DNA of 64,000 bases. Origin: Nilaparvata lugens. Its lineage: Eukaryota; Arthropoda; Insecta; Hemiptera; Delphacidae. The notes under the pieces are model-generated. The model was given only the letters and a program-made list of their open reading frames with translations. It did no database searches and had not been told where the DNA came from. Below are positions 1 to 64,000 of this stretch, one piece after another. The position numbers and the translations under genes are program-made. The DNA lies in assembly GCF_014356525.2 (NCBI RefSeq), contig NC_052515.1, positions 17,458,531 through 17,522,530 on the forward strand, given 5' to 3'. The stretch's first letter is position 1. Every line of letters begins with the position of its first letter.

Positions 1-767
1 GTTGTGTGGAACATACTTCACCAGATTTCTGATAAGGAAGAGACTTTTACTTATTTTCCTGATCATACTATCAACATGTAAAGTCCATGTCAGCCTTTCA
101 TCAAAATTTACCCCTAGCATATTAACAGAGTCAGTGCTTTCAATTTCATTATCACCAATATATAATTGGGGAAGTATAGGAACATTTTTAAAGTGTATAA
201 TTTGGCTTTTCATAGAGTTTATAGATAGACAGACATTATTGAAATACTGGACCACATCGTTGGTTGAGATGTTCATGTCTATTTCAAGATTATTTACATT
301 TTCATCAGTAAATAAAAGAGTTGTGTCATCAGCGTAGAGTGTAAAATGGACATCATCTGATACAGCTGAATGCAGATCTGATATGTACAAAAGGAAAATT
401 AGTGGACCCAGGATTGAGCCCTGAGGGACTCCAGTTTTTAATTCTAATTTAGAGGATGAAACTTCTCCAAAGGGCGAAGTTAGACAGACATACTGAGTAC
501 GCTCAATCATATATGATTTCTTTAGTGTGTGGGAGATACCTCTTACTCCTAAGCTACGCAATTTATTCAAGAGGATATCAAAATCGATGCAATCAAAAGC
601 TTTTGAGAGGTCCAGCAGTACAGCTGACGAGAAATTCCCCTTATCTAATTCATCCAGTACTTTTTCATATAAGTTTATAGCTGCACCAATAGTTGATCGC
701 CCTTTGACAAAACCATACTGGTATTGGTAACATATATAATGGTGGAACATTATTCAGCAGCTCTCCT
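1..767 (-). pseudogene. Non-LTR retrotransposon reverse transcriptase, 3' part cut by window edge
   Basis: Read on the minus strand, one frame stays open from about 767 down to the window start. It encodes a central reverse transcriptase domain of the Jockey/CR1/RTE kind. In order it shows YQYGFVKGRST, LDLSKAFD (palm motif A), TGVPQGSILGPL and the YADD catalytic box at 324-335. No in-frame stop is seen in these roughly 255 codons, so this stretch is only lightly decayed. The 5' side is cut sharply at 767, where the neighbouring palindrome begins, so the endonuclease and N-terminal RT are missing. The rest of RT lies outside the window. Family membership is certain at RT level; the clade is not resolved. 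The region has no relation to the piggyBac fragments next to it. Confidence 0.85.
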
Positions 768-1437
768 CGACTTTGAAACTCCTGAGAGGACAGAATACGT
801 TCTTCAGACTACTGTTTAGTATGTATCTCAGCAACTGTGACGCTCTCTGAATGATGACGACTTTTTAAAAGTGATTTCAACTCTTTTGGAGGTACCTTGA
901 GTCGGAATGAGTTTCCTTTTGGCAGGTAAGGTAGGTGGCGGCTGTTCTGCTGTGACAATAATGTCAAAATTGACACATGTAGCTAGTTTGAAGATTGTTA
1001 TTAACTTGAGGATCGATAGCTGCAGCAAAATCTTGTACTCTATACTCTATTATCAGATTGACTATTATGTTTGACAGTGTCTAATTTTGAAAAAGTGAAA
1101 ACTTTGGTGATGCTGTTGAATTAGACACTGTCAAACATAATAGTCAATCTGATAATAGAGTATAGAGTACAAGATTTTGCTGCAGCTCTCGATCCTCAAG
1201 TTAATAACAATCTTCAAACTAGCTACATGTGTCAATTTTGACATTATTGTCACAGCAGAACAGCCGCCACCTACCTTACCTGCCAAAAGGAAACTCATTC
1301 CGACTCAAGGTACCTCCAAAAGAGTTGAAATCACTTTTAAAAAGTCGTCATCATTCAGAGAGCGTCACAGTTGCTGAGATACATTCTAAACAGTAGTCTG
1401 AAGAACGTATTCTGTCCTCTCAGGAGTTTCATAGTCG
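768..1437. repeat. Near-perfect 317-bp inverted repeat (palindrome) with 36-bp spacer
   Basis: The left arm is 768-1084 and the right arm 1121-1437, separated by 1085-1120. I found only three mismatches when reading the arms against each other. Both arms can encode the same 66-residue open frame on opposite strands, which is a consequence of the palindrome and not evidence for a gene. The right arm runs on into the first unit of the tandem duplication (1181-2500). At the position matching 1385 the left arm carries the base found in the second unit, so it was not simply copied from the adjacent first unit. Confidence 0.9.
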
Positions 1438-3820
1438 TTTGCATAGGCCATCTTACAGATTTTACAGAAAAACAATTTTGGGCTTAGAATTTTTGTCTTG
1501 TAACTTGTGATCTTTGTTCTGTTCCTAGTTGAAAAAGTGAAAGCAGTATATTGAATACAGTTCAAGTGAAACTATAATTGAAGCGCTAAATGTTAAAAGA
1601 TTTGACAACAGCTGGACCTCTAATAGAAGAAAATATACATGAAGTTTCACGTGAATCCATTACTCCAGCTAGTACTAGAGAAACATCCTCTTCAGTTTCA
1701 TCCACTACTAGAGTTTCACAACTCTACAATGCGACAAGGAAAACAATCAACAAGCCTGATGACACTTAATTGAAATGTATCAGAAAATTCACTTCTACAC
1801 TACAGCGTTTTCAAACTTTGTTTTCACTCTCCTGAAAAAAAGGATTTAGTGACTATGTTGGTTTTCCCCTGCACCCTTCATATATAACTTTGTATCTTTA
1901 TATTTAACTATGAACAGTATTTATATCAATACTACATTTTAAAATGAGTTATATTTTGAATTTGGACGCCCTAAGGAACATTATAGAAAATGAAGCAGAA
2001 AGTGACATTGACCCTATTCATTTAAGTAATGTTGATTCAAATATTGGTGAAATATTAAATGAAGAAGTAGGACTTCTTCTGCTTAAATGAAGTTGGTGAT
2101 GGTAATAGTGTATTGGAGTATGAAAATGAACTGTTAGATAGGAATAATTTTGAAGAACAAGAGATCCAGAGCACAGGTGTTGATGGAGATGGATGGAGAG
2201 ACTGGACTGAGAATGATGTAAATCTCGATAAATATATTTATGAACTTGACAGTGGCTTTAAGCCACCAAGTGGTCCACTGCAACTGACAGAGGTGGATTA
2301 CCTGCAATTATTTTTTACTGACAGAGATTGTCAATGAAACAAACAGATATGCTAAATACCATATAATGAAGAATACTCAGTTATGTAAAAATCTATCTGG
2401 TGATCTTGGAAAGATTAACACTTCATGAACTGGAGACGTTCTTAGGCGTTTTAATCAATATGGGTATGAATCCTAAGCCTGAGCTTGAAGATTACTTTTC
2501 TGCAGCTCTCGATCCTCAAGTTAATAACAATCTTCAAACTAGCTACATGTGTCAATTTTGACATTATTGTCACAGCAGAACAGCCGCCACCTACCTTACC
2601 TGCCAAAAGGAAACTCATTCCGACTCAAGGTACCTCCAAAAGAGTTGAAATCACTTTTAAAAAGTCGTCATCATTCAGAGAGCGTCACAGTTGCTGAGAT
2701 ACATACTAAACAGTAGTCTGAAGAACGTATTCTGTCCTCTCAGGAGTTTCATAGTCGTTTGCATGGGCCATCTTACAGATTTTACAGAAAAACAATTTTG
2801 GGCTTAGAATTTTTGTCTTGTAACTTGTGATCTTTGTTCTGTTCCTAGTTGAAAAAGTGAAAGCAGTATATTGAATACAGTTCAAGTGAAACTATAATTG
2901 AAGCGCTAAATGTTAAAAGATTTGACAACAGCTGGACCTCTAATAGAAGAAAATATACATGAAGTTTCACGCGAATCCATTACTCCAGCTAGTACTAGAG
3001 AAACATCCTCTTCAGTTTCATCCACTACTAGAGTTTCACAACTCTACAATGCGACAAGGAAAACAATCAACAAGCCTGATGACACTTAATTGAAATGTAT
3101 CAGAAAATTCACTTCTACACTACAGCGTTTTCAAACTTTGTTTTCACTCTCCTGAAAAAAAGGATTTAGTGACTATGTTGGTTTTCCCCTGCACCCTTCA
3201 TATATAACTTTGTATCTTTATATTTAACTATGAACAGTATTTATATCAATACTACATTTTAAAATGAGTTATATTTTGAATTTGGACGCCCTAAGGAACA
3301 TTATAGAAAATGAAGCAGAAAGTGACATTGACCCTATTCATTTAAGTAATGTTGATTCAAATATTGGTGAAATATTAAATGAAGAAGTAGGACTTCTTCT
3401 GCTTAAATGAAGTTGGTGATGGTAATAGTGTATTGGAGTATGAAAATGAACTGTTAGATAGGAATAACTTTGAAGAACAAGAGATCCAGAGCACAGGTGT
3501 TGATGGAGATGGATGGAGAGACTGGACTGAGAATGATGTAAATCTCGATAAATATATTTATGAACTTGACAGTGGATTTAAGCCACCAAGTGGTCCACTG
3601 CAACTGACAGAGGTGGATTACCTGCAATTATTTTTTACTGACAGAGATTGTCAATGAAACAAACAGATATGCTAAATACCATATAATGAAGAATACTCAG
3701 TTATGTAAAAATCTATCTGGTGATCTTGGAAAGATTAACACTTCATGAACTGGAGACGTTCTTAGGCGTTTTAATCAATATGGGTATGAATCCTAAGCCT
3801 GAGCTTGAAGATTACTTTTC
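1181..3820. repeat. Tandem duplication, 2 x 1,320 bp, about 99.6% identical
   Basis: Unit 1 is 1181-2500 and unit 2 is 2501-3820. Both begin at TGCAG, and a third TGCAG follows at 3821, so the junction carries short homology. I counted five substitutions between units (near 1385, 1445, 1650, 2148 and 2255 in unit 1 coordinates). Each unit contains about 760 bp of non-coding leader followed by a decayed piggyBac N-terminal region. The low divergence means a recent duplication or an assembly artefact. Confidence 0.92.
1944..2490 (+). pseudogene. piggyBac-type transposase, decayed N-terminal part, copy 1
   Basis: An ATG at 1944 opens 48 codons of an acidic N-terminus that stop at a TGA near 2089. 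The acidic segment continues in another frame (about 2092-2337; ELDSGFKPPSGPL). A further shift near 2330 restores ETNRYAKYH, and another near 2424 restores the stretch matching ETFLGVLINMG. Acidic N-terminus, E-x-NRYA and FLGxxxxMG follow the order seen at the start of piggyBac (DDE_Tnp_1_7) transposases. The catalytic half is absent. With at least three frame breaks this is a fossil. It is repeated almost unchanged at 3264-3850. Confidence 0.72.
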
Positions 3821-3850
3821 TGCAGATTATGTTGATTATTACAATATACG
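3264..3850 (+). pseudogene. piggyBac-type transposase, decayed N-terminal part, copy 2
   Basis: This is the duplicate of the fragment at 1944-2490, offset by 1,320 bp, with the same frame breaks. Identical disabling changes show that decay came before duplication. Here the sequence continues past the duplication edge for about ten more codons (DYVDYYNI) and then stops at 3857. The catalytic region never follows, so the source copy was already truncated. Confidence 0.7.
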
Positions 3851-3872
3851 ATTATAATGGTATATAAGTTAG

Positions 3873-3939
3873 GCAAGCTGCCGGCTTCCCCACCTATTAC
3901 GTCTTACTATCTCTAAGATAAGATAGTAGAGCAGCTTGC
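3873..3939. repeat. Short imperfect hairpin
   Basis: GCAAGCTGC at 3873-3881 pairs with GCAGCTTGC at 3931-3939, and an inner TACTATCT/ATAGTA stem lies between them. It directly follows the end of the duplicated piggyBac fragment, so it may be the terminus of another small element. No target duplication was seen. Confidence 0.5.
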
Positions 3940-4005
3940 AATAAATGAATTGTTGAGAGTCAGTTGACATTGAGCTCTCGCAACGTGAAGATCTATCTTT
4001 TTTTA

Positions 4006-4038
4006 AAAAACCCAATCACCTTCTCAGTCGATTTAACT
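4006..4038 (+). repeat. 33-nt sequence shared exactly with 16924-16956
   Basis: The same 33 bases, starting AAAAACCCAATCACC, occur in the same orientation 12.9 kb downstream. Both sites lie close to CCCARTGTCCTCA-type termini (4321 and 16776). This suggests both are parts of one dispersed element family. Confidence 0.7.
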
Positions 4039-4148
4039 GATGCCGAAACACGGGAATAGTTGTGATTTCGGAGTGTATAAGTGTTCCATACAGTGCGTTC
4101 AACCTGTGGATTACGCGAGTTCAGTGTAGTGCAAATTAGGTCACGTTT

Positions 4149-4318
4149 GTGAAATTCGCAATGGCCCCGATGGAGAATGCTAATCAAAATACTAATCCCC
4201 CAGCTTCCACATCGGGTAACCAGGATTTGGAATTTTCCGTGAAGATGGAACAAATAAAAACAGCCCGTGTACAATACCATAAGGTATTTCCTTATGGGGT
4301 CCCTTATGGGTCCCTTTC
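4149..4318 (+). other. Unrecognised open frame cut by an inverted-repeat element
   Basis: A frame opening at about 4149-4161 (GCAATGGCCCCGATGGAG, a good eukaryotic start context) gives a Ser/Thr/Asn/Pro-rich start. It runs to the inverted repeat at 4319, where any original protein would be interrupted. I recognise no domain. It could be the first exon of a transposon-encoded protein. The longer open frame to 4505 is formed by the inserted repeat. Confidence 0.25.
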
Positions 4319-4669
4319 AGACCCAGTGTCCTCAAATGTTGACATTATGTTTCCATGGCTACAAATAAACAAAGAAAAGAGCAATGCTAGTGGAATATCA
4401 TCCATTCCGTTGTCTCACTCCTCCTGTTGCAGAAATTATGAACTATTACATCAGCTGTTATCACAGACACATGTATTGGTTTGGTTTCTAATTCTGAAAG
4501 TTTGATAATCAAATTCTACGTCTGTTATCAAATTCTGTTACTGAAAAAATATTTTTAATATGCATTTTTTCATCAGCTTTTCAAATATCGCGAGAATAAA
4601 TCTTAATGTTGAAGTTTATATTTGTTATGGGTGAAAAAAGTAATGTACTCATTTGAGGACACTGGGTCT
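4319..4669. mobile_element. MITE-like element with 20-bp terminal inverted repeats
   Basis: AGACCCAGTGTCCTCAAATG at 4319-4338 is exactly inverted at 4650-4669. The interior (about 310 bp) is AT-rich with no coding potential. A TTAA or other target duplication is not evident. A related terminus with an internal palindrome (AATGTCCTCA...TGAGGACATT) occurs at 16776-16800, near the end of a piggyBac transposase fossil, so this may be a non-autonomous piggyBac-related element. Confidence 0.6.
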
Positions 4670-4840
4670 CACGTGCTCCGATGATAACATAACCTCCTAA
4701 CTATAAGTTGCTCTCACATTGAAATGATCTGTTCAAGTGAAATGTTTATAACTTTAACTATTAATTTGGATTGAGATCTATGAATTGTGAAATTACAAAC
4801 TGCAGTGCTTTTGTGACAATTATTGTAGGTCTATGGTAAA

Positions 4841-5037
4841 ATGAGTTCTAATAACAACATGAGTCACCAGTTAGATCCCGATATTTATAATGTGACAGAA
4901 GCCGATCTGGCTAAGTTTTACCGCGCGAGCGAACTCTGTATCTCAGCTAATTTTGGAGATATCTACTCAATTTTTTTTTAAATGAAAGAGGATAACAAAA
5001 TAAAACTGGGAAGCACAAATTTTATCAAAAAATCATT
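4841..5037 (+). repeat. Short ORF leader whose 3' part is inverted at 11862-11992
   Basis: An ATG at 4841 encodes 46 residues and ends with TAA at 4979-4981, immediately followed by the ATG of the chimeric Merlin frame at 4982. From about 4912 to 5037 the sequence matches the reverse complement of 11862-11992 (AKFYRASELCIS in translation), with scattered mismatches and a small length change in a T-run. The two inverted copies bracket 7.1 kb that includes both Merlin copies and the TTAGG array. Confidence 0.6.
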
Positions 5038-5767
5038 TCTTCCATTATGGAAAATTTTAGGATTAGTCTATTTATGGTCCAAAAACGTGTCATCAAAAGT
5101 GATTTGTGAGGAGTTGAAATTATCATGTAAAACTGTTGTAGATTGGAGTTCTTTTTGTCGAGAAGTGACATTTGATGCTGTACATGTTAGAAAACAAAGA
5201 ATTGGTGGTGAAGGTAGAAAGGTGCAGATTGATGAAAGTAAGTTTGGTAGAAGGAAATATAATAGAGGCCGCCTCATTGAAGGACAATGGGTTTTTGGGG
5301 GAGTAGATGAGGAGTCAGGTGACACCTTCATGGTTGCTGTAGAAGACAGAACATCCGAGACATTGGTACCAATTATAAAAGAATACATTTTGCCTGGTAC
5401 AACCATTGTTTCCGATTTTTGGAGGGCCTATGATTGCTTAAAAGACGAGGGCTATGAGCATCTGAAGGTGAACCACAAAATTAATTTTGTGGATCCTGAC
5501 TCGGGTGCTCATACGAATAAAATCGAGGCCTCTTGGAGTGCGGCAAAATCAAGTTTGCCGCGATATCATAGAAAAAAAGCGTTTTTTCCTGGATATTTAT
5601 CAAAATACCTTTTCATTAAATCATGCAAAATAAGAAAGGTGAACTCATTCATTGAATTCTGCAAAGAAGCGGGAAAACTTTATGATCCTGCCAGAAAAAA
5701 TTACAATGATGAGGAAATAAGTGATGATGAGAATGAAGACTTGGAGGATGATATTGGAATGATTTGA
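4982..5767 (+). CDS. Merlin (IS1016-type) transposase copy 1, N-terminally replaced
   Basis: 261 codons. From about residue 16 (KSFLPLW) the protein is the same as residues 89-333 of the intact copy at 6125-7126; reading the two coding stretches side by side I saw no base differences. The native N-terminus with its four-cysteine finger is replaced by about 15 residues read from the unrelated upstream repeat (MKEDNKIKLG). The breakpoint is near 5026, at shared AAAAATCATTTCTTCC. All three catalytic acidic residues remain (QIDES, VSDFW, NKIEAS). It is a partial duplication, offset 1,359 bp, extending to about 5927. Without the finger it probably cannot bind its ends, although a competing or regulatory product is conceivable. 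Confidence 0.75.
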   Translation: MKEDNKIKLGSTNFIKKSFLPLWKILGLVYLWSKNVSSKVICEELKLSCKTVVDWSSFCREVTFDAVHVRKQRIGGEGRKVQIDESKFGRRKYNRGRLIEGQWVFGGVDEESGDTFMVAVEDRTSETLVPIIKEYILPGTTIVSDFWRAYDCLKDEGYEHLKVNHKINFVDPDSGAHTNKIEASWSAAKSSLPRYHRKKAFFPGYLSKYLFIKSCKIRKVNSFIEFCKEAGKLYDPARKNYNDEEISDDENEDLEDDIGMI

Positions 5768-6124
5768 ATGAGGTATGCTTGTTTTTTTGATATTTCGAGT
5801 AATATGATTGATATTATTTTATAACTTATTGATGAGATGATGTTTACAATAATTAATTAAGAAACGTATACAACAAAAAAACATTGAAGTGGAATAATAG
5901 TTCAAATTAAGGCCTAAATAATTATTTCAATATTAATTGTAATTGGAAATTGATTAATTAAATTATTTATTATTTTAATCATTTTTTATTATTAAATCTA
6001 AAAGATTATTATTATTATTATTGTTTGTTGCACAACCAAAAACACAAGGCATCCCTGAATTGGTGGAAATTTTCAATTTCAATTGCAGTTTCGCGAAAAG
6101 TGAGTATATAGGTCTAAAGTGATT

Positions 6125-7126
6125 ATGGCTGAAGAAAAGATGAATCTTATAGTTCTAAGTGAGTGGGGAAGGAGAAATGATAGGACATTGATTGAAAAAT
6201 GCATGGATTGGGGAATTTTAAAAAGATATATTGAGTGCCCGAATTGTGGAAGCAGAATGAATCTGCGAAAAAACAAAGTGTCATTGGATGGGTACAAATG
6301 GGAGTGCACAAAATTTGTAATTAATGGAAAGCAAAAAAGGAAACGATGCCGATACTCAATGAGCTTAAGGAAAAACAGTTTTTTCGAAAAATCATTTCTT
6401 CCATTATGGAAAATTTTAGGATTAGTCTATTTATGGTCCAAAAACGTGTCATCAAAAGTGATTTGTGAGGAGTTGAAATTATCATGTAAAACTGTTGTAG
6501 ATTGGAGTTCTTTTTGTCGAGAAGTGACATTTGATGCTGTACATGTTAGAAAACAAAGAATTGGTGGTGAAGGTAGAAAGGTGCAGATTGATGAAAGTAA
6601 GTTTGGTAGAAGGAAATATAATAGAGGCCGCCTCATTGAAGGACAATGGGTTTTTGGGGGAGTAGATGAGGAGTCAGGTGACACCTTCATGGTTGCTGTA
6701 GAAGACAGAACATCCGAGACATTGGTACCAATTATAAAAGAATACATTTTGCCTGGTACAACCATTGTTTCCGATTTTTGGAGGGCCTATGATTGCTTAA
6801 AAGACGAGGGCTATGAGCATCTGAAGGTGAACCACAAAATTAATTTTGTGGATCCTGACTCGGGTGCTCATACGAATAAAATCGAGGCCTCTTGGAGTGC
6901 GGCAAAATCAAGTTTGCCGCGATATCATAGAAAAAAAGCGTTTTTTCCTGGATATTTATCAAAATACCTTTTCATTAAATCATGCAAAATAAGAAAGGTG
7001 AACTCATTCATTGAATTCTGCAAAGAAGCGGGAAAACTTTATGATCCTGCCAGAAAAAATTACAATGATGAGGAAATAAGTGATGATGAGAATGAAGACT
7101 TGGAGGATGATATTGGAATGATTTGA
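6125..7126 (+). CDS. Merlin-family DNA transposase, apparently intact
   Basis: 333 codons with no break. Merlin elements are eukaryotic relatives of bacterial IS1016/IS1595 and move by cut-and-paste in the nucleus. Residues 38-75 hold a C-x2-C ... C-x13-C cysteine set (C38, C41, C61, C75), a likely zinc-binding finger. The ISXO2-like catalytic core follows: D156 in QIDESKFGRRKY, QWVFGG at 174-179, D217 in VSDFWRAY and E254 in NKIEASW. VNHKINFVDPDSGAHT is the family's diagnostic block. The C-terminus (about 314-330) is acidic. I chose the ATG at 6125. Terminal inverted repeats and an 8-9 bp target duplication were not identified around this copy. It is the best candidate for an active protein here. 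Confidence 0.88.
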   Translation: MAEEKMNLIVLSEWGRRNDRTLIEKCMDWGILKRYIECPNCGSRMNLRKNKVSLDGYKWECTKFVINGKQKRKRCRYSMSLRKNSFFEKSFLPLWKILGLVYLWSKNVSSKVICEELKLSCKTVVDWSSFCREVTFDAVHVRKQRIGGEGRKVQIDESKFGRRKYNRGRLIEGQWVFGGVDEESGDTFMVAVEDRTSETLVPIIKEYILPGTTIVSDFWRAYDCLKDEGYEHLKVNHKINFVDPDSGAHTNKIEASWSAAKSSLPRYHRKKAFFPGYLSKYLFIKSCKIRKVNSFIEFCKEAGKLYDPARKNYNDEEISDDENEDLEDDIGMI

Positions 7127-7289
7127 ATGAGGTATGCTTGTTTTTTTGATATTTCGAGTAATATGATTGATATTATTTTATAACTTATTGATGAGATGAT
7201 GTTTACAATAATTAATTAAGAAACGTATACAACAAAAAAACATTGAAGTGGAATAATAATTCAAATTAAGGCCTAAATACTTATTTCAA

Positions 7290-7700
7290 AGATATTAATT
7301 ATTGTGATTCAGATCAGATTCTCATTTAGTTTTCATTGAAATATTGTTTTTTTACCTTCTAACACCTACAAAACTAACTATTTCTATATCCTACAGACAT
7401 AGCCTACAACAACAGCCTACAGCCTTAGCCTATAACAACAGCAAATGGCAAATTTAGAATACTAGCTTACCCGGCGAACTTTGTACCGCCAAAAAGTCAA
7501 TGTATCTCATGTCACACTTGACTTTATTTGGTGAATCATGAAATCTATCTGACAATCAATATTTTCATTCAAGTACATCTCAATACAGACTTCCTATGTG
7601 CTTAGTCATGCAGCATTTATTATCCCAAAAACATATTCTTCTCATTGAATTGGTATTAATATCTGTCAGTAAAGTGTTGATTTAAAAAAAAAATAGATAG
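7290..7700. other. Non-coding spacer with dispersed-repeat end
   Basis: No coding potential. 7380-7450 has an imperfect repetition of AGCCTACAACAACAGC. 7463-7490 (CTAGCTTACCCGGCGAACTT) resembles a terminus of a dispersed element common in insect genomes; that is recollection and not proven here. Confidence 0.3.
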
Positions 7701-9480
7701 TTAGGTTAGGTTAGGTTAAATTAGATTGGGTTGGATTAGGTTAGGTTAGGTTTGATTTTAAGTAAACGCCATATCATACTTTATATCAGTTTTGCAGCTC
7801 TTTTATAAAAACGTGATACTAACCTGACCAAAACAAAATTAATCAAACCTACCTACCCAAATCTAATTAAAACAAACCAAACCTAACCTATTTACCTTAA
7901 CCCAATCCAATAAAAATATATCTAACCTTATAAAAAACAAAATCAAACCAAAAATAATCAATTAAAAAATAAATAATCTGAAACAACCAACCTTAACCTA
8001 ATCAACATAATCAACATCAACAACCTAACCAAAGCCTACCTGATGAAGACTGAGCAAGTGTGAGGTGAGTTAAGGTTAGGAGAAGCTTGGGTTGAGAAAA
8101 GATTAGGTTAGGAGGAGCTTGGGTTAGGAGAGAATTAGGTTGAGAGAAGCTTTGGTTGGGAGAAGCTTAGGTTAGGAAAAGATTAGGTTAGGAGAAGCTT
8201 ATTTTTGGAGGAGCATGGGTTGGGAGAAGCTTAGATTGGTAAAAGATATGGTGAGGAGAAGCTCAGGTTGGTAGAAGCTTAGGTTAGGAAAAGCATAAGT
8301 TAAGAGAAGTTTAGGTTAGGAAAATATTAGGTTAGGAGAAACTTAGGTTAGGAGGAGTTTGGGTCAGGGGGAGCATAGATTAGGAGAAGCTCAGGTTAGG
8401 AGAAGCTTGGATTAGAAAAAGATTAGATTAGAAGAATCTTAGGTTAGGAGAGACTTTGGTTGGAAGAAGCTTGGGTTAGAAAAGGATTAGGTTAGGAGAG
8501 GCTTATGTTAGGAGGAGCATGGGTTGGGGGAAATTTAGATTGGTAAAATATACAGTTAGGAGAAGCTTGGATTAGGAGAAGCTAAGGTTGGAAGAAGCTT
8601 AGGTTAGGAGATGCTTTGGTTAGGAGAAGCTTAGGTTAGGTTAGGTTAGGTTAGATTGGGTTAGGATAGGTTAGGTTTGGTTTGGATTAGTTTAGGTTAG
8701 AATTAATTAGGTTAGGTTAGATTAAGTTTGATTTGGTTAGGTTAGGTCTTATTTGATATGGTTAGGTTGAGTTAGATTAGGTTAGGTTAAGATTGTTTAG
8801 ATTGGGTTAGGTTTTGTTTAGATTTGAATAGGTTTGGTTAGGTTAGGTTGGTTTAGGTTAGGTCAGGTTCGGTTAGGTTAGGTTAGGTTAGGTTAGGTTA
8901 GGTTGACTTGAGTTAGACAAAGGTTTTGTTTGAATTAGCTTTGTTTAGGTTAAGTTGAATTTGGTTTGATTAGGTTAGGTCTGATTTGATACGGTTAGGT
9001 TGGGTTAGGTTAAGTTAGGTTAGAATTGATTAGGTTGGGTTAGGTTTTGTTTAGGTTTGGTTAGGTTGGTTTAGGTTAGGTCAGGTTCGGCTAGGTTAGG
9101 TTCGGTTAGGTTAGGTTTGGTTTAATTGGATGAGCTTGGATTGAGTTTAGGATAGGTTAGGTTAGGTTAGGTTTGGTTTGGTTGGGTTAGGATAGGTAAG
9201 CTTGGTTTAAGTTAAGGTTAGGTTTGTCAGATTTGTTTTAAACAGGATAAGGCTTGGGTTAAGGTCTAATTTGGGTTGTTTTTCTGCTAGGTTGGGTTGG
9301 GTTAGCTTAGGATGATTTGGGTTGTATCAGGTTGTCTTAGGTTAAGTTAATTAGTGATTTTGTTTGGACTAGTTGTTTACTAGTATTAAATTGTATTGGG
9401 AGAGGTTAGATTAAGTTAGGTTTTTGTTGGGTTGTTTTGTAACTAGGTTATATTGATTTGTATTGGGTTAGGTCAGGTTA
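7701..9480. repeat. Degenerate interstitial TTAGG telomere-like array
   Basis: Most of this interval is built of TTAGG and variants (TTAGA, TTGGG, TTTGG). The cleanest run is 8871-8904, almost seven GGTTA units. The orientation is TTAGG at 7701-7755, switches to CCTAA at about 7823-8036 (AACCTAACC, AACCTAAC), then returns to TTAGG until about 9480. 8060-8640 is a derived minisatellite with a period near 16 bp alternating AGGAGAAGCTTAGGTT and AGGAAAAGATTAGGTT, rich in HindIII sites. TTAGG is the ancestral insect telomere repeat. The degeneracy and the flanking unique sequence argue for an internal site. Confidence 0.92.
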
Positions 9481-9489
9481 GATGCTAGA

Positions 9490-11860
9490 CTAATTTTCAA
9501 GCTCATGTTTGAATTGAGTGATTACATTTATTTTTATTAATCACATAATATTATGTGAACTCATGAATCTACAGGGATTACTCTTATGATTTTTTCACAT
9601 TGTTCTGTTTCAGGAGTTTTCAAGGCTTGTTCTGTAAGAAATTCCCAGAGGCTCAGTCATTTATAATTTGATAGACCCCCTAAAATTAAATGTCTATGTA
9701 AAGTTCTGAAGTAGGTCGATTCAAATTCTCTCTTGCCATTGCCTTTCTTTCAAAATATAAGCTTTTAACTAGCAATTCAATTACCAATAACATAATTCAA
9801 ACAAATCCACTCAACATTTCTAATTTTTTGAGTTGAAGATAAAGTTCAGTTAGGTTTAGTATTCATTTGGTTAGGTACTCTTCTCTTATTACAGCATTAC
9901 CTGGTATGCTCAATAAAAATTCTCAAATTATTATTTATGAATGTAATACTTAATGAATAGGGTACAGTTGTATGTGTATGTAAGGAAACAAATCATTAAA
10001 ATCCTCCTTATAACAATATTTTATGTAGGCCTATTGTTTTCAAAAAATGTTATAGGGTAATCAATGTTCTGGTATATGATATTTGACAGATGTTCAGTTT
10101 TGTTAAGTTAGGGTTAAGTTTGTTAAGATTAGGCATTACTTCCTTATTTGTAGCATAATCTCATGTAAATAACATTATTCAATGAATTAATATTTGGATA
10201 AATACATTTTATAACAGCTCACCAATTAACAAATTGTGTTAGTTATCCATATTGAATAAAAATATTATAATATATGTTGTCTAACGACAACAACTTGATT
10301 ATTTTTATTGATAATCGATATTCACAATGAGTGAGGTGAATGAAGCATATATGTTCAAAATAAAAATATAAAAATAAATAAGAACCTAGTATACATGAAT
10401 GTCTAACTCGTTTTCGGCAGTGACAAAAAAAACTAACCGAACCGAATTGTACTGTATATGTGTGAAACTAGCCTTATTTTTGCAATTCAATTTCTCACTT
10501 TTCAGTAGTAGGCACCAAATGATCATAGCAGAGAATAACCTAATTTTCCAATCTATCCTAAAATTTCCACTTTTCTCCTGTAAGCTCATTGAATAGTCAT
10601 ATCGTTGTTAAACTTTCTTTCTTAAAGCATAGGCTATAGTCCAGAATTAATTTGGCATACCTAACTTTTTACACAAGATCATTTCATTTTTTTAATTATA
10701 ACTATTCAAAATTATCTTTTGTTTATAATAATAATTTCCCAATACATAGGCCTATACTTCGATCTTTTTCTTTGCAATCCATTTAAATCCTCATTTGAAG
10801 CTGATACAATGATAGAACATTTCCCAATCCATGCATGAAAATCAATTGTATTCAACTGCCGTACTCTACTCACTAAAGAACCACTGGTTAGTATTGAAAC
10901 AGCGCTATTGTGTAATTTTCTTATATAGACTATTAATAATCATTAATTATAAAAATAATACGGAGCAGTACGTTATTCTTTTATTTATTTATTCAACAAT
11001 GACAAGAACAAGTCCAAGTCATTATAATCCTAATAAGAGATAGCCTAAATAGCAAAAAGTGACGCATTCCATGCAATGTATTAGCAAACGCTGATATTGT
11101 AATGTGGCCCTCCTATACGGTTATAGTAATATTGGTTTTATAAATAGATAACTTGTTACATAATACTAGCATTCTCCATTAAAAAATAATAATTATATTA
11201 TTACATGCATTTGTTTCATGTTACTATTAAAATCCATAATATAAGGTAGTTACTGTAAATTATGTTCGGTATTTCTGTGGTAGGTCATCAAAACTAAACG
11301 TTTGTGATACTTCACTATTAAATAAAAATAAAATGATCAAGTAGCTTTACTGGACTACATTGAATACCAATTATTAAACGTTTTAAAATAAAAACTAAAA
11401 AACGTATATTTTCTAGAAAAAGTATTTCATTTAATAAAGTTACGTAATATTTATAAATATTGTTTTGAATGTGTACTCTTCCAGGTCAGATGACAGGTAT
11501 CCAACCTTAGAATAGAAAAAAATCTTGAAAAATATTCAAGACTAAAAATCGATACGGAGTAAAAATATCAATATCTTCTACTGTCGACACTTGACATTAT
11601 CGGCTCGGCTTGGCTGTAATTGAACAATGAATGAAGTGAAACCATAACCTCAATCTTCTAACAAGAAGCCCTTTAAAAAAAACAGTTAAAAATATTATTT
11701 TTGTATAAATTTGAAAGTGTCGGGGCATTGATTTATAATAATAATAATGCAATATATTTTCGAAGTGATCTGGTTGGAATTCATAAATATATGATGTAGA
11801 TTACTGTTTGACAATTCTTCAAAAAAGGTGAGTTTTCAAAGTTTCATATTTAGTGTAAAA
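9490..11860. other. AT-rich non-coding stretch
   Basis: I see no gene or convincing element. A few stray TTAGG/TTAAG words persist to about 10140. The open frames near 10400-10590 and 10830-11040 have no recognisable motif and overlap on both strands, so I treat them as chance. Confidence 0.6.
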
Positions 11861-11861
11861 A

Positions 11862-11992
11862 TTTGATTTTTTGGTAAAAATTGGGCTTCCCAGTTTTATT
11901 TTGTTATCCTCTTTCATTTAAAAACAAAAATTGAGTAGATATCTCTAAAAATAGCTGAGATACAGAGTTCGCTCGCGCGGTAAAATTTAGCC
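11862..11992 (-). repeat. Inverted partner of the 4912-5037 repeat
   Basis: On the minus strand this encodes AKFYRASELCIS and then the same leader up to the GGGAAGC...CAAAAAATCA segment as the left copy. It lies just before the piggyBac transposase fossil. Because the match ends differently at each site, it is a dispersed fragment pair and not a clean terminal repeat of one element. Confidence 0.6.
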
Positions 11993-13739
11993 CAATGAGG
12001 AGTTGGAAACTGAAACTGTAGATGTATCTGACTCCCTCCCTGATTTTTATAAAAATAGCCTATAATACTCACTTCAAAGAAGGATATCAAGTGAAGGCAC
12101 AGAAACATTTCTATTTCACCTGATGAATTCACAACCAGCGTCAATGATGTTGAAGAACTGCTTTCACCAGTATGTTATTTTAAAAGATACATAACAGATG
12201 ATTTGTTTGATTTGATTTCGGAGATGACAAATATGTATGCATTACAGAATGGTAGGAATAATTTCAAACATTGCACACCTGAAGAAATTAAAACTCTGTT
12301 TGCTCTTCATATGATATTGTAGGCACACTAAAATTTCCAAGGATCCGGCTATATTGGGACACCACTTTGCAAATGAATGCTTTCACTGAACAGATGTCAA
12401 GAGACAGGTTTTCGAGCTACGGAGTAATCTTCATTTAGTAAATAATTTAGATAAACCCAACACCTGCACAGATAAGTTTTTCAAAGTACGACCAATATAT
12501 GACTGTGTCCGTGAGAGATGTTTAGAGCTTCAAGTTGAAGAAAACCTGTGTGTGGATGAAGCGATGATTCCCTTTACAGGAAGATCAAGTCTGAAGCAGT
12601 ATGTAAAAGGAAAGCCAACCCCCTGGGGAATTAAATTGTTCATGCTTTGTGGACAAAGTGGCAAAGCATATGATTTTATATTATATCAGGGTAGTTCTAC
12701 AGAGATTGATGACAAAGTTCAGAACATCTATGGCCTTGGTGGTAGTGTTGTACTCAAGTTATGTGAGCGAGTTGTTGGTAATGCTGGCCACAAACTGTTC
12801 TTTGACAATTTCTTTGGATCTTATCATTTATTTCAAGCATTGAAACAGAAGAAAATTTTTGCAGCTGGAACAGATTCTGTAAACCTCCTTTCATCTCTGA
12901 CAAAGATGCACTGAAAAAGGACAGAGGTACATCATTTGAAGTATCAAGCCTTGATGAAATTATTTTGGTGAAGTGGATAGATAATAAAATTGTTTCAATG
13001 GGTTCTAACTTTGTTGGTGTAGGAACAGTGGATCTCGTCAAACGCTGGGATAAGAAGGGGAAAAAATATATTGAGATAGAACGACCTGAAGTTGTTAAAT
13101 GTTACAATAAAGCAATGGGAGGTGTCAATCTTCACGACCAATTGATAAGTTATTATCGAATTTTTGTGAAGTCACGAAAGTGGACATTACGGTTGATTTT
13201 TCATGCAGTGGATTTTGCAATTGTTCAGAGTTGGCTTGAATATAGACGAGATGCTGACTCATTAAAGACACCAAAAAAGGAAATACTTGACCTATTGCAC
13301 TTTAGAATGAGAGTAGGGATGTCAATCCCGGGATCCCGAATCCCGGGATCCCGGTCCATTTTTTATACCTAACAATCCCGGGATTTTCGGGATTGGAAAC
13401 CTGGAATTGTGAATCACATTTTTCCAAAAACAATCCAATATGGAATTTATTTATGGTGATGAATATGAGTTTCTATAACTAATTTATTGTTCTAAGTGTT
13501 TGACTAATTCATTTTACAGGCACAGTCTACAGTTGCATATACATAATAATGATTGTATACTGTAGCCTACTCTTTACTGGCTTAATAGAATTCGCATTAT
13601 CAGTTCGCATAATTGGCAGAATGGTTGTTGATTGGTTGTTATGCCTCTACGTTTGTTTCTGTTTACACAGCACCACAATTACCGGTCTAGACAGTGGAAT
13701 ATTTCTATTTTTTTTTTTATTTACCGAGAATTCTTTACA

Positions 13740-14840
13740 GATAACAATCCAAATATTGATAAGTTACTCAACGACTTGGAGTCTTCCGAACGATTCATTG
13801 ACATCTACAACAATAATACTCTAATAGCAATAACTGATGTTACGAAGGACCTAGCCCTCCTGAAACAAGAATTCTTGGAGGACTTACAGACAACGAGTTC
13901 TTGGATTGAACAATATACATTGATAAGTCAGACATACAGATCTTTCGCGACCCGAATCTCAAAGTTAATATCCCTGGGAAGTGGTATAGCATCTTTATCC
14001 ACTCTTATTGGTGAAGAGTCGGCTATTGCAGCGACATCTCTTTTATTTGGAAAGGGAGTTTTTCCCAATGGAATATCTGCACCGATTCTTGTAAGACCTG
14101 TTACTATCAGTCTTGCACATGGCATCATGTGGCTAGAGCTTGAGTTTTCTAACCGAACACACTTTTTATATGGAAGAAAAAGTGGAGAGAAAAACTTATT
14201 CATTGAAAGACACACATCTGACAAGGTTTGCATTATGAAACAACCCAAGAAAGGTGGCATTACTTTCAAGGACCCGTTCTCAGGAAAAACTTATAGAGGT
14301 GGGCCTCTCAATTATAGGGAGTGTTTGGACAGTGGCAGATCATACCTCTGTGGGTATCAAACTTTCTTCAACGATGTACAGATTCTTGAGAGATGCTTAA
14401 AGGCTACAGGAAAGACAAAGAGAACTATTGGAAAGCGAGCGACGAGTTGGATCGATGAGTATGAGAAAGCACTGGAGGGCCTAAGGAACACCTCAGTAGT
14501 AGAAGATCACAATTCTCGGGAAACTACAGCCTTGGATGAGAGACTCAAAGTAGATATATTCAGAATGAGGGAAGAACTAAAAATTCTGGTTGCAGCACAC
14601 GACAAGCTGAAGGATGAAATTCGAAACTACTCAGCCAATCAACACCGTGATACTCTGCTCCACACCTTGATAAACACTATCACGACCTTCCTCTTAATAC
14701 TTCTTGTGCTTGTCGGAATTGCGATCCTCTTAAGAGGATGGTCATTTGTAAAACGCATAGGAGCCACACCGATCAACACACTGTTCCGGGATCATCGGGA
14801 GATCGCGGTGCCAACAACGGATCCCGACCTCCAAATCTAG
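13740..14840 (+). CDS. Endogenous viral-type membrane glycoprotein, ectodomain to tail
   Basis: The frame is open for about 365 codons from 13740 to the TAG at 14838; it formally extends upstream to 13632, but the first 35 codons look like spacer. Visible architecture: an N-terminal helical stretch, a hydrophobic Gly/Ala/Ser-rich segment at about 13960-14090, a Cys-containing ectodomain (14220-14400), a charged heptad-like helix (about 14530-14640), one hydrophobic membrane span (about 14660-14740) and a short cytoplasmic tail. This is the layout of a viral fusion or envelope glycoprotein. No signal peptide is visible, so the 5' part may be missing. I cannot fix the family; candidates are negative-strand RNA virus (jingchuvirus/mononegavirus-like) glycoproteins or insect retrovirus-like envelopes. 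The long intact frame is notable among otherwise decayed neighbours. Confidence 0.6.
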   Translation, partial: DNNPNIDKLLNDLESSERFIDIYNNNTLIAITDVTKDLALLKQEFLEDLQTTSSWIEQYTLISQTYRSFATRISKLISLGSGIASLSTLIGEESAIAATSLLFGKGVFPNGISAPILVRPVTISLAHGIMWLELEFSNRTHFLYGRKSGEKNLFIERHTSDKVCIMKQPKKGGITFKDPFSGKTYRGGPLNYRECLDSGRSYLCGYQTFFNDVQILERCLKATGKTKRTIGKRATSWIDEYEKALEGLRNTSVVEDHNSRETTALDERLKVDIFRMREELKILVAAHDKLKDEIRNYSANQHRDTLLHTLINTITTFLLILLVLVGIAILLRGWSFVKRIGATPINTLFRDHREIAVPTTDPDLQI

Positions 14841-14953
14841 CCGCACAATTGGGTAAGAACTAAGTAGCAAAGCTACTTTTAGGAATCATTCAAAACTATG
14901 GGTAAAAAAAACAGAAATACATTGGCATAATATTTAGAAAAAGATAGGATAAA

Positions 14954-15280
14954 ATGGCAACTCGCTATGTATCACCACCTGATGCTCATCTATCTCTTCC
15001 TATCACCATAGAAGAATGTGTAGATTTACTACAGTTCAGCATCGACAGCGCATGCCCCCTCCATAAGCCCCTTTGTCTTATTAGGGATGATAAGAAGATT
15101 ACAAAACACATATACTCCACATGCAAGAGTCCCTGGGATTGCCTTATTCGTTGGGTCCGGTCTGTGCCTCTCCTAGCCACCGATGTCTGCTTTAGTGAGC
15201 TGTTTTGTGCTGCAGTTGAATGTGCTATAGCCGACACTACGTTTACTCTCCAAGACGGAGTGGTTTTGAACCGAATCTAA
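14954..15280 (+). CDS. Small ORF downstream of the glycoprotein, unknown
   Basis: The ATG at 14954 opens 108 codons ending in TAA. The product is Cys-rich (eight cysteines), has no membrane span, and I recognise no family. It follows the glycoprotein by 113 bp. In that gap 14897-14914 reads TATGGGTAAAAAAAACAG, which resembles the A-run gene-end signals between genes of negative-strand RNA viruses. That would fit a captured bicistronic viral segment, but it is inference. Confidence 0.4.
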   Translation: MATRYVSPPDAHLSLPITIEECVDLLQFSIDSACPLHKPLCLIRDDKKITKHIYSTCKSPWDCLIRWVRSVPLLATDVCFSELFCAAVECAIADTTFTLQDGVVLNRI

Positions 15281-16775
15281 TATCCTAAAGATTTAGAAGA
15301 ATACTTCAGACTTAAGCTCAGAGCTGATGAGATTAAAGACACTCTACGTCAAATCTACTATTTGCAATAGTGCTGATGGCATTTCCTTGAAATGCATTCT
15401 GAACTTTGAAAAGACTTCAGAAATCAGAAATAAAAAAGCACGATTCACTCACTGTCTAATTATTCCTCTCCTCTTCTCTTTCTCTATCATAAGTAGAATA
15501 TCTAGTTGAAGTAAATATTATAGTTGCTCTACGAAATTTCATTTAGTAATGTGTAGTGGTTCAGCTTTCACAGTGGTTTGGTCGGTATGGCGTTACTGTT
15601 TTACAAAAAGTATTCTATTTTATTATTAATATTATTAATTCAAGTGATATCAATTCACTTTAAAGTATTTGACGTAATTAAAGTGTGAGCTCTATCCCGT
15701 CCTGATGTAGGATAGAAATGCTTTTGTCTTCATAAAAAAGACTCTGATTAGAGTTATCTTGCTTTCCTCAGTTCTCACTATCATCTAGGATACAGCAAAT
15801 TCAAGGTGGGACATGAAATAAAACAGTTACTCCTATAATCTTGAAAACATTTATAGAAATAGAATGTTCAATTTTAATATTATTCCCAAATATATTTTTT
15901 CATTTTAATAATAGCCTCTCCCTCTTTAATGGTCCCTTTTTCCTCTACACACACTGTTACTGAACATGTAATTGAGGGGGAACAATTGGTTAAAAATGCA
16001 TTAAACTGATTTTTGACAATCCCGGGATCCCGGGATTGATATTGGATAATCCCGAAATACCGGGATTGGAAATCAGTCCCGGGATTGACATCCCTAAATG
16101 AGAGTAAGTGATGGTTTGCTACACTTTGGAAGAAATGTACACTTGAAGAAACGTGGTCGTCCAGGTAGTTCATCGCAATCATCTATGCAAGTAAAGAAAA
16201 CCCGAGGAGAAGTCAGACCAGCAAAAGAAATTCAATTTGACTCTATAGACCACTTACCGCAGCATGATAATGTCCCACAACCCATCCGATGTAAATTCCC
16301 ACAGTGCAACGGGAAATCAAGGGTGAAATGCATGAAATGTGGAGTTCACTTGTGTCTGAACAAAGACAGAAACTGTTTTGTGGCATTTCATACAAAGTAA
16401 TATCGAAAGTGTCTATGGACTTATGTTTATATTCCAGACTTTTTTATTCAAGTTTAGTACTATTACATTATAATTTTTGCGTTATTCATATTATTTTTTA
16501 TTTAGTATTACTCATTAAAGGCAATTAATACACACTTCAAGTTCTCAGTAATTCAAGTAATTTCCAGTACATAGATCTCAAAAACTTTCTAAGGATATCA
16601 ATTTTGATAAAATAATCCACAAATTCAACAACAATATAGCACATTAATAAATTGAGTGACAATTCAGTGTGATTCAGTGTGTCTAACATCAGTGAGAGAT
16701 ATCAGGCAGTAACGGCTTCAGTGAGTACTATTATCTTTATTATTTTACTATTGATGAAAAAATTTACTATTGGAA

Positions 16776-16800
16776 CCCAATGTCCTCATTTGAGGACATT
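16776..16800. repeat. Palindromic terminus-like motif CCCAATGTCCTCA...
   Basis: AATGTCCTCA at 16779 is inverted as TGAGGACATT ending at 16800, with two bases between. It resembles the ends of the inverted-repeat element at 4319-4669. Its position about 375 bp after the piggyBac stop codon makes it a candidate 3' end of that element, though no TTAA adjoins it. Confidence 0.4.
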
Positions 16801-16984
16801 GCAGTAAAATTTAGAAAATTTGACAAATTTAAAAAAAATGTATTAGAAATTCATAAAAAATAGAGGATTTCAAAAATGAGAACAGAAAATTTGTAACTTT
16901 TATCATTAGGTTTGAAAGGGTTTAAAAACCCAATCACCTTCTCAGTCGATTTAACTTATATATAATTATATATGATAGAAACAT

Positions 16985-17690
16985 AGAAACAATATAATAT
17001 TATCTTATTATTTTGCAATTATATAGTATTATTTCTTATACCATTTTCATGATTTTTTTTTTTTTTTTTTTCATTCATAATTCAAAATCATCCTTGATCT
17101 TTACTTTCTAATGTCTAGAGCCAACATATTAAATAATGATTTCTCAATATTCTATACAGTTCTGTCATGTTGAACTTTATTGTTCTGGATTAAAAACAAT
17201 TAAACATGTACAAGATTTGGAATTTTATGACATTCCTGGCATAGCATCTTAGATGTAATCTAGCAGTTTTTAGTGCTAGTCCTTCAAAATGTATCCTGAC
17301 ACTATATGAACAATTAAATTTCATGGTTCAAAATACAGTATCAGTATGAGATAGTATTTAAAATGCATATTCCGAATCTTGATCACCTTTTTTTTTGAAA
17401 ATAATCATCTTGATCCGAAACAGGCCACTTTTGAGACTAGTAATGAAATATAGCCTATTATTTTTTGTATTAGTGAGTTGGGGAAATGACTGTTGCAGGT
17501 TTCGGGGTAAGCTGTAGTGAGAGGAAATACCAAAATATAGCAGGTGATAAGGGAGAAGATTGCTTAGCAAAATTTCGGCATTGTTCAATTCCCAACTTCT
17601 GATGACCATACATTTCATCTGTTGGGAGCCAGCGCAGCAGTGATTGAACCTGTTGATTCCAGAGTCGGAGAGCATAATTATTGTTCAACT
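16985..17690. repeat. Non-coding repeat, copy 1 of a dispersed pair
   Basis: Aligns by eye with 18515-19190 in the same orientation (about 1.52 kb apart), with perhaps 10-15% divergence and small indels. Shared landmarks are TTTCTAATGTCTA, CCTTCAAAATGTATCCTGA and GAGAGGAAATACCAAAAT. There is no open frame common to both copies, so the frames seen here are not genes. A T-run lies at 17054-17071. Confidence 0.75.
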
Positions 17691-17743
17691 TATTCATAAG
17701 GGGGAAAGAAATGCAATCATCTTTTCAAAGTTATTGACTGAGT

Positions 17744-18340
17744 TTGTTGAAAAAGAGCTCCATGAAAGTGACAGGTAACAGAATATTTTTCCCAGACATG
17801 AAAACACTTAGGATGATTGTTCCATCAGAGAGAATAAAATTAAAAAGTAAAATAGACCAAGAAGAAACTGAAATACTGATGAAAATTTGGGACACTTCCA
17901 AGCATAATGTGTTTTTAGTCCCAGTACACAATCGGTTATATCTGATGATGCATTGTCTGAAGATGAAGGAAAAGAATTTAAGGATCTATTATTTGCTTAC
18001 CAAAGTAAAGAAATGGAAGATCTTTATAATAGATATGGTGCAAACACAATAATGCATGATGCAACTTAAAAAATCTGTAAGTATGCCATTCCATTGTACT
18101 TTGTTGTAGTGGAAGCAAATGTTAATTATCAAGTGGTTGCTGCTTTTGTTGCTTTTTATTAGGCGTAAAAAAGGGGAGAAAAGGGGTTCTGAGGTAAACC
18201 AGGTAGGATACAAAACACTGAAAAAGGTTAAAAAATCTAATGGACTCAGTTCTCTCAAGAGAAAGCACTTGCAAGAAATGGAACGTTTCATGTCTCTTCT
18301 TGACAGAGAATATTACAAGGCAATTTTAAGTACAAATTGA
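17744..18340 (+). pseudogene. Decayed fragment resembling a SWIM/CARF-type MULE-derived protein
   Basis: One frame (17760-17930) gives FFPDMKTLRMIVPS ... KIDQEE. A shifted frame at about 18030-18160 gives NTIMHDAT, a stop, then LYFVVVEANVNYQVVAAFV. The order and spacing recall insect proteins with a MULE-like DDE domain (MTDATYKT..LPLFF..V.TNV-Y). Several frame breaks exist. Sequence from 18165 to 18340 is basic and unassigned. It lies between the two copies of the non-coding repeat. Family assignment is tentative. Confidence 0.35.
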
Positions 18341-18514
18341 AACTGTAATTTTATTTTCAGACACAACAATAATGTCTAAATTGATTTATATTCTGAACAA
18401 TATAATTATTATCTTATTATTTTGCAATCGTATACTATTATTCCATATACCATTTTCATGATTTGTTATTGGGAATTATTTGGAAAATAATTTGTCATTA
18501 TTTTTTTATATTCT

Positions 18515-19190
18515 GAACAATATAATTATTATCTTATTATTTTGCAATTGTATACTATTATTTCATATACCATTTTCATGATTTGTTATAGTTTTTAATT
18601 CATGATTCGAAATCAAACATGATCTTTAATTTCTAATGTCTATAGCCAAAATATTGAACCATGATTTCTCAATATTTAATATAGTTCCAACTGCCATGTT
18701 GAACTATATTGTTGTGTATTAAAATACGTTCAAGATTTGGAATTTTATGACATTCTTGCCAAAGGATCTTAGATGTTATCTAGCAGTTAGTGCTAATCCT
18801 TCAAAATGTATCCTGATACTATGTAAACAATTAAATTTGATGGTTGAAAATAAAGTATCAGTATAAGATAGTATTTAAAATGCCTATTCCAATTTTTGAT
18901 CACATTTTTTAAAAAAATAATTATCTTGATATGAAACAGGCTACTTTTGAGACTAGTAATAAAATATAGCCTACTATTATTTTTTTGTATTAGTGGGTTT
19001 GGGAAATGACTGTTGCAGTTTTTGCAGCTGACTCCAGTCAGCTGGAGTGAGAGGAAATACCAAAATTCAGCAGGTGATAAGGGAGAAGATTTCTCATCAC
19101 GATTCCATCGAAAAAGGGTATTGTTCAAATTCCCAACTTCTGATGACCATAAATTTCAAATGTTGGGAGCCAGCGCATCAGTGATTCCAG
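18515..19190. repeat. Non-coding repeat, copy 2 of a dispersed pair
   Basis: Counterpart of 16985-17690. Its first 80 bp (ACAATATAATTATTATCTTATTATTTTGC) also occur a third time at about 18393-18470. The copy ends where the hAT terminus at 19196 begins; the other copy continues through that point, so 19190-19196 marks an insertion junction. Confidence 0.75.
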
Positions 19191-19814
19191 AGTCACAGGC
19201 CCCATTTTATATATGGGCTGACTGGGCTATAGCCCAGAGCGGAAGATATTTGGGGGCGCCAAATATTTGGGGTCCCAAATTCCCATTTTATAAAATCTCT
19301 TTTATTTGCTTATTTGTTACATTCCACTGTAGAGAAAATTTATATTTGGAAACTACTACTCTGTAGCCGCAAAAATTATTCTGTTTCGGTTAGCTACTGA
19401 CTGAATATTGACGTATTTATTCAGTACTAAATGTTTGTTGAAATAGAATAGAGAGAAAGAGCGACAAAAAGAGCACACTTCATTGCAAGGAAAGTAAACA
19501 AACAGTAGACTAACAGGAATTTTTATGCTCTCCGCTGCTGACTCATTGTCTAGACGTCTAGACCTAGACAATCTACCCTTCCCTACCCCCGCTCCGCACA
19601 ACCACCGTCAAGAAATCGTCAAATTGATCAGTCGACAGCTAAATCGCGAACGGGCTTGTTCATTACCGTAGGCGTAGTTCAGTCTCCTATTTTATGTGTT
19701 GAAACACGGTTTGTGAGTTGAATCGTGGATTCGTGGTTTGTGTTTTGATAATGTTTGTGTTCATTGGCATTCATCAGATTTATTTTATATTCACAAAATA
19801 ATAATTATATAACA

Positions 19815-20998
19815 ATGAATAAAAAGTTGAGTGGTGCGGAATTTAAGAAGAGAGCTGCGAAAAGACTAAGTGATGAAAAGGAACTGTTGAGAAAAGTACC
19901 AAAAATCAATTGCTTTTTTAAAACCCCTTCGTCTAGTTCATCCAGTGAGACTGGCGCTCTTCCACTCTCTCCTGTAATGTCTTCCAACAGCCACAGTATC
20001 TATAATGAACATTTTTTTAAAACACCTTCGTCCAGTTTGTCTAGTGAGACCGAGGCTCTTCCACTTTCCCTTGTAACATCTTTCCCCTGTAACAGCGACA
20101 GTATAGGTAATGAACAATCAGAAACTGCAAACTTGTCCTTGTGTAATGAATTTTTACTGGAAGACCCTGCATCTTGGAAAACTTGTGATCCTCTGGTTAT
20201 TGAAACCATTATTGAAAAAACACCCAAACAAAACTTCAATGCAGATTTTTCAAAGTCCGAGTGGATTTATTCTGATCAAAAACGTACTTTGTCTGTTAAT
20301 TTTTTTAAATGTGTGCTTCCTAATGGAGAGACATACACTAGGGACTGGCTGATGTTCTCCCAATCAACTGGAAAGTTGTATTGCATTCCCTGCTGCCTCT
20401 TCCACAGCAAGAAAACTAACTTTTGTTCTGGTTTTAATGACTGGAAGCATGGCCAAAACCTGATCAAACATCATGAACAGTCAGCTGACCACAGACGTAA
20501 CATGCTTACTTACATTACCAGAAGGTCTTATGGAAATTATAAAAGCTCTTCCTGAAAAATCAACTGTAGATAAAATATCTTTGGGCAAACAGAAAGCTAC
20601 CAACATCATCGGGAATGTTTTTCAATGAAAACCTGATCAATATATTAAAAGACAATTTTTTTCTGTTTACATAGATGAAACGACAGATGTTAGTACAAAA
20701 AAAAACAGTTAGTAGTGATGATCAGTTACAGTGATAATTTTGAAACAAAGGTGATTTGATAGATATTGTTGATTGCCCTGATGGAACTGCTCATACTTTG
20801 TATACAAAACTGATTGACACACTGAAAGAAACCAATGTGCCACTTGAAAATTGGATTGGCTTCTGTGCTGACACTACAGCAACTATGATGGGGCAGCACC
20901 ATTCTGTTTCAACATTGATTCAGAAAAATCATCCACATGTGTTGATAACCAAATGTGCTTGTCATATTATGATACTCTTGGTATCAAATTATGCATAT
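19815..20998 (+). pseudogene. hAT transposase (TTF-type zinc finger, DUF4371-like), N-terminal half
   Basis: The ATG at 19815 starts MNKKLSGAEFKKRA. A Ser-rich linker is internally duplicated (FKTPSSS..SSET.ALPLS, twice, 19918-20070). The TTF-like finger reads YTRDWLMFS...LYCIPCCLF...HEQSADHRR (about 20335-20500). A shift near 20525 ends the frame at 20555. The core resumes broken: FSVYIDETTDVSTK with the first catalytic Asp near 20672, then WIGFCADTTATMMG with a second Asp near 20870, then ITKCACHIMIL. About 50-100 residues are missing between the finger and the core. Homology stops near 20998 at the insert. Confidence 0.8.
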
Positions 20999-21009
20999 CG
21001 TCGGCTAAA

Positions 21010-21720
21010 TTCTAATACCACGTATCTGCAAATTTTGGGGTTTTCAGTTTATACTTTAGTTTGGTGGCTGGAGTTGTTCTACAGCTAATTATTCTAATAA
21101 CACGCAAGTGCAGCAGTCAAGGGAAATTCGTAAAAAAAAGGTAAATGTGCAACACGTATCTGCAGTTGGTCAAACTGTAAACCCCCACCACGTATCTTGG
21201 ATGGCAAAGCATGGTAAACAGTGTGTACATCAGTTTCTCCTTCATTTGTACATCAGATTCTGTTTGTTTTTCATTGTTGAAATGGAAAGAGACATGTTTT
21301 TGTAATTCGCTTTTCTTGCTTCTTCATTTAAACAACTGAGGTAAGTAGAAAATTCTAATTGTTATGGAAAGAATTCATGAAAAACATCATTGTTGAGATA
21401 CTTGTTATTGAAATTTAAAACAAGTGAATTATTATGCTTCTGATACCACGTAACTTGTATTATAATAGTGTTGTAAATCAGTGGTTTAACAACACAAATC
21501 AGATGGTTTTGAGTTTTTCCAAGAATACTGACTCTATTGCGTGAATAAAGGGTTAATATTGGTAAACAAAGTTCTAGTTTTTCATAACACCTACTATGAG
21601 GTTAAAGTTTAAGAAGGAACTTTGTCAATCTTCTTTCAAAATCTAGTTTTCAAGATACGTGTAATTGTAGTTTAAAAATCTGTTGTTTCAGGAGTGACAT
21701 ACGTGGTCCAAACCAAAGTA
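21010..21720. repeat. Cluster of CCACGTATCT-like words at the insert's left side
   Basis: CCACGTATCT or close variants appear near 21018, 21148 and 21189, with ACCACGTAAC at 21452, and the inverse GATACGTG near 21655 and ATACGTGG near 21699. TTCTAATAcCACG is repeated at 21010 and 21090. Clustered short words in both orientations are typical of subterminal transposase-binding regions. Confidence 0.4.
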
Positions 21721-21889
21721 AAAATGTCAATGGAAAGTGATGAGGATGATATTATTGATGAGTTTGAATAGATTGGAAGCTGAAGATACAATTCGTAAGT
21801 AATATTTATAATCATAGTCTAGATTGAATAGGCCATCATAAATGAATGATTTTGCAAGCCAATTTTGTATGCCAGTTGATTGGTAGCTT

Positions 21890-22072
21890 AAGCCTGTGTC
21901 ATACCCAGCTACTTTAGTAGTTGGTAGCGAGGTAGCTGCTACTAAGCAACAAGAGTGACATAGGCAGCTTCTAGCAGCTACCACTAGAAGCTACAGTCTA
22001 TGTCACATTATTTGCTATTCAGTGGCAGCTGATAGAGTAGCAGCTGCTAAAGTAGCTTGGTGACACAGGCTT
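21890..22072. mobile_element. 183-bp fold-back MITE
   Basis: AAGCCTGTGTCA at 21890 is inverted as TGACACAGGCTT ending at 22072. The inversion continues imperfectly inward through AGCTACTTTAGTAG / CTGCTAAAGTAGCT, and the interior is rich in GTAGC/GCTAC words. It has no coding content. The target duplication is unclear (TAGC on both sides). Confidence 0.7.
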
Positions 22073-22370
22073 TATAGCCTTATTGGATCTGAATAGCATG
22101 CAACTGCAATAATAATTATCTGTTTTGCTGGTTACTACAGAATGCTCTCAAGTTTTCTTCTGACAAAACCCTTTTACAAAAAAAAACCTATGAAATGCCT
22201 ATGGGGATGGTTATAAAATGAATGAAAGTGAATGAGAAATTTTCAAGTGATAGTTGGTGTTATTATCAACAGACTGATAGCATAATTATTGAGTATCAAA
22301 TTGTTTTTTAAGTTAAGGAAGTTATTAACAATAGGCTAGCAAAGTTCTTATTTATTTTCATTTTTTTTCT

Positions 22371-22600
22371 GAGGATGATGCTCACATAAGCTCTTAGCTT
22401 GTGCGTGGGTAATGGATGAGAGAGATAAATGGACCTACAGCTTTAGGTGGATTCCAAACCACCGGGAAGCGATTTTGGAACTCATAAATTGTATTAATTC
22501 AGAGGAGTTTGCCTAGCGGTCACCGTTACAATGAGAGTGGTAGGGCGCCGCCGCTTATCTAATCTCACCGATTAGAAGCGCCTCTACCAACTAGGACTAT
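22371..22600 (+). repeat. SINE-like dispersed repeat
   Basis: GAGGATGATG...CACAT.AGC...GCTTGTGCGTGG.TAATGGA recurs on the minus strand at about 63565-63665. GGTGGATTCCAAACCACC at about 22447 can form a small hairpin resembling a tRNA T-arm. Such traits suggest a tRNA-related SINE, but no full A/B box promoter was verified. Confidence 0.4.
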
Positions 22601-23042
22601 CTCTTCCCTAAGCTTTATTTTAAGCTTATAATTTTCTAAGCTAATATTGTTTTTGGTCCTGTACAGGTTGTCAATTTCCAGGAATGTGTTTTTACAACAC
22701 GAATTCAACAAATTTTTGTTACAAAACGATTTTAATTAGATGTGTGTCCAACTGTCCACAATCAAATTTTTCATCAAATTCCATTTAATAAAATAATTTT
22801 GAATTCACTGCTGATTATAGTTGAGGTACCCCTACATTAGACATGGACTATTGAAATTCTATATTTATGAATGTCTTCTCTATGGGTACCTTACTTAATC
22901 AGTTGTTGGTTCAAGGTTATTTTATTGAATGGAATTGGATGAAAAATTTGATCACGGACACACAGCTTGAGAGTTATCAAAATAATATTGGCCTAAAGCA
23001 TAGTTCCTACTTTTACATTCAAGACAATCCACTTTTTTACAG

Positions 23043-24530
23043 GAATAATTAGGAAAAGTGGTCCAAGAAATCAAGAGGATACCGTCATTTCACAGGAGGA
23101 TGACATCATTTCACCGGAAGATAACATCATTTCACATGAGAACATATTTACACAAGAGAAAGACATCATTTCACATGAGGACATACTTACACAAGAGAAA
23201 GACATCATTTCACAAGAAGGAATAATTCGGAAAAGTGGTCCAAGAAATCAAGAGGATACCGTAATTTCACAGGAGGATGACATCATTTCACAGGAAGATA
23301 ACATCATTTCACATGAGAACATATTTACACAAGAAAAAGACATCACTCCACAAGAATTGGCTGTATCCTCCTACAGCAATACTACATGTTTAAGTCTCAT
23401 TGAGTCAGCTGATGTAGTGTTAGAAGGTGACTTGAATATTAGTGATATAGTAGGGCAGGACATTATGCTATCAGAAAGCTCTTTGAATATAATTATTGAA
23501 AATGACAGTTCTTTTGTTGAAAAGCAAGTTGATAGCCATTTATCCAGGAAAAACAACAGTGGAACAGACATTGAACAAGATCCCGATGATCCTGACTTCA
23601 TTCTTGACAATAGTTATGACAGTGATTCATCACATGATGTAGATGAGGATAATGGAGAAGAGAACAAAATAGACAAAGAAAATCAAGTATTAATTCAAGA
23701 AACCCAGACCTCCATAGAAAAGGGACCTAATGGCTTAGTTGAGGCAGAACATGATTCCAGTTCAGGAAAACCCAGGAAGACAGAAAAGGAGAAGAAATAA
23801 AAAAGCTGTGCCCTCAGAATGGGAAGTGAACCGACAGAAACGGCTTCGTATGATGGGAAAGGAGTACATTGGATTCACTAGGAAGAAAGTTGGTGAGAAA
23901 ATGGTAGTTGAGAAAAGTGGGGGAAAAGAAGAAAGAAAACTGGGCCCAAAGTGCAACTCCAAAGTTTGCAATGCCAATAAGAAGAGGCTTTGTGGTGAAA
24001 TTTCTGAAGAAGATAGGAAGAGTATTTTTAAATCTTTCTGGGCCTTGTCATGGAATGAAAAGAAAACGTTTGTGAATTCATTTATCACTAGAACAGTCCC
24101 AAAACGGAGTACTATAGCAGACCCTAGTAAGAGCAGGAGAAAAGGTACATTTTCATACTTTTTAAGACATAAAGGTGAGAATAAGGTAGTTTATAAAAAG
24201 TTTTTTTTTAAACACTCTAGCTTTAAAAGAATGGATGGCACACAATTGGCTTGAAAAAGAAGATGATACTTTGACTGAAGAAGCTGATGAAAACCTCGAT
24301 CAAACAATGGTTCAAGACATGGAAGAAGAAGTGAAAAGGAGGAGGTTATAGAGGAATGGTTTGATAGTCTCCCACAAGTACCTTCACACTATGGTAGGAA
24401 GTCTTCCAAAAAATTATACCTTGAACCAGTTTGGGATTCTAAAAAAGCAATGTACAGTGAGTTTAAAAGATATGCAATGGCTCAGCAAAAAACTGTTGGG
24501 CCTATAGGACTTTTCATAGGAGGCTTTTTG
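23043..24530 (+). pseudogene. N-terminal half of an unplaced DDE-like transposon protein
   Basis: A polypyrimidine tract and AG at 23041-23042 precede an exon-like frame open to the stop at 23800. Its start is an in-frame repeat: 23043-23219 (177 bp, 59 codons) recurs from 23220, built of DIISQED / NIFTQEK heptads, giving an acidic Gln/Glu/Asp-rich tail. A shift near 23770 moves into a basic frame to 24254: RRRNKKAVPSEWEVNRQKR, LRMMGKEYIG, then a C-x3-C...C cluster (GPKCNSKVC, RLCGEISEEDR). Further broken frames carry VPSHYGRKSSKKLYLEP (about 24385-24430) and stop near 24530. This order matches a widespread but poorly named insect protein family. The catalytic half is missing here; related catalytic halves lie at 25640, 32400 and 54150. 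Confidence 0.6.
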
Positions 24531-24934
24531 TAATAATGTATGACATGCAATGGAGCCAGGAAAACTCAACTATTAATAGAAAATCCATTTAATAAAAAAT
24601 GCATGAAGCTAGCGTTGCTTCTCTAAATTTATTTTAAAAATTAGGCCTACTCACCAGGGAATATAAATTCAAATAGGTAGTTGATTTTTAAATCCGACAT
24701 CAAATTTTTGAAGAATTGGTTGCTACAGAAATGCCTGTTATGGAATATTTTTAAAGAATTGGATGCCATAGAAAGATCTGTTATAGAATGAATAATTTGC
24801 ATTCAAATATTTATTGACATGGAATAAATTATTTTGTCAAATATGTTGGAGTTCAATTTTTCAACCAGTTTCTTGAAAAAATATTTTTTTCTGAAAAATA
24901 TATTGTGCATTTGTTATCATTGTGTATGCATACC

Positions 24935-25255
24935 TGACATGTTCAGTTTTTTAAACCCAGATAATTTATTACGATTTTCTGACAAACAAATTGTACAATC
25001 AGCCTCTAAGTTTTGTACAAAATATGAATCTGATGTGACACATGCTTTGATCAATGAAGTAATTTGCTTCAGAAATATAGTCAAAGACGAAATAAAAAGC
25101 AATAAAATGAGCAAAATCAGCCAATTGGCTGATTATCTATTGATTAAGAATAAGTTTATTTCATCAAGTGTGCCAAACGTTTGTGTAGCATTCATAATGT
25201 TTCTTACATTACCGGTAACGGTTGCAAGTAGTGAAAGGTCGTTTTTTTAGTGTGG
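24935..25255 (+). pseudogene. hAT transposase C-terminal dimerisation part
   Basis: Reads NPDNLLRFSDKQIV ... VCVAFIMFLTLPVTVASSERSFF and ends at TAG 25250. The LP-VTVASSERSF block is the hallmark of the hAT C-terminal dimerisation region. It continues the transposase broken at 20998. The shift at the run of T near 25245 removes the last residues. Confidence 0.8.
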
Positions 25256-25639
25256 ATGAGTCTACAGATAGGGGCGCACAGGAATACTAGCATTGGAGCG
25301 CAGCCAGGCTAGTTACGCCACTGTCCAAATAATATTAAAAAATTCTGAGCCACAATGTAAATTACAAGCATCAATGTATTTAATGACTGGACTAGAATGA
25401 GAAAATGAAGAAATGATTGATCAATACTCAAAACAATTTTTCCTCTCTTAAATAGTCTATTAATTTGCTATTTTGAGACCAGCCACTGAAATTCTCACTG
25501 CCAGAGACTTCCTTGCATCATTGGTCTTGAGTACAGTGTTCCAGAGTATACAGTATGAAACCAAGACCCCATTTTAATTTTCATCACTTAAGCTGAGTAT
25601 CCTGACCACAGAATATAATTCAGAATGGAAAGTTGACTA

Positions 25640-26208
25640 GTCATTCATGAAAGAAGAGATAAGAAATTTTACAATGAATTATAAAAAGGAGCAATCATAT
25701 AAGACTGAGCCTCATTGTTGTCCATATGTATTGGACAACATGCAGAATATACAGCTGCCTCAGATTCCGGTCCAAGAGACATTTTATCTGAGGCAACTCA
25801 CAGTAAATGTACTGTGTATTCAAGATTTGAAAAAAAATACTGCAATGATTTTTGTATCACACAAATGTACTGCCAACAAGGGCCAAGTGAAGTGTGCTCA
25901 CTTCTAATGAAGTACTTGGAGGTCATTCCTCCTGGAGTTAAAGAATTGAGAATATTTAGAATAGGATAAATGATTTGGCATTAACAGATGATGGGAAGTT
26001 CGAGGAAATAGAGCAGTTTTTCCCTGTCAGGGGGCATTCTTACCTCCCCTGTGATAGAGATTTTTCTACAATAAAACGGCAGGTAAAGAAATTCGACCAT
26101 CTATATTCATTAAGAGAAATTACTGAAATGATAATAGAGAGCAGTAAGAGCAACAAGTTCATGGTGACACTTGTTTGTGACTATTGTATGGAACTCTTGA
26201 TAATATGA
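25640..26208 (+). pseudogene. DDE-like family fragment, catalytic half with deletion
   Basis: 25690-25900 carries QLPQIPVQETFYLRQLTVNV, matching ISTNDVYYKRQLSCYLF of the copy at 32400. A frame change near 25880 leads to KCTANKGPSEVCSLLMKYL and ELRIF. Then the expected SD-x-C-x-GQN segment is absent and sequence resumes with LTDDGKFEEIEQFFPVRGHSYLPCDRDFSTIK (25978-26075). GHSYLPCDRD is the second conserved motif. The lost segment held a putative catalytic Asp. Confidence 0.6.
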
Positions 26209-26264
26209 ACTAAATTTCTGGTCCCTTGAAAAACTCTTGTTAATTCAAACAAAATCAATGCATT

Positions 26265-27310
26265 TAGGTACACTGGATAATACGAAATGAAATACAGAGC
26301 CAGACCCGCCTGCAACAGGCAATATTTCGTATTTCTTAACAAAAACTCGATAATACGAACTTCTACTAAACATTAACATGATCAAACCTGCATAAAATTC
26401 ACAAACATGTTCATTCAGTTCAATTTGTCTTTTCAGCTTTCAGTCTTGGTTGTCTTTTCATTCAGGAAGTATGTCTCCTAAAAAGTTCAAGTGCTTAACA
26501 ATTTCTGAAAAACAGAAAGTGTTAGAAGCAGTTGGAAAAGGAGATAGGAAAATCGATGTAGCCAAGGCCTTTAATATTCCAAGGAGTTCGCTGTCTACTG
26601 TTCTGAAGAGTTAGGATAAGATAGTGCGCCCATCAGCAATTAGTGCTAAAAAACGTATCAAGGAAGGCGACTTTCCACATCTGGAAAAGTGTTTTTGTTG
26701 AAAGTGTTTTGTTAAAAAGACAGTGTCGAGAAAAATACATTCTAGTTGGCGGCCTTTTACTAAAGGAAAAAGCTTAAACTTTTTCCTAAGAATTTGGAAT
26801 CAATTGTAGTGCTAGCAAGAGGTGGCTTAAAAATTTCAAGAAAAGGGATGGGATAGTACTCAGGAAAAATGTGTGGAGAAAGATCCAGAGTGGACAATAA
26901 TGTTTGTTTGAAGTGGGAAGAAAAACCTTCAAAGAGTATAATCTTATAAACCTATAAGAGTATAATCCTCGTGACATTTTCAATACGGTTGAAATCAGAC
27001 TATCTTTCAAGTGTATGTCAGAAAAACATTCATGTTTAAAGAAGTAAAATGTCATTGTGAGAAACACAGCAAAGGGAGGTTGACTGTTTTACTGGCTGTG
27101 AGCATGGACGGCTCAGAAAAGATTACTCCTCTTGTCATACAAAAAGCTGCAATGTTTCAAGGGCAAAACCACATTTCCAACAACATACTGCTCAAATGAA
27201 ACAGCTTGGATGACCAAGGATTTCTTCAATGAATGGTTAGTTTCATTGAACAAACACTGATATGAAAAGACAAGAACGACAACTGTACTGTTCACAATAA
27301 TGCGCCAACC
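26265..27310 (+). pseudogene. Tigger/pogo-type (Tc1-mariner superfamily) transposase fossil
   Basis: The ATG at 26471 starts MSPKKFKCLTISEKQKVLEA, a CENP-B-type helix-turn-helix (about 40 residues), with a stop near 26612. After several breaks the DDE_1 core is seen at 27011-27200: HCEKHSKGRLTVLLAVSMDGSEK (first catalytic Asp) and PLVIQKAAMF. The second motif reads VHNNAP at about 27292, Asn replacing the expected catalytic Asp. Upstream, GATAATACGAA words at 26275 and 26351 and GGTACACTGG at 26267 look like Tigger terminal sequence. Non-functional. Confidence 0.75.
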
Positions 27311-27354
27311 TTGTCAGTAGATATATTTTACCAATTCCGACACACCCTCAACCC

Positions 27355-27425
27355 TTGGCGTAATCTAGCCCAAACCTTAACTCTAACATTAACCTAACCT
27401 TGACATAACCTAACCTAGCCCCTCC
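27355..27425. repeat. Short degenerate CCTAA (telomere-like) stretch
   Basis: TTAACCTAACCTTGACATAACCTAACCTAG-like words over about 70 bp, inverse in orientation to the main TTAGG array. It directly follows the Tigger fossil. Confidence 0.55.
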
Positions 27426-27664
27426 AAGCTCTCTTTAGATGTGCAGTTGACTGGATTATAGTGAATTGCAAAGTGAGTACAAGTGTTTTGTTTTCAATTT
27501 ATTTACTTTGAAAATTATGTAAATACAATAGTCTTGACTGTTATCCAGTCAACCTTATTCAGTTTTTTTTCACAAAATTTATTAAAGACTTATCCCTTTT
27601 GAAGATATATAGCAGTTTTGATTGTGTCATTATATATATATATATATAAGCTTATATGTAAATT

Positions 27665-27790
27665 AATAAAAACAATATAAAAATCTTGTAGTACCCTTTA
27701 TTTTTAAAAACTTTAAAATAGTTCAACAACTAGTTTCGACCTAAAATAAAAGGTACTAAAAGATGTTTATATTGTTTTCATTGATTTGTT
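27665..27790. repeat. Fold-back repeat around ACTAGTTTCGAC
   Basis: An imperfect inverted repeat: AATAAAAACAATATAAAAATC... near 27667 pairs with ...GATGTTTATATTGTTTTCATT ending near 27782, arms about 40 bp. A TA run (27632-27648) precedes it. No coding content. Confidence 0.5.
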
Positions 27791-27799
27791 AAAAAGTAG

Positions 27800-28320
27800 C
27801 CCATGTGAGTGAAGTGTTTTTACATTTGTATGTATATTTAGTTGTAATATCTGATGGCATGTATGTTGTTGTCAGACATGAACCCTGCCAATAGTATCGA
27901 GACATTAACAGCAGGCTTGTAGCTGCATTCATAGCCGACCAGATTAGAAGAGGGCATCTAGTCATCATGTGGGGTATCCAATGATGAGTCACGGTCGAAG
28001 GAATATAACGAGCTGATGGCTAGGGGTAGAGTGGAGGTGCAATATATTGCAAACAACCCATTTTTACCAGCTATAAGTTTGGACTAAAACTGTAGGCTCA
28101 CTCCCCAAGCCCATAAGAATACTTAAAGGGTTTACTCCTGCAGGGTTACTCATTGAAATACACAATTCTACTCCTCACTTCCCTCAACCTCCCAATCCTA
28201 CTCCTACTCCCAACACCTCTCATACTAACGTCAGTACTCGACCTCAGCATCATACACAGTCACATTCTGGACCCCATTCATAATTCCAACCCTGGAACCA
28301 TGGTGATTTTAGATTGAAGT
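27800..28320. other. Unassigned stretch with coding-like fragments
   Basis: Short plus-strand frames give AAFIADQIRRGHLVI (about 27925) and NELMARGRVEVQYIANNPF (about 28000-28060), then a Pro/Thr/His-rich stretch (28150-28270). They lie in different frames with stops between. They look like remnants of a transposon protein I cannot name. Confidence 0.25.
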
Positions 28321-28339
28321 GGGTTTCAGACAACCATGA

Positions 28340-29270
28340 AAAACTTGAGCTTATATCCCAGCTTCTTGAATTCTCAGCCATGAGTTCACAACATACCAGT
28401 CAAAATTAGCAATGAAATTTCCAGAATTCTATGTGAATGGGATATAAATGAAAAAATTATACTTTCTGTGTCAGACAAAAATGCAGCATTCAGGGTGCCT
28501 TGAAAAATGTTATAAGCTTGAAAAAATTTGGTTGTTTTGCTCATACTCTCAACTTACTTGTCAATGATGCTCTGAATGTTTCACAAGTTAAGGACTTGCT
28601 ACATAAAATTGTGAGTCATTTTAGAAAGAGCTGCATAGCTAATGAAAAGCTTATGGCATGTCAGCAAAATATGTTGAATACTTCCACTCCACTGAAGCTG
28701 GTGCAGGATGTATGCACAGGGTGGAAATCCACATTTTACATGTTGGAGAGATTTGTAGGCTTCAATAAGGAGTACAGTGGCATTGCTAGACAAGGAGCTT
28801 ACAATTCTGAGTTCAGATGAGTGGAAAATGGTGAGTTGTGCCAGATTCTGAAGCCATTCGAATCAGTGGCGAATACTATAAGTGGATAGGAGTACTGCAC
28901 TGCTTCCTTGGTAATACCATTGGTAAATAGTTTAGATTGCGTTGTAACAAAAATGAGCCAGAAGGACTACTTGAAACCAGTAAAAGAAGTTGTGACCAAT
29001 TTTAAAAATGGATTGAAAAGACAATGTGGTGGATATGAACATCACAAACACTGCTAATGAGTACTTTCTTAGCCCCTCGTTTTCAGAATCTAACATTCTC
29101 TGAATCAAAGTCAGCAGAGAATGCAAAACAATATGTGAAGAATGCTCTTACTCAAAGATTGAACAGCATGATGGACTTGGCAACCTCACAGCATGATGTG
29201 AGGCAACCCAGCAAGAGAAAATACTTTAAATTCGAATGGAATATAGTTTCATGTCTCATTGCATGATATT
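28340..29270 (+). pseudogene. ZBED-type hAT transposase fossil
   Basis: 28500-28820 reads GCFAHTLNLLVNDALNVSQVKDLLHKIVSHFRKSC ... LKLVQDVCTGWKSTFYMLERF, the central region of ZBED/hAT transposases. The usual conserved RW in T-RW-NST is GW here. Later pieces (SYVVTKMSQKDYLKPV..., 28940-29030; FLAPRF..., 29060-29110) follow in shifted frames. There is no C-terminal LP-x-x-SERxFS block. Strongly decayed. Confidence 0.75.
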
Positions 29271-29809
29271 AAAAATTTGCATTAAGTAACCCCAGAATAG
29301 GCCTATCTATTATGATAGTTGTGTATGATACAGGTAAAAATAAGTTTGACCCGTTTTTTGTTCAATTTATCACAAGATCAAAGATTTCTTATGAGGCTAT
29401 ATCTGTAGCTTGGTGCAAGAAGTGCCAATGTCACAATTTCTCAGTTTCTGGGTTTTTATATCATTATGTTCCAAATACTCCACATTTTCACGTGCAAGAG
29501 CTACCATGAACTACAATTTAAAGAAATAGCTTTTCGCTGAGATGCCTCCATGCCATGAGGTGCACATGGCGATGGGAGGGATGGAGAAAGACAAAGTGAG
29601 CAACATAAGTCATTGTCATTAATGATAGAACGTACAGCGTCCTGCCAGCAGTATGTAACATACTCAAAGTCCTACCAAGTTGAACACATATTTGAGTACT
29701 TTCCGTCCTGCTGGCAGTACTGAAAATATTCCCATTGTGAAGACCGTTTCATTCTCTTCACAGCGCAAAAAAATCAGGTTGGTACGACTGTTTGTTCAGT
29801 AATGGCGAG

Positions 29810-30648
29810 ATGTTTTGTAAAGGCTGTCACGTCTTTGTTTTGGCTCCATATTTTGATGCGCCTAACAGCGAAAATGAGTGGAGTAAGTCGATTTTTGGTG
29901 AAAATTGGAAGACAGAAAAGTGTTTTGGAACTATAGTTTCAATAAATAAGTGTTTCGGCAGTGTGAAATGGGATATTGATGGGAATACTACAAAAGTTTG
30001 GTTAGCAGACATCAACCCACACGTTGAAAGTTATACAGTGCAGCCAGCTCTTCATACACAGGCCAAGAACAGACCGTCTACTTCAAAAGGTGAGTTATTT
30101 CAATTGTTTTGTAAACTATTCATAACATTCCTATTTTAGATTTCCATTTCAGTGTCATGCCTTATTATTTCAATGTGTCACTTCAATAATTTATAAAACT
30201 ATAATAATTTATTCTGTGAAATGCAATGACCCATTTTTCATGACTTATCAAAACTTACAGTATCTAGAATCTACTTTATTGCATTTGATTTTTTTTTAAT
30301 TATTGGAATTTCATTCATCTATAATGTTCATAAACAATAAATCAATTCTCATCCTGTCCTATGACCGGTTTGATGCAGTTCTTCAGCTTCTCTTTTCATG
30401 AACAACTACAGTAATCTTTTTATCACCCATAATAATGCATAGATAACATTCTATTTTCTATTCAAGTTGATGTTACTTCTGGGTCGAAAAATTATTTTAA
30501 AAGCATTGCAAGCTTAGTTTTTACATGGCATTACAAAGTTTTATACTGGTGTTTTATACAGCAAACCTGTTCCATTTTTATGTTGCAGGAATTGCAGTTT
30601 CCACAGCTAATCAAGAAAAAATACCTACTTCAACTTTAATTCCAAGTG
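29810..30648 (+). CDS. Two phase-matched exons of an unknown transposon-associated protein
   Basis: Exon 1 is 29810 (ATG) to 30089, ending AAAAG|GTGAGT. Exon 2 is 30589-30648 (60 nt), preceded by TTGCAG and followed by G|GTAAGT. Both introns are phase 1, so the frame reads through: MFCKGCHVFVLAPYFD, KCFGTIVSINKCFGSVKWDIDG, a Ser/Thr-rich linker, then IAVSTANQEKIPTS. The short beta-rich VSIN..FGSVKWDIDGNTTKVW part is reminiscent of Tudor/Agenet-type folds (impression only). Another phase-1-compatible acceptor with a similar start (DGKLLVGAINHEK) lies at 33910 but soon stops. It may be the 5' end of the piggyBac gene at 34245 or of the DDE-like gene at 32400. Confidence 0.45.
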
Positions 30649-30974
30649 GTAAGTTATCTCTATTGTTTATTATGATGGTGAAAATCAATTTTTTTTACTG
30701 ATTGCATGAGAATACATTTCATGAATTATTTGAAGTAGAAATAAAGTTTCTAATTCTCAGTGACGACCGTTTCGCCAAGGTGTCTGACACCAAATGAGGG
30801 CTATCAATGCTAAATATAGTGCAACTTTGATTCTGTTTTGTTTTAAAATACTGGTGATCTACACTAATTTTAATTTTATTTTGTAATTTAATTTTTTAAC
30901 TTAATTTTTGATTGCAACCAAAATTTGAGAAATTTATCCACTCCATAATATTTAGGCTGGATTTTGGCACTATA

Positions 30975-31235
30975 GTTTATCGATAGATTTATGGATTCAA
31001 TAAGTTTAAGGAGCGTTCTAGAAACGCATTACTCATATTTATCAGTTCAATAAAGTTATTGAATGGATAAACAGCTTATGGAACGACTGAGAAACCAGGC
31101 ATTTAGTGTTTATCGAGAGATTTAAGGATTCAGTAATTTATGGAGCGTTCTAGAAACGCATTTTCATGTTTATCAATTCAATAAAGTTATTGAATGATAA
31201 ACAGTTTATGGAATGACTGAGAAACCGGGCATAAA
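30975..31235. repeat. Two tandem copies of a roughly 130-bp unit
   Basis: GTTTATCGATAGATTTA at about 30975 recurs as GTTTATCGAGAGATTTA at 31108, with the whole unit (GGAGCGTTCTAGAAACGCAT ... CGACTGAGAAACC) repeated. GCGTTCTAGAAACGC is a short perfect palindrome in each copy. Non-coding. Confidence 0.75.
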
Positions 31236-31244
31236 TGGTTTTCT

Positions 31245-31740
31245 TGTATAGACTCAGCTAGTGCTTACAATCAGATTCAATTAACTGACAGTTCAAAAAC
31301 CTGACAGCATTTATTACCCATTCAATTTATATCAATTCAAGCAATAGCCATATGGTATTTCTAGTGGTTCTGCTTTATTGACTAGCTTGATGCAGAAGTT
31401 ATTCGGTGATTTAAGATTCAAGGTTTATTTTTCTACTTGGATGATTCAGTAATCTATACAGACAATCTCACTAATCACTGGAAATTGCTTGATGAAGTTT
31501 TCCACAGACTTAGGAATGCTGGATTAACTGTGAACCCCAATAAGGTAACCTTTGCAGCTAATGAGATTAATTTCTTAGGTCTCTTGTTCCACACAACAGT
31601 ATATCCATTGATCCTGAAGGACTAAGCCTATTGTGAATTTTCTGGTTCCAACTAAAGTTAAGGGAGTAGAACGTTCTATTGGTATGGTCCAATTCTTTTC
31701 GAAATTCATCCACAGTAGTAACACTCTCTCTTTGAAATTT
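31245..31740 (+). pseudogene. LTR retrotransposon (Gypsy-like) reverse transcriptase remnant
   Basis: Frames across 31245-31740 give SAYNQIQLT, then LMQKLFGDL, FYLDDSVIYTDN (the catalytic box, YLDD, near 31437), RLRNAGLTVNPNKVTFA, FLGLLF, and the connection to the tether region (VERSIGMVQFFSKFI). In-frame stops occur near 31313 and 31622 with shifts. No LTRs, gag or integrase were seen. 31740-32390 is non-coding as far as I can tell. Confidence 0.7.
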
Positions 31741-32399
31741 ACAATGTCTGCAAAAGGGAACTACATTGAACCTGTGAGCAAAATGATTGACGACCTGGCA
31801 GTGGACTTTTCAGTTAAAATGAGTCTAGAATCCAACAAGCATGATAAGTGCCATGAAAGAAGAAACTTCTTACTCTCTAAACTTCTTACTCCTCCAAAGG
31901 AAAAGAAACTGAATCACTAGTCACTGGAGAATACCATGGCACTCAAAACTGATAGCAGATCATCATTGACATAGTCAAAATCTAAGCCTAATACTTGCAG
32001 TTTTGCAGTGTGTAGAAGACCTTGTGATCCAAAACAAAAAGATCATGAAGGTCAATATCACTATTCATGGAAGCTAGTCCAATTGCTGAAAATGACTATT
32101 GTGGTGATTTGAGATTTTCTCTAGAATAGTCCGCCGCATAACATGAGAAGGCCAAAATTGACAAATTGATTTTTATATACACAAAACAACATTGTGAAAA
32201 TAAATTAGCATAATGATATTGTTTACAGAGTCTTCACTATCAATAGAAGTTCAAATGTATTAGAACATGGAATTGTTTCTGAAAAAAAGTTGAGACAAAT
32301 TGTTGAAAAAATCTCTTCTGTTGATTTCTTCTGGAAAGAAGAAATATCTGCAAATGCTGCACCAAAAGTCAGAAAGCATTAGTTGCATGCATAGAGATG

Positions 32400-33291
32400 A
32401 TGATATTGAACTGATGCAACACGAAAGGAAGCACAATGGATTAGCATGGACTTCCAGAAGAATTTGAGTACACCCAATATAAGTACTAATGACGTATATT
32501 ATAAGCGTCAGCTTTCTTGTTATCTATTCAACATTCATGTGTTATCTTCTCAAGAATCATTTTTTTTTTTTATGATCAAACTATTGCTAAAAAAGGATCA
32601 GATGAGGTTAGTTCGATGTTGTATATTTTTATTTTCTTTATTCTTGACAAACAAGTGCAAAAATTGACAATATTTTGCGACTCTTGTTGTGGACAAAACA
32701 AAAAATTACACACTGTTCCGCTTCCTCTATTATGTAGTTCATGAAAGGCTTAGATTGGATGAGGTGAATATGGTTTTCCCTGTTCGTGGTCACTCCTATA
32801 TGGAATGTGACCGTAACATGGGATTGATCAATCAGAAGGAGGCAGTTGAAGTACCATCTGAGTGGGCAGAAGTAATAAGTAATTCAAGAGTGAAACCAAA
32901 CCCATTCAAGGTAATTAAATGTGATCAAGAAATGTTTCGAGGTTGGTCTGAATTCCTCAAAGCAGATTTTAAGCCGAAATGTCCATTCCAGAGTAGACCA
33001 ATTCGAGAGCTAAAAATAAGGAAGGATGAGCTGAAAATCATTTCTCATCGGGAAAGTTATAATGGAACTTTTGTCAAATCGGTAGTCAAGAAGAAGACAA
33101 TGAGTGCTGTACCATCAATGCATTTGTGTGATGGCGAGTTCAGATACCCTGACAAGCTCTACAGTGGAAACTTGCCGGTACCCAAAGAAAAATTCAAAGA
33201 CCTCCAGGATCTTAAGAAGTTTGTATTGCAACAGGCACAAGAGTACTACGACTCTCTCAAGTGTGGAGGTGTGGACAAAGAGGATAACTAG
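32400..33291 (+). pseudogene. DDE-like family protein, catalytic and C-terminal half
   Basis: The most complete catalytic half here. 32446-32560: LSTPNISTNDVYYKRQLSCYLFNIHVLS. A shift at the T-run (32562-32571) leads to DQTIAKKGSDEVSSMLYIF and FCDSCCGQNK (putative catalytic Asp near 32680). A further shift gives the long frame 32689-33291: VFPVRGHSYMECDRNMG, VPSEWAEVISNSR, KCPFQSRPIRELKIRKDE and a C-terminus ending GGVDKEDN. SD/CD-x-C-x-GQN and GHS-x3-CDR are shared with the fragments at 25640 and 54150. Superfamily unassigned; the layout suits an RNase H-fold transposase. Two frameshifts and no N-terminal half nearby. Confidence 0.6.
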
Positions 33292-33299
33292 CGAATGAA

Positions 33300-34240
33300 T
33301 TTTGAATGTAAGTAAGTTCATGTCAACTAACTCTTGACACTAATTTAAAAAAAACTAATTAATATTCCATGTAAACTCACCATTCAGATTAGATAAGCAT
33401 AGCCTACTATCCAGATCGATCTTCCAAACAAAAACTTTTATTAATCAAAAGCACACAAACAATCACAGAAATTTCACATTAAAATCGAAATGGTGGATCC
33501 TCACTATAATTAATTTTCCTTCCATACTAACAGACCAAACAGGATGAGTAGGCCTAGTGAGAAGACCTTCCTCTACTGGTACACACTACACTTTCATTTA
33601 CACTGAACTTTTCATTCATAATTCCTAGCATTGGTGTACAAACTAATGTTATAGTCTTAAACCAGAAATTAAAAAAAGAAACTATAACATCAAGCTCAAA
33701 GATGGCCTATTTAATGTAAATTTCAGGGGATAAACTGAAATAATAAGCATTAGCTTCCTGACCCTTTCTGGCTCTTGGGAGCTAGAATAGAATCACACAA
33801 TCTCTACTTTTCAGAAGATGTACTTTTTATAAAAATCTATTTTTATGTACTATGAAAGATTTTTAAAAGCATTATTAAGTTAATACCTTAATTAAAAAAT
33901 TATTTTCAGATGGCAAGTTGTTAGTTGGAGCTATTAATCATGAAAAATTAGAATAGAAGTGAACCGATGATGAATGGATTGACTATGGAAATTAATATTT
34001 GGACTCTCATCATTTTAACCAGAAAATATGGACTCTCATCGTTTTTACAAAAATTTAATTGTTCATAATGAACACAATCATTTACAACTATCGTTTTAAT
34101 TTTATAATTTGACAGTTAATGATAATAACATATTTCAAACATGTATACTTCAGATTACGAATTGGAAACTCACGAATATAATGCATTTGAATAAAGTTAT
34201 GACGTTTCAAACTTTGAATTTCATTTTTCTACAAAAGATC
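33300..34240. other. Non-coding stretch with small repeats
   Basis: No gene. TGGACTCTCATCATTTT-type words recur at about 34000, 34027 and 34245. An acceptor-like TATTTTCAG sits at 33901-33909 before a short 14-codon frame. Confidence 0.4.
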
Positions 34241-34244
34241 ACGC

Positions 34245-35908
34245 ATGGACTCTCATCGTTTTTCCTTCCACCCCTTCATATTTTTCGGTAAGAATGGTGA
34301 AACTTTTTGGTTTAGCAACACTCTGGCATTGGCTACTCAAAAGACTGAATCAAAAAACTTGATAAAAAATTTTCCTGGACCTACTCGCGTGACAAGAAAC
34401 ATCAAAGGTGAAATAGAAATTTTCCATTCTTTTATTCCATGTGAAATGATTGATAGAATTGTAGTGTATACTAATAAGTTCATTGAAAAAAGAGCAGCCA
34501 AGGTTCATGATAAAAGTATTGAACAGGATAAGGAGTTCAGAGCTAGCAAATTCAAACCTACCTCTAGAAATGAAATTCTGGCACTAATAGGAGTTTTATT
34601 CTACTTGGCCACGTGTAAGGGGAATCGTGCTAATGCAAAGAGTTTTTGGAAATCTGATGGTACCGGAATGGTACTGTTTCATGCTGCTTTTAGCTATGAT
34701 AGATTTTTTTTCTTGCTACAATCACTCCGATTTGATGATGTAGACACTCAATCTGAGAGAGAGAAGACAGATGAGCTAGCTGCTATAAGAGAAATGTACA
34801 CCTTCTTCAATGACAACTTCAAAAAAAAAATATTCTCCTTCTGAATTCATAACCATTGATGAAATGCTGTATGGTTTTCGAAGAAGATGTGGGTTCATAC
34901 AGAATATGCCAGCCAAGCCTGCTAAGTACGGTTTGAAAATGTATGCATTATGCGATGCCAGAACATTTTATGTGCATAATTTCGAAATTTATTGTGGAAC
35001 TCAAAAAGATGGACCGTTTCATCTCTCAAACAAGCCACATGACATTGTAATGCGACTTATTGAGCCTCTGAAGAATTCAAAGCGAAACTTGACTACTGAC
35101 AACTATTATGGTAGCTATCCACTGGCTCAAGAGCTACTTGAAAATGGCATCACCTTCATCACCACTTTGAAAAAGAACAAACCAGAAATTCCTCCTGAAT
35201 TCCTGCCAAATAAACATCAAGAAGTCAAATCAACTATTTTTGGATTTCATGATGAATGCACTTTAGTGTCTTTTACTCTCAAGAAGAACAAGGCCGTCAT
35301 TTAGCTTTCAACCATGCACGACAGGGGTGAAATAAACCCAGAAACAGGAAAACCAGAAGTCATCCATGATTACAATCAAACGAAATCTGGAGTGGACACA
35401 GTGGATCAAAAGTGTTCGGTGGCTTCTACAGGTCGAAACATAAGAAGATGGCCTGGCCTCTTGCACTTTTTTCCGAATTCTAGACATGGCTGGATTAAAT
35501 TCTCATGTCTTGTATGTTGCCAACAATATGACAGAATACGACCGTGCCAAATTTCAAAGACTGAACTTTCTCCAAAGACTGAGCAAGGCCCTCCTTCTAG
35601 AACGTTTCAAGGAAAGAGCTGCCACCAAAGGTCTCCCCAAAGATGTGACATGCTTCCTCACTTCCTACAGGAATTCTGATGCTCCTCAACCATCTGGTGA
35701 TGGAAGAGACAATAGTCTTCCAAGAACTGGAGCTTGTGTTCTATGTGGTTCTAAGAAAAACAACAGAGCTACAGTGAGATGTTCCTCTTGTTCTAAATTC
35801 ACTTTTAAGAATCACTGTATTACTTTGACAAAATGCTTCACATGTCAGAATACTGAAGACTCTGATACAAACATGGATTATTCTGAGGAGGAATATAGAA
35901 TTATATAA
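34245..35908 (+). pseudogene. piggyBac-type transposase, catalytic residues kept, frameshifted
   Basis: 34260-34830 reads FWFSNTLALATQKT ... FIPCEMIDRIVVYTNKFI ... LALIGVLFYLATCKGNRAN. A shift in a ten-A run near 34822 leads to [14 protein letters not shown] (Asp 34858), [13 protein letters not shown] (Asp 35098), a TAG at 35302, then YNQTKSGVDTVDQ (Asp 35395). Two shifts follow near 35410 and 35470. The frame to 35908 ends in a RING-like cysteine finger (C-x2-C ... C-x2-C ... C-x2-C). All aspartates of the DDD triad are present, unlike the other piggyBac copies. The 3' end is probably CCCGAGGGTTAA at 36689-36700, typical of a piggyBac end at its TTAA target. I did not find the matching 5' end. 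Confidence 0.85.
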
Positions 35909-35919
35909 ATAAAATAAGT

Positions 35920-37470
35920 TTGGTTTGTTACAAAATTTGTTTTACAGTTTGGTCTGATTTATTATATTTGAGTTTGGTTTGTCAAATATGTGCTTCCTAT
36001 ATCTATTACTGCTGATAAATAGACTTTCAACGAAAATATCATTTTTTATTATTTCATACCTGATCAATACTTTGATAAAAAATTTCAAGAAAATATACCT
36101 AAATACTTGTAATAAAACAACAAAAAATTGTACCCATGATTCCTATATATGCTATTTTTATTGTCAAAGAGGGTATTTTATTCATTTTTGACAAAAAACA
36201 CAATTCATTGTGTGCATGCCACACATAAATTATCATATTTTTATTATAATTTCTAAATAATAACAAAGTTGGGAAATGTGAGTTACAAAATTTAAATTAT
36301 TAAATTAATTCATAGCTTGATAACTATCAAAGGTAGAATTATGTTTTTGATCTGGAAATGTAGGGAATTTCATCCTCTAGAAGATGGTATATGAAAATTG
36401 GCTTGCCCAATGCGTATTCTTAGCAAAATTTTAATAGAATTGGAAAAAATTACAGAATTTATGAGGGAATTCATTATAAAAACCGGCCACGTATCATCTT
36501 AAGTCGGAAGTCTCGCAATTCACATACTAACCATCTGAAAGAGGAAGATTTTCTCAACATTTCATGATAAGTTTCAGATTTTTTCGCTCACAGGTTCCCG
36601 ATTGGTAGTCATTTAAAACAGTCAATACTGTGTGTGCGGTACTCTATGCCACCCGCTGGCGATCTACTCCACTCCAAAGGTGCCCGTGCCCGAGGGTTAA
36701 TGTATATTGTATGTAAGTATTGTATTCATTAGATGATTTCATGAGAAATCATTCATTGAATACAATATTTAGTATGTATTTATTCTAGCATTACTAAGTA
36801 GTTGTGACTTGTGTTTCAGTTTTTTTTGTTTGTGTGTGTATTCTTGAATATTCATTCAAGGCTTGAGCTGTAGATATGCCTTGCTGTCAAACGAGGGCTG
36901 ACGAATTTGCCGACCGAGATGGCCAGTGATATCAGACATCTGACCTTGCCATGCGGGGCTGAAAGACAATCTTTGATCCGATGCCACTAGCCCAATGCCT
37001 GGAGGCCATCACCCTTCATCCTCATCCATCACCCTTTGGACACTGGACTCGAGGACAACAGATCTTAGATAAGTACTTGATACCCCCCACTACAATATCA
37101 GATTCGCCCCCCGTAAATTTAGTCTCTTAAAGACATGTTGTGTTGGTCTCTTAAAGACAGATTGTTTATTTGATTATTCATGTAAAGATGTATTTTATAA
37201 TATTTTCTATATTATTTTCATTATTATTTACATTATTATAAGAGCAGTCAGTCAACCACATATCTATGTTCTTATTTCCAAGACCCTCAAACCACTAGAA
37301 TTAGGATCACTTTATTGAAGGAGAGTGAAGGAGAGTGCAGCTATCAATCAAATTCTAGGGAGAAGGGTAAGTTTCACATTTTATTTTTCAGATACAAATC
37401 CGCAGACCTCAGGGCCTAGCACAATTTCAACAACTAAGCATTCTCCAACAAAATCATTTGTCACCAGGAG
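35920..37470. other. piggyBac 3' region, then unassigned non-coding sequence
   Basis: 35920-36700 is the probable 3' untranslated and terminal region of the piggyBac copy, ending at TTAA 36697-36700. 36840-37080 is locally GC-richer with no open frame I can name. At 37100-37160 GTCTCTTAAAGACA is repeated. No gene seen. Confidence 0.45.
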
Positions 37471-37474
37471 AGCG

Positions 37475-37640
37475 GCTCAATTTGATACCATAAAGCATCA
37501 TATTCTAGAAAAAAAAAAATTATCATGGTATTGATGTTAGTGCTATTAAACTTATAGTCTCATATTTAAGTGGAAGGAAACAATTTGTGTCTAAGGATGG
37601 TAACACTATAAGTAAAGCTGATTTCTAGTCTGAAATTATT
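37475..37640 (+). pseudogene. Tiny non-LTR reverse transcriptase remnant
   Basis: Pieces in two frames read AAQFDTIKHHIL and then IKLIVSYLSGRKQFVS. They match the consecutive AFDTIDH-x-LL and W-x-SYL-x-R-x-Q segments of Jockey/CR1-type RT. About 165 bp survive. The frame upstream (37392-37470) is preceded by an AG acceptor and may be a separate short exon. Confidence 0.45.
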
Positions 37641-38879
37641 CACACTGTATTCAAGGAAGCAGTTGGAGGTGTACATACATACTACAGCAAACATCTTTGA
37701 GCATAAGTCTTCTACCTTCCAAGTTGGAAACATGAAGGTGAGTGTTATCTATTATACTTTCTTGAGTTTATAATCTATTCTAATATAATGATGTGGTAGA
37801 AATTCTGAAATCATTTTGTATGTGTGTAGCAGTCTCCCTTCTTACTCACTCTCTCTGTTTCTTTCCTATCTCTACTGTGATAGAGAAGTTCAAAGCACAG
37901 AAAGGTGATTGGCATAAATTAACCTCAAATTTACAAGCACTGTACAAGATTCCTTTCAAAGTTTATTGTTATTGTAAATGTTTCTGTCTCAGAAAATAGG
38001 ATGAGTTAATGAAGATTGGATTTTTTAGATTGGTTATAATTTTGATTTAACTGTGCATTGTTTTTTAGAGATAGCCTCAGTCATGATTAATATTATATGT
38101 AGAATTTTGATCATGAGTTAATTTTATTGTAAGCTCATTAGGCAACCTCTCTCAGTTATAATTGATATTATAAGTGGAATTTTGATGAGTTAATTTCATT
38201 AAAAGTTCATTAGGTAGTATGAGACTTGATGCAACTGAGCTTATGAATAAGGTTAGAAACTTGATTATGAGTTCAATTCCATTGTCTGCTAATTATTGCA
38301 AGGTTGCTTCAAGCAACTAAGGTTATTCTTGATTATGATTTATTGTTAAACTGATGATACATTTATTCAAAATCATAATACTATTGTCAGTAGTTAAATA
38401 TTAGGGACACATTTAAGTGTTTATTAATTTCCTGATCATGATTTTCATTATCATTGTGGTGCCTTATTGCAAGTAGTTGAATATTAGGGACTCTGACACA
38501 TTTAAGTTATTGATTCTTGATTATGATTAAGTGTTGAATTCATTATGATTTTAAATATTCTTGGTAGATAAAGATCAGGAACTCTGGCACATTTATGTTA
38601 ATTATTTCTCAATATTCTTAAAATATTAGGTATAGAAGATGAATTATTGATTTAAGTTCACTTTTGTCTTTTCAGGAACCATCTATACCTGTATTTAGAG
38701 AAAACAAAATGGAGAGAAGTCACCCTAATAAAAAGCTATTCTGAACCAGGACATGAATATGGAGGAATTCAATAATAATTGTGAGTAGGCTACTTTTGTA
38801 TTACAGTTTGGAATATGAGAAAGTTCCAGTTCATACTCTCAGATTCATTCCCACTTGCACTCTATTGCTCTATTTCTAT

Positions 38880-38890
38880 CACACACACAG

Positions 38891-38950
<60 letters not shown>
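38880..38950. repeat. (CA)n microsatellite
   Basis: About 35 CA units with one GAT interruption near 38890. The His/Thr-repeat open frame over it is an artefact. It is followed by CT-rich sequence to 39115. 37650-38870 and 38960-39480 hold no recognised gene; 38100-38220 contains an imperfect two-copy repeat of about 100 bp. Confidence 0.95.
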
Positions 38951-38955
<5 letters not shown>

Positions 38956-40007
38956 GCTACAAGTCAAACAGAGTAGAGTAAAGTAACATTCAACCAAAAA
39001 TCATTCTACTTAGTCCCTCTCACTCACTCCTACTATCATGCTCTCTTCTACTTACTCCCTTGCACTCACTACTACTATTATGCTCTCTTCCACTCATTCC
39101 CCCTCTCTCTCTCACTCTCCAATTCATTCATAATTGAAAATTTTGAAAGAACATAGATTTTTTTTATTGATTTCAGGAGGCCAAGAGATTGTAATCTATT
39201 CTCAGTTCAATCCTTCACTACCAGAATGTCACCAAGACAAAAAATTTCTGGGAATGTCACACTAATCTCCATACATCATCATATTATGGTAGAGAGGTAT
39301 TTCAATAAGACTAATTAATATTAAGTTTAGTATGCTTTTTTATGTATATTCAAAAACATATATAAAAATGTATATTATAGAGAGATGTATAAATGGAAAC
39401 TGTTTGCATTTTAGATGGGAAAATTTTGAAATTATTGATCCTATATTGATATTTCAAAACTTAAAACCAATTATTGTACTTGACATCTGTTTAAAACACA
39501 TTGACTGCCATGTGACCCATTTTCATGTCACACAACTCTTCACCCACAAGCCGCGTGACTCATAACCGAGTCACAGGACATTCCACTCTTCTAGGCTGTG
39601 TGACACGAAAACGGTTCACTCTACTATGCTTTTCCCCATATAGACTGATAGTCATGGCCTCAGAGTACTGCTCTGTACCTTAGCATTTTTCTATCACCCT
39701 TCAAAATAGTAAAAAATCAAAATAATCAAGTGACATAGCTTTTTCATATTTTCTCTCATCAAATACTAATTTTTTACAATTTCAATGTGTAAATCATCTG
39801 TTTTTATGATTGAATAGTTGTTATCAAGCTGAGATCAGCCAGGCAGTGTTTTTCATGCTTTGAAATTGATTTTCAGGTTCTGTTATTATAGTGTTATTTT
39901 CCAGTTGAGTTCATAATGACTACATATCTGTGCTTAGAAGTTTGTATTACGAACTGAACAAGTTGTAAATGTATTATGTTATGAACTGTTGTAAATAGTG
40001 TTATTAT

Positions 40008-40707
40008 GGTACTTGAGTATTAAACAGAGGCCACTATTACGAAACGCGCCGCGGCACTTATAGAAGGTTAAATTGTTATAGATGTTGTAGTAGAACTATT
40101 CTAGTATTGTGCTACCACAGTAGTGGTTCTAGAGAGTGCTACCACAGCAGTGGGTGTTCGGAGGTCTGTGCCGCGAAACAGGACAGAGGTTTTTAGTAAA
40201 AGTGCCGAACCGTGGGGCAGATACATTGCTTACTGAAATATTGAACCATATTGAACCGGGAAGTACGATAATTTCAGACTGTTGGAAAGGTTACAAGTCT
40301 GAGGAACTAGAAAACGCTGGCTTCACACATTTCACGGTAAACCACAAATACAACTTCGTGGACCCTGACACTGGGGCTAGTACGCAATATGTCGAGCGAA
40401 TGTGGGGCAGTGCAAAGTGGAGAAATAAAAGGCAGCGAGGAACTGCGCGCCATCATTTGGATAGCTATTTGGTAGAATACGTGTGGCGATCAGATGTGAC
40501 TGCTAGCGGCGGCGACGCTTTCAACTCCATCCTGACCGACATTGCTGCGTTCTGGGTTGCACAACGTCAGAACCAGGCGTCAGATTAATTCTAAACTTCA
40601 CCTGTTAATCTATTAAAGTGTGTTCTTTCCAATTATGTAGTTATTTATGGTATCCCGTACGAAATATTTCTGTAGGTTAGGTGGCCTCCGTTTAATACTC
40701 AAGTACC
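40008..40707 (+). mobile_element. Complete 700-bp non-autonomous Merlin element
   Basis: 27-bp terminal inverted repeats (40008-40034 and 40681-40707) start GGTACTTGAGTATTAAAC and differ at one base. GTTATTAT is directly repeated at 40000-40007 and 40708-40715, a perfect 8-bp target duplication as expected for Merlin. The inside is an internally deleted transposase gene. It sits in the 5' leader of a piggyBac element, 38 bp before that transposase's start codon. It belongs to a different lineage from the Merlin copies at 5-7 kb. Confidence 0.9.
40144..40588 (+). pseudogene. Merlin transposase, C-terminal core only
   Basis: The open frame begins inside the catalytic core at QQWVFGGLCRETGQRF, continues through IISDCWKGY (second catalytic Asp), VNHKYNFVDPDTGAST, QYVERMWG (Glu) and ends at TAA 40586-40588. 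The N-terminal finger and the first catalytic Asp are deleted. The remaining frame is uninterrupted and GC-richer than its surroundings, which suggests a fairly young deletion derivative mobilised by another Merlin source. Confidence 0.85.
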
Positions 40708-40745
40708 GTTATTATTGTACAGTATAGTTTTTATTTCATTTTATA

Positions 40746-42209
40746 ATGGATATCTTGACGGACGAACAACTTTATAGTATCTTGAATGGAGATAGTGACA
40801 ATGAAATTTTTGACGACGCTAGTGATGATAATGCTGATCCTAATTATGAATTGAATAGTGACAACGAAGAAGAGGATGGAGAAGCCGAAGAGGAAGAAAT
40901 TGAGGAAGTGAATGATCAACAATTCCAAATCCTGCTATAAGGTACAATTGGGCCCCGGTTGGTGAGTCGGATCAACTTACACAATTATGTTACAACCCCA
41001 GAAGAGACATTGATGGAGTGAACTCTGATATTCAGGAGATGATGATTGATGCCAATCCTATTGACTTTTTAGAGCTATTTCTGACAAATGATGTAGTCAA
41101 CTATTTAGTTGTGGAGACCAATAGATATGCTAATAAACGGTTAGCTCATACCCATTTATCACATGCAGCAAGAATGTTGAAGTGGGTGAATACAACTGCA
41201 ACAGAAATCAAGCTTTTTTTGGGTATAATTTTGTATATGGGAGTCCTTATTCTACCTTCAATAGCCCACTACTGGAGAAAAGCCAGTAAGTTTGGCAGTG
41301 TGCTCCCAAAATACATGTCCAGAAATCAGTTTGAACTGCTTCTGTCAAATTTCCACTGTTCTAATAATGAAGAAGTTCCCGTTCCAAACAACCATTTACA
41401 AAAGATTCAAAATCTGGTTATGATTATTGAAAATTTTCAATTGGTTGTTCACCCAGAGGAAGACATGTGCATTGAAGAGAGCATCATTCCATTTTGTGGA
41501 CATTTAGTTTTTCGACAATATCTTAAGAACAAGACCCATCCTTACGGTATAAAAATTTTTAAAATGTGTGTGAAGGACTGCTACACTGTAGCATATAAAA
41601 TTTATGCTGGTAGGGAGGCTACACCAAATACCGACGTCACTACAAGAGTTGTGTTTGAGTTGATTGAGCAGTATTTGAATCGAGGGAGGACTCTGTATGT
41701 AGATAACTGGTACACAAGTGTAATTCTTACTGATGCGTTATTGCAAAAGGGAACTCATCTTGTTGGTACTTTACCAATGTGAAATAACGGCACAAAAGAA
41801 CAAAAACATTGTTGTCTTAAAATGGAAAGATAGACGTGATGTCTTATTGCTGACTACTAAGCATGTTGATAACATGGTGACTGTGCAAAAGAGGGGAAGG
41901 GACATCACAAAACCTGCTGCAGTTTTCGACTACAACAAAGGGAAATCTTTTATAGATTTGAGTGACCAGATGGCAGCCTATTCTGGGTGCCTTAGACGGG
42001 GTGTCAAATGGTATAGGAAGGTAGCATTCAATCTGATGTTGAGCACTGCCATAGTGAATGCCTTCTCTGTATATAAAACAGTGACTGGTAATGTTCTTTC
42101 AATCACTGATTTCAAAGAGTTCATTATCAACAGCTGGTTGGATGCATCTCAAATCTTGCCGCAAGAAGCTGAGCCACCATCCACTGCAAGTATTGTTACC
42201 AAAAATTGA
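40746..42209 (+). pseudogene. piggyBac-type transposase, first Asp changed to Glu
   Basis: The ATG at 40746 starts an acidic N-terminus (MDILTDEQLYSILNG) that stops at 40938-40940. The body runs 41018-41782: ETNRYANK, EIKLFLGIILYMG, CIEESIIPFCG, TLYVDNWYTS. A deletion and shift near 41770 remove roughly 20-30 residues, and the end continues to 42209 with FDYNKGKSFIDLSDQM. The residue normally Asp in x-DE-x-M-x-P-F is Glu, so activity would be doubtful even without the frame breaks. A degraded cysteine tail (CEVCNVQK) follows to about 42300. Confidence 0.85.
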
Positions 42210-42829
42210 GTAAAACTGTGGGCCGCAAACAGGCCATTCAAGGCGAAAAAATCTTCTCAAAAATGTGAGGTTTGCAATGTGCAAAAGCTGTTTTTTTGAA
42301 AAACATAGAGTGAATGTGAAAAAATATCTATTAGGCCTATAGATTTTTTTTTTTGAAAATATTTCAAAATATTTCAAGTGTCTGTGTGTATTTTTCATAA
42401 TTTAGATATTTATAATTCCAGATTGCTTTTTGAAAATAGAATATAGAATATAGAATACATAATATATTTCTTGGTACTCTGTTAGTTTTCATCTCAACTA
42501 AATTTCCAAATAGAGCTTTTATGTTCATATATATTGTGAATTTTTGAAAAAAATAACTGACACTTTCCTGGGTCACATGGCCTCAGGGATGACATGACAT
42601 ACAGCCAGGCCATGTGATCCAAAAATGTGTCACACTTTTTTTTTTGAATATTCTTGAAAATAGCTGAAGCTAAGCCATAAGCTAAATATAAGATGTCATA
42701 AAAACAATAGAACAACTGTATTTTGGAGAAAATTGTCCATGGCTTGGAATGAAATGTTAGAGATTTTGGCATGGCAGTCAAGAAGCTGAAGAATTTAATA
42801 ATAATATAAAATGGTATGTTGCTCTCAAA

Positions 42830-45240
42830 TTGAAGCTGAAGAAATTAGTTGCAGATCATGGAATGAATACTACACCAACGTTTCATGGGATAGCACAAAC
42901 AATTCTACAAATTCAAGATAATATAAATGAGTTTAGTGTTCAATGGGATAAAGCAGAAGGTATTATATGGAATAAAATAGATAAATTTATACAATATGGT
43001 AGTTGTTGGGTGATTAATTCGATTGAATGTTTTGATTTGAATATTGTTTGCTACAAACCAATATATTCAGGAACATATGTACCAACTCCCAAAAAGCTTG
43101 ATAATAAGAAATCAACTATTAATATAAAAAATGAGGATGAAAGGTGCTTCTTATAGTCAGTATTAGCAGATTTACAAAAATACTCACATTGAGTTAATGT
43201 TGAGAATTTGGAATTCCCTCTAAAAATAGAAGACATTCCAAAATTTGAGAGTTTGAATGTAGATATTTGTATAAATGTTTATGATTATCTAGAAGAGAGT
43301 GACACTATCTCCCCACTCCATGTATCTGAATTTCAAAGTAGATTGCGTAAAATAAATTTAATCTTGCTAGAGGATAAACATTTCATTTACATAAGGAATC
43401 TTTCAAGACTAACTCCTGCAAATGCAGCCAGTTCATACATTCCAAATCCAAAAAGACTTGCTAATAAGAAAGCAACTGTCAACATACTCAATGAAGATCA
43501 GAAATCATACATATGATCAGTACTATCATTCTTCAATGAAGATCAAAAGCACAATAGAGTAACAGACCTACAAAAATATTCACACCTAGTCAATGTTGAG
43601 AAATTTGAAATTCCCTCTAAAAATAGAAGACATTCCAAAATTTGAGATTTCGAATATAGATATTTGTATGAATGTATATGATTATGTAGAAGGGTGTGAC
43701 ACTATCTCCCAACTCCATGTATCTGAATATCAAAGTATATCGCATAAAATAAAAATTTGATTTTGCTAGAGGATAAACATTTCATTTACATAAGGAATCT
43801 TTCAAGACTAACTCCTGCAAATGCAGCCAGTTCATACATTCCAAATCCAAAAAGACTTGCTAATAAGAAAGCAACTGTCAACATACTCAATGAAGATCAG
43901 AAATCATACATATGATCAGTACTATCATTCTTCAATGAAGATCAAAGGAACAATAGAGTAACAGACCTATGAAAATATTCACACCTAGTCAATGTTGAGA
44001 ATTTGAAATTCCCTCTAAAAATAGAAGACATTCCAAAATTTGAGATTTCGAATATAGATATTTGTATAAATGTATATGATTATGTAGAAGGGTGTGACAT
44101 ATCTCCCAACTCCATGTATCTGAATATCAAAGTATATCGCATAAAATAAAAATTTGATTTTGCTAGAGGATAAACATTTCATTTACATAAGGAATCTTTC
44201 AAGACTAACTCCTGCAAATGCAGCCAGTTCATACATTCCAAATCCAAAAAGACTTGCTAATAAGAAAGCAACTGTCAACATACTCAATGAAGATCAGAAA
44301 TCATACATATGATCAGTACTATCATTCTTCAATGAAGATCAAAGGAACAATAGAGTAACAGACCTATGAAAATATTCACACCTAGTCAATGTTGAGAATT
44401 TGAAATTCCCTTTAAAAATAGAAGACATTCCAATATTTGAGAGTTTGAATGAAGATATTTGTATAAATATGTATGATTATGTAGAAGAGAGTGACACTAT
44501 CTCCCCATTCCATGTATCTGAATATCAAAGTAGATTGCATAAAATAAAAATTTGATCTTGCTAGAGGATAAACATTTCATTTATATAAGGAATCTTCCAA
44601 GACTAACTCTTGCAAATGCAGCTAGTTCATACATTCCAACTCCAAAAATACTTGTTAATAAGAAAACAACCATTAATATAAAAAATTATGATCAGAAATC
44701 ATTCTTATGGTCAGTACTATCATTCTTCAATGAAGACCAAAAGCACAATAGAGTAACAGACCTACAAAAATATTCACACCTAGTCAATGTTGAGAATTTG
44801 AAATTCCCTCTAGAAATAGAAGACATTCCAAAATTTGAGAGTTTGAATGTAGATATTTGTATAAATGTTTATGATTATGTAGAAGAGAGTGACACTATCT
44901 CCCCATTCCATGTATCTGAATATCAAAGTAGATCACATAAAATAAAAATTTGATCTTGCTAGAGGATAAACATTTTATTTATATAAGGAATCTTTCAAGA
45001 CTAACTCTTGCAAATGCAGCTAGTTCGTGCATTCCAACTCCAAAAAGACTTGCTAATAAGAAAGCAACTGTCAACATACTCAATGAAGATCAGAAATAAT
45101 TCTTATGGTCAGTACTATCATTCTTCAATGAAGATCCAAAGTACAATAAAGTTCCAGATCTACAAAAATATTCACATCTATTCAATGTTGAGAATTTGGA
45201 ATTCCCTGTAAAAATAGAAAAAATTCCAAAATTTGAGTTT
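42830..45240 (+). pseudogene. Protein-primed DNA polymerase B (Maverick/Polinton type), N-terminal part multiplied
   Basis: The first 240 bp encode the regular N-terminal part (FSVQWDKAEGIIWNK ... YVPTPKKLDNKK). Then a module of about 397 bp is tandemly repeated: the word AGGATAAACA lies at 43371, 43770, 44167, 44565 and 44963. Each module encodes about 132 residues: LLEDKHFIYIRNLSRLT, Y-I-P-x-PK-x-L-x-NKK-x-T-x-N-I, FLWSVLSFFNEDQ, FPL-IEDIPKFESL and ICINVYDYVEESDTIS. Stops and one-base shifts occur at module joins (TGA near 44155 and 44550). In intact relatives this region occurs once, before the 3'-5' exonuclease. Polintons are large self-synthesising elements related to viruses; no integrase, ATPase, protease or capsid gene is seen nearby. 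Confidence 0.75.
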
Positions 45241-45244
45241 CAAT

Positions 45245-46330
45245 TAAGATATTTGTATTAATGTGTTGAGTTATGAGGATGAGAAGGATATTATATATCC
45301 CATATTCACATCAAAGAATAGAGGAAGGAAGCATACAATAATAGAGATATATTCTAGTCCAATAATTGTTAGGGCTAATAGCTTGGAGGAATCTGAGAAA
45401 TTGATTGACCATTTCTTAGATGAATTAGAAATACATAGTATTATATTGAAAAAGAAATTGCAAACTATTATTGATATGAATTTCACTACAGAAGATGAAA
45501 AGACATATGTACAACAAAAATCTTGTTGTTTATGTACAAAACCGATAGATTTCATTGATAGGGTCAGACATCACTCTCACTCAACAGGAAAGTCTATTGG
45601 TGCTGCACATGATAATTAAAATATGAAAAAAGTAAAATTCATACCAGTAATTTTCCACAATCTAAATGGATATGATATGCATCTCATTTTGAAATCTCTT
45701 GGAAATTATAGAAAAAAATAGCACTATTGCAAAAAGTAGTGAGAAAATAATGACAATGACATTGAATAAGGATTTATAGATTCATTGAATTTTCTACATT
45801 CTTCTCTTGATAAATTAGTTGCTATAAATCCTGAGTTCAAGCTACTTCAACAACATTTCCCTCCAAATAAAATTGATCTACTAAGAAAAAAACAATTGTA
45901 TCCATATGAATATATAAACAATTTTCAAAAATTCCTTGAAACTAAATTGCCAACTATTGATAAGTTATATAGGTGACAAAAATGCAACTGTAGAAGAGTA
46001 TGAGCATGCAAAAACAGTATGGGAAGTTTTCAAAATAGAGAATCTTGTACAATTCCATGAATTTTATTTGAAAATAGATATTCTTCTCCTTGCTGATGTT
46101 TTTGAAAACTTTAAGAAAACGTTCATGAATACATACAACATGGATGTAGCACATTGCTACTCTCTCCCTCACTTTTCCTGGTCTGCTATGTTGAAATACA
46201 CAAAAGTAGAATTGCAATTAATTTCTGATCCTGATCAGTATTTATTCTTTGAAAAAGGAATTAGGGAAAAAAGGGGAGGAATTAGTATTATTCCACACCG
46301 CTATGCAAAAGCCAATAATAGATATATATT
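45245..46330 (+). pseudogene. DNA polymerase B, exonuclease to palm entry (copy A)
   Basis: 45263-45619 contains a C-x2-C ... H-x5-H pattern (KSCCLCTKPIDF, RVRHHSHSTGK), the HNH-like block typical of these polymerases, and ends with TAA at 45617. After the stop the frame continues VIFHNLNGYDMHLIL (exonuclease motif with Asp), then 45785-45976 FLHSSLDKL ... LYPYEYI. A one-base shift near 45960 leads to DILLLADVFENF ... HFSWSAMLKYT ... RGGISIIPHRYAKANNRY. Copy A ends abruptly near 46325, where it jumps back to sequence equivalent to 45350. Confidence 0.78.
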
Positions 46331-46799
46331 CTAGTCCAATAATTGTTAGGGCTAATAGCTTGGAGGAATCTGAGAAATTGATTGACCATTTCTTAGATGA
46401 ATTAGAAATACATAGTGTTATATTGAAAAAGAAATTGCAAACTATTATTGATATGAATTTCACTACAGAAGATGAAAAGACATATGTACAACAAAAATCT
46501 TGTTGTTTATGTACAAAACCGATAGATTTCATTGATAGGGTCAGACATCACTCTCACTCAACAGGAAAGTCTATTGGTGCTGCACATGATAATTAAAATA
46601 TGAAAAAAGTAAAATTCATACCAGTAATTTTCCACAATCTAAATGGATATGATATGCATCTCATTTTGAAATCTCTTGGAAATTATAGAAAAAAAATAGC
46701 ACTATTGCAAAAAGTAGTGAGAAAATAATGACAATGACATTGAATAAGGATTTATAGATTCATTGAATTTTCTACATTCTTCTCTTGATAAATTAGTTG
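46318..46799 (+). repeat. Partial repeat of the exonuclease block (copy B)
   Basis: 46326-46799 repeats 45350-45832 at an offset of about 970 bp with very few changes. The join uses AATAGATATATATTCTAG against AGAGATATATTCTAGTCC, suggesting short homology. It is cut at 46799/46800, where the non-LTR sequence begins. Confidence 0.85.
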
Positions 46800-49313
46800 T
46801 CCTGTTCATATAGGTAGAAACACAACGATCCTAGAATATACTAGAAAACAGGACCGTAGCTCTGATTTGAAGGTTTGCGCTCTAAATATTCAATCTCTGA
46901 GAAATAAGTTACTTGAACTTGAGACTATTTTGAGTCGTAAAGAGTTGATGTCATTTGCTTGAGTGAGCACTGGTTACGTGAGGAAGAGATTAATCTTTAT
47001 GTCCCTCAAAACTTCAAACTAGCTGGTTTTTACTGTCGACTGACTCCATATGGTGGTTCTTTAATATTTGTGAGAGAAGGAATTGATTTTAATATTATTG
47101 ACATTACCTCTTACTGTTATGAGGGTTCTTGTGAGGCAACAGCTGTTAGGATTGGTAGATTAAATACTCTAGTAATTAGTATTTACTGCACTCCTGGCTC
47201 CCGTTTCAGAGATTTTATGGTTAATTTGGAACAATTACTGGAATATGTAACAAGTAAGGTAAATGGCTTTAAATTCTTGATATTAGCAGGTGATCTAAAC
47301 GTAGACATTCTTAAAAATTTTGAACCAGACACACAAGAATTTTTGAATTTATTGAGATCTTTCAACCTTTACTGTACGAATTACTCTCCAACTAGGTATG
47401 AGTCATGTCTTGATAATGTAATTACAAATATATCTGCGGATTATTTTAGAGTAACACTTTTAGAACAAGGTTTAATATCTGACCATTCTGGTGTTTGTGT
47501 TTCGTTTGATCTAGAAAGAAAGTCATCTTCAAAAATCTCTAATGAATGTAATAAATTAAATAGAGACATGACTATAAGACTTCTTACCAAGAAAAGATTG
47601 CTACATTTGAGAAAGTCTCTTATAAATATTGTTGGGAGAAAATTTATAAAACTGACAATAATGTTGATATGGCAGTTAATAGTTTCTTAAATATCATAGT
47701 TGAATCCTTAAATCGCTCCTGCCCTAGAGTTTTGGTGAAAAATAAAAGTAAAAAACAATCTTCTTCAAAATGGCTCTCACCTGAACTGGAAAAATTACAC
47801 ATTCTATTATTGATTTCTTACAGTAGATTCAAGAATACACTTAGTGAATATGATAAAGAAGTCTATAAAAATATAAGAAAGCACTACCGATTCAAGTTGA
47901 AACAAGCGAAAATAAAGGTAAATAGTGAATTTATTGCAAATGCTAATAATAGGTGTAAGGCTGCTTGGTCAATAGTCAAGAGAGAATCTAATCTCATGCC
48001 TGCTTGTAAAAAACCAATACCAATCTCTCCAAATGTATTGAATGAGCTCTTTGTTAATGTACCAACCAGAAGGTTGGATGATAGACAGGACCAAATTGAT
48101 ATGTCATTTCAAAATTTTCTGATTAATGCTCCAAAGCCTTCACACAATTTTAAACTTAAGACAATTGATAAGTTAACCGTTAAATCCATTGTTAATAGAA
48201 TGAGTAATTCTCATAGTGAGGATGTGTTTGGAATGTCTAATTACTTGATCAAAGAAATAATTGACTCAACCTTGCTTCCTCTAACATATATTATAAATTT
48301 TATTATTGTCATGGGCTACTTTCCGGATTGTTTGAAAGTGTCCAGTGTTACACCTGTTTTGAAAAAGGAGATCCAAAAAATCCTGAAAATTACAGACCAA
48401 TTGCTCTTGTGCCTATCATCAGTAAAATAATAGAATTTTGTCTGCTAATGCAACTTATGAATATTTCATTTTCAATGGCTTATTATATCCCCATCAATAT
48501 GGCTTTAGACCAGGTCACTCTACAATAGACGCTGTTGAGAAAATTGTAGACTTTGTACATCAATGTTTTGAAAATAAATGTGCAGTAGGGGCAACCCTAT
48601 TAGACCTTAGCAGAGCATTTGAGAGAGTTTCACATGTGATTCTCTGCAAAAAACTGGAGCATTATGGCATAGTAGATAGAGAGTTAAAGCTATTGAAAGG
48701 TTATTTGGTTGGCAGAAAACAAATGGTAAAGTGTGCAGGTAAATGCTCTGATGTATTGAACATAAATACAGGTGTACCTCAAGGATCGGTCCTTGGGCCT
48801 TTCCTTTTTCTGGTTTTCGTAAATGATTTCAGTTTCAATATACCAGGTCTTTCTGTATTGTATGCTGATGACACCTCAATAATCCAATCAGATGCTGAAA
48901 TCGAAAAACTTCAGGATAAACTTGACATTTCCTTGAATCAGGCAAAATCATGGTATTCATCTAATGACCTAGAATTAAATGAGCAGAAAACAGAGAAAAT
49001 AACATTTACATTAGGGCATACTCTGAACCACAATATCTTAAGCCTGTCAAATTACTAGGTGTAATATTGGATGGTAAACTCTGTTGGGAGGAACATGTGA
49101 TAGTCTCTGTAAAAAACTTTCAAGGGTAACATACCTCCTCAAGAGATTAAATAGTTCTGTTAATCTGCAAGTATTGTTGATGACCTATCACGGACTTTTC
49201 CATTCTCATCTTATTTATGGATAAGAATGTGGGGCAATTGCCCAACACATAAAAAAGTTTTCATATGGCAGAAAAGGGCAGTTAGAGCTATTTTGAACCT
49301 TTCCCCAAGAGAA
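46800..49313 (+). pseudogene. Non-LTR retrotransposon ORF2 (endonuclease and reverse transcriptase), 5'- and 3'-truncated
   Basis: 46861-47690 encodes an APE-type endonuclease: CALNIQSLRNK, CLSEHWL, LAGDLNVD and LISDHSG. 47669-48430 holds the linker and RT start. A break near 48370 and the frame 48438-49058 follow: QYGFRPGHSTIDAV, LLDLSRAFERVS, TGVPQGSVLGPF and YADD at 48861-48872. A deletion/shift near 49045 leads to KLLGVILDGKLCW and ends in QKRAVRAILNLSPRE. At 49313 it fuses to a polymerase B module. Jockey/CR1-like. No poly-A tail or target duplication, so both ends were lost by rearrangement. Confidence 0.88.
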
Positions 49314-50340
49314 ACTCTTGCAAATGGAGCTAGTTTGTACATTCCAACTCCAAAAATACTTGTTAATAAGAAAACAACCATTAATATAAAAAATTATGAT
49401 CAGAAATCATTCTTATGGTCAGTACTATCATTCTTCAATGGAGATCAAAAGCACAATAGAGTAACAGACCTACAAAAATATTCACACCTAGTCAATGTTG
49501 AGAATTTGAAATTCCCTCTAGAAATAGAAGACATTCCAAAATTTGAGAGTTTGAATGTAGATATTTGTATAAATGTTTATGATTATGTAGAAGAGAGTGA
49601 CACTATCTCCCCATTCCATGTATCTGAATATCAAAGTAGATCGCATAAAATAAAAATTTGATCTTGCTAGAGGATAAACATTTCATTTATATAAGGAATC
49701 TTTCAAGACTAACTCTTGCAAATGCAGCTAGTTCGTGCATTCCAACTCCAAAAAGACTTGCTAATAAGAAAGCAACTGTCAACATACTCAATGATGATCA
49801 GAAATCATTCTTATGGTCAGTACTATCATTCTTCAATAAAGATCAAAGGAACAATAGAGTAACAGACCTACGAAAATATTCACACCTAGTCAATGTTGAG
49901 AATTTGAAATTCCCTTTAAAAATAGAAGACATTCCAATATTTGAGAGTTTGAATGAAGATATTTGTATAAATATGTATGATTATGTAGAAGAGAGTGACA
50001 CTATCTCCCCACTCCATGTATCTGAATATCAAAGTAGATTGCATAAAATAAATTTGATCTTGCTAGAGGATAAACATTTCATTTATATAATGAATCTTTC
50101 AAGACTAACTCTTGCAAATGCAGCTAGTTCATACATTCCAACTCCAAAAAGACTTGCTAATAAGAAAGCAACTGTCAATATACTCAATGAAGATCAGAAA
50201 TCGTTCTTATAGTCAATACTAGCATACTTTAATGAAAATCCAAAGTACAATAAAGTTCCAAATCTACAAAAATATTCACATCTATTCAATGTTGAGAATT
50301 TGGAATTCCCTGTAAAAATAGAAAAAATTCAAAAAAATTG
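49314..50340 (+). repeat. Second tandem array of the 397-bp polymerase B module
   Basis: Three modules (joins at 49671 and 50067, spacing 396 bp). The open frames 49227-49661 and 49658-50212 run through module joins, the second encoding about one and a half modules in one frame. The first module is fused to the C-terminal end of the non-LTR ORF. 50215-50340 is the last, diverged module leading to the exonuclease block. Confidence 0.85.
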
Positions 50341-50349
50341 AGTTTCAAT

Positions 50350-52400
50350 TAAGATATTTGTATTAATGTGTTGAGTTATGAGGATGAGAAGGATATTATA
50401 TATCCCATATTCACATCAAAGAATAGAGGAAGGAAGCATACAATAATAGAGATAATTATATTGTAGTCCAAAAATTGTTAGGGCTAATAGCTTGGAGGAA
50501 TCTGAGAAATTGATTGATCATTTCATAGATGAATTAGAAATACATAGTGTTATATTGAAAAAGAAATTGCAAACTATTATTGATATGAATTTCACTACAG
50601 AAGATGAAAAGACATATGTACAACAAAAATCTTGTTGTTTATGTACAAAACCAATAGATTTCATTGATAGGGTCAGACATCACTCTCACTCAACAGGAAA
50701 GTCTATTGGTGCTGCACATGATAATTAAAATATGAAAAAAGTAAAATTCATACCAGTAATTTTCCACAAACTAAATGGATATGATATGCATCTCATTTTG
50801 AAATCTCTTGGAAATTATAGAAAAAAATTAGCACTATTGCAAAAAGTAGTGAGAAAATAATGACAATGACATTGAATAACACATAAGGATTTATAGATTC
50901 ATTGAATTTTCTACATTCTTCTCTTGATAAATTAGTTGCTATAAATCCTGAGTTCAAGCTACTTCAACAACATTTCCCTCCAAATAAAATTTATCTACTA
51001 AGAAAAAAACAATTGTATCCATATGAATATAAAAACAATTTTCAAAAATTCCTTGAAACTAAATTGCCAACTATTGATAAGTTCTATAGGTGACAAAAAT
51101 GCAACTGTAGAAGAGTATGAGCATGCAAAAACAGTATGGGAAGTTTTCAAAATAGAGAATCTTGTACAATTCCATGATTTTTATTTGAAAATAGATATTC
51201 TTCTCCTTGCTGATGTTTTTGAAAACTTTAAGAAAACGTTCATGAATACATACAACATGGATGTAGCACATTGCTACTCTCTCCCTCACTTTTCCTGGTC
51301 TGCTATGTTGAAATACACAAAAGTAGAATTGCAATTAATTTCTGATCCTGATCAGTATTTATTCTTTGAAAAAGGAATTAGGGAAAAAAGGGGAGGAATT
51401 AGTATTATTCCACACCGCTATGCAAAAGCCAATAATAGATATATGGATGATTTCAAGATAAATGAGCCAGAAACATACATTATCTATTGGGACTGTAATA
51501 ATCTTTATGCTGTGGGAATGAGTTGTAATCTACCACCTTCAAATTTTGAATGTATGACAGAAGCAGAAATTCAAGAATTTGATGTAGAACAAGATCAAAG
51601 TAATGTAGGATATGTATTGGAAGTAGATCTTGAATACCCAAGACATCTTCATAACAGTCATAATGGCTATCCTTTAGCACCGGTGAAAGAAAAACCACCA
51701 AATGGAAAAACTGAAAAGTTGTTGACTACTTTGAAAGATAGAGAGAAATACATAATACATATTAATAATTTGAAACTATACCTAAGACTTGGCATGAAGC
51801 TCAAGAAAATTCATAGAGGGATTAAATTTCTACAATCTAAATTGTTGGAACCATTTATAAACTTGAATACTCAATTAAGAAGAAATGCACATAATGACTT
51901 TGAACGTAATCTTTATAAACTAATGGATAATAGTATATATGGACGAACTTTAATGAATGTGAAAAAACATTCTGATTTTGAAATTGTAACTAATGAAAAA
52001 AACTACACAAACTCATTTCAAAACCAAGAACTAAAAACTGGCATTTATTTGGAGAAAATGTTGTTGGAGTAACTTTAAATAAAGTTGAGATAGTGTTAAA
52101 TAAACCAATTTATGTTGGAATGGTAATTCTAGAGGAAAGTAAAGCAGTTATGTTTGATTTCCATTATAACTATATTAAAAAAATATTTCCGAACGAACTA
52201 AATCTGGTTTGAAACCTAAAATGTATTCATTCATATTATCTGATAATACAGAAGAAAAGAAGGTAGTGAAGGGTATAACAAAAAGTGCTTAGGAAAGCAA
52301 TTAAGTTTCAAATTATATGAAGATTGCTTATTTCAGGGAAAGACTGTAACAATATTCATTGTTCCAATTGTGAATGATGAGGATTATGCGAATTATCATG
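50350..52400 (+). pseudogene. DNA polymerase B, exonuclease and palm without motif C (copy C)
   Basis: 50492-50728 repeats the CCLC...HHSHSTGK block; 50902-51093 and 51023-52072 carry on. The long frame (51098-52072) has DILLLADVFENF, the palm motif A in IIYWDCNNLYAVGM (Asp at 51491) and motif B in NLYKLMDNSIYGRT (51908-51945). A shift at about 52066 leads to VGMVILEESKAVMFDFHYNYI. Near 52190 sequence jumps to PKMYSFILSDN, so the segment that carries motif C (DTD) is missing. Remnants (FKLYEDCLFQGK) end about 52400. The enzyme would be catalytically dead. Confidence 0.8.
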
Positions 52401-54140
52401 AGAAGTCAGTCCTGTATAACATTTTATTTCGCTGCTTTGCTTTTCTGTGTTGTGTTGTGTTGACTTTGTTAGTGTGTGCGTAGAAGTTATAGTACTAAGA
52501 AAATCAAAAATTTTCCTGGAGCATCAGTCTGGTTTATGACCTTATAAGGCAAGGAATTTGTGTCCGATTGATTATCAATCATGCCTTATTTGGTTGAGAA
52601 TTTGGAAAATAGCTGTCACTTGGTGGGAGAATGTATCTTAAATATTGTAGTTGTACCGTTCCTTTCTATTGGCAGAAATTGTGATGAATATTTTTAATAA
52701 AATAGTAACTGCCAATCACAGTTAACGTTGGTTAGGTTCCTATCTAGTGAGGCCGTTTACAGCTGTCCACGGCAAGACGAGAGAAGCGAAGTGGATTCAT
52801 TCAGCATCTGTCCATTGTCCCTAGAAGAACTGAATAATGTAGTCTCAGTATTTTGTGTTAATCTTTACTTTTATGCCAGCTTTAGGCTTGTTAGTATTTG
52901 GCTGTGGAACCATCTGTTCCAATAGCATGTTCTAGTTTTTTCTGCCTCAGTAAATGCTTTAATTAAGAACAGAGGATATCAAATTGTCACCTTACAATGG
53001 ACATTTTCCTCCTATAACCACTACTAAAGGTATGTCATAGATTTATAATATAATTAAGGAAATTATTATCAATGAAAGCTACCATCAAAGTATTAAATTT
53101 ATTGTGATAGATACATTTATAAGAAGGAATTGAGATATTCTTGATTTTAAATTACCTTTGAAGAGGAAGTTATTAACCTAAATTTAAATGACCATATTTT
53201 GTGTTACTGGGTCTGGGTAACCAAAACTACAATTTTTTTTCTAGGTGTACTCACCCACACCTACAGTATATTTTTCCTACATGTTGTTTTCATACCAAAA
53301 TTTGAATTCATTTTTAGAAGAGGGTGGGAATTGTTGGAGTAAGTTTGGATCAGTTAAATTATTGGAAGCAATTGAGGTGAATAAAGAATTGCTTACCATT
53401 GAATGCAATAATATGCAGCTAATGGATACAGGTAGATAAAGCTACTTTAATTTATGGGAATCTAAGTTTTCTTAATTCTGTTGTAAGGCGGGAGCATCAA
53501 GTAGAATTTTCATTTGATCAATTTCATGGTGATACTGGAATTGGAAAAAAATGTCCATTGATAATATCCTCAAGTGTTCATAATATATTTTTTATGTGCT
53601 TTCAATTGTTGAAGAAAGTAAAAAACACCAGGTTCAATCTATTATCTCATTCACTTTCATGTTTATTTCATCATAATTCACTAATTCTACTAGGGTACCT
53701 CTTGTTTCGGTTCATTGCATATTTTATCACAGTATAGATGTTGGCTAGTGTGTTATTTAAAAATCTGTATGTGTTATGAAACTCTAATAGTACTCAATGT
53801 GCTAATGTATGCTCTAATGATTTGGATGTTCTTGTATTACAGGAATAATATTTTGCTCATGATATTCTAGAATATTCTAAGTTTAGATCAAATTGTTCCT
53901 GTTATTAGGCATAATTATTGTAATTATGACTGAATGTAGGTAACAATTGCTGTAATTTATTAATGAAATACATTGAAACTGACTACAGATGATGACTGTT
54001 TCAACAGTCAAAAACTTTCCAGTTTCATGCAGTGAGTTTCAATTTAAAAAGTCCTGGTTTTGTCAGTTTATACTATTATTGTTATTTTGAATAACCAGTT
54101 TGTCATAGAAACAGTATTTACTCATATTTTAACTCATAAC
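52400..54140. other. Unassigned, mostly non-coding stretch
   Basis: Short frames at 52728-52925 (SSEAVYSCPRQDERSEVDS) and 53300-53439 (EEGGNCWSKFGSVKLLEAIE) have coding-like composition but no family I can name. The rest is AT-rich without features. Confidence 0.35.
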
Positions 54141-54149
54141 TTTTATTTG

Positions 54150-54537
54150 ATGTGAGCAACGTGCCCAAAGTGCACTTGAGTTTGAGTGTGATGTGCCCAA
54201 AGAATGTGAGCAAGTGAATATGTACAGTGACTCCTGCTCTGGTCAGAACCAGAACTTATACTTTTCTGTAATGATTCTGAACTATTTGAATTCTGTTGAT
54301 GAGGATGAGAGCATAATTCAATTAAACAATCAGAAGTTCCTTGAGCCTGGTCATACTCACATGTAGGCTGACACAATTCCTGCCTGCATCGAAAAAGTGA
54401 AAAGGGGCACAACAGCAGAAATTGATTTTCCGAAAGATTGGGCAAATCTGATCAGATTGGTTCCAAGAAAACCTCCAATAGAGATAAAAGAATTGGAGCA
54501 ATCTCATTTTTTGAATTTTAATAAATCCAAGAAATGG
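54150..54537 (+). pseudogene. DDE-like family fragment, catalytic motifs
   Basis: One frame from about 54160 to the TGA at 54538 with a single internal TAG (54364). It reads MYSDSCSGQNQNLYFSVMIL (putative catalytic Asp near 54228), KFLEPGHTHM-stop-ADTIPACIEK, then FPKDWANLIRLVPRKPPIEI. The same SD-x-C-x-GQN ... GH-x-H/Y-x2-D order occurs at 25975 and 32680. It is cut at about 54535 by the Penelope-like element. The C-terminal end probably resumes at 57085. Confidence 0.6.
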
Positions 54538-56400
54538 TGACTCTTTTGAAAATATGTACAAACCAAAATTTCTTCAAATTCAATAGCCAAATCTACCAAC
54601 AAACACACGGACTAGCCATGGGCTTACCACTTTCACCTCTGTTAGCTGAAATATTTATGGACAGTTTTGAAAAAATAATCCTCAACTCTTCACGGTTCAA
54701 AAATCAAATAGGATACTGATTCCGGTATGTGGATGACATCCTTTGTCTATGGAATGATTCAAACAGACAGTTAGATCTATTCCACAACTTCATCAACAGC
54801 ATACACAAAAACATCCAGTTCACAAAAGAAGTTGGGATCAACAACACAATCAACTTCCTGGACCTGACCATCTCTCACCATGAAGGAAAACATAAATTTG
54901 CCATCTTCAGGAAGCCAACCAGCATGGACACAGTCATACCAAATTTCTCTTGCCATCCACAATCCCACAAATCAGCAGCCTTCCACTCCATGCTGGACAG
55001 ATTAACAAGTATTTCATTGGAGGAAGAAGAATTCAACAGAGAACTGGACACAATACTCAGAATTGCACATAAAAATGGCTACAATAAATGATTTGAAATG
55101 AAAATGTTGAGGAAGAAGAAGGACAAACAGATAATGGAAAAAGTTTACACCACACCAAATTCACAGGAAGAAATTAACTGGATTTCAATACCTTATTTAG
55201 GAGTAGTGTCAGAGAAATTAGGTAAACTTCTTAAGAAAAATGGTTTTCGAGTAGCCTTCAAAACTCTCCCATCTTAAATAAACTATTAAGTGCATCAAAA
55301 GACAAAATAGAAAAATGGGAAAGAAGTGGTGTCTACATGTTGAAGTGTGGGGAGTGCAATGCCAAATACATTGGTCAGACTGGGAGAAAATTTAGTGTTA
55401 GAATCTCAGAACACAAATCAGCATGGAAGAAATGGTAAATACACCTCAAAATTTGCAGACCATCTGATTGAAACAGGACACGGATTCAATAGTAACCAAG
55501 ATGTTAACCTCCTACACATATCTGAAAAAGGAAGACTTTTAAATGTATTGGAAGCTATAGAGATTCAGAAAATTTTTGAATGCCCAAACACCACAAGCCT
55601 TAATGAAAAGTTAGAATTTGTCAACTGCTACATCAGTAGAATGATAACAAAAAGTAAACACCAGAGTCATCACCCTCAAACAACCTAAGATGAAGAAATG
55701 AAGAAACTACAAATCTTATCAATCTAATCACCTCTAACAATTAACAGGTCTTCTTTATACATAATATGAGATGTACACTTAATTCTAACCAGTTTTCAAT
55801 TTTCATTTTTCTAACAGTCTTTAACAGTATCTAAATCAACTTATCCTTATAATTACCTTTTTCTTTTTTAAATTAAGATATTTAGGATACCTTGTTTAGT
55901 TTTAGTTCAACCTACAAAGAGGCTACCAATTCTCTCTAATTCATTTTATTTGAGTTTTTGATTTCAACTTAGAGCCTAGATTTATTTATTATTCAATGTA
56001 ACATTTTCAAAATTATTCAAACTCCCATAATATAGGTTATGTATAGCATCTTCTTTTAAATGACAACAAACCACTGGTCACCTTTGTCAGCTGGTCCCCA
56101 ACTCAGACTTAAGTTTATAGATTAATTTCATAGATTATATTCAATTAATTTATATATTTATACATATTTTATACATTCTTTGTAATATATTCAAACAACA
56201 GTAAATTAGAAGTTTCCAATTACTATTTCTCTTTACTAAATGTATCAAGTTATGTTGGCTAACATGTACCAATTTTAATGTTCAATGTTTACCTTAACCT
56301 TTTAGCTTTAGTCAACTTGAAAATGTGACCAGTGTGGTCAGGAAACCATGGTCGTGTACTAAATAAAACAGTGTAGAATTTGAAAACATATTTGTTTTTT
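54534..56400 (+). pseudogene. Penelope-like element, RT and GIY-YIG endonuclease
   Basis: 54540-54719 reads LLKICTNQNFFKFN ... GLAMGLPLSPLLAEIF, then a TGA, then RYVDDILCLW (catalytic YVDD at 54727-54738), NTINFLDLTI and HSMLDRL, to a stop at 55089. After that, EEINWISIPYLG..., a shift near 55275 and GVYMLKCGECNAKYIGQTGRK (GIY-YIG at about 55332). A further shift near 55425 leads to TSKFADHLIETGHGF and the C-terminus at 55688. RT followed by GIY-YIG is the Penelope signature. The RT N-terminus is missing. 55690-56400 is AT-rich 3' sequence. Confidence 0.87.
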
Positions 56401-56964
56401 TATTCAATTATTTCCATGTAATTATAAATATGTATCAATGTATTATTGAGTTCATTACACTTAGAAATTGAGGCTATGCAATGTAAATTTACCCATAAAC
56501 TACATGGAATCAATACCAATGTACTTCAAATCCACAGTTCGCCGAGCAAGAAGTGCCAATGTCATATCAAAATTGAAAGCTATTCTTTGGAGGCGAATGG
56601 AAGTATTACAACTAAAATTGTCATGAACTAATTCATATACTGACAAGATATGATATAAATCGCATGGAAGATATTGTTGATGGACAGTGTGAGAAAGAAA
56701 GTACAAGCTTTCTTTCAAGCTCCTTTTACCAAAAATCTTGATTTCTGACTTTGGCACTTTTTGCACCAAGCCACAGATATGATCTTGACAGAAATGGAGA
56801 TTATTATTGTGAAGTCTATAACCCGAAATTTCAGAGTGTACAGAATGTACAAGCTATTGATGATTTTAACAATCAAAAACCTTATTCAAAGTGTGAACAT
56901 CGGGAAGGTAAATCAACTCTTGTTTTTCTAGAAGAAGGAAGTAATAAATGAGATGGATTAGCAA

Positions 56965-57045
56965 AACGTTGAAGATTGTTGTACATATAATAATGTATCA
57001 TTCAGGATAAGTTTTGAATACTCTTCCTTTTGACGTACAATAAGT
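56965..57045. repeat. Fragment related to the 61180-62033 fold-back
   Basis: TTGTACATATAATAATGTATCATTCAGGATAAGTTTTGAATACTC and TTTTGACGTACAA match the inner part of the left arm at about 61225-61300 with some changes. It lies between the Penelope 3' end and the DDE-like C-terminus. Confidence 0.5.
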
Positions 57046-57084
57046 GAGGCTAGGTGGATTCAATTCACATGAGATGAACCAACC

Positions 57085-57393
57085 GTGATGAGGATAAGGA
57101 AGAGTCACAGCACCATTGAAAACTGGGCTGTATCGAACATTTTCAAGAAACCGAGAGGAAGAGCATCTAAGAATATCTCATCAGTCTACCACATAGTTGA
57201 GCCTGCAACACTATCAAATCTGTATCCCGATAATTTGCTAGTGAATCCAGCAAAACTGGCAGACCTTCAAAAGCTATTGGACTTATGGATTATTTACCAG
57301 CTGAGAAAAAAATATTTTTTGATTCGTTGTTCAGCAATGCAGAATAAAACTGGCAGATTATTGTTTATGAATTTAATTTTGTATTTGTCTTAA
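57085..57393 (+). pseudogene. Probable C-terminal tail of the DDE-like family
   Basis: 102 codons: NWAVSNIFKKPRGRASKNIS, VYHIVEPATLSNLYPDNLLV and KLADLQKLLDLW. From memory of related insect proteins, a KPRGR plus LQ-x-LL tail ends the family represented at 54150. It probably belonged to that copy before the Penelope insertion. 56510-56950 between them has weak frames (VRRARSANVISKLKA; YYCEVYNPKFQ) in different registers. The assignment is inferential. Confidence 0.4.
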
Positions 57394-57399
57394 TAACAT

Positions 57400-58780
57400 T
57401 TAATATTGAAATTCATTTTATTTTTATATTTTGCATTAAAAGTTAAAATTTTTGATATGTAATACTCTGTGTCATCATTATTTTTCACCTAACATACAGA
57501 ATATGTTAGTTTATAATCTAAAACGTTTCAAATGTATTTTCATATTCACTTGAGAACAATGTAAAAACGTTAAATCTGAACTTTTGCAATGTTTTTACTC
57601 TGAAGGGGAGACCAATTTGGTCTTAATTATAATCATTTTATAAAAATATCAATAAAAGTGTGAAAATAGAAATAAGGAGTATCAAAATGAACCTTTTAAA
57701 GAATAAAACCAATAGATATGCAGTTGAGAGAGAAGAAACACTTTTTTCCTTTCCTATAAAAGATCTATTTGTCAGTTGCAACTAAATGCCTTGTTCTTTT
57801 GTGTACTGATCCATGTTTCAATCTTTTTCATACATCGTGACACCATACACCTTCAACGTTTATCAACTTTTTTTCACCTGGAAAAAATGTTTACTAATCT
57901 TATTTTTCTGAATAACTGACATAGCCTAATAATAAAGCGTAAAAATATCATATCAAAAAAATTGTTTTTTGTCTAATAAATGCCATATTCTCTAAATGTA
58001 ATGCTATTTTATTGTCAGGTTGACGGGCAATGGCAAGAGTATTGTCACCCTGAAAAGGACAGTAACGGACAGTGGCAAATATATTGCCACTCTATAGAAA
58101 CAATGAAAAATAACACAATATTCTATGTGTTATGTAAAGCCTAATGTTGTAAAACATTTGTGCCAGGGTTCGGACGGGGATTCAACAAGCACAGGGATTA
58201 AACAAGCTTTGTGCCAGGTTTTGGACTTTTGAGGCAAAGTCTGTCTAATAAAGGGTTAACACTATCATGATGAGGGATCATCTGTGATATTTACTTTGGA
58301 TTTGTGCAGCCCTGACTAGTGACATGGACCGAAATTGAAGGTATTAAAACATGATTTCAATTTGAATTGAATGATATGTTGATGGCCAGACTTGACAGTT
58401 CTTATCTTATTTCCGCACGAATTGAGTGTGAGATCTCCAGTTTTGCAACAATAGACCAATTCACAAATGAATTTGGAGGGAATATTTTGAACACAATGTT
58501 TTGAACACTGCAGCTTTGTTGGTTCCAGTTGGGAGGAGAACATATCAAAAGTCTCCATTCCTACCCCATGTGCTTAAGGGATGATGGTGGTTTGAAAATA
58601 GCAGTTTTTCGTTTTTTGCTTACACGCATATATCTTGGGGAAAATGCGTTCAACCGACATGACTAACTATTCAAAAATGAAGCTTGATAGATTTTCTACA
58701 CTTTTTGTTCAGTAAAGTTTTCGAGTTATTTGCTCTTGAAAGTGTAAAATTGATGAAATAAAAGGTTTTTATCAAATGAT
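57400..58780. other. Non-coding stretch
   Basis: AT-rich with no gene. GGCAATGGCAAGAGTATTGTCACC and a variant at 58067-58095 form a small repeat (ACGG.CA.TGGCAA.ATATTG). 58560-58790 looks like a dispersed repeat but has no second copy in the window. Confidence 0.4.
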
Positions 58781-58789
58781 TGATAAACT

Positions 58790-59345
58790 ACTACATAAAA
58801 TAAAATTAAGAACAACAAAAACAATCCGCAAAACTCTGACAGATTCAATAATACTGACAATCATACAGCTTTCATCACTCTCACATACCACCACAATAAA
58901 ACTCGCAAAATAGCAGCGTCATTCAAGAAAATGAAATACAAGGTTGCATACAGAACCACAAAGTCTCTCAATAAGCTCTTGTCCCCACACAATACCCCTT
59001 AGCAACAATACAACAGATCAGGAGTTTATAAACTAAATTGTACAGATTGCAGCAAATTTTACATAGGAAAAACAGCCAGAAATTTCAATATAAGATTCAA
59101 AGAACACACAAGAGCCATTATCCATACTTCCTCGCATTCCACCTTTGCAGAACACATTATCTCCACTGACCACACACACCCTGACATAAACAATAACCTT
59201 GAAATACTTCACTATTCCCACAAAAACAGAAAATAAGATGTACTGGAACAGTTTGAAATATACAAGTACACCAAACAACAGCCAAACAATATTCTCAATG
59301 ACCAAATCAACTTTTCCTCCCATACCCTATTTGACAAACTCATTT
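58790..59345 (+). pseudogene. Penelope-like element C-terminus (GIY-YIG), second lineage
   Basis: Reads IAASFKKMKYKVAYRTTKSL, a TAG near 59000, then SGVYKLNCTDCSKFYIGKTARN (GIY-YIG), FKEHTRAI, TFAEHIIST and a C-terminus with FEIYKYTKQQPNNIL, ending at TAA about 59345. It is clearly different in sequence from the copy at 54.5-55.7 kb. The RT domain is absent. The pyrimidine-rich 3' part to about 59500 may be its untranslated end. The minus-strand frame over it is a shadow. Confidence 0.8.
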
Positions 59346-59985
59346 AACTCCTCCAACCGCCAAAACTCCCCTCCACCCCTACCCTGACCAAATACTCACC
59401 CTTATAACCTTAGTTACTTCAGTTTCTGTTTGGCTTGAGAATTTGCAACACCAGCACGAAACAGTTGTCGCCACACCAAAGAATGTGAGTGTTTTTTCAC
59501 TTTAAAGTTATATAAGAATAAAATAGTAATTTGTATCAAATTTTTTGCTCTCTCAGGGCTTACAACTCTCCAACAATGCATCGTGAAAATATATTAATGC
59601 TCATTTTAGGAGTGTAGAGCATTAAAATTATCTTTGATTTGATGTATTATTCCACTATTTCAAGTTGAAACAATTGATCATTTGACAATTCAATTTTGGA
59701 GGGCGTGTCACAATTTTTGACTTAGCAGCTCAATTATTAAGAATAGTTTAGAAGGTGAATATAGCAAAAGAGCGCATCTCTACCTCTTCTTTTATAGGTG
59801 TGGTACCGCTCAGTTGACACTTGTTGCAAAATTGAAGATGTCATTCCCTAAATTAAAATTATTGAAACAATGAAAGGAAAACTCGAAACTTATTATTTCA
59901 TGTTTTCTGCTGGAAATATCTCGACATTGACAAACATCATCATTAATTAAAAAATAACTATAGGTCGGATAGAAATGATCCAGTA
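59345..59985. other. Non-coding stretch after the Penelope fragment
   Basis: C-rich to 59420, then AT-rich. No gene or repeat supported. Confidence 0.4.
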
Positions 59986-59989
59986 GAAA

Positions 59990-60145
59990 AGTAAAGTAAA
60001 TTCGTATGGCTTTTGTTGGTGGGGAGTCCCTTGCGAGAAGGTCCCACCGCCTGAATATATCATTTAAGCCGTCAATGGACCTTACGACTGTTATACTTCA
60101 GCCGGGACCGACAGTTTTACGTGTCCATCCGATAACATGATCCAG
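59990..60145 (+). repeat. GC-richer dispersed repeat block
   Basis: A compact island with GGTGGGGAGTCCCTTGCG, CCCACCGCCTG and GCCGGGACCGAC in an AT-rich setting, flanked by near-repeats of GATCCAGTAGA (59978 and 60138). The GTGGGGAGTCCC word recurs at 63834. It looks like a SINE or a conserved domain of one. Confidence 0.45.
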
Positions 60146-60149
60146 TAGA

Positions 60150-61175
60150 GAGGACACCAATAGAAAGGAGACACTCTATTCGTTATTTTGATATGAAATT
60201 CTCACTTGTTACGACTTCCTATAATAATTATGAGAGAAGTGATATTCGAAAGAAAAACATAATTCCGAGATGATTTCAATATTTTAAATTGAATTTCCTT
60301 TCAACACACACCTTGTGTAAAATTTCCTTTTAACCTTGAAACTTCAATTTGAAGCTCTTTGCAGGCCGGACACAGCAATGTTTCCCGGCTGCATAGGCCA
60401 AAAAGTTATTGACTCTTTATATTTTTTTTGTTGGCCTATGATTGCATATGCATATTTATATAATACATATATTATATAACCATGCAACATTTTTAACACT
60501 AATAGAATATCGGTGATGATATTCTACATACAATGTGGCTAAATTAGAAATTTAAGAAAATCGCAATCTTACATGAATATTGGCAACGCTGTTATTTCTT
60601 CGGATGGAGAACCAAGTCTTAATTTATTTTATAGTTTAGTGTCGTTGAGTGGCAGTGTAGAAGATCTGTAAATAATAAAGAAAACGTTTTTATTATAAAT
60701 TCAAATAGTTTGGAAGTATTTATAAAAAATAAATATCTAATCAGAAAGCGCAGCTTGCTTTGATCCAATTAATAAATTTCTATTACCTTAAGCTGTATTC
60801 CCGGTGTCAGTATCAGTGAAAATGACTGGCTCAGTGAAAATATAATTCCCATGAGTTATTATTGATCTATTCCCACTCAGTTTGGCCGAGTGTGTTTGAA
60901 TAGTCCTATTAGAACTTATGGGAATAATATTTTCACTGTACCTGATACGTTCACTGATATGTGGGAATCCAGATTTCATAGAAAAACTTACACTCACACT
61001 CAAGCGATACTTAACATAGGTAAAAGCAAAACAAAGATAGGTTTTCTATTCTTATACTAAGATAATTCTCAAAATAAAACAAGTCGAGACTTAGGCTTTA
61101 AGATGATCATATAAGTGTGATGACAATTTATGCGAAATGGCTAACTTCTCATCCATGCAAGTCAATATGACTGAA
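60150..61175. other. Non-coding; weak fold-back at 60800-60980
   Basis: GGTGTCAGTATCAGTGAAAA near 60799 and TTTTCACTGTACCTGATACG near 60930 are partly inverted, with ATAATTCCCAT / ATGGGAATAAT inside, suggesting a small MITE of about 170 bp. Nothing coding. Confidence 0.4.
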
Positions 61176-61179
61176 TATG

Positions 61180-62033
61180 TACATAGTGAGTCATTTGTAT
61201 GGGAACCCTTCAATAAGTTGGAGACTGTTGTAGATATAATACTGTAACTTTCAGGATAAGTTATTGGTCAAATACTCTACATTTTGACGTACAACTGAAT
61301 TTCAACCCCTCATAAGGGGTTGGATTAGGGGTTGTAACTCGAATATTTTAAATGTAAACACCCATTATGTGGTACATCATTTTAAAGGTATTTTTGAAAC
61401 AAAAATATGACATCGATAAGAATGTTCTATGATACTTGTATTCCAAAATGGCGGCTGATTGAAGTTTTAGTTCGTAAGGAAATGAAGGGTTGTAACTCAA
61501 ATATTTTAAATGTTAAAACCCATTGATGTGGTACATCATTTTAAAGGCCTTTCTAAAACAAGAAAGATGACATCAATAAAAATGTCAAAATGGCGGCTGA
61601 TTGAAGTTTTGATAAAGATTGAAGATTGATAAAGTTTAATCAGCCGCCATTTTGAATGGAAGTATCATAGAATATTGTTATTGATGTAATTTTCCTCGTT
61701 TTGAAAAGGCCTTTAAAATGATGAATCACACAATGGGTGTTTACATTCAAAATATTTGAGTTACAACCCCTCGTTTCTTTAAAAACTAAATATCATAGAA
61801 CTTTTTTATCGATGCTATCCATGCATTTGGAATGATGTACCACACAATGGATGTTTACATTTAAAATATTCGAGTTACAACCCCTAAGTAACCCCCCTTA
61901 TGAGGGGTTGGAATTCAGCTATACGTCAAAAGGTAGAGTATTTGACCAATAGCTTATCCTAGAAGTTACAATATTATATCTACAACAGTCTCAAATTTAT
62001 TGAAGGGTTCCCATACATATGACTCACTCTGTA
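61180..62033. mobile_element. Fold-back element, about 854 bp, long imperfect inverted repeats
   Basis: Left end TACATAGTGAGTCATTTGTA and right end ATATGACTCACTCTGTA are inverted, followed on both sides by GGGAACCCTTCAAT, then the TGTTGTAGATATAATA..., TTTTGACGTA, AACCCCTCATAAGGGG and GTTGTAACTC blocks in mirror order. CAAAATGGCGGCTGATTGAAG occurs twice in the left half and inverted in the right half (61638). Arms are about 400 bp with the turn near 61620. The ATTTTAAATGT...CATTTTAAAGG block is tandemly repeated within the left arm. No transposase; a target of TA or similar is possible. Confidence 0.8.
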
Positions 62034-62039
62034 TAATGA

Positions 62040-63555
62040 GACTATATATATAATTCTGCATCGACTATGTTGTCAAATTCAATAAATTCAACATTATACG
62101 GGATTCTATGAGAATGTGACAATTTCGCACTATCTGGCCACGTGGATAATTGGTCAAGTGAAAGATCAAGTCTAAACTTGTTCTAATTCAGAGTACAGCA
62201 ATGAAATCAAAGCAGTTCTGTCCAAATGTCAACAGATAGTGCTACAATTTTTTCTACATTTTTGACTGACTTGACGTTCTTTTCAAAACACAAGGATAAA
62301 ATTAATCTTCTCAAAGGTCGTTAACCTTTTTGTCCTTTGGTGTAAATCACATGCAAATTAGTTTAGAATAACGTCCTTCATAAGATTATTTGTCGTTGAT
62401 TTAAGGATGCAGCCTACCAATAAATTATGGGAGCGCAATAGTATTTTATATTTCTTTTGTTTCTATGAAGATGTGGATGAGTCAATTTACTGCCATAGAA
62501 ATATGCAGTCGCGATCTCATAAGTCGATCTCTGAACCGATTTAACCCTCCCACAGCACCAAGAAGCTACTAAGTACAGCAATAACATTTTATCATCAAGC
62601 TAAACTGTATCGAGCTATTTGAATCAACCTGCCTTGCACGTCGTAATTTTATAATTAGGACTACAACAGACAGACATGCGCAGTTGGGTTCCTTCAACTT
62701 CTGCCCGCCCCCGCGTCGAAAAACTAGGGACCAACTTGTGAGACCACATCTATACATCAACATTATAAAATTCACAAAAAAAATATATTTCACTAGAATA
62801 TAATCTTAGTGTTTATGCTCATCTCCTTGGTAAAAAGATAATAACATCAAATTGAATAAATTTCACTATAAATTCACATTGCTCTCATAGAATTCGTTGA
62901 CCTCACAAATGATTGATTTTCCTATTTAAGTAAAAATATCTTATTCAGAGTGCTTCAGATATTAATCAACTCAACACATGGAGCACATTTGAATGTCCTT
63001 TCCAAATCAGTGTATCTTCTACAAAATTAGTGCAAAGGGTAGGTAGCTAAAAACACAGTTTTAAAATAATATTACTTCTTTATAAAAAACCGTTTAAACA
63101 TTTGAAAATCGATTACACTAAGACTAGAGAAAAACATCTGAACACGTTAAAAATTGTATTATAATTTTCACGAGTAAAAATGTAGAAATTTTAACAGCCT
63201 CTATTTATCTAACTTATCACAGATTTAGATTAATATTCGATTCCAGTCATTACCTATAACCGTTTAAGGAATGAAATGGGAGTTTAGAACTGAAAATTGA
63301 ATTAATAAACTAAAATTAATGAACATTCATATTATTGGAACTTCGATGATCGTTTAGTTTTTGTGCTTTTACTGAAGTTTTCATAAAAAAATCAAAAGTT
63401 TCCATAGAAAGCAAATATGAGCCAATATTTCAAGTATAATGTTACACAGTACTTTGAATAGTTGACGCACCCGTTGCGTGAAATGCATATATCTAATCAG
63501 TAAACAGATACATATGATACATAGGCCTACTCTCAGTAGGCTACTACCGTCGAAC
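62040..63555. other. Non-coding stretch
   Basis: No gene. A short GC-rich patch (TGCCCGCCCCCGCGTCG) sits at 62702-62718. The rest is AT-rich. Confidence 0.4.
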
Positions 63556-63559
63556 GGGT

Positions 63560-63665
63560 AACCGATTGAGACTACTGACTTACAGCAAAATAAACTGATT
63601 CGGAACCCACCTAGTCCATTATCCACGCACAAGTCCAGCGCTGATGTGGGCATGATCGATCCTCA
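63560..63665 (-). repeat. SINE-like repeat, second copy
   Basis: On the minus strand it reads GAGGATCGATCATGCCCACA...GCGCTGG..CTTGTGCGTGGATAATGGA, then GGTGGGTTCCGAATC. The last word resembles a tRNA B-box (GGTTCGA-like). It matches the block at 22371-22600. Confidence 0.45.
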
Positions 63666-63824
63666 GAGAAGTCAACGCACTTCTGAAAAAAGATCAATCA
63701 CTATAATCATACTCTATTCAAGTTTTTACAACCTCTTATTGAATATTCTACTACTATTTCAATGATATTCTTCTGAAAATTGATATGTTTCAAATAATTA
63801 ATTATAATTAGGATTAGCGTTTAG

Positions 63825-63895
63825 CTTGGATCGTGGGGAGTCCCGTGGGATGTTCCACTTCGCCGACATAGCCACAATCTCCCATGAAGGAAAAC
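63825..63895 (+). repeat. Short block sharing GTGGGGAGTCCC with 60018
   Basis: ATCGTGGGGAGTCCCGTGGGATGTTCCAC followed by CGCCGACATAGCC resembles the start of the block at 59990-60145, then diverges. The rest of the window to 64000 holds no other feature. Confidence 0.35.
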
Positions 63896-64000
63896 TGTGA
63901 TAGTTGTAGTTATTCTTAAGTTTCACAAAAATTCTATTTCCAAAAAGTTTCTTTTGATTTCAGAAAGCCAAAATACAGAACAAAATCACTAATCCACGTC

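Follow-up and report, generated by a model that had tools for sequence, protein, structure and literature searches.

Insect genomes commonly contain both endogenous fragments of RNA viruses and small DNA transposons, and several described systems bring viral genes and mobile elements together. Among insect endogenous viral elements (EVEs), one account singles out those from Rhabdoviridae and Chuviridae as especially prevalent (PMC10084718). Glycoproteins of Jingchuvirales are described as occurring in transposable elements (PMC10084718; PMC7642597), and the transposon boundaries are complete in two such cases, namely Anakin of Anopheles stephensi and an unclassified element of the hemipteran Bemisia tabaci (PMC10084718). 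Teratorn, a giant composite mobile element of 180 kb, is described as a fusion of piggyBac with a herpesvirus (PMC10175614). In planthopper genomes, toti-like EVEs have been reported, with a piggyBac element predicted between two of them; the sections of that report dealing with these EVEs do not mention hAT nesting (PMC10636211). Nephotettix virescens lispivirus 1, an insect virus with a negative-strand genome, has a G gene and a VP5 gene ahead of L, with products of 583 aa and 362 aa, respectively (PMC11360795).

The locus considered here lies in a 64-kb window of a planthopper genome (the window being the whole stretch of DNA analysed) and consists of a foreign sequence inside a hAT element that itself interrupts a piggyBac gene (Table 1). 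It is likely that a lispivirus-like fragment inserted once into a non-autonomous hAT element, giving a nested endogenous viral element in a block that is now found twice on contig C12. Like the non-retroviral EVEs that insects have acquired from negative-strand viruses, the locus most likely holds part of an RNA-virus genome amid abundant repeats, and relatives of it occur at other places in the genome; it differs in that the site is inside a non-autonomous hAT element and the source appears Lispiviridae-like. In the Jingchuvirales cases, too, a transposable element harbours a gene for a viral membrane protein, but the mosquito carrier is a retrotransposon, the Bemisia carrier is unclassified, and the virus group is another; the loaded element here shows no independent copy. 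Teratorn likewise has DNA transposon ends around viral sequence, whereas the present locus has a 1.65-kb fragment and no sign of joint movement. The toti-like EVEs of planthoppers belong to yet another virus group. The source protein would have been about 420 aa long, as against 583 aa for the G protein and 362 aa for the VP5 of Nephotettix virescens lispivirus 1, a comparison of lengths alone.

Under the preferred explanation, sequence of a lispivirus-like negative-strand RNA virus would have been reverse-transcribed, and a fragment running from the 3' end of a membrane-protein gene across a gene junction into the beginning of the following gene would have inserted once into a hAT element of ~1.1 kb. 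The loaded element would then have become part of a ~5.4-kb block whose presence at two places on C12 would reflect duplication or unmerged haplotypes. The hAT arms would have been mobilised in trans, now or once, by a related transposase-bearing hAT.

The anatomy of the element is established. Its inverted ends are exact, as a sequence-only reading of this DNA had stated; with up to three mismatches allowed, the 20-bp end occurs at only two places in the window, and it was never matched in 100 shuffles of the window. The perfect 8-bp target duplication described in that reading is present on both sides as AATGAGAG, and the target site is single and intact, without an insert, in two unoccupied piggyBac paralogues on contig C1 (L061 and L062). 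The proposal that the host is a piggyBac gene also holds: the left part matches Pfam DDE_Tnp_1_7 (E 1.3e-31 and 1.1e-13), and the right part, which gave no Pfam match over 16098-16397, aligns over that interval to the same paralogues. No transposase frame was seen among the open reading frames of the element, in agreement with the earlier claim, and the short inverted ends and 8-bp duplication fit a non-autonomous, MITE-like member of the hAT superfamily.

Table 1. Features of the loaded hAT element and its piggyBac host site (window positions).
Feature	Position	Strand	Remarks
Host piggyBac copy, left part	11992-13313	+	
Target duplication, left copy (AATGAGAG)	13306-13313	none	8 bp
hAT element	13314-16096		exact 20-bp inverted ends, 8-bp target duplication, empty sites in paralogues
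Left terminal inverted repeat	13314-13333	+	20 bp; 20/20 complementary to right end
Left arm of ~1.1-kb non-autonomous hAT element	13314-13704		alignment to other copies stops here
Stop-to-stop frame, 402 aa (P0001)	13632-14840	+	first ~25 residues are transposon sequence and poly-T tract
TATTT, left copy of 5-bp direct repeat around cargo	13700-13704		single in cargo-free copies
Cargo, probable lispivirus-like genome fragment	13705-15358	+	1,654 bp, mRNA sense
Putative viral membrane-protein gene	13713-14840	+	5'-truncated; 3' 375 codons and stop
Gene-junction-like A tract (TATGGGTAAAAAAAA)	14897-14911	+	between the two putative viral frames
Putative next viral gene, 5' part (P0002)	14954-15280	+	108-aa frame
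TATTT, right copy of 5-bp direct repeat	15359-15363		
Right arm of ~1.1-kb non-autonomous hAT element	15359-16096		alignment to other copies
Right terminal inverted repeat	16077-16096	-	20 bp; 20/20 complementary to left end
Target duplication, right copy (AATGAGAG)	16097-16104	none	8 bp
Host piggyBac copy, right part	16105-16928	+	

The hAT ends occur at 1,027 places genome-wide (up to two mismatches). Assignment to hAT, already made in the sequence-only reading, is borne out by L053, a longer copy (target duplication CATAAGAT) that shares these ends and encodes zf-BED (E 9.3e-6) and Dimer_Tnp_hAT (E 6.4e-9), in transposase frames that are broken. Seventeen other loci of the family were examined for length. 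In 12 of them, paired ends lie 600-1,400 bp apart; seven of these 12 copies measure ~1.1 kb, and 11 carry an exact 8-bp duplication, L004 being the exception. Among six longer copies, the duplication is exact in three and one base off in three. Another member of the family (L051) has a LINE (RVT_1) nested inside it.

The cargo has an insertion point of its own inside the hAT copy, bordered by TATTT, a 5-bp repeat that could be microhomology; the cargo end has no poly-A tail. Cargo-free copies, with GGAATATTTGCAATAG or a near-identical sequence at this position, continue through the site, and the cargo is foreign to the element. Of 23 loci checked, 22 could be aligned over the right arm, and the cargo is missing from every one of these other hAT copies, so the search for further cargo-bearing copies that the sequence-only reading had suggested came out against that reading. 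Within the reach of the searches, the copy number is established: cargo DNA occurs at three places genome-wide, in the window, 99 kb away on C12, and on contig C7. The second C12 copy has the same flanks and the same 8-bp target duplication; the two loaded copies lie in a shared block of ~5.4 kb, and the pair may be a local duplication or an unmerged haplotype. This neighbour copy was considered as evidence of transposition and dropped on account of the common duplication and block and because it adjoins an assembly gap. The C7 copy is 86% identical to the cargo over 13715-14884 and has no transposon around it.

The sequence-only reading had held that the transposon captured the viral gene and then transposed it. 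One form of this idea is that a hAT element at another site gained the viral fragment, through gap repair or a nested insertion, before cut and paste carried the loaded unit into the piggyBac gene. The loaded element has perfect ends and is framed by a perfect 8-bp duplication, which is consistent with such a move; prior insertion of an empty element predicts a perfect duplication just as well. A related transposase-bearing copy is present, though with broken frames, and cut and paste would leave no donor copy. However, despite the 1,027 end matches, genome-wide searches with the cargo and the frame found no loaded element at an independent insertion site, as a Pack-type or captured-gene element would need, and the one further loaded copy located has its flanks and duplication in common with the first. 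Together with the insertion point of the cargo and its absence from the other copies, these data make movement as a loaded unit unlikely, and nothing here supports a role of DNA transposons in spreading viral envelope genes. Insertion of the hAT element first and the virus second is the probable order, although the order cannot be read from the sequence. The cargo-free piggyBac paralogues carry no element whatsoever, an observation that is neutral between the insertion orders. The virus in hAT in piggyBac is a clean double nesting for which both pre-insertion sites are established, so that the layers can be dated and traced in populations.

The uninterrupted long frame reported earlier was recovered, but its product had been given as 365 residues, a figure that was not reproduced; read from the first ATG, the frame encodes 399 aa. 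It has 15 genome matches, 10 of which sit in other hAT copies (L014-L023). These start at residue 1 and stop at residue 22 to 60, and all 10 copies pass through the insertion site without cargo. Since only N-terminal residues are matched in these cargo-free copies, the first ~25 residues derive from transposon sequence and a poly-T tract; the virus-like part comprises residues 26-400 (375 codons). The long frame is present at the same three genomic places as the cargo DNA. The virus-like part has a truncated N-terminus, four sequons and only four cysteines, and a transmembrane segment lies near the C-terminus (mean hydropathy 2.9 at residues 347-365). Searches against Pfam and PHROG gave nothing significant (best E 0.072 and 0.047, both to unrelated families), and no match was found in PDB sequences, IMG/VR, GTDB contigs or phages. 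None of the 7,996 scored candidates, those sharing most words among 5.8 billion proteins, reached E 0.01, and the best Foldseek match in BFVD had an E of 0.027, from a model of pLDDT 42. The viral homology expected in the sequence-only reading thus did not emerge from sequence databases or fold comparison. Of its description of the cargo as a viral glycoprotein gene, the foreign nature, the likely RNA-virus origin and the membrane segment stand; with no significant match to a viral glycoprotein, the glycoprotein itself is a plausible guess only.

Comparison of the window copy with the C7 copy gave dN/dS values of 0.053 (219 codons) and 0.041 (135 codons), with dS of 0.72 and 0.81. These values show past purifying selection on the membrane-protein frame, with the source lineage under coding constraint. 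Because the C7 frame shows the same constraint although it is broken, evolution in the virus accounts for it. Between the two C12 copies, 4 of 1,126 frame bases differ (two silent and two replacing changes), as do 37 of 4,288 bases in the remainder of the block; the rate in the frame is lower, but not significantly so (Fisher p 0.084). The dN/dS comparison proposed earlier therefore revealed past constraint against C7, whereas the C12 pair gave no significant signal, and the suggestion of retained function was not upheld. When neutral decay of a frame of this length was simulated at the element's private divergence (15 of 1,121 sites), it remained open in about 6-15% of runs if indels were added at an assumed rate, and in 46-58% if only substitutions were allowed. 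If cargo and arms are of equal age, the open frame is thus a mild surprise.

These observations bear on whether the long frame is a domesticated gene, composed of a transposon start and leader and a viral membrane protein and kept by host selection after insertion in either order. In agreement with this, the frame is open in both C12 copies, the viral frame has few differences and no indels, and openness is infrequent in simulations with indels. However, half of the four changes replace residues, the leader frame differs between the C12 copies through the length of the poly-T tract, and the strong constraint against C7 is accounted for by the virus. Domestication is thus highly improbable, and the cargo probably has no function. 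Even more doubtful is the possibility that the loaded hAT moved as a unit into piggyBac and that the chimeric frame (leader, variable poly-T and viral protein) is a young expressed gene; if true, a non-autonomous DNA transposon would serve to transport the membrane-protein gene of a lispivirus. The cargo is most likely a well-preserved fossil of an ancient insect RNA virus in a common small transposon.

The second, small frame of the sequence-only reading is also present. In the C12 neighbour copy it is open for 140 aa from stop to stop, running past the cargo end into three codons of the right arm, and genome-wide it was found at the two C12 places only. Its product had no Pfam match and nothing significant elsewhere, the best being a PHROG of no assigned function (E 0.013). 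From its position and appearance, the A tract between the frames is probably a gene junction. The beginning of the second frame may resemble polymerase N-termini, and from this and the gene order we think that the frame is probably the start of a polymerase gene.

Evidence on the source of the cargo came from relatives elsewhere in the genome. The C7 copy lies 2.4 kb from a nucleoprotein-like frame on the same strand (P0003), which is related to a Laodelphax protein named 'Nucleoprotein' in UniRef; by a rough reckoning from the number of nucleoprotein places in the genome, the chance of such a neighbour is ~1e-4. When a model of this nucleoprotein family was compared with BFVD by Foldseek, the top matches were the nucleoprotein of Hangzhou lispivirus 1 (E 8.4e-6) and ORF1 of Bemisia tabaci arlivirus 1 (E 1.2e-5), the only 2 of 128 at E <= 0.001. 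The model has a pLDDT of 38, and its TM-scores are close to 0.2, so it is probably sequence that carries the lispivirus match; with a model of such low confidence, the data place a nucleoprotein homologous to those of lispiviruses at the C7 locus. The family profile matched three proteins among 7,994 scored candidates of the protein database and nothing in PDB, and a search of IMG/VR for the family was also empty. The genome holds 18 nucleoprotein matches, at about 11 places in 1.085 Gb. The mononegavirus polymerase (PF00946) gave 32 matches, 31 of them over the cut-off, and none in 14 control genomes. At C8:5608987-5613156, three pieces of nucleoprotein are flanked by two of polymerase, all on one strand; the polymerase pieces beside the nucleoprotein family are placed to order level only.

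These data suggest that the virus was lispivirus-like. The absence of significant sequence or fold matches to viral proteins would fit a non-viral origin of the long frame, as a passenger gene from the host or another mobile element. This is very unlikely given that the only other genomic relative found for it lies near a lispivirus-like nucleoprotein frame on the same strand, that the cargo holds a compact pair of frames with an A tract between them, and that the genome has no further copies. The membrane protein is most likely viral, a label that rests on neighbourhood and constraint. The case suggests that the planthopper genome contains a family of lispivirus-like fossils, and we met no prior mention of these in a literature consulted selectively rather than systematically. 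At one locus (L047), a nucleoprotein frame is followed by a frame for a P-like protein, which had no Pfam match. A third frame after these was considered as a glycoprotein start and dropped, being judged out-of-frame transposable-element DNA. This DNA contains a PHD-finger-like stretch, recognised by eye.

Firm evidence for the outer insertion came from the genome itself (1.085 Gb, 6,870 contigs), where two piggyBac paralogues on contig C1 match the sequence to the left and right of the insertion at 96.1-96.9% identity and carry AATGAGAG once, with no insert. In the window the same 8 bp flank the element as a duplication. Given the two empty paralogues, insertion of the element into a piggyBac gene is certain, and the exact inverted ends, perfect target duplication and piggyBac location described in the sequence-only reading all hold. 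The host gene is of the piggyBac transposase type; its left part matches DDE_Tnp_1_7 (Pfam), and its short right part has no match in Pfam. With up to three mismatches, the element ends were found nowhere else in the window, nor in 100 shuffles.

Genome-wide, the ends gave 534 forward and 493 reverse matches with at most two mismatches, so paired elements number at most about 500; a reversed control pattern gave one forward match and no reverse match. Related elements at the first eight loci taken, two of which (L006 and L007) are one element, match the window element at its two arms only. A size check of 17 loci found end pairs 600-1,400 bp apart in 12. These 12 elements measure 718-1,154 bp (1,134-1,154 bp in seven), and all except L004 have an exact 8-bp duplication. 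Six longer copies of 1.6-6.0 kb were also fetched, with the duplication exact in three and one base off in three. Among them, L053 (3.48 kb), with the duplication CATAAGAT, has broken frames that code for BED zinc-finger and hAT dimerisation domains, and L051 contains a nested LINE with a reverse-transcriptase domain. The family is therefore hAT, with a non-autonomous form of ~1.1 kb, and has received a nested insertion at least once besides the cargo.

The cargo has an insertion point of its own. A junction check covered 23 loci, and in all 22 with an alignable right arm the cargo is absent and the element continues uninterrupted across the site, reading GGAATATTTGCAATAG or close variants (small indels or substitutions in L001, L008, L019, L022 and L052; a different left side in L056). 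The remaining locus, L004, has an internal deletion there. The window reads GGAATATTT, then the cargo, then TATTTGCAATAG, with TATTT on both sides, through either microhomology or duplication of a 5-bp target. The right end of the cargo lacks a poly-A tail; a poly-T tract lies directly inside its left end and is unequal in length in two copies on contig C12. In the neighbouring copy (locus L024) the viral frame runs upstream into transposon sequence and gains a hydrophobic leader, the length of the poly-T tract switching the leader frame between the two copies.

Coordinates of the element, its cargo and other features; plain numbers are window positions
Feature	Position	Remarks
Window in the searched genome	C12:17458531-17522530
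Two long frames	4982-5767; 6104-7126	near-identical; second is ISXO2-like (IS1595-type) transposase (Pfam PF12762)
Short-repeat array	7700-9224	TTAGG-like 5-bp units with 16/32/48-bp variants; interstitial
Block repeated on C12	13053-18469	98.7% identity, same 8-bp duplication
hAT element	13314-16096	exact 20-bp inverted ends
Long frame	13632-14840	402 aa, stop to stop
Cargo	13705-15358	1,654 bp
Segment shared with C7	13715-14884	86% identity
TATGGGTAAAAAAAACAG	from 14897	past long-frame stop, then second-frame start
Second frame	14954-15280	108 aa
Two related frames	45918-46334; 51002-52072	second matches viral/organellar DNA polymerase B (PF03175)
Second C12 cargo place	C12:17571194-17572843	99 kb from window copy
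C7 cargo relative	C7:51795689-51796861
Extended viral frame	L024 3978-5327	449 aa in total
Polymerase-like pieces	C1:18016256-18028955	open frames up to 854 aa
Nucleoprotein-frame locus L047	C10:14133000-14142900	425 aa, stop to stop

Cargo DNA was found at three places: the window, a second place on C12, and C7. The long frame gave 15 protein matches in the genome (window one, neighbour two, C7 two, elsewhere ten); the ten elsewhere run from residue 1, within the leader derived from the transposon, to residue 22-60, and the cargo is missing from all ten copies. The second frame matched at the two C12 places only. No element ends (up to three mismatches) occur in the 9.9 kb surrounding the C7 copy, and the genome search, whose repeat counts are lower bounds, found no independent loaded insertion. 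The idea that the transposon captured a viral gene and spread it gains no support: the outcome named in the sequence-only reading as refuting it, absence of the frame from copies elsewhere together with a separate insertion site for the viral sequence, is what was found. The C12 blocks differ by 41 substitutions in 5,414 compared sites. The left flank (260 sites) and left arm have none, the viral frame four, the cargo tail eight, the right arm nine and the right flank 20. Because an assembly gap adjoins the left edge of the second block, this block could have arisen by local duplication or represent a haplotype left unmerged.

The simplest reading is that the element would have been in place first and received the viral fragment second, because the family is common, another copy has a nested insertion and the loaded form occurs at one site. 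Cut-and-paste movement of an already loaded element into the piggyBac gene would produce the same anatomy, with the donor copy expected to be absent, and is kept as an improbable alternative.

The cargo looks like a piece of negative-strand virus genome spanning a gene junction. This contiguous junction argues against a single processed mRNA and for genomic, antigenomic or readthrough RNA as the template. The C7 copy adds 42 residues upstream of the cargo protein, which shows the cargo to be 5′-truncated. In the neighbouring copy the second frame extends to 140 aa stop to stop, past the right end of the cargo and three codons into the right arm. The conserved part of the long frame (residues 26-400) was compared with the C7 copy in two separate pieces, as the latter has a frameshift, giving dN/dS of 0.053 (219 codons, dS 0.72) and 0.041 (135 codons, dS 0.81); differences by codon position were 18, 5 and 64, and 8, 4 and 47, respectively. 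Strong constraint combined with extensive silent divergence would be expected of a pair of related virus lineages, each integrated recently relative to their split.

Retained function, which had been suggested from the intact frame, was not borne out by the C12 pair. The frame has four differences in 1,126 sites versus 37 in 4,288 outside it (Fisher p 0.084), two silent and two replacing. Set against six close relatives, the arms of the element show 15 private substitutions in 1,121 sites. In neutral simulations, which take cargo and arms to be of equal age, substitutions alone left the frame open in 57.8% of runs at 1% divergence and in 46.1% at 1.5%; when 0.12 indels per substitution were assumed, the figures fell to 14.7% and 6.4%. 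Openness is at most mildly suggestive of selection; there is no good case for retained function, and a lack of supporting evidence is all that speaks against it.

Evidence on the source virus came from a 374-aa frame on C7 (P0003), 2.4 kb upstream of the cargo relative on the same strand. Its relatives are a Laodelphax protein with the UniRef name 'Nucleoprotein' (49% identity), another protein from Laodelphax (73% over 56%) and a short third one, with no others at E 1 among 7,994 candidates scored. A low-confidence structure model of the family built from those three proteins (pLDDT 38) ranked first, by combined structure and sequence score in Foldseek, the nucleoprotein of Hangzhou lispivirus 1 (E 8.4e-6, 23% identity) and then ORF1 of Bemisia tabaci arlivirus 1 (E 1.2e-5, 27%), a match taken as sequence-driven since TM-scores were just ~0.2. 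No other of the 128 matches reached E ≤ 0.001; next came Sanxia water strider virus 4 (E 0.0025), then another lispivirus (E 0.019). The genome holds 18 nucleoprotein matches in about 11 places, several with internal stops. The mononegavirus polymerase family gave 32 matches in it (31 above cut-off), against none in 14 control genomes. Near 5.61 Mb on C8, a pair of polymerase pieces brackets three nucleoprotein pieces, all on one strand, and at L047 an acidic P-like frame comes after an open nucleoprotein one. From these relatives, rankings and arrangements, we assign the cargo to a putative lispivirus-like mononegavirus.

For the long frame, no significant match turned up (best E 0.072 in Pfam, 0.047 in PHROG, 0.027 in Foldseek), and the viral glycoprotein first proposed is a plausible guess. 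The protein has one strong transmembrane segment close to the C-terminus and four cysteines, and its viral part has four N-glycosylation sequons. A passage in PMC11360795 gives the gene order of one lispivirus as VP1-VP2-P-G-VP5-L, with G of 583 aa and VP5 of 362 aa; the long frame could be G-like or VP5-like.

According to published reports, viral glycoproteins have been captured by retrotransposons (PMC10084718; PMC7642597), one lies inside an unclassified Bemisia tabaci element (PMC10084718), and a herpesvirus has fused with piggyBac (PMC10175614). Among the matches listed, in partial literature coverage, no description of a non-autonomous hAT element holding an RNA-virus fragment came to our notice.

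Several further features were observed. Open lispivirus-like nucleoprotein frames also occur at L048 and L049 (452 and 425 aa, stop to stop). Four of the five polymerase-like pieces on C1, of mononegavirus type, start at exact 3,088-bp steps, and the region resembles a viral fossil repeated in tandem, or else a repeat in the assembly. In the window, the ISXO2-like frame and its partner are probably a duplicated Merlin-type transposon, and the pair of related frames that includes the DNA polymerase B match, adjoined by repeated copies of another frame, is possibly Polinton-like. TTAGG is the insect telomere unit, and GC skew at the interstitial array is very strong (0.58 in the 8-10 kb bin).
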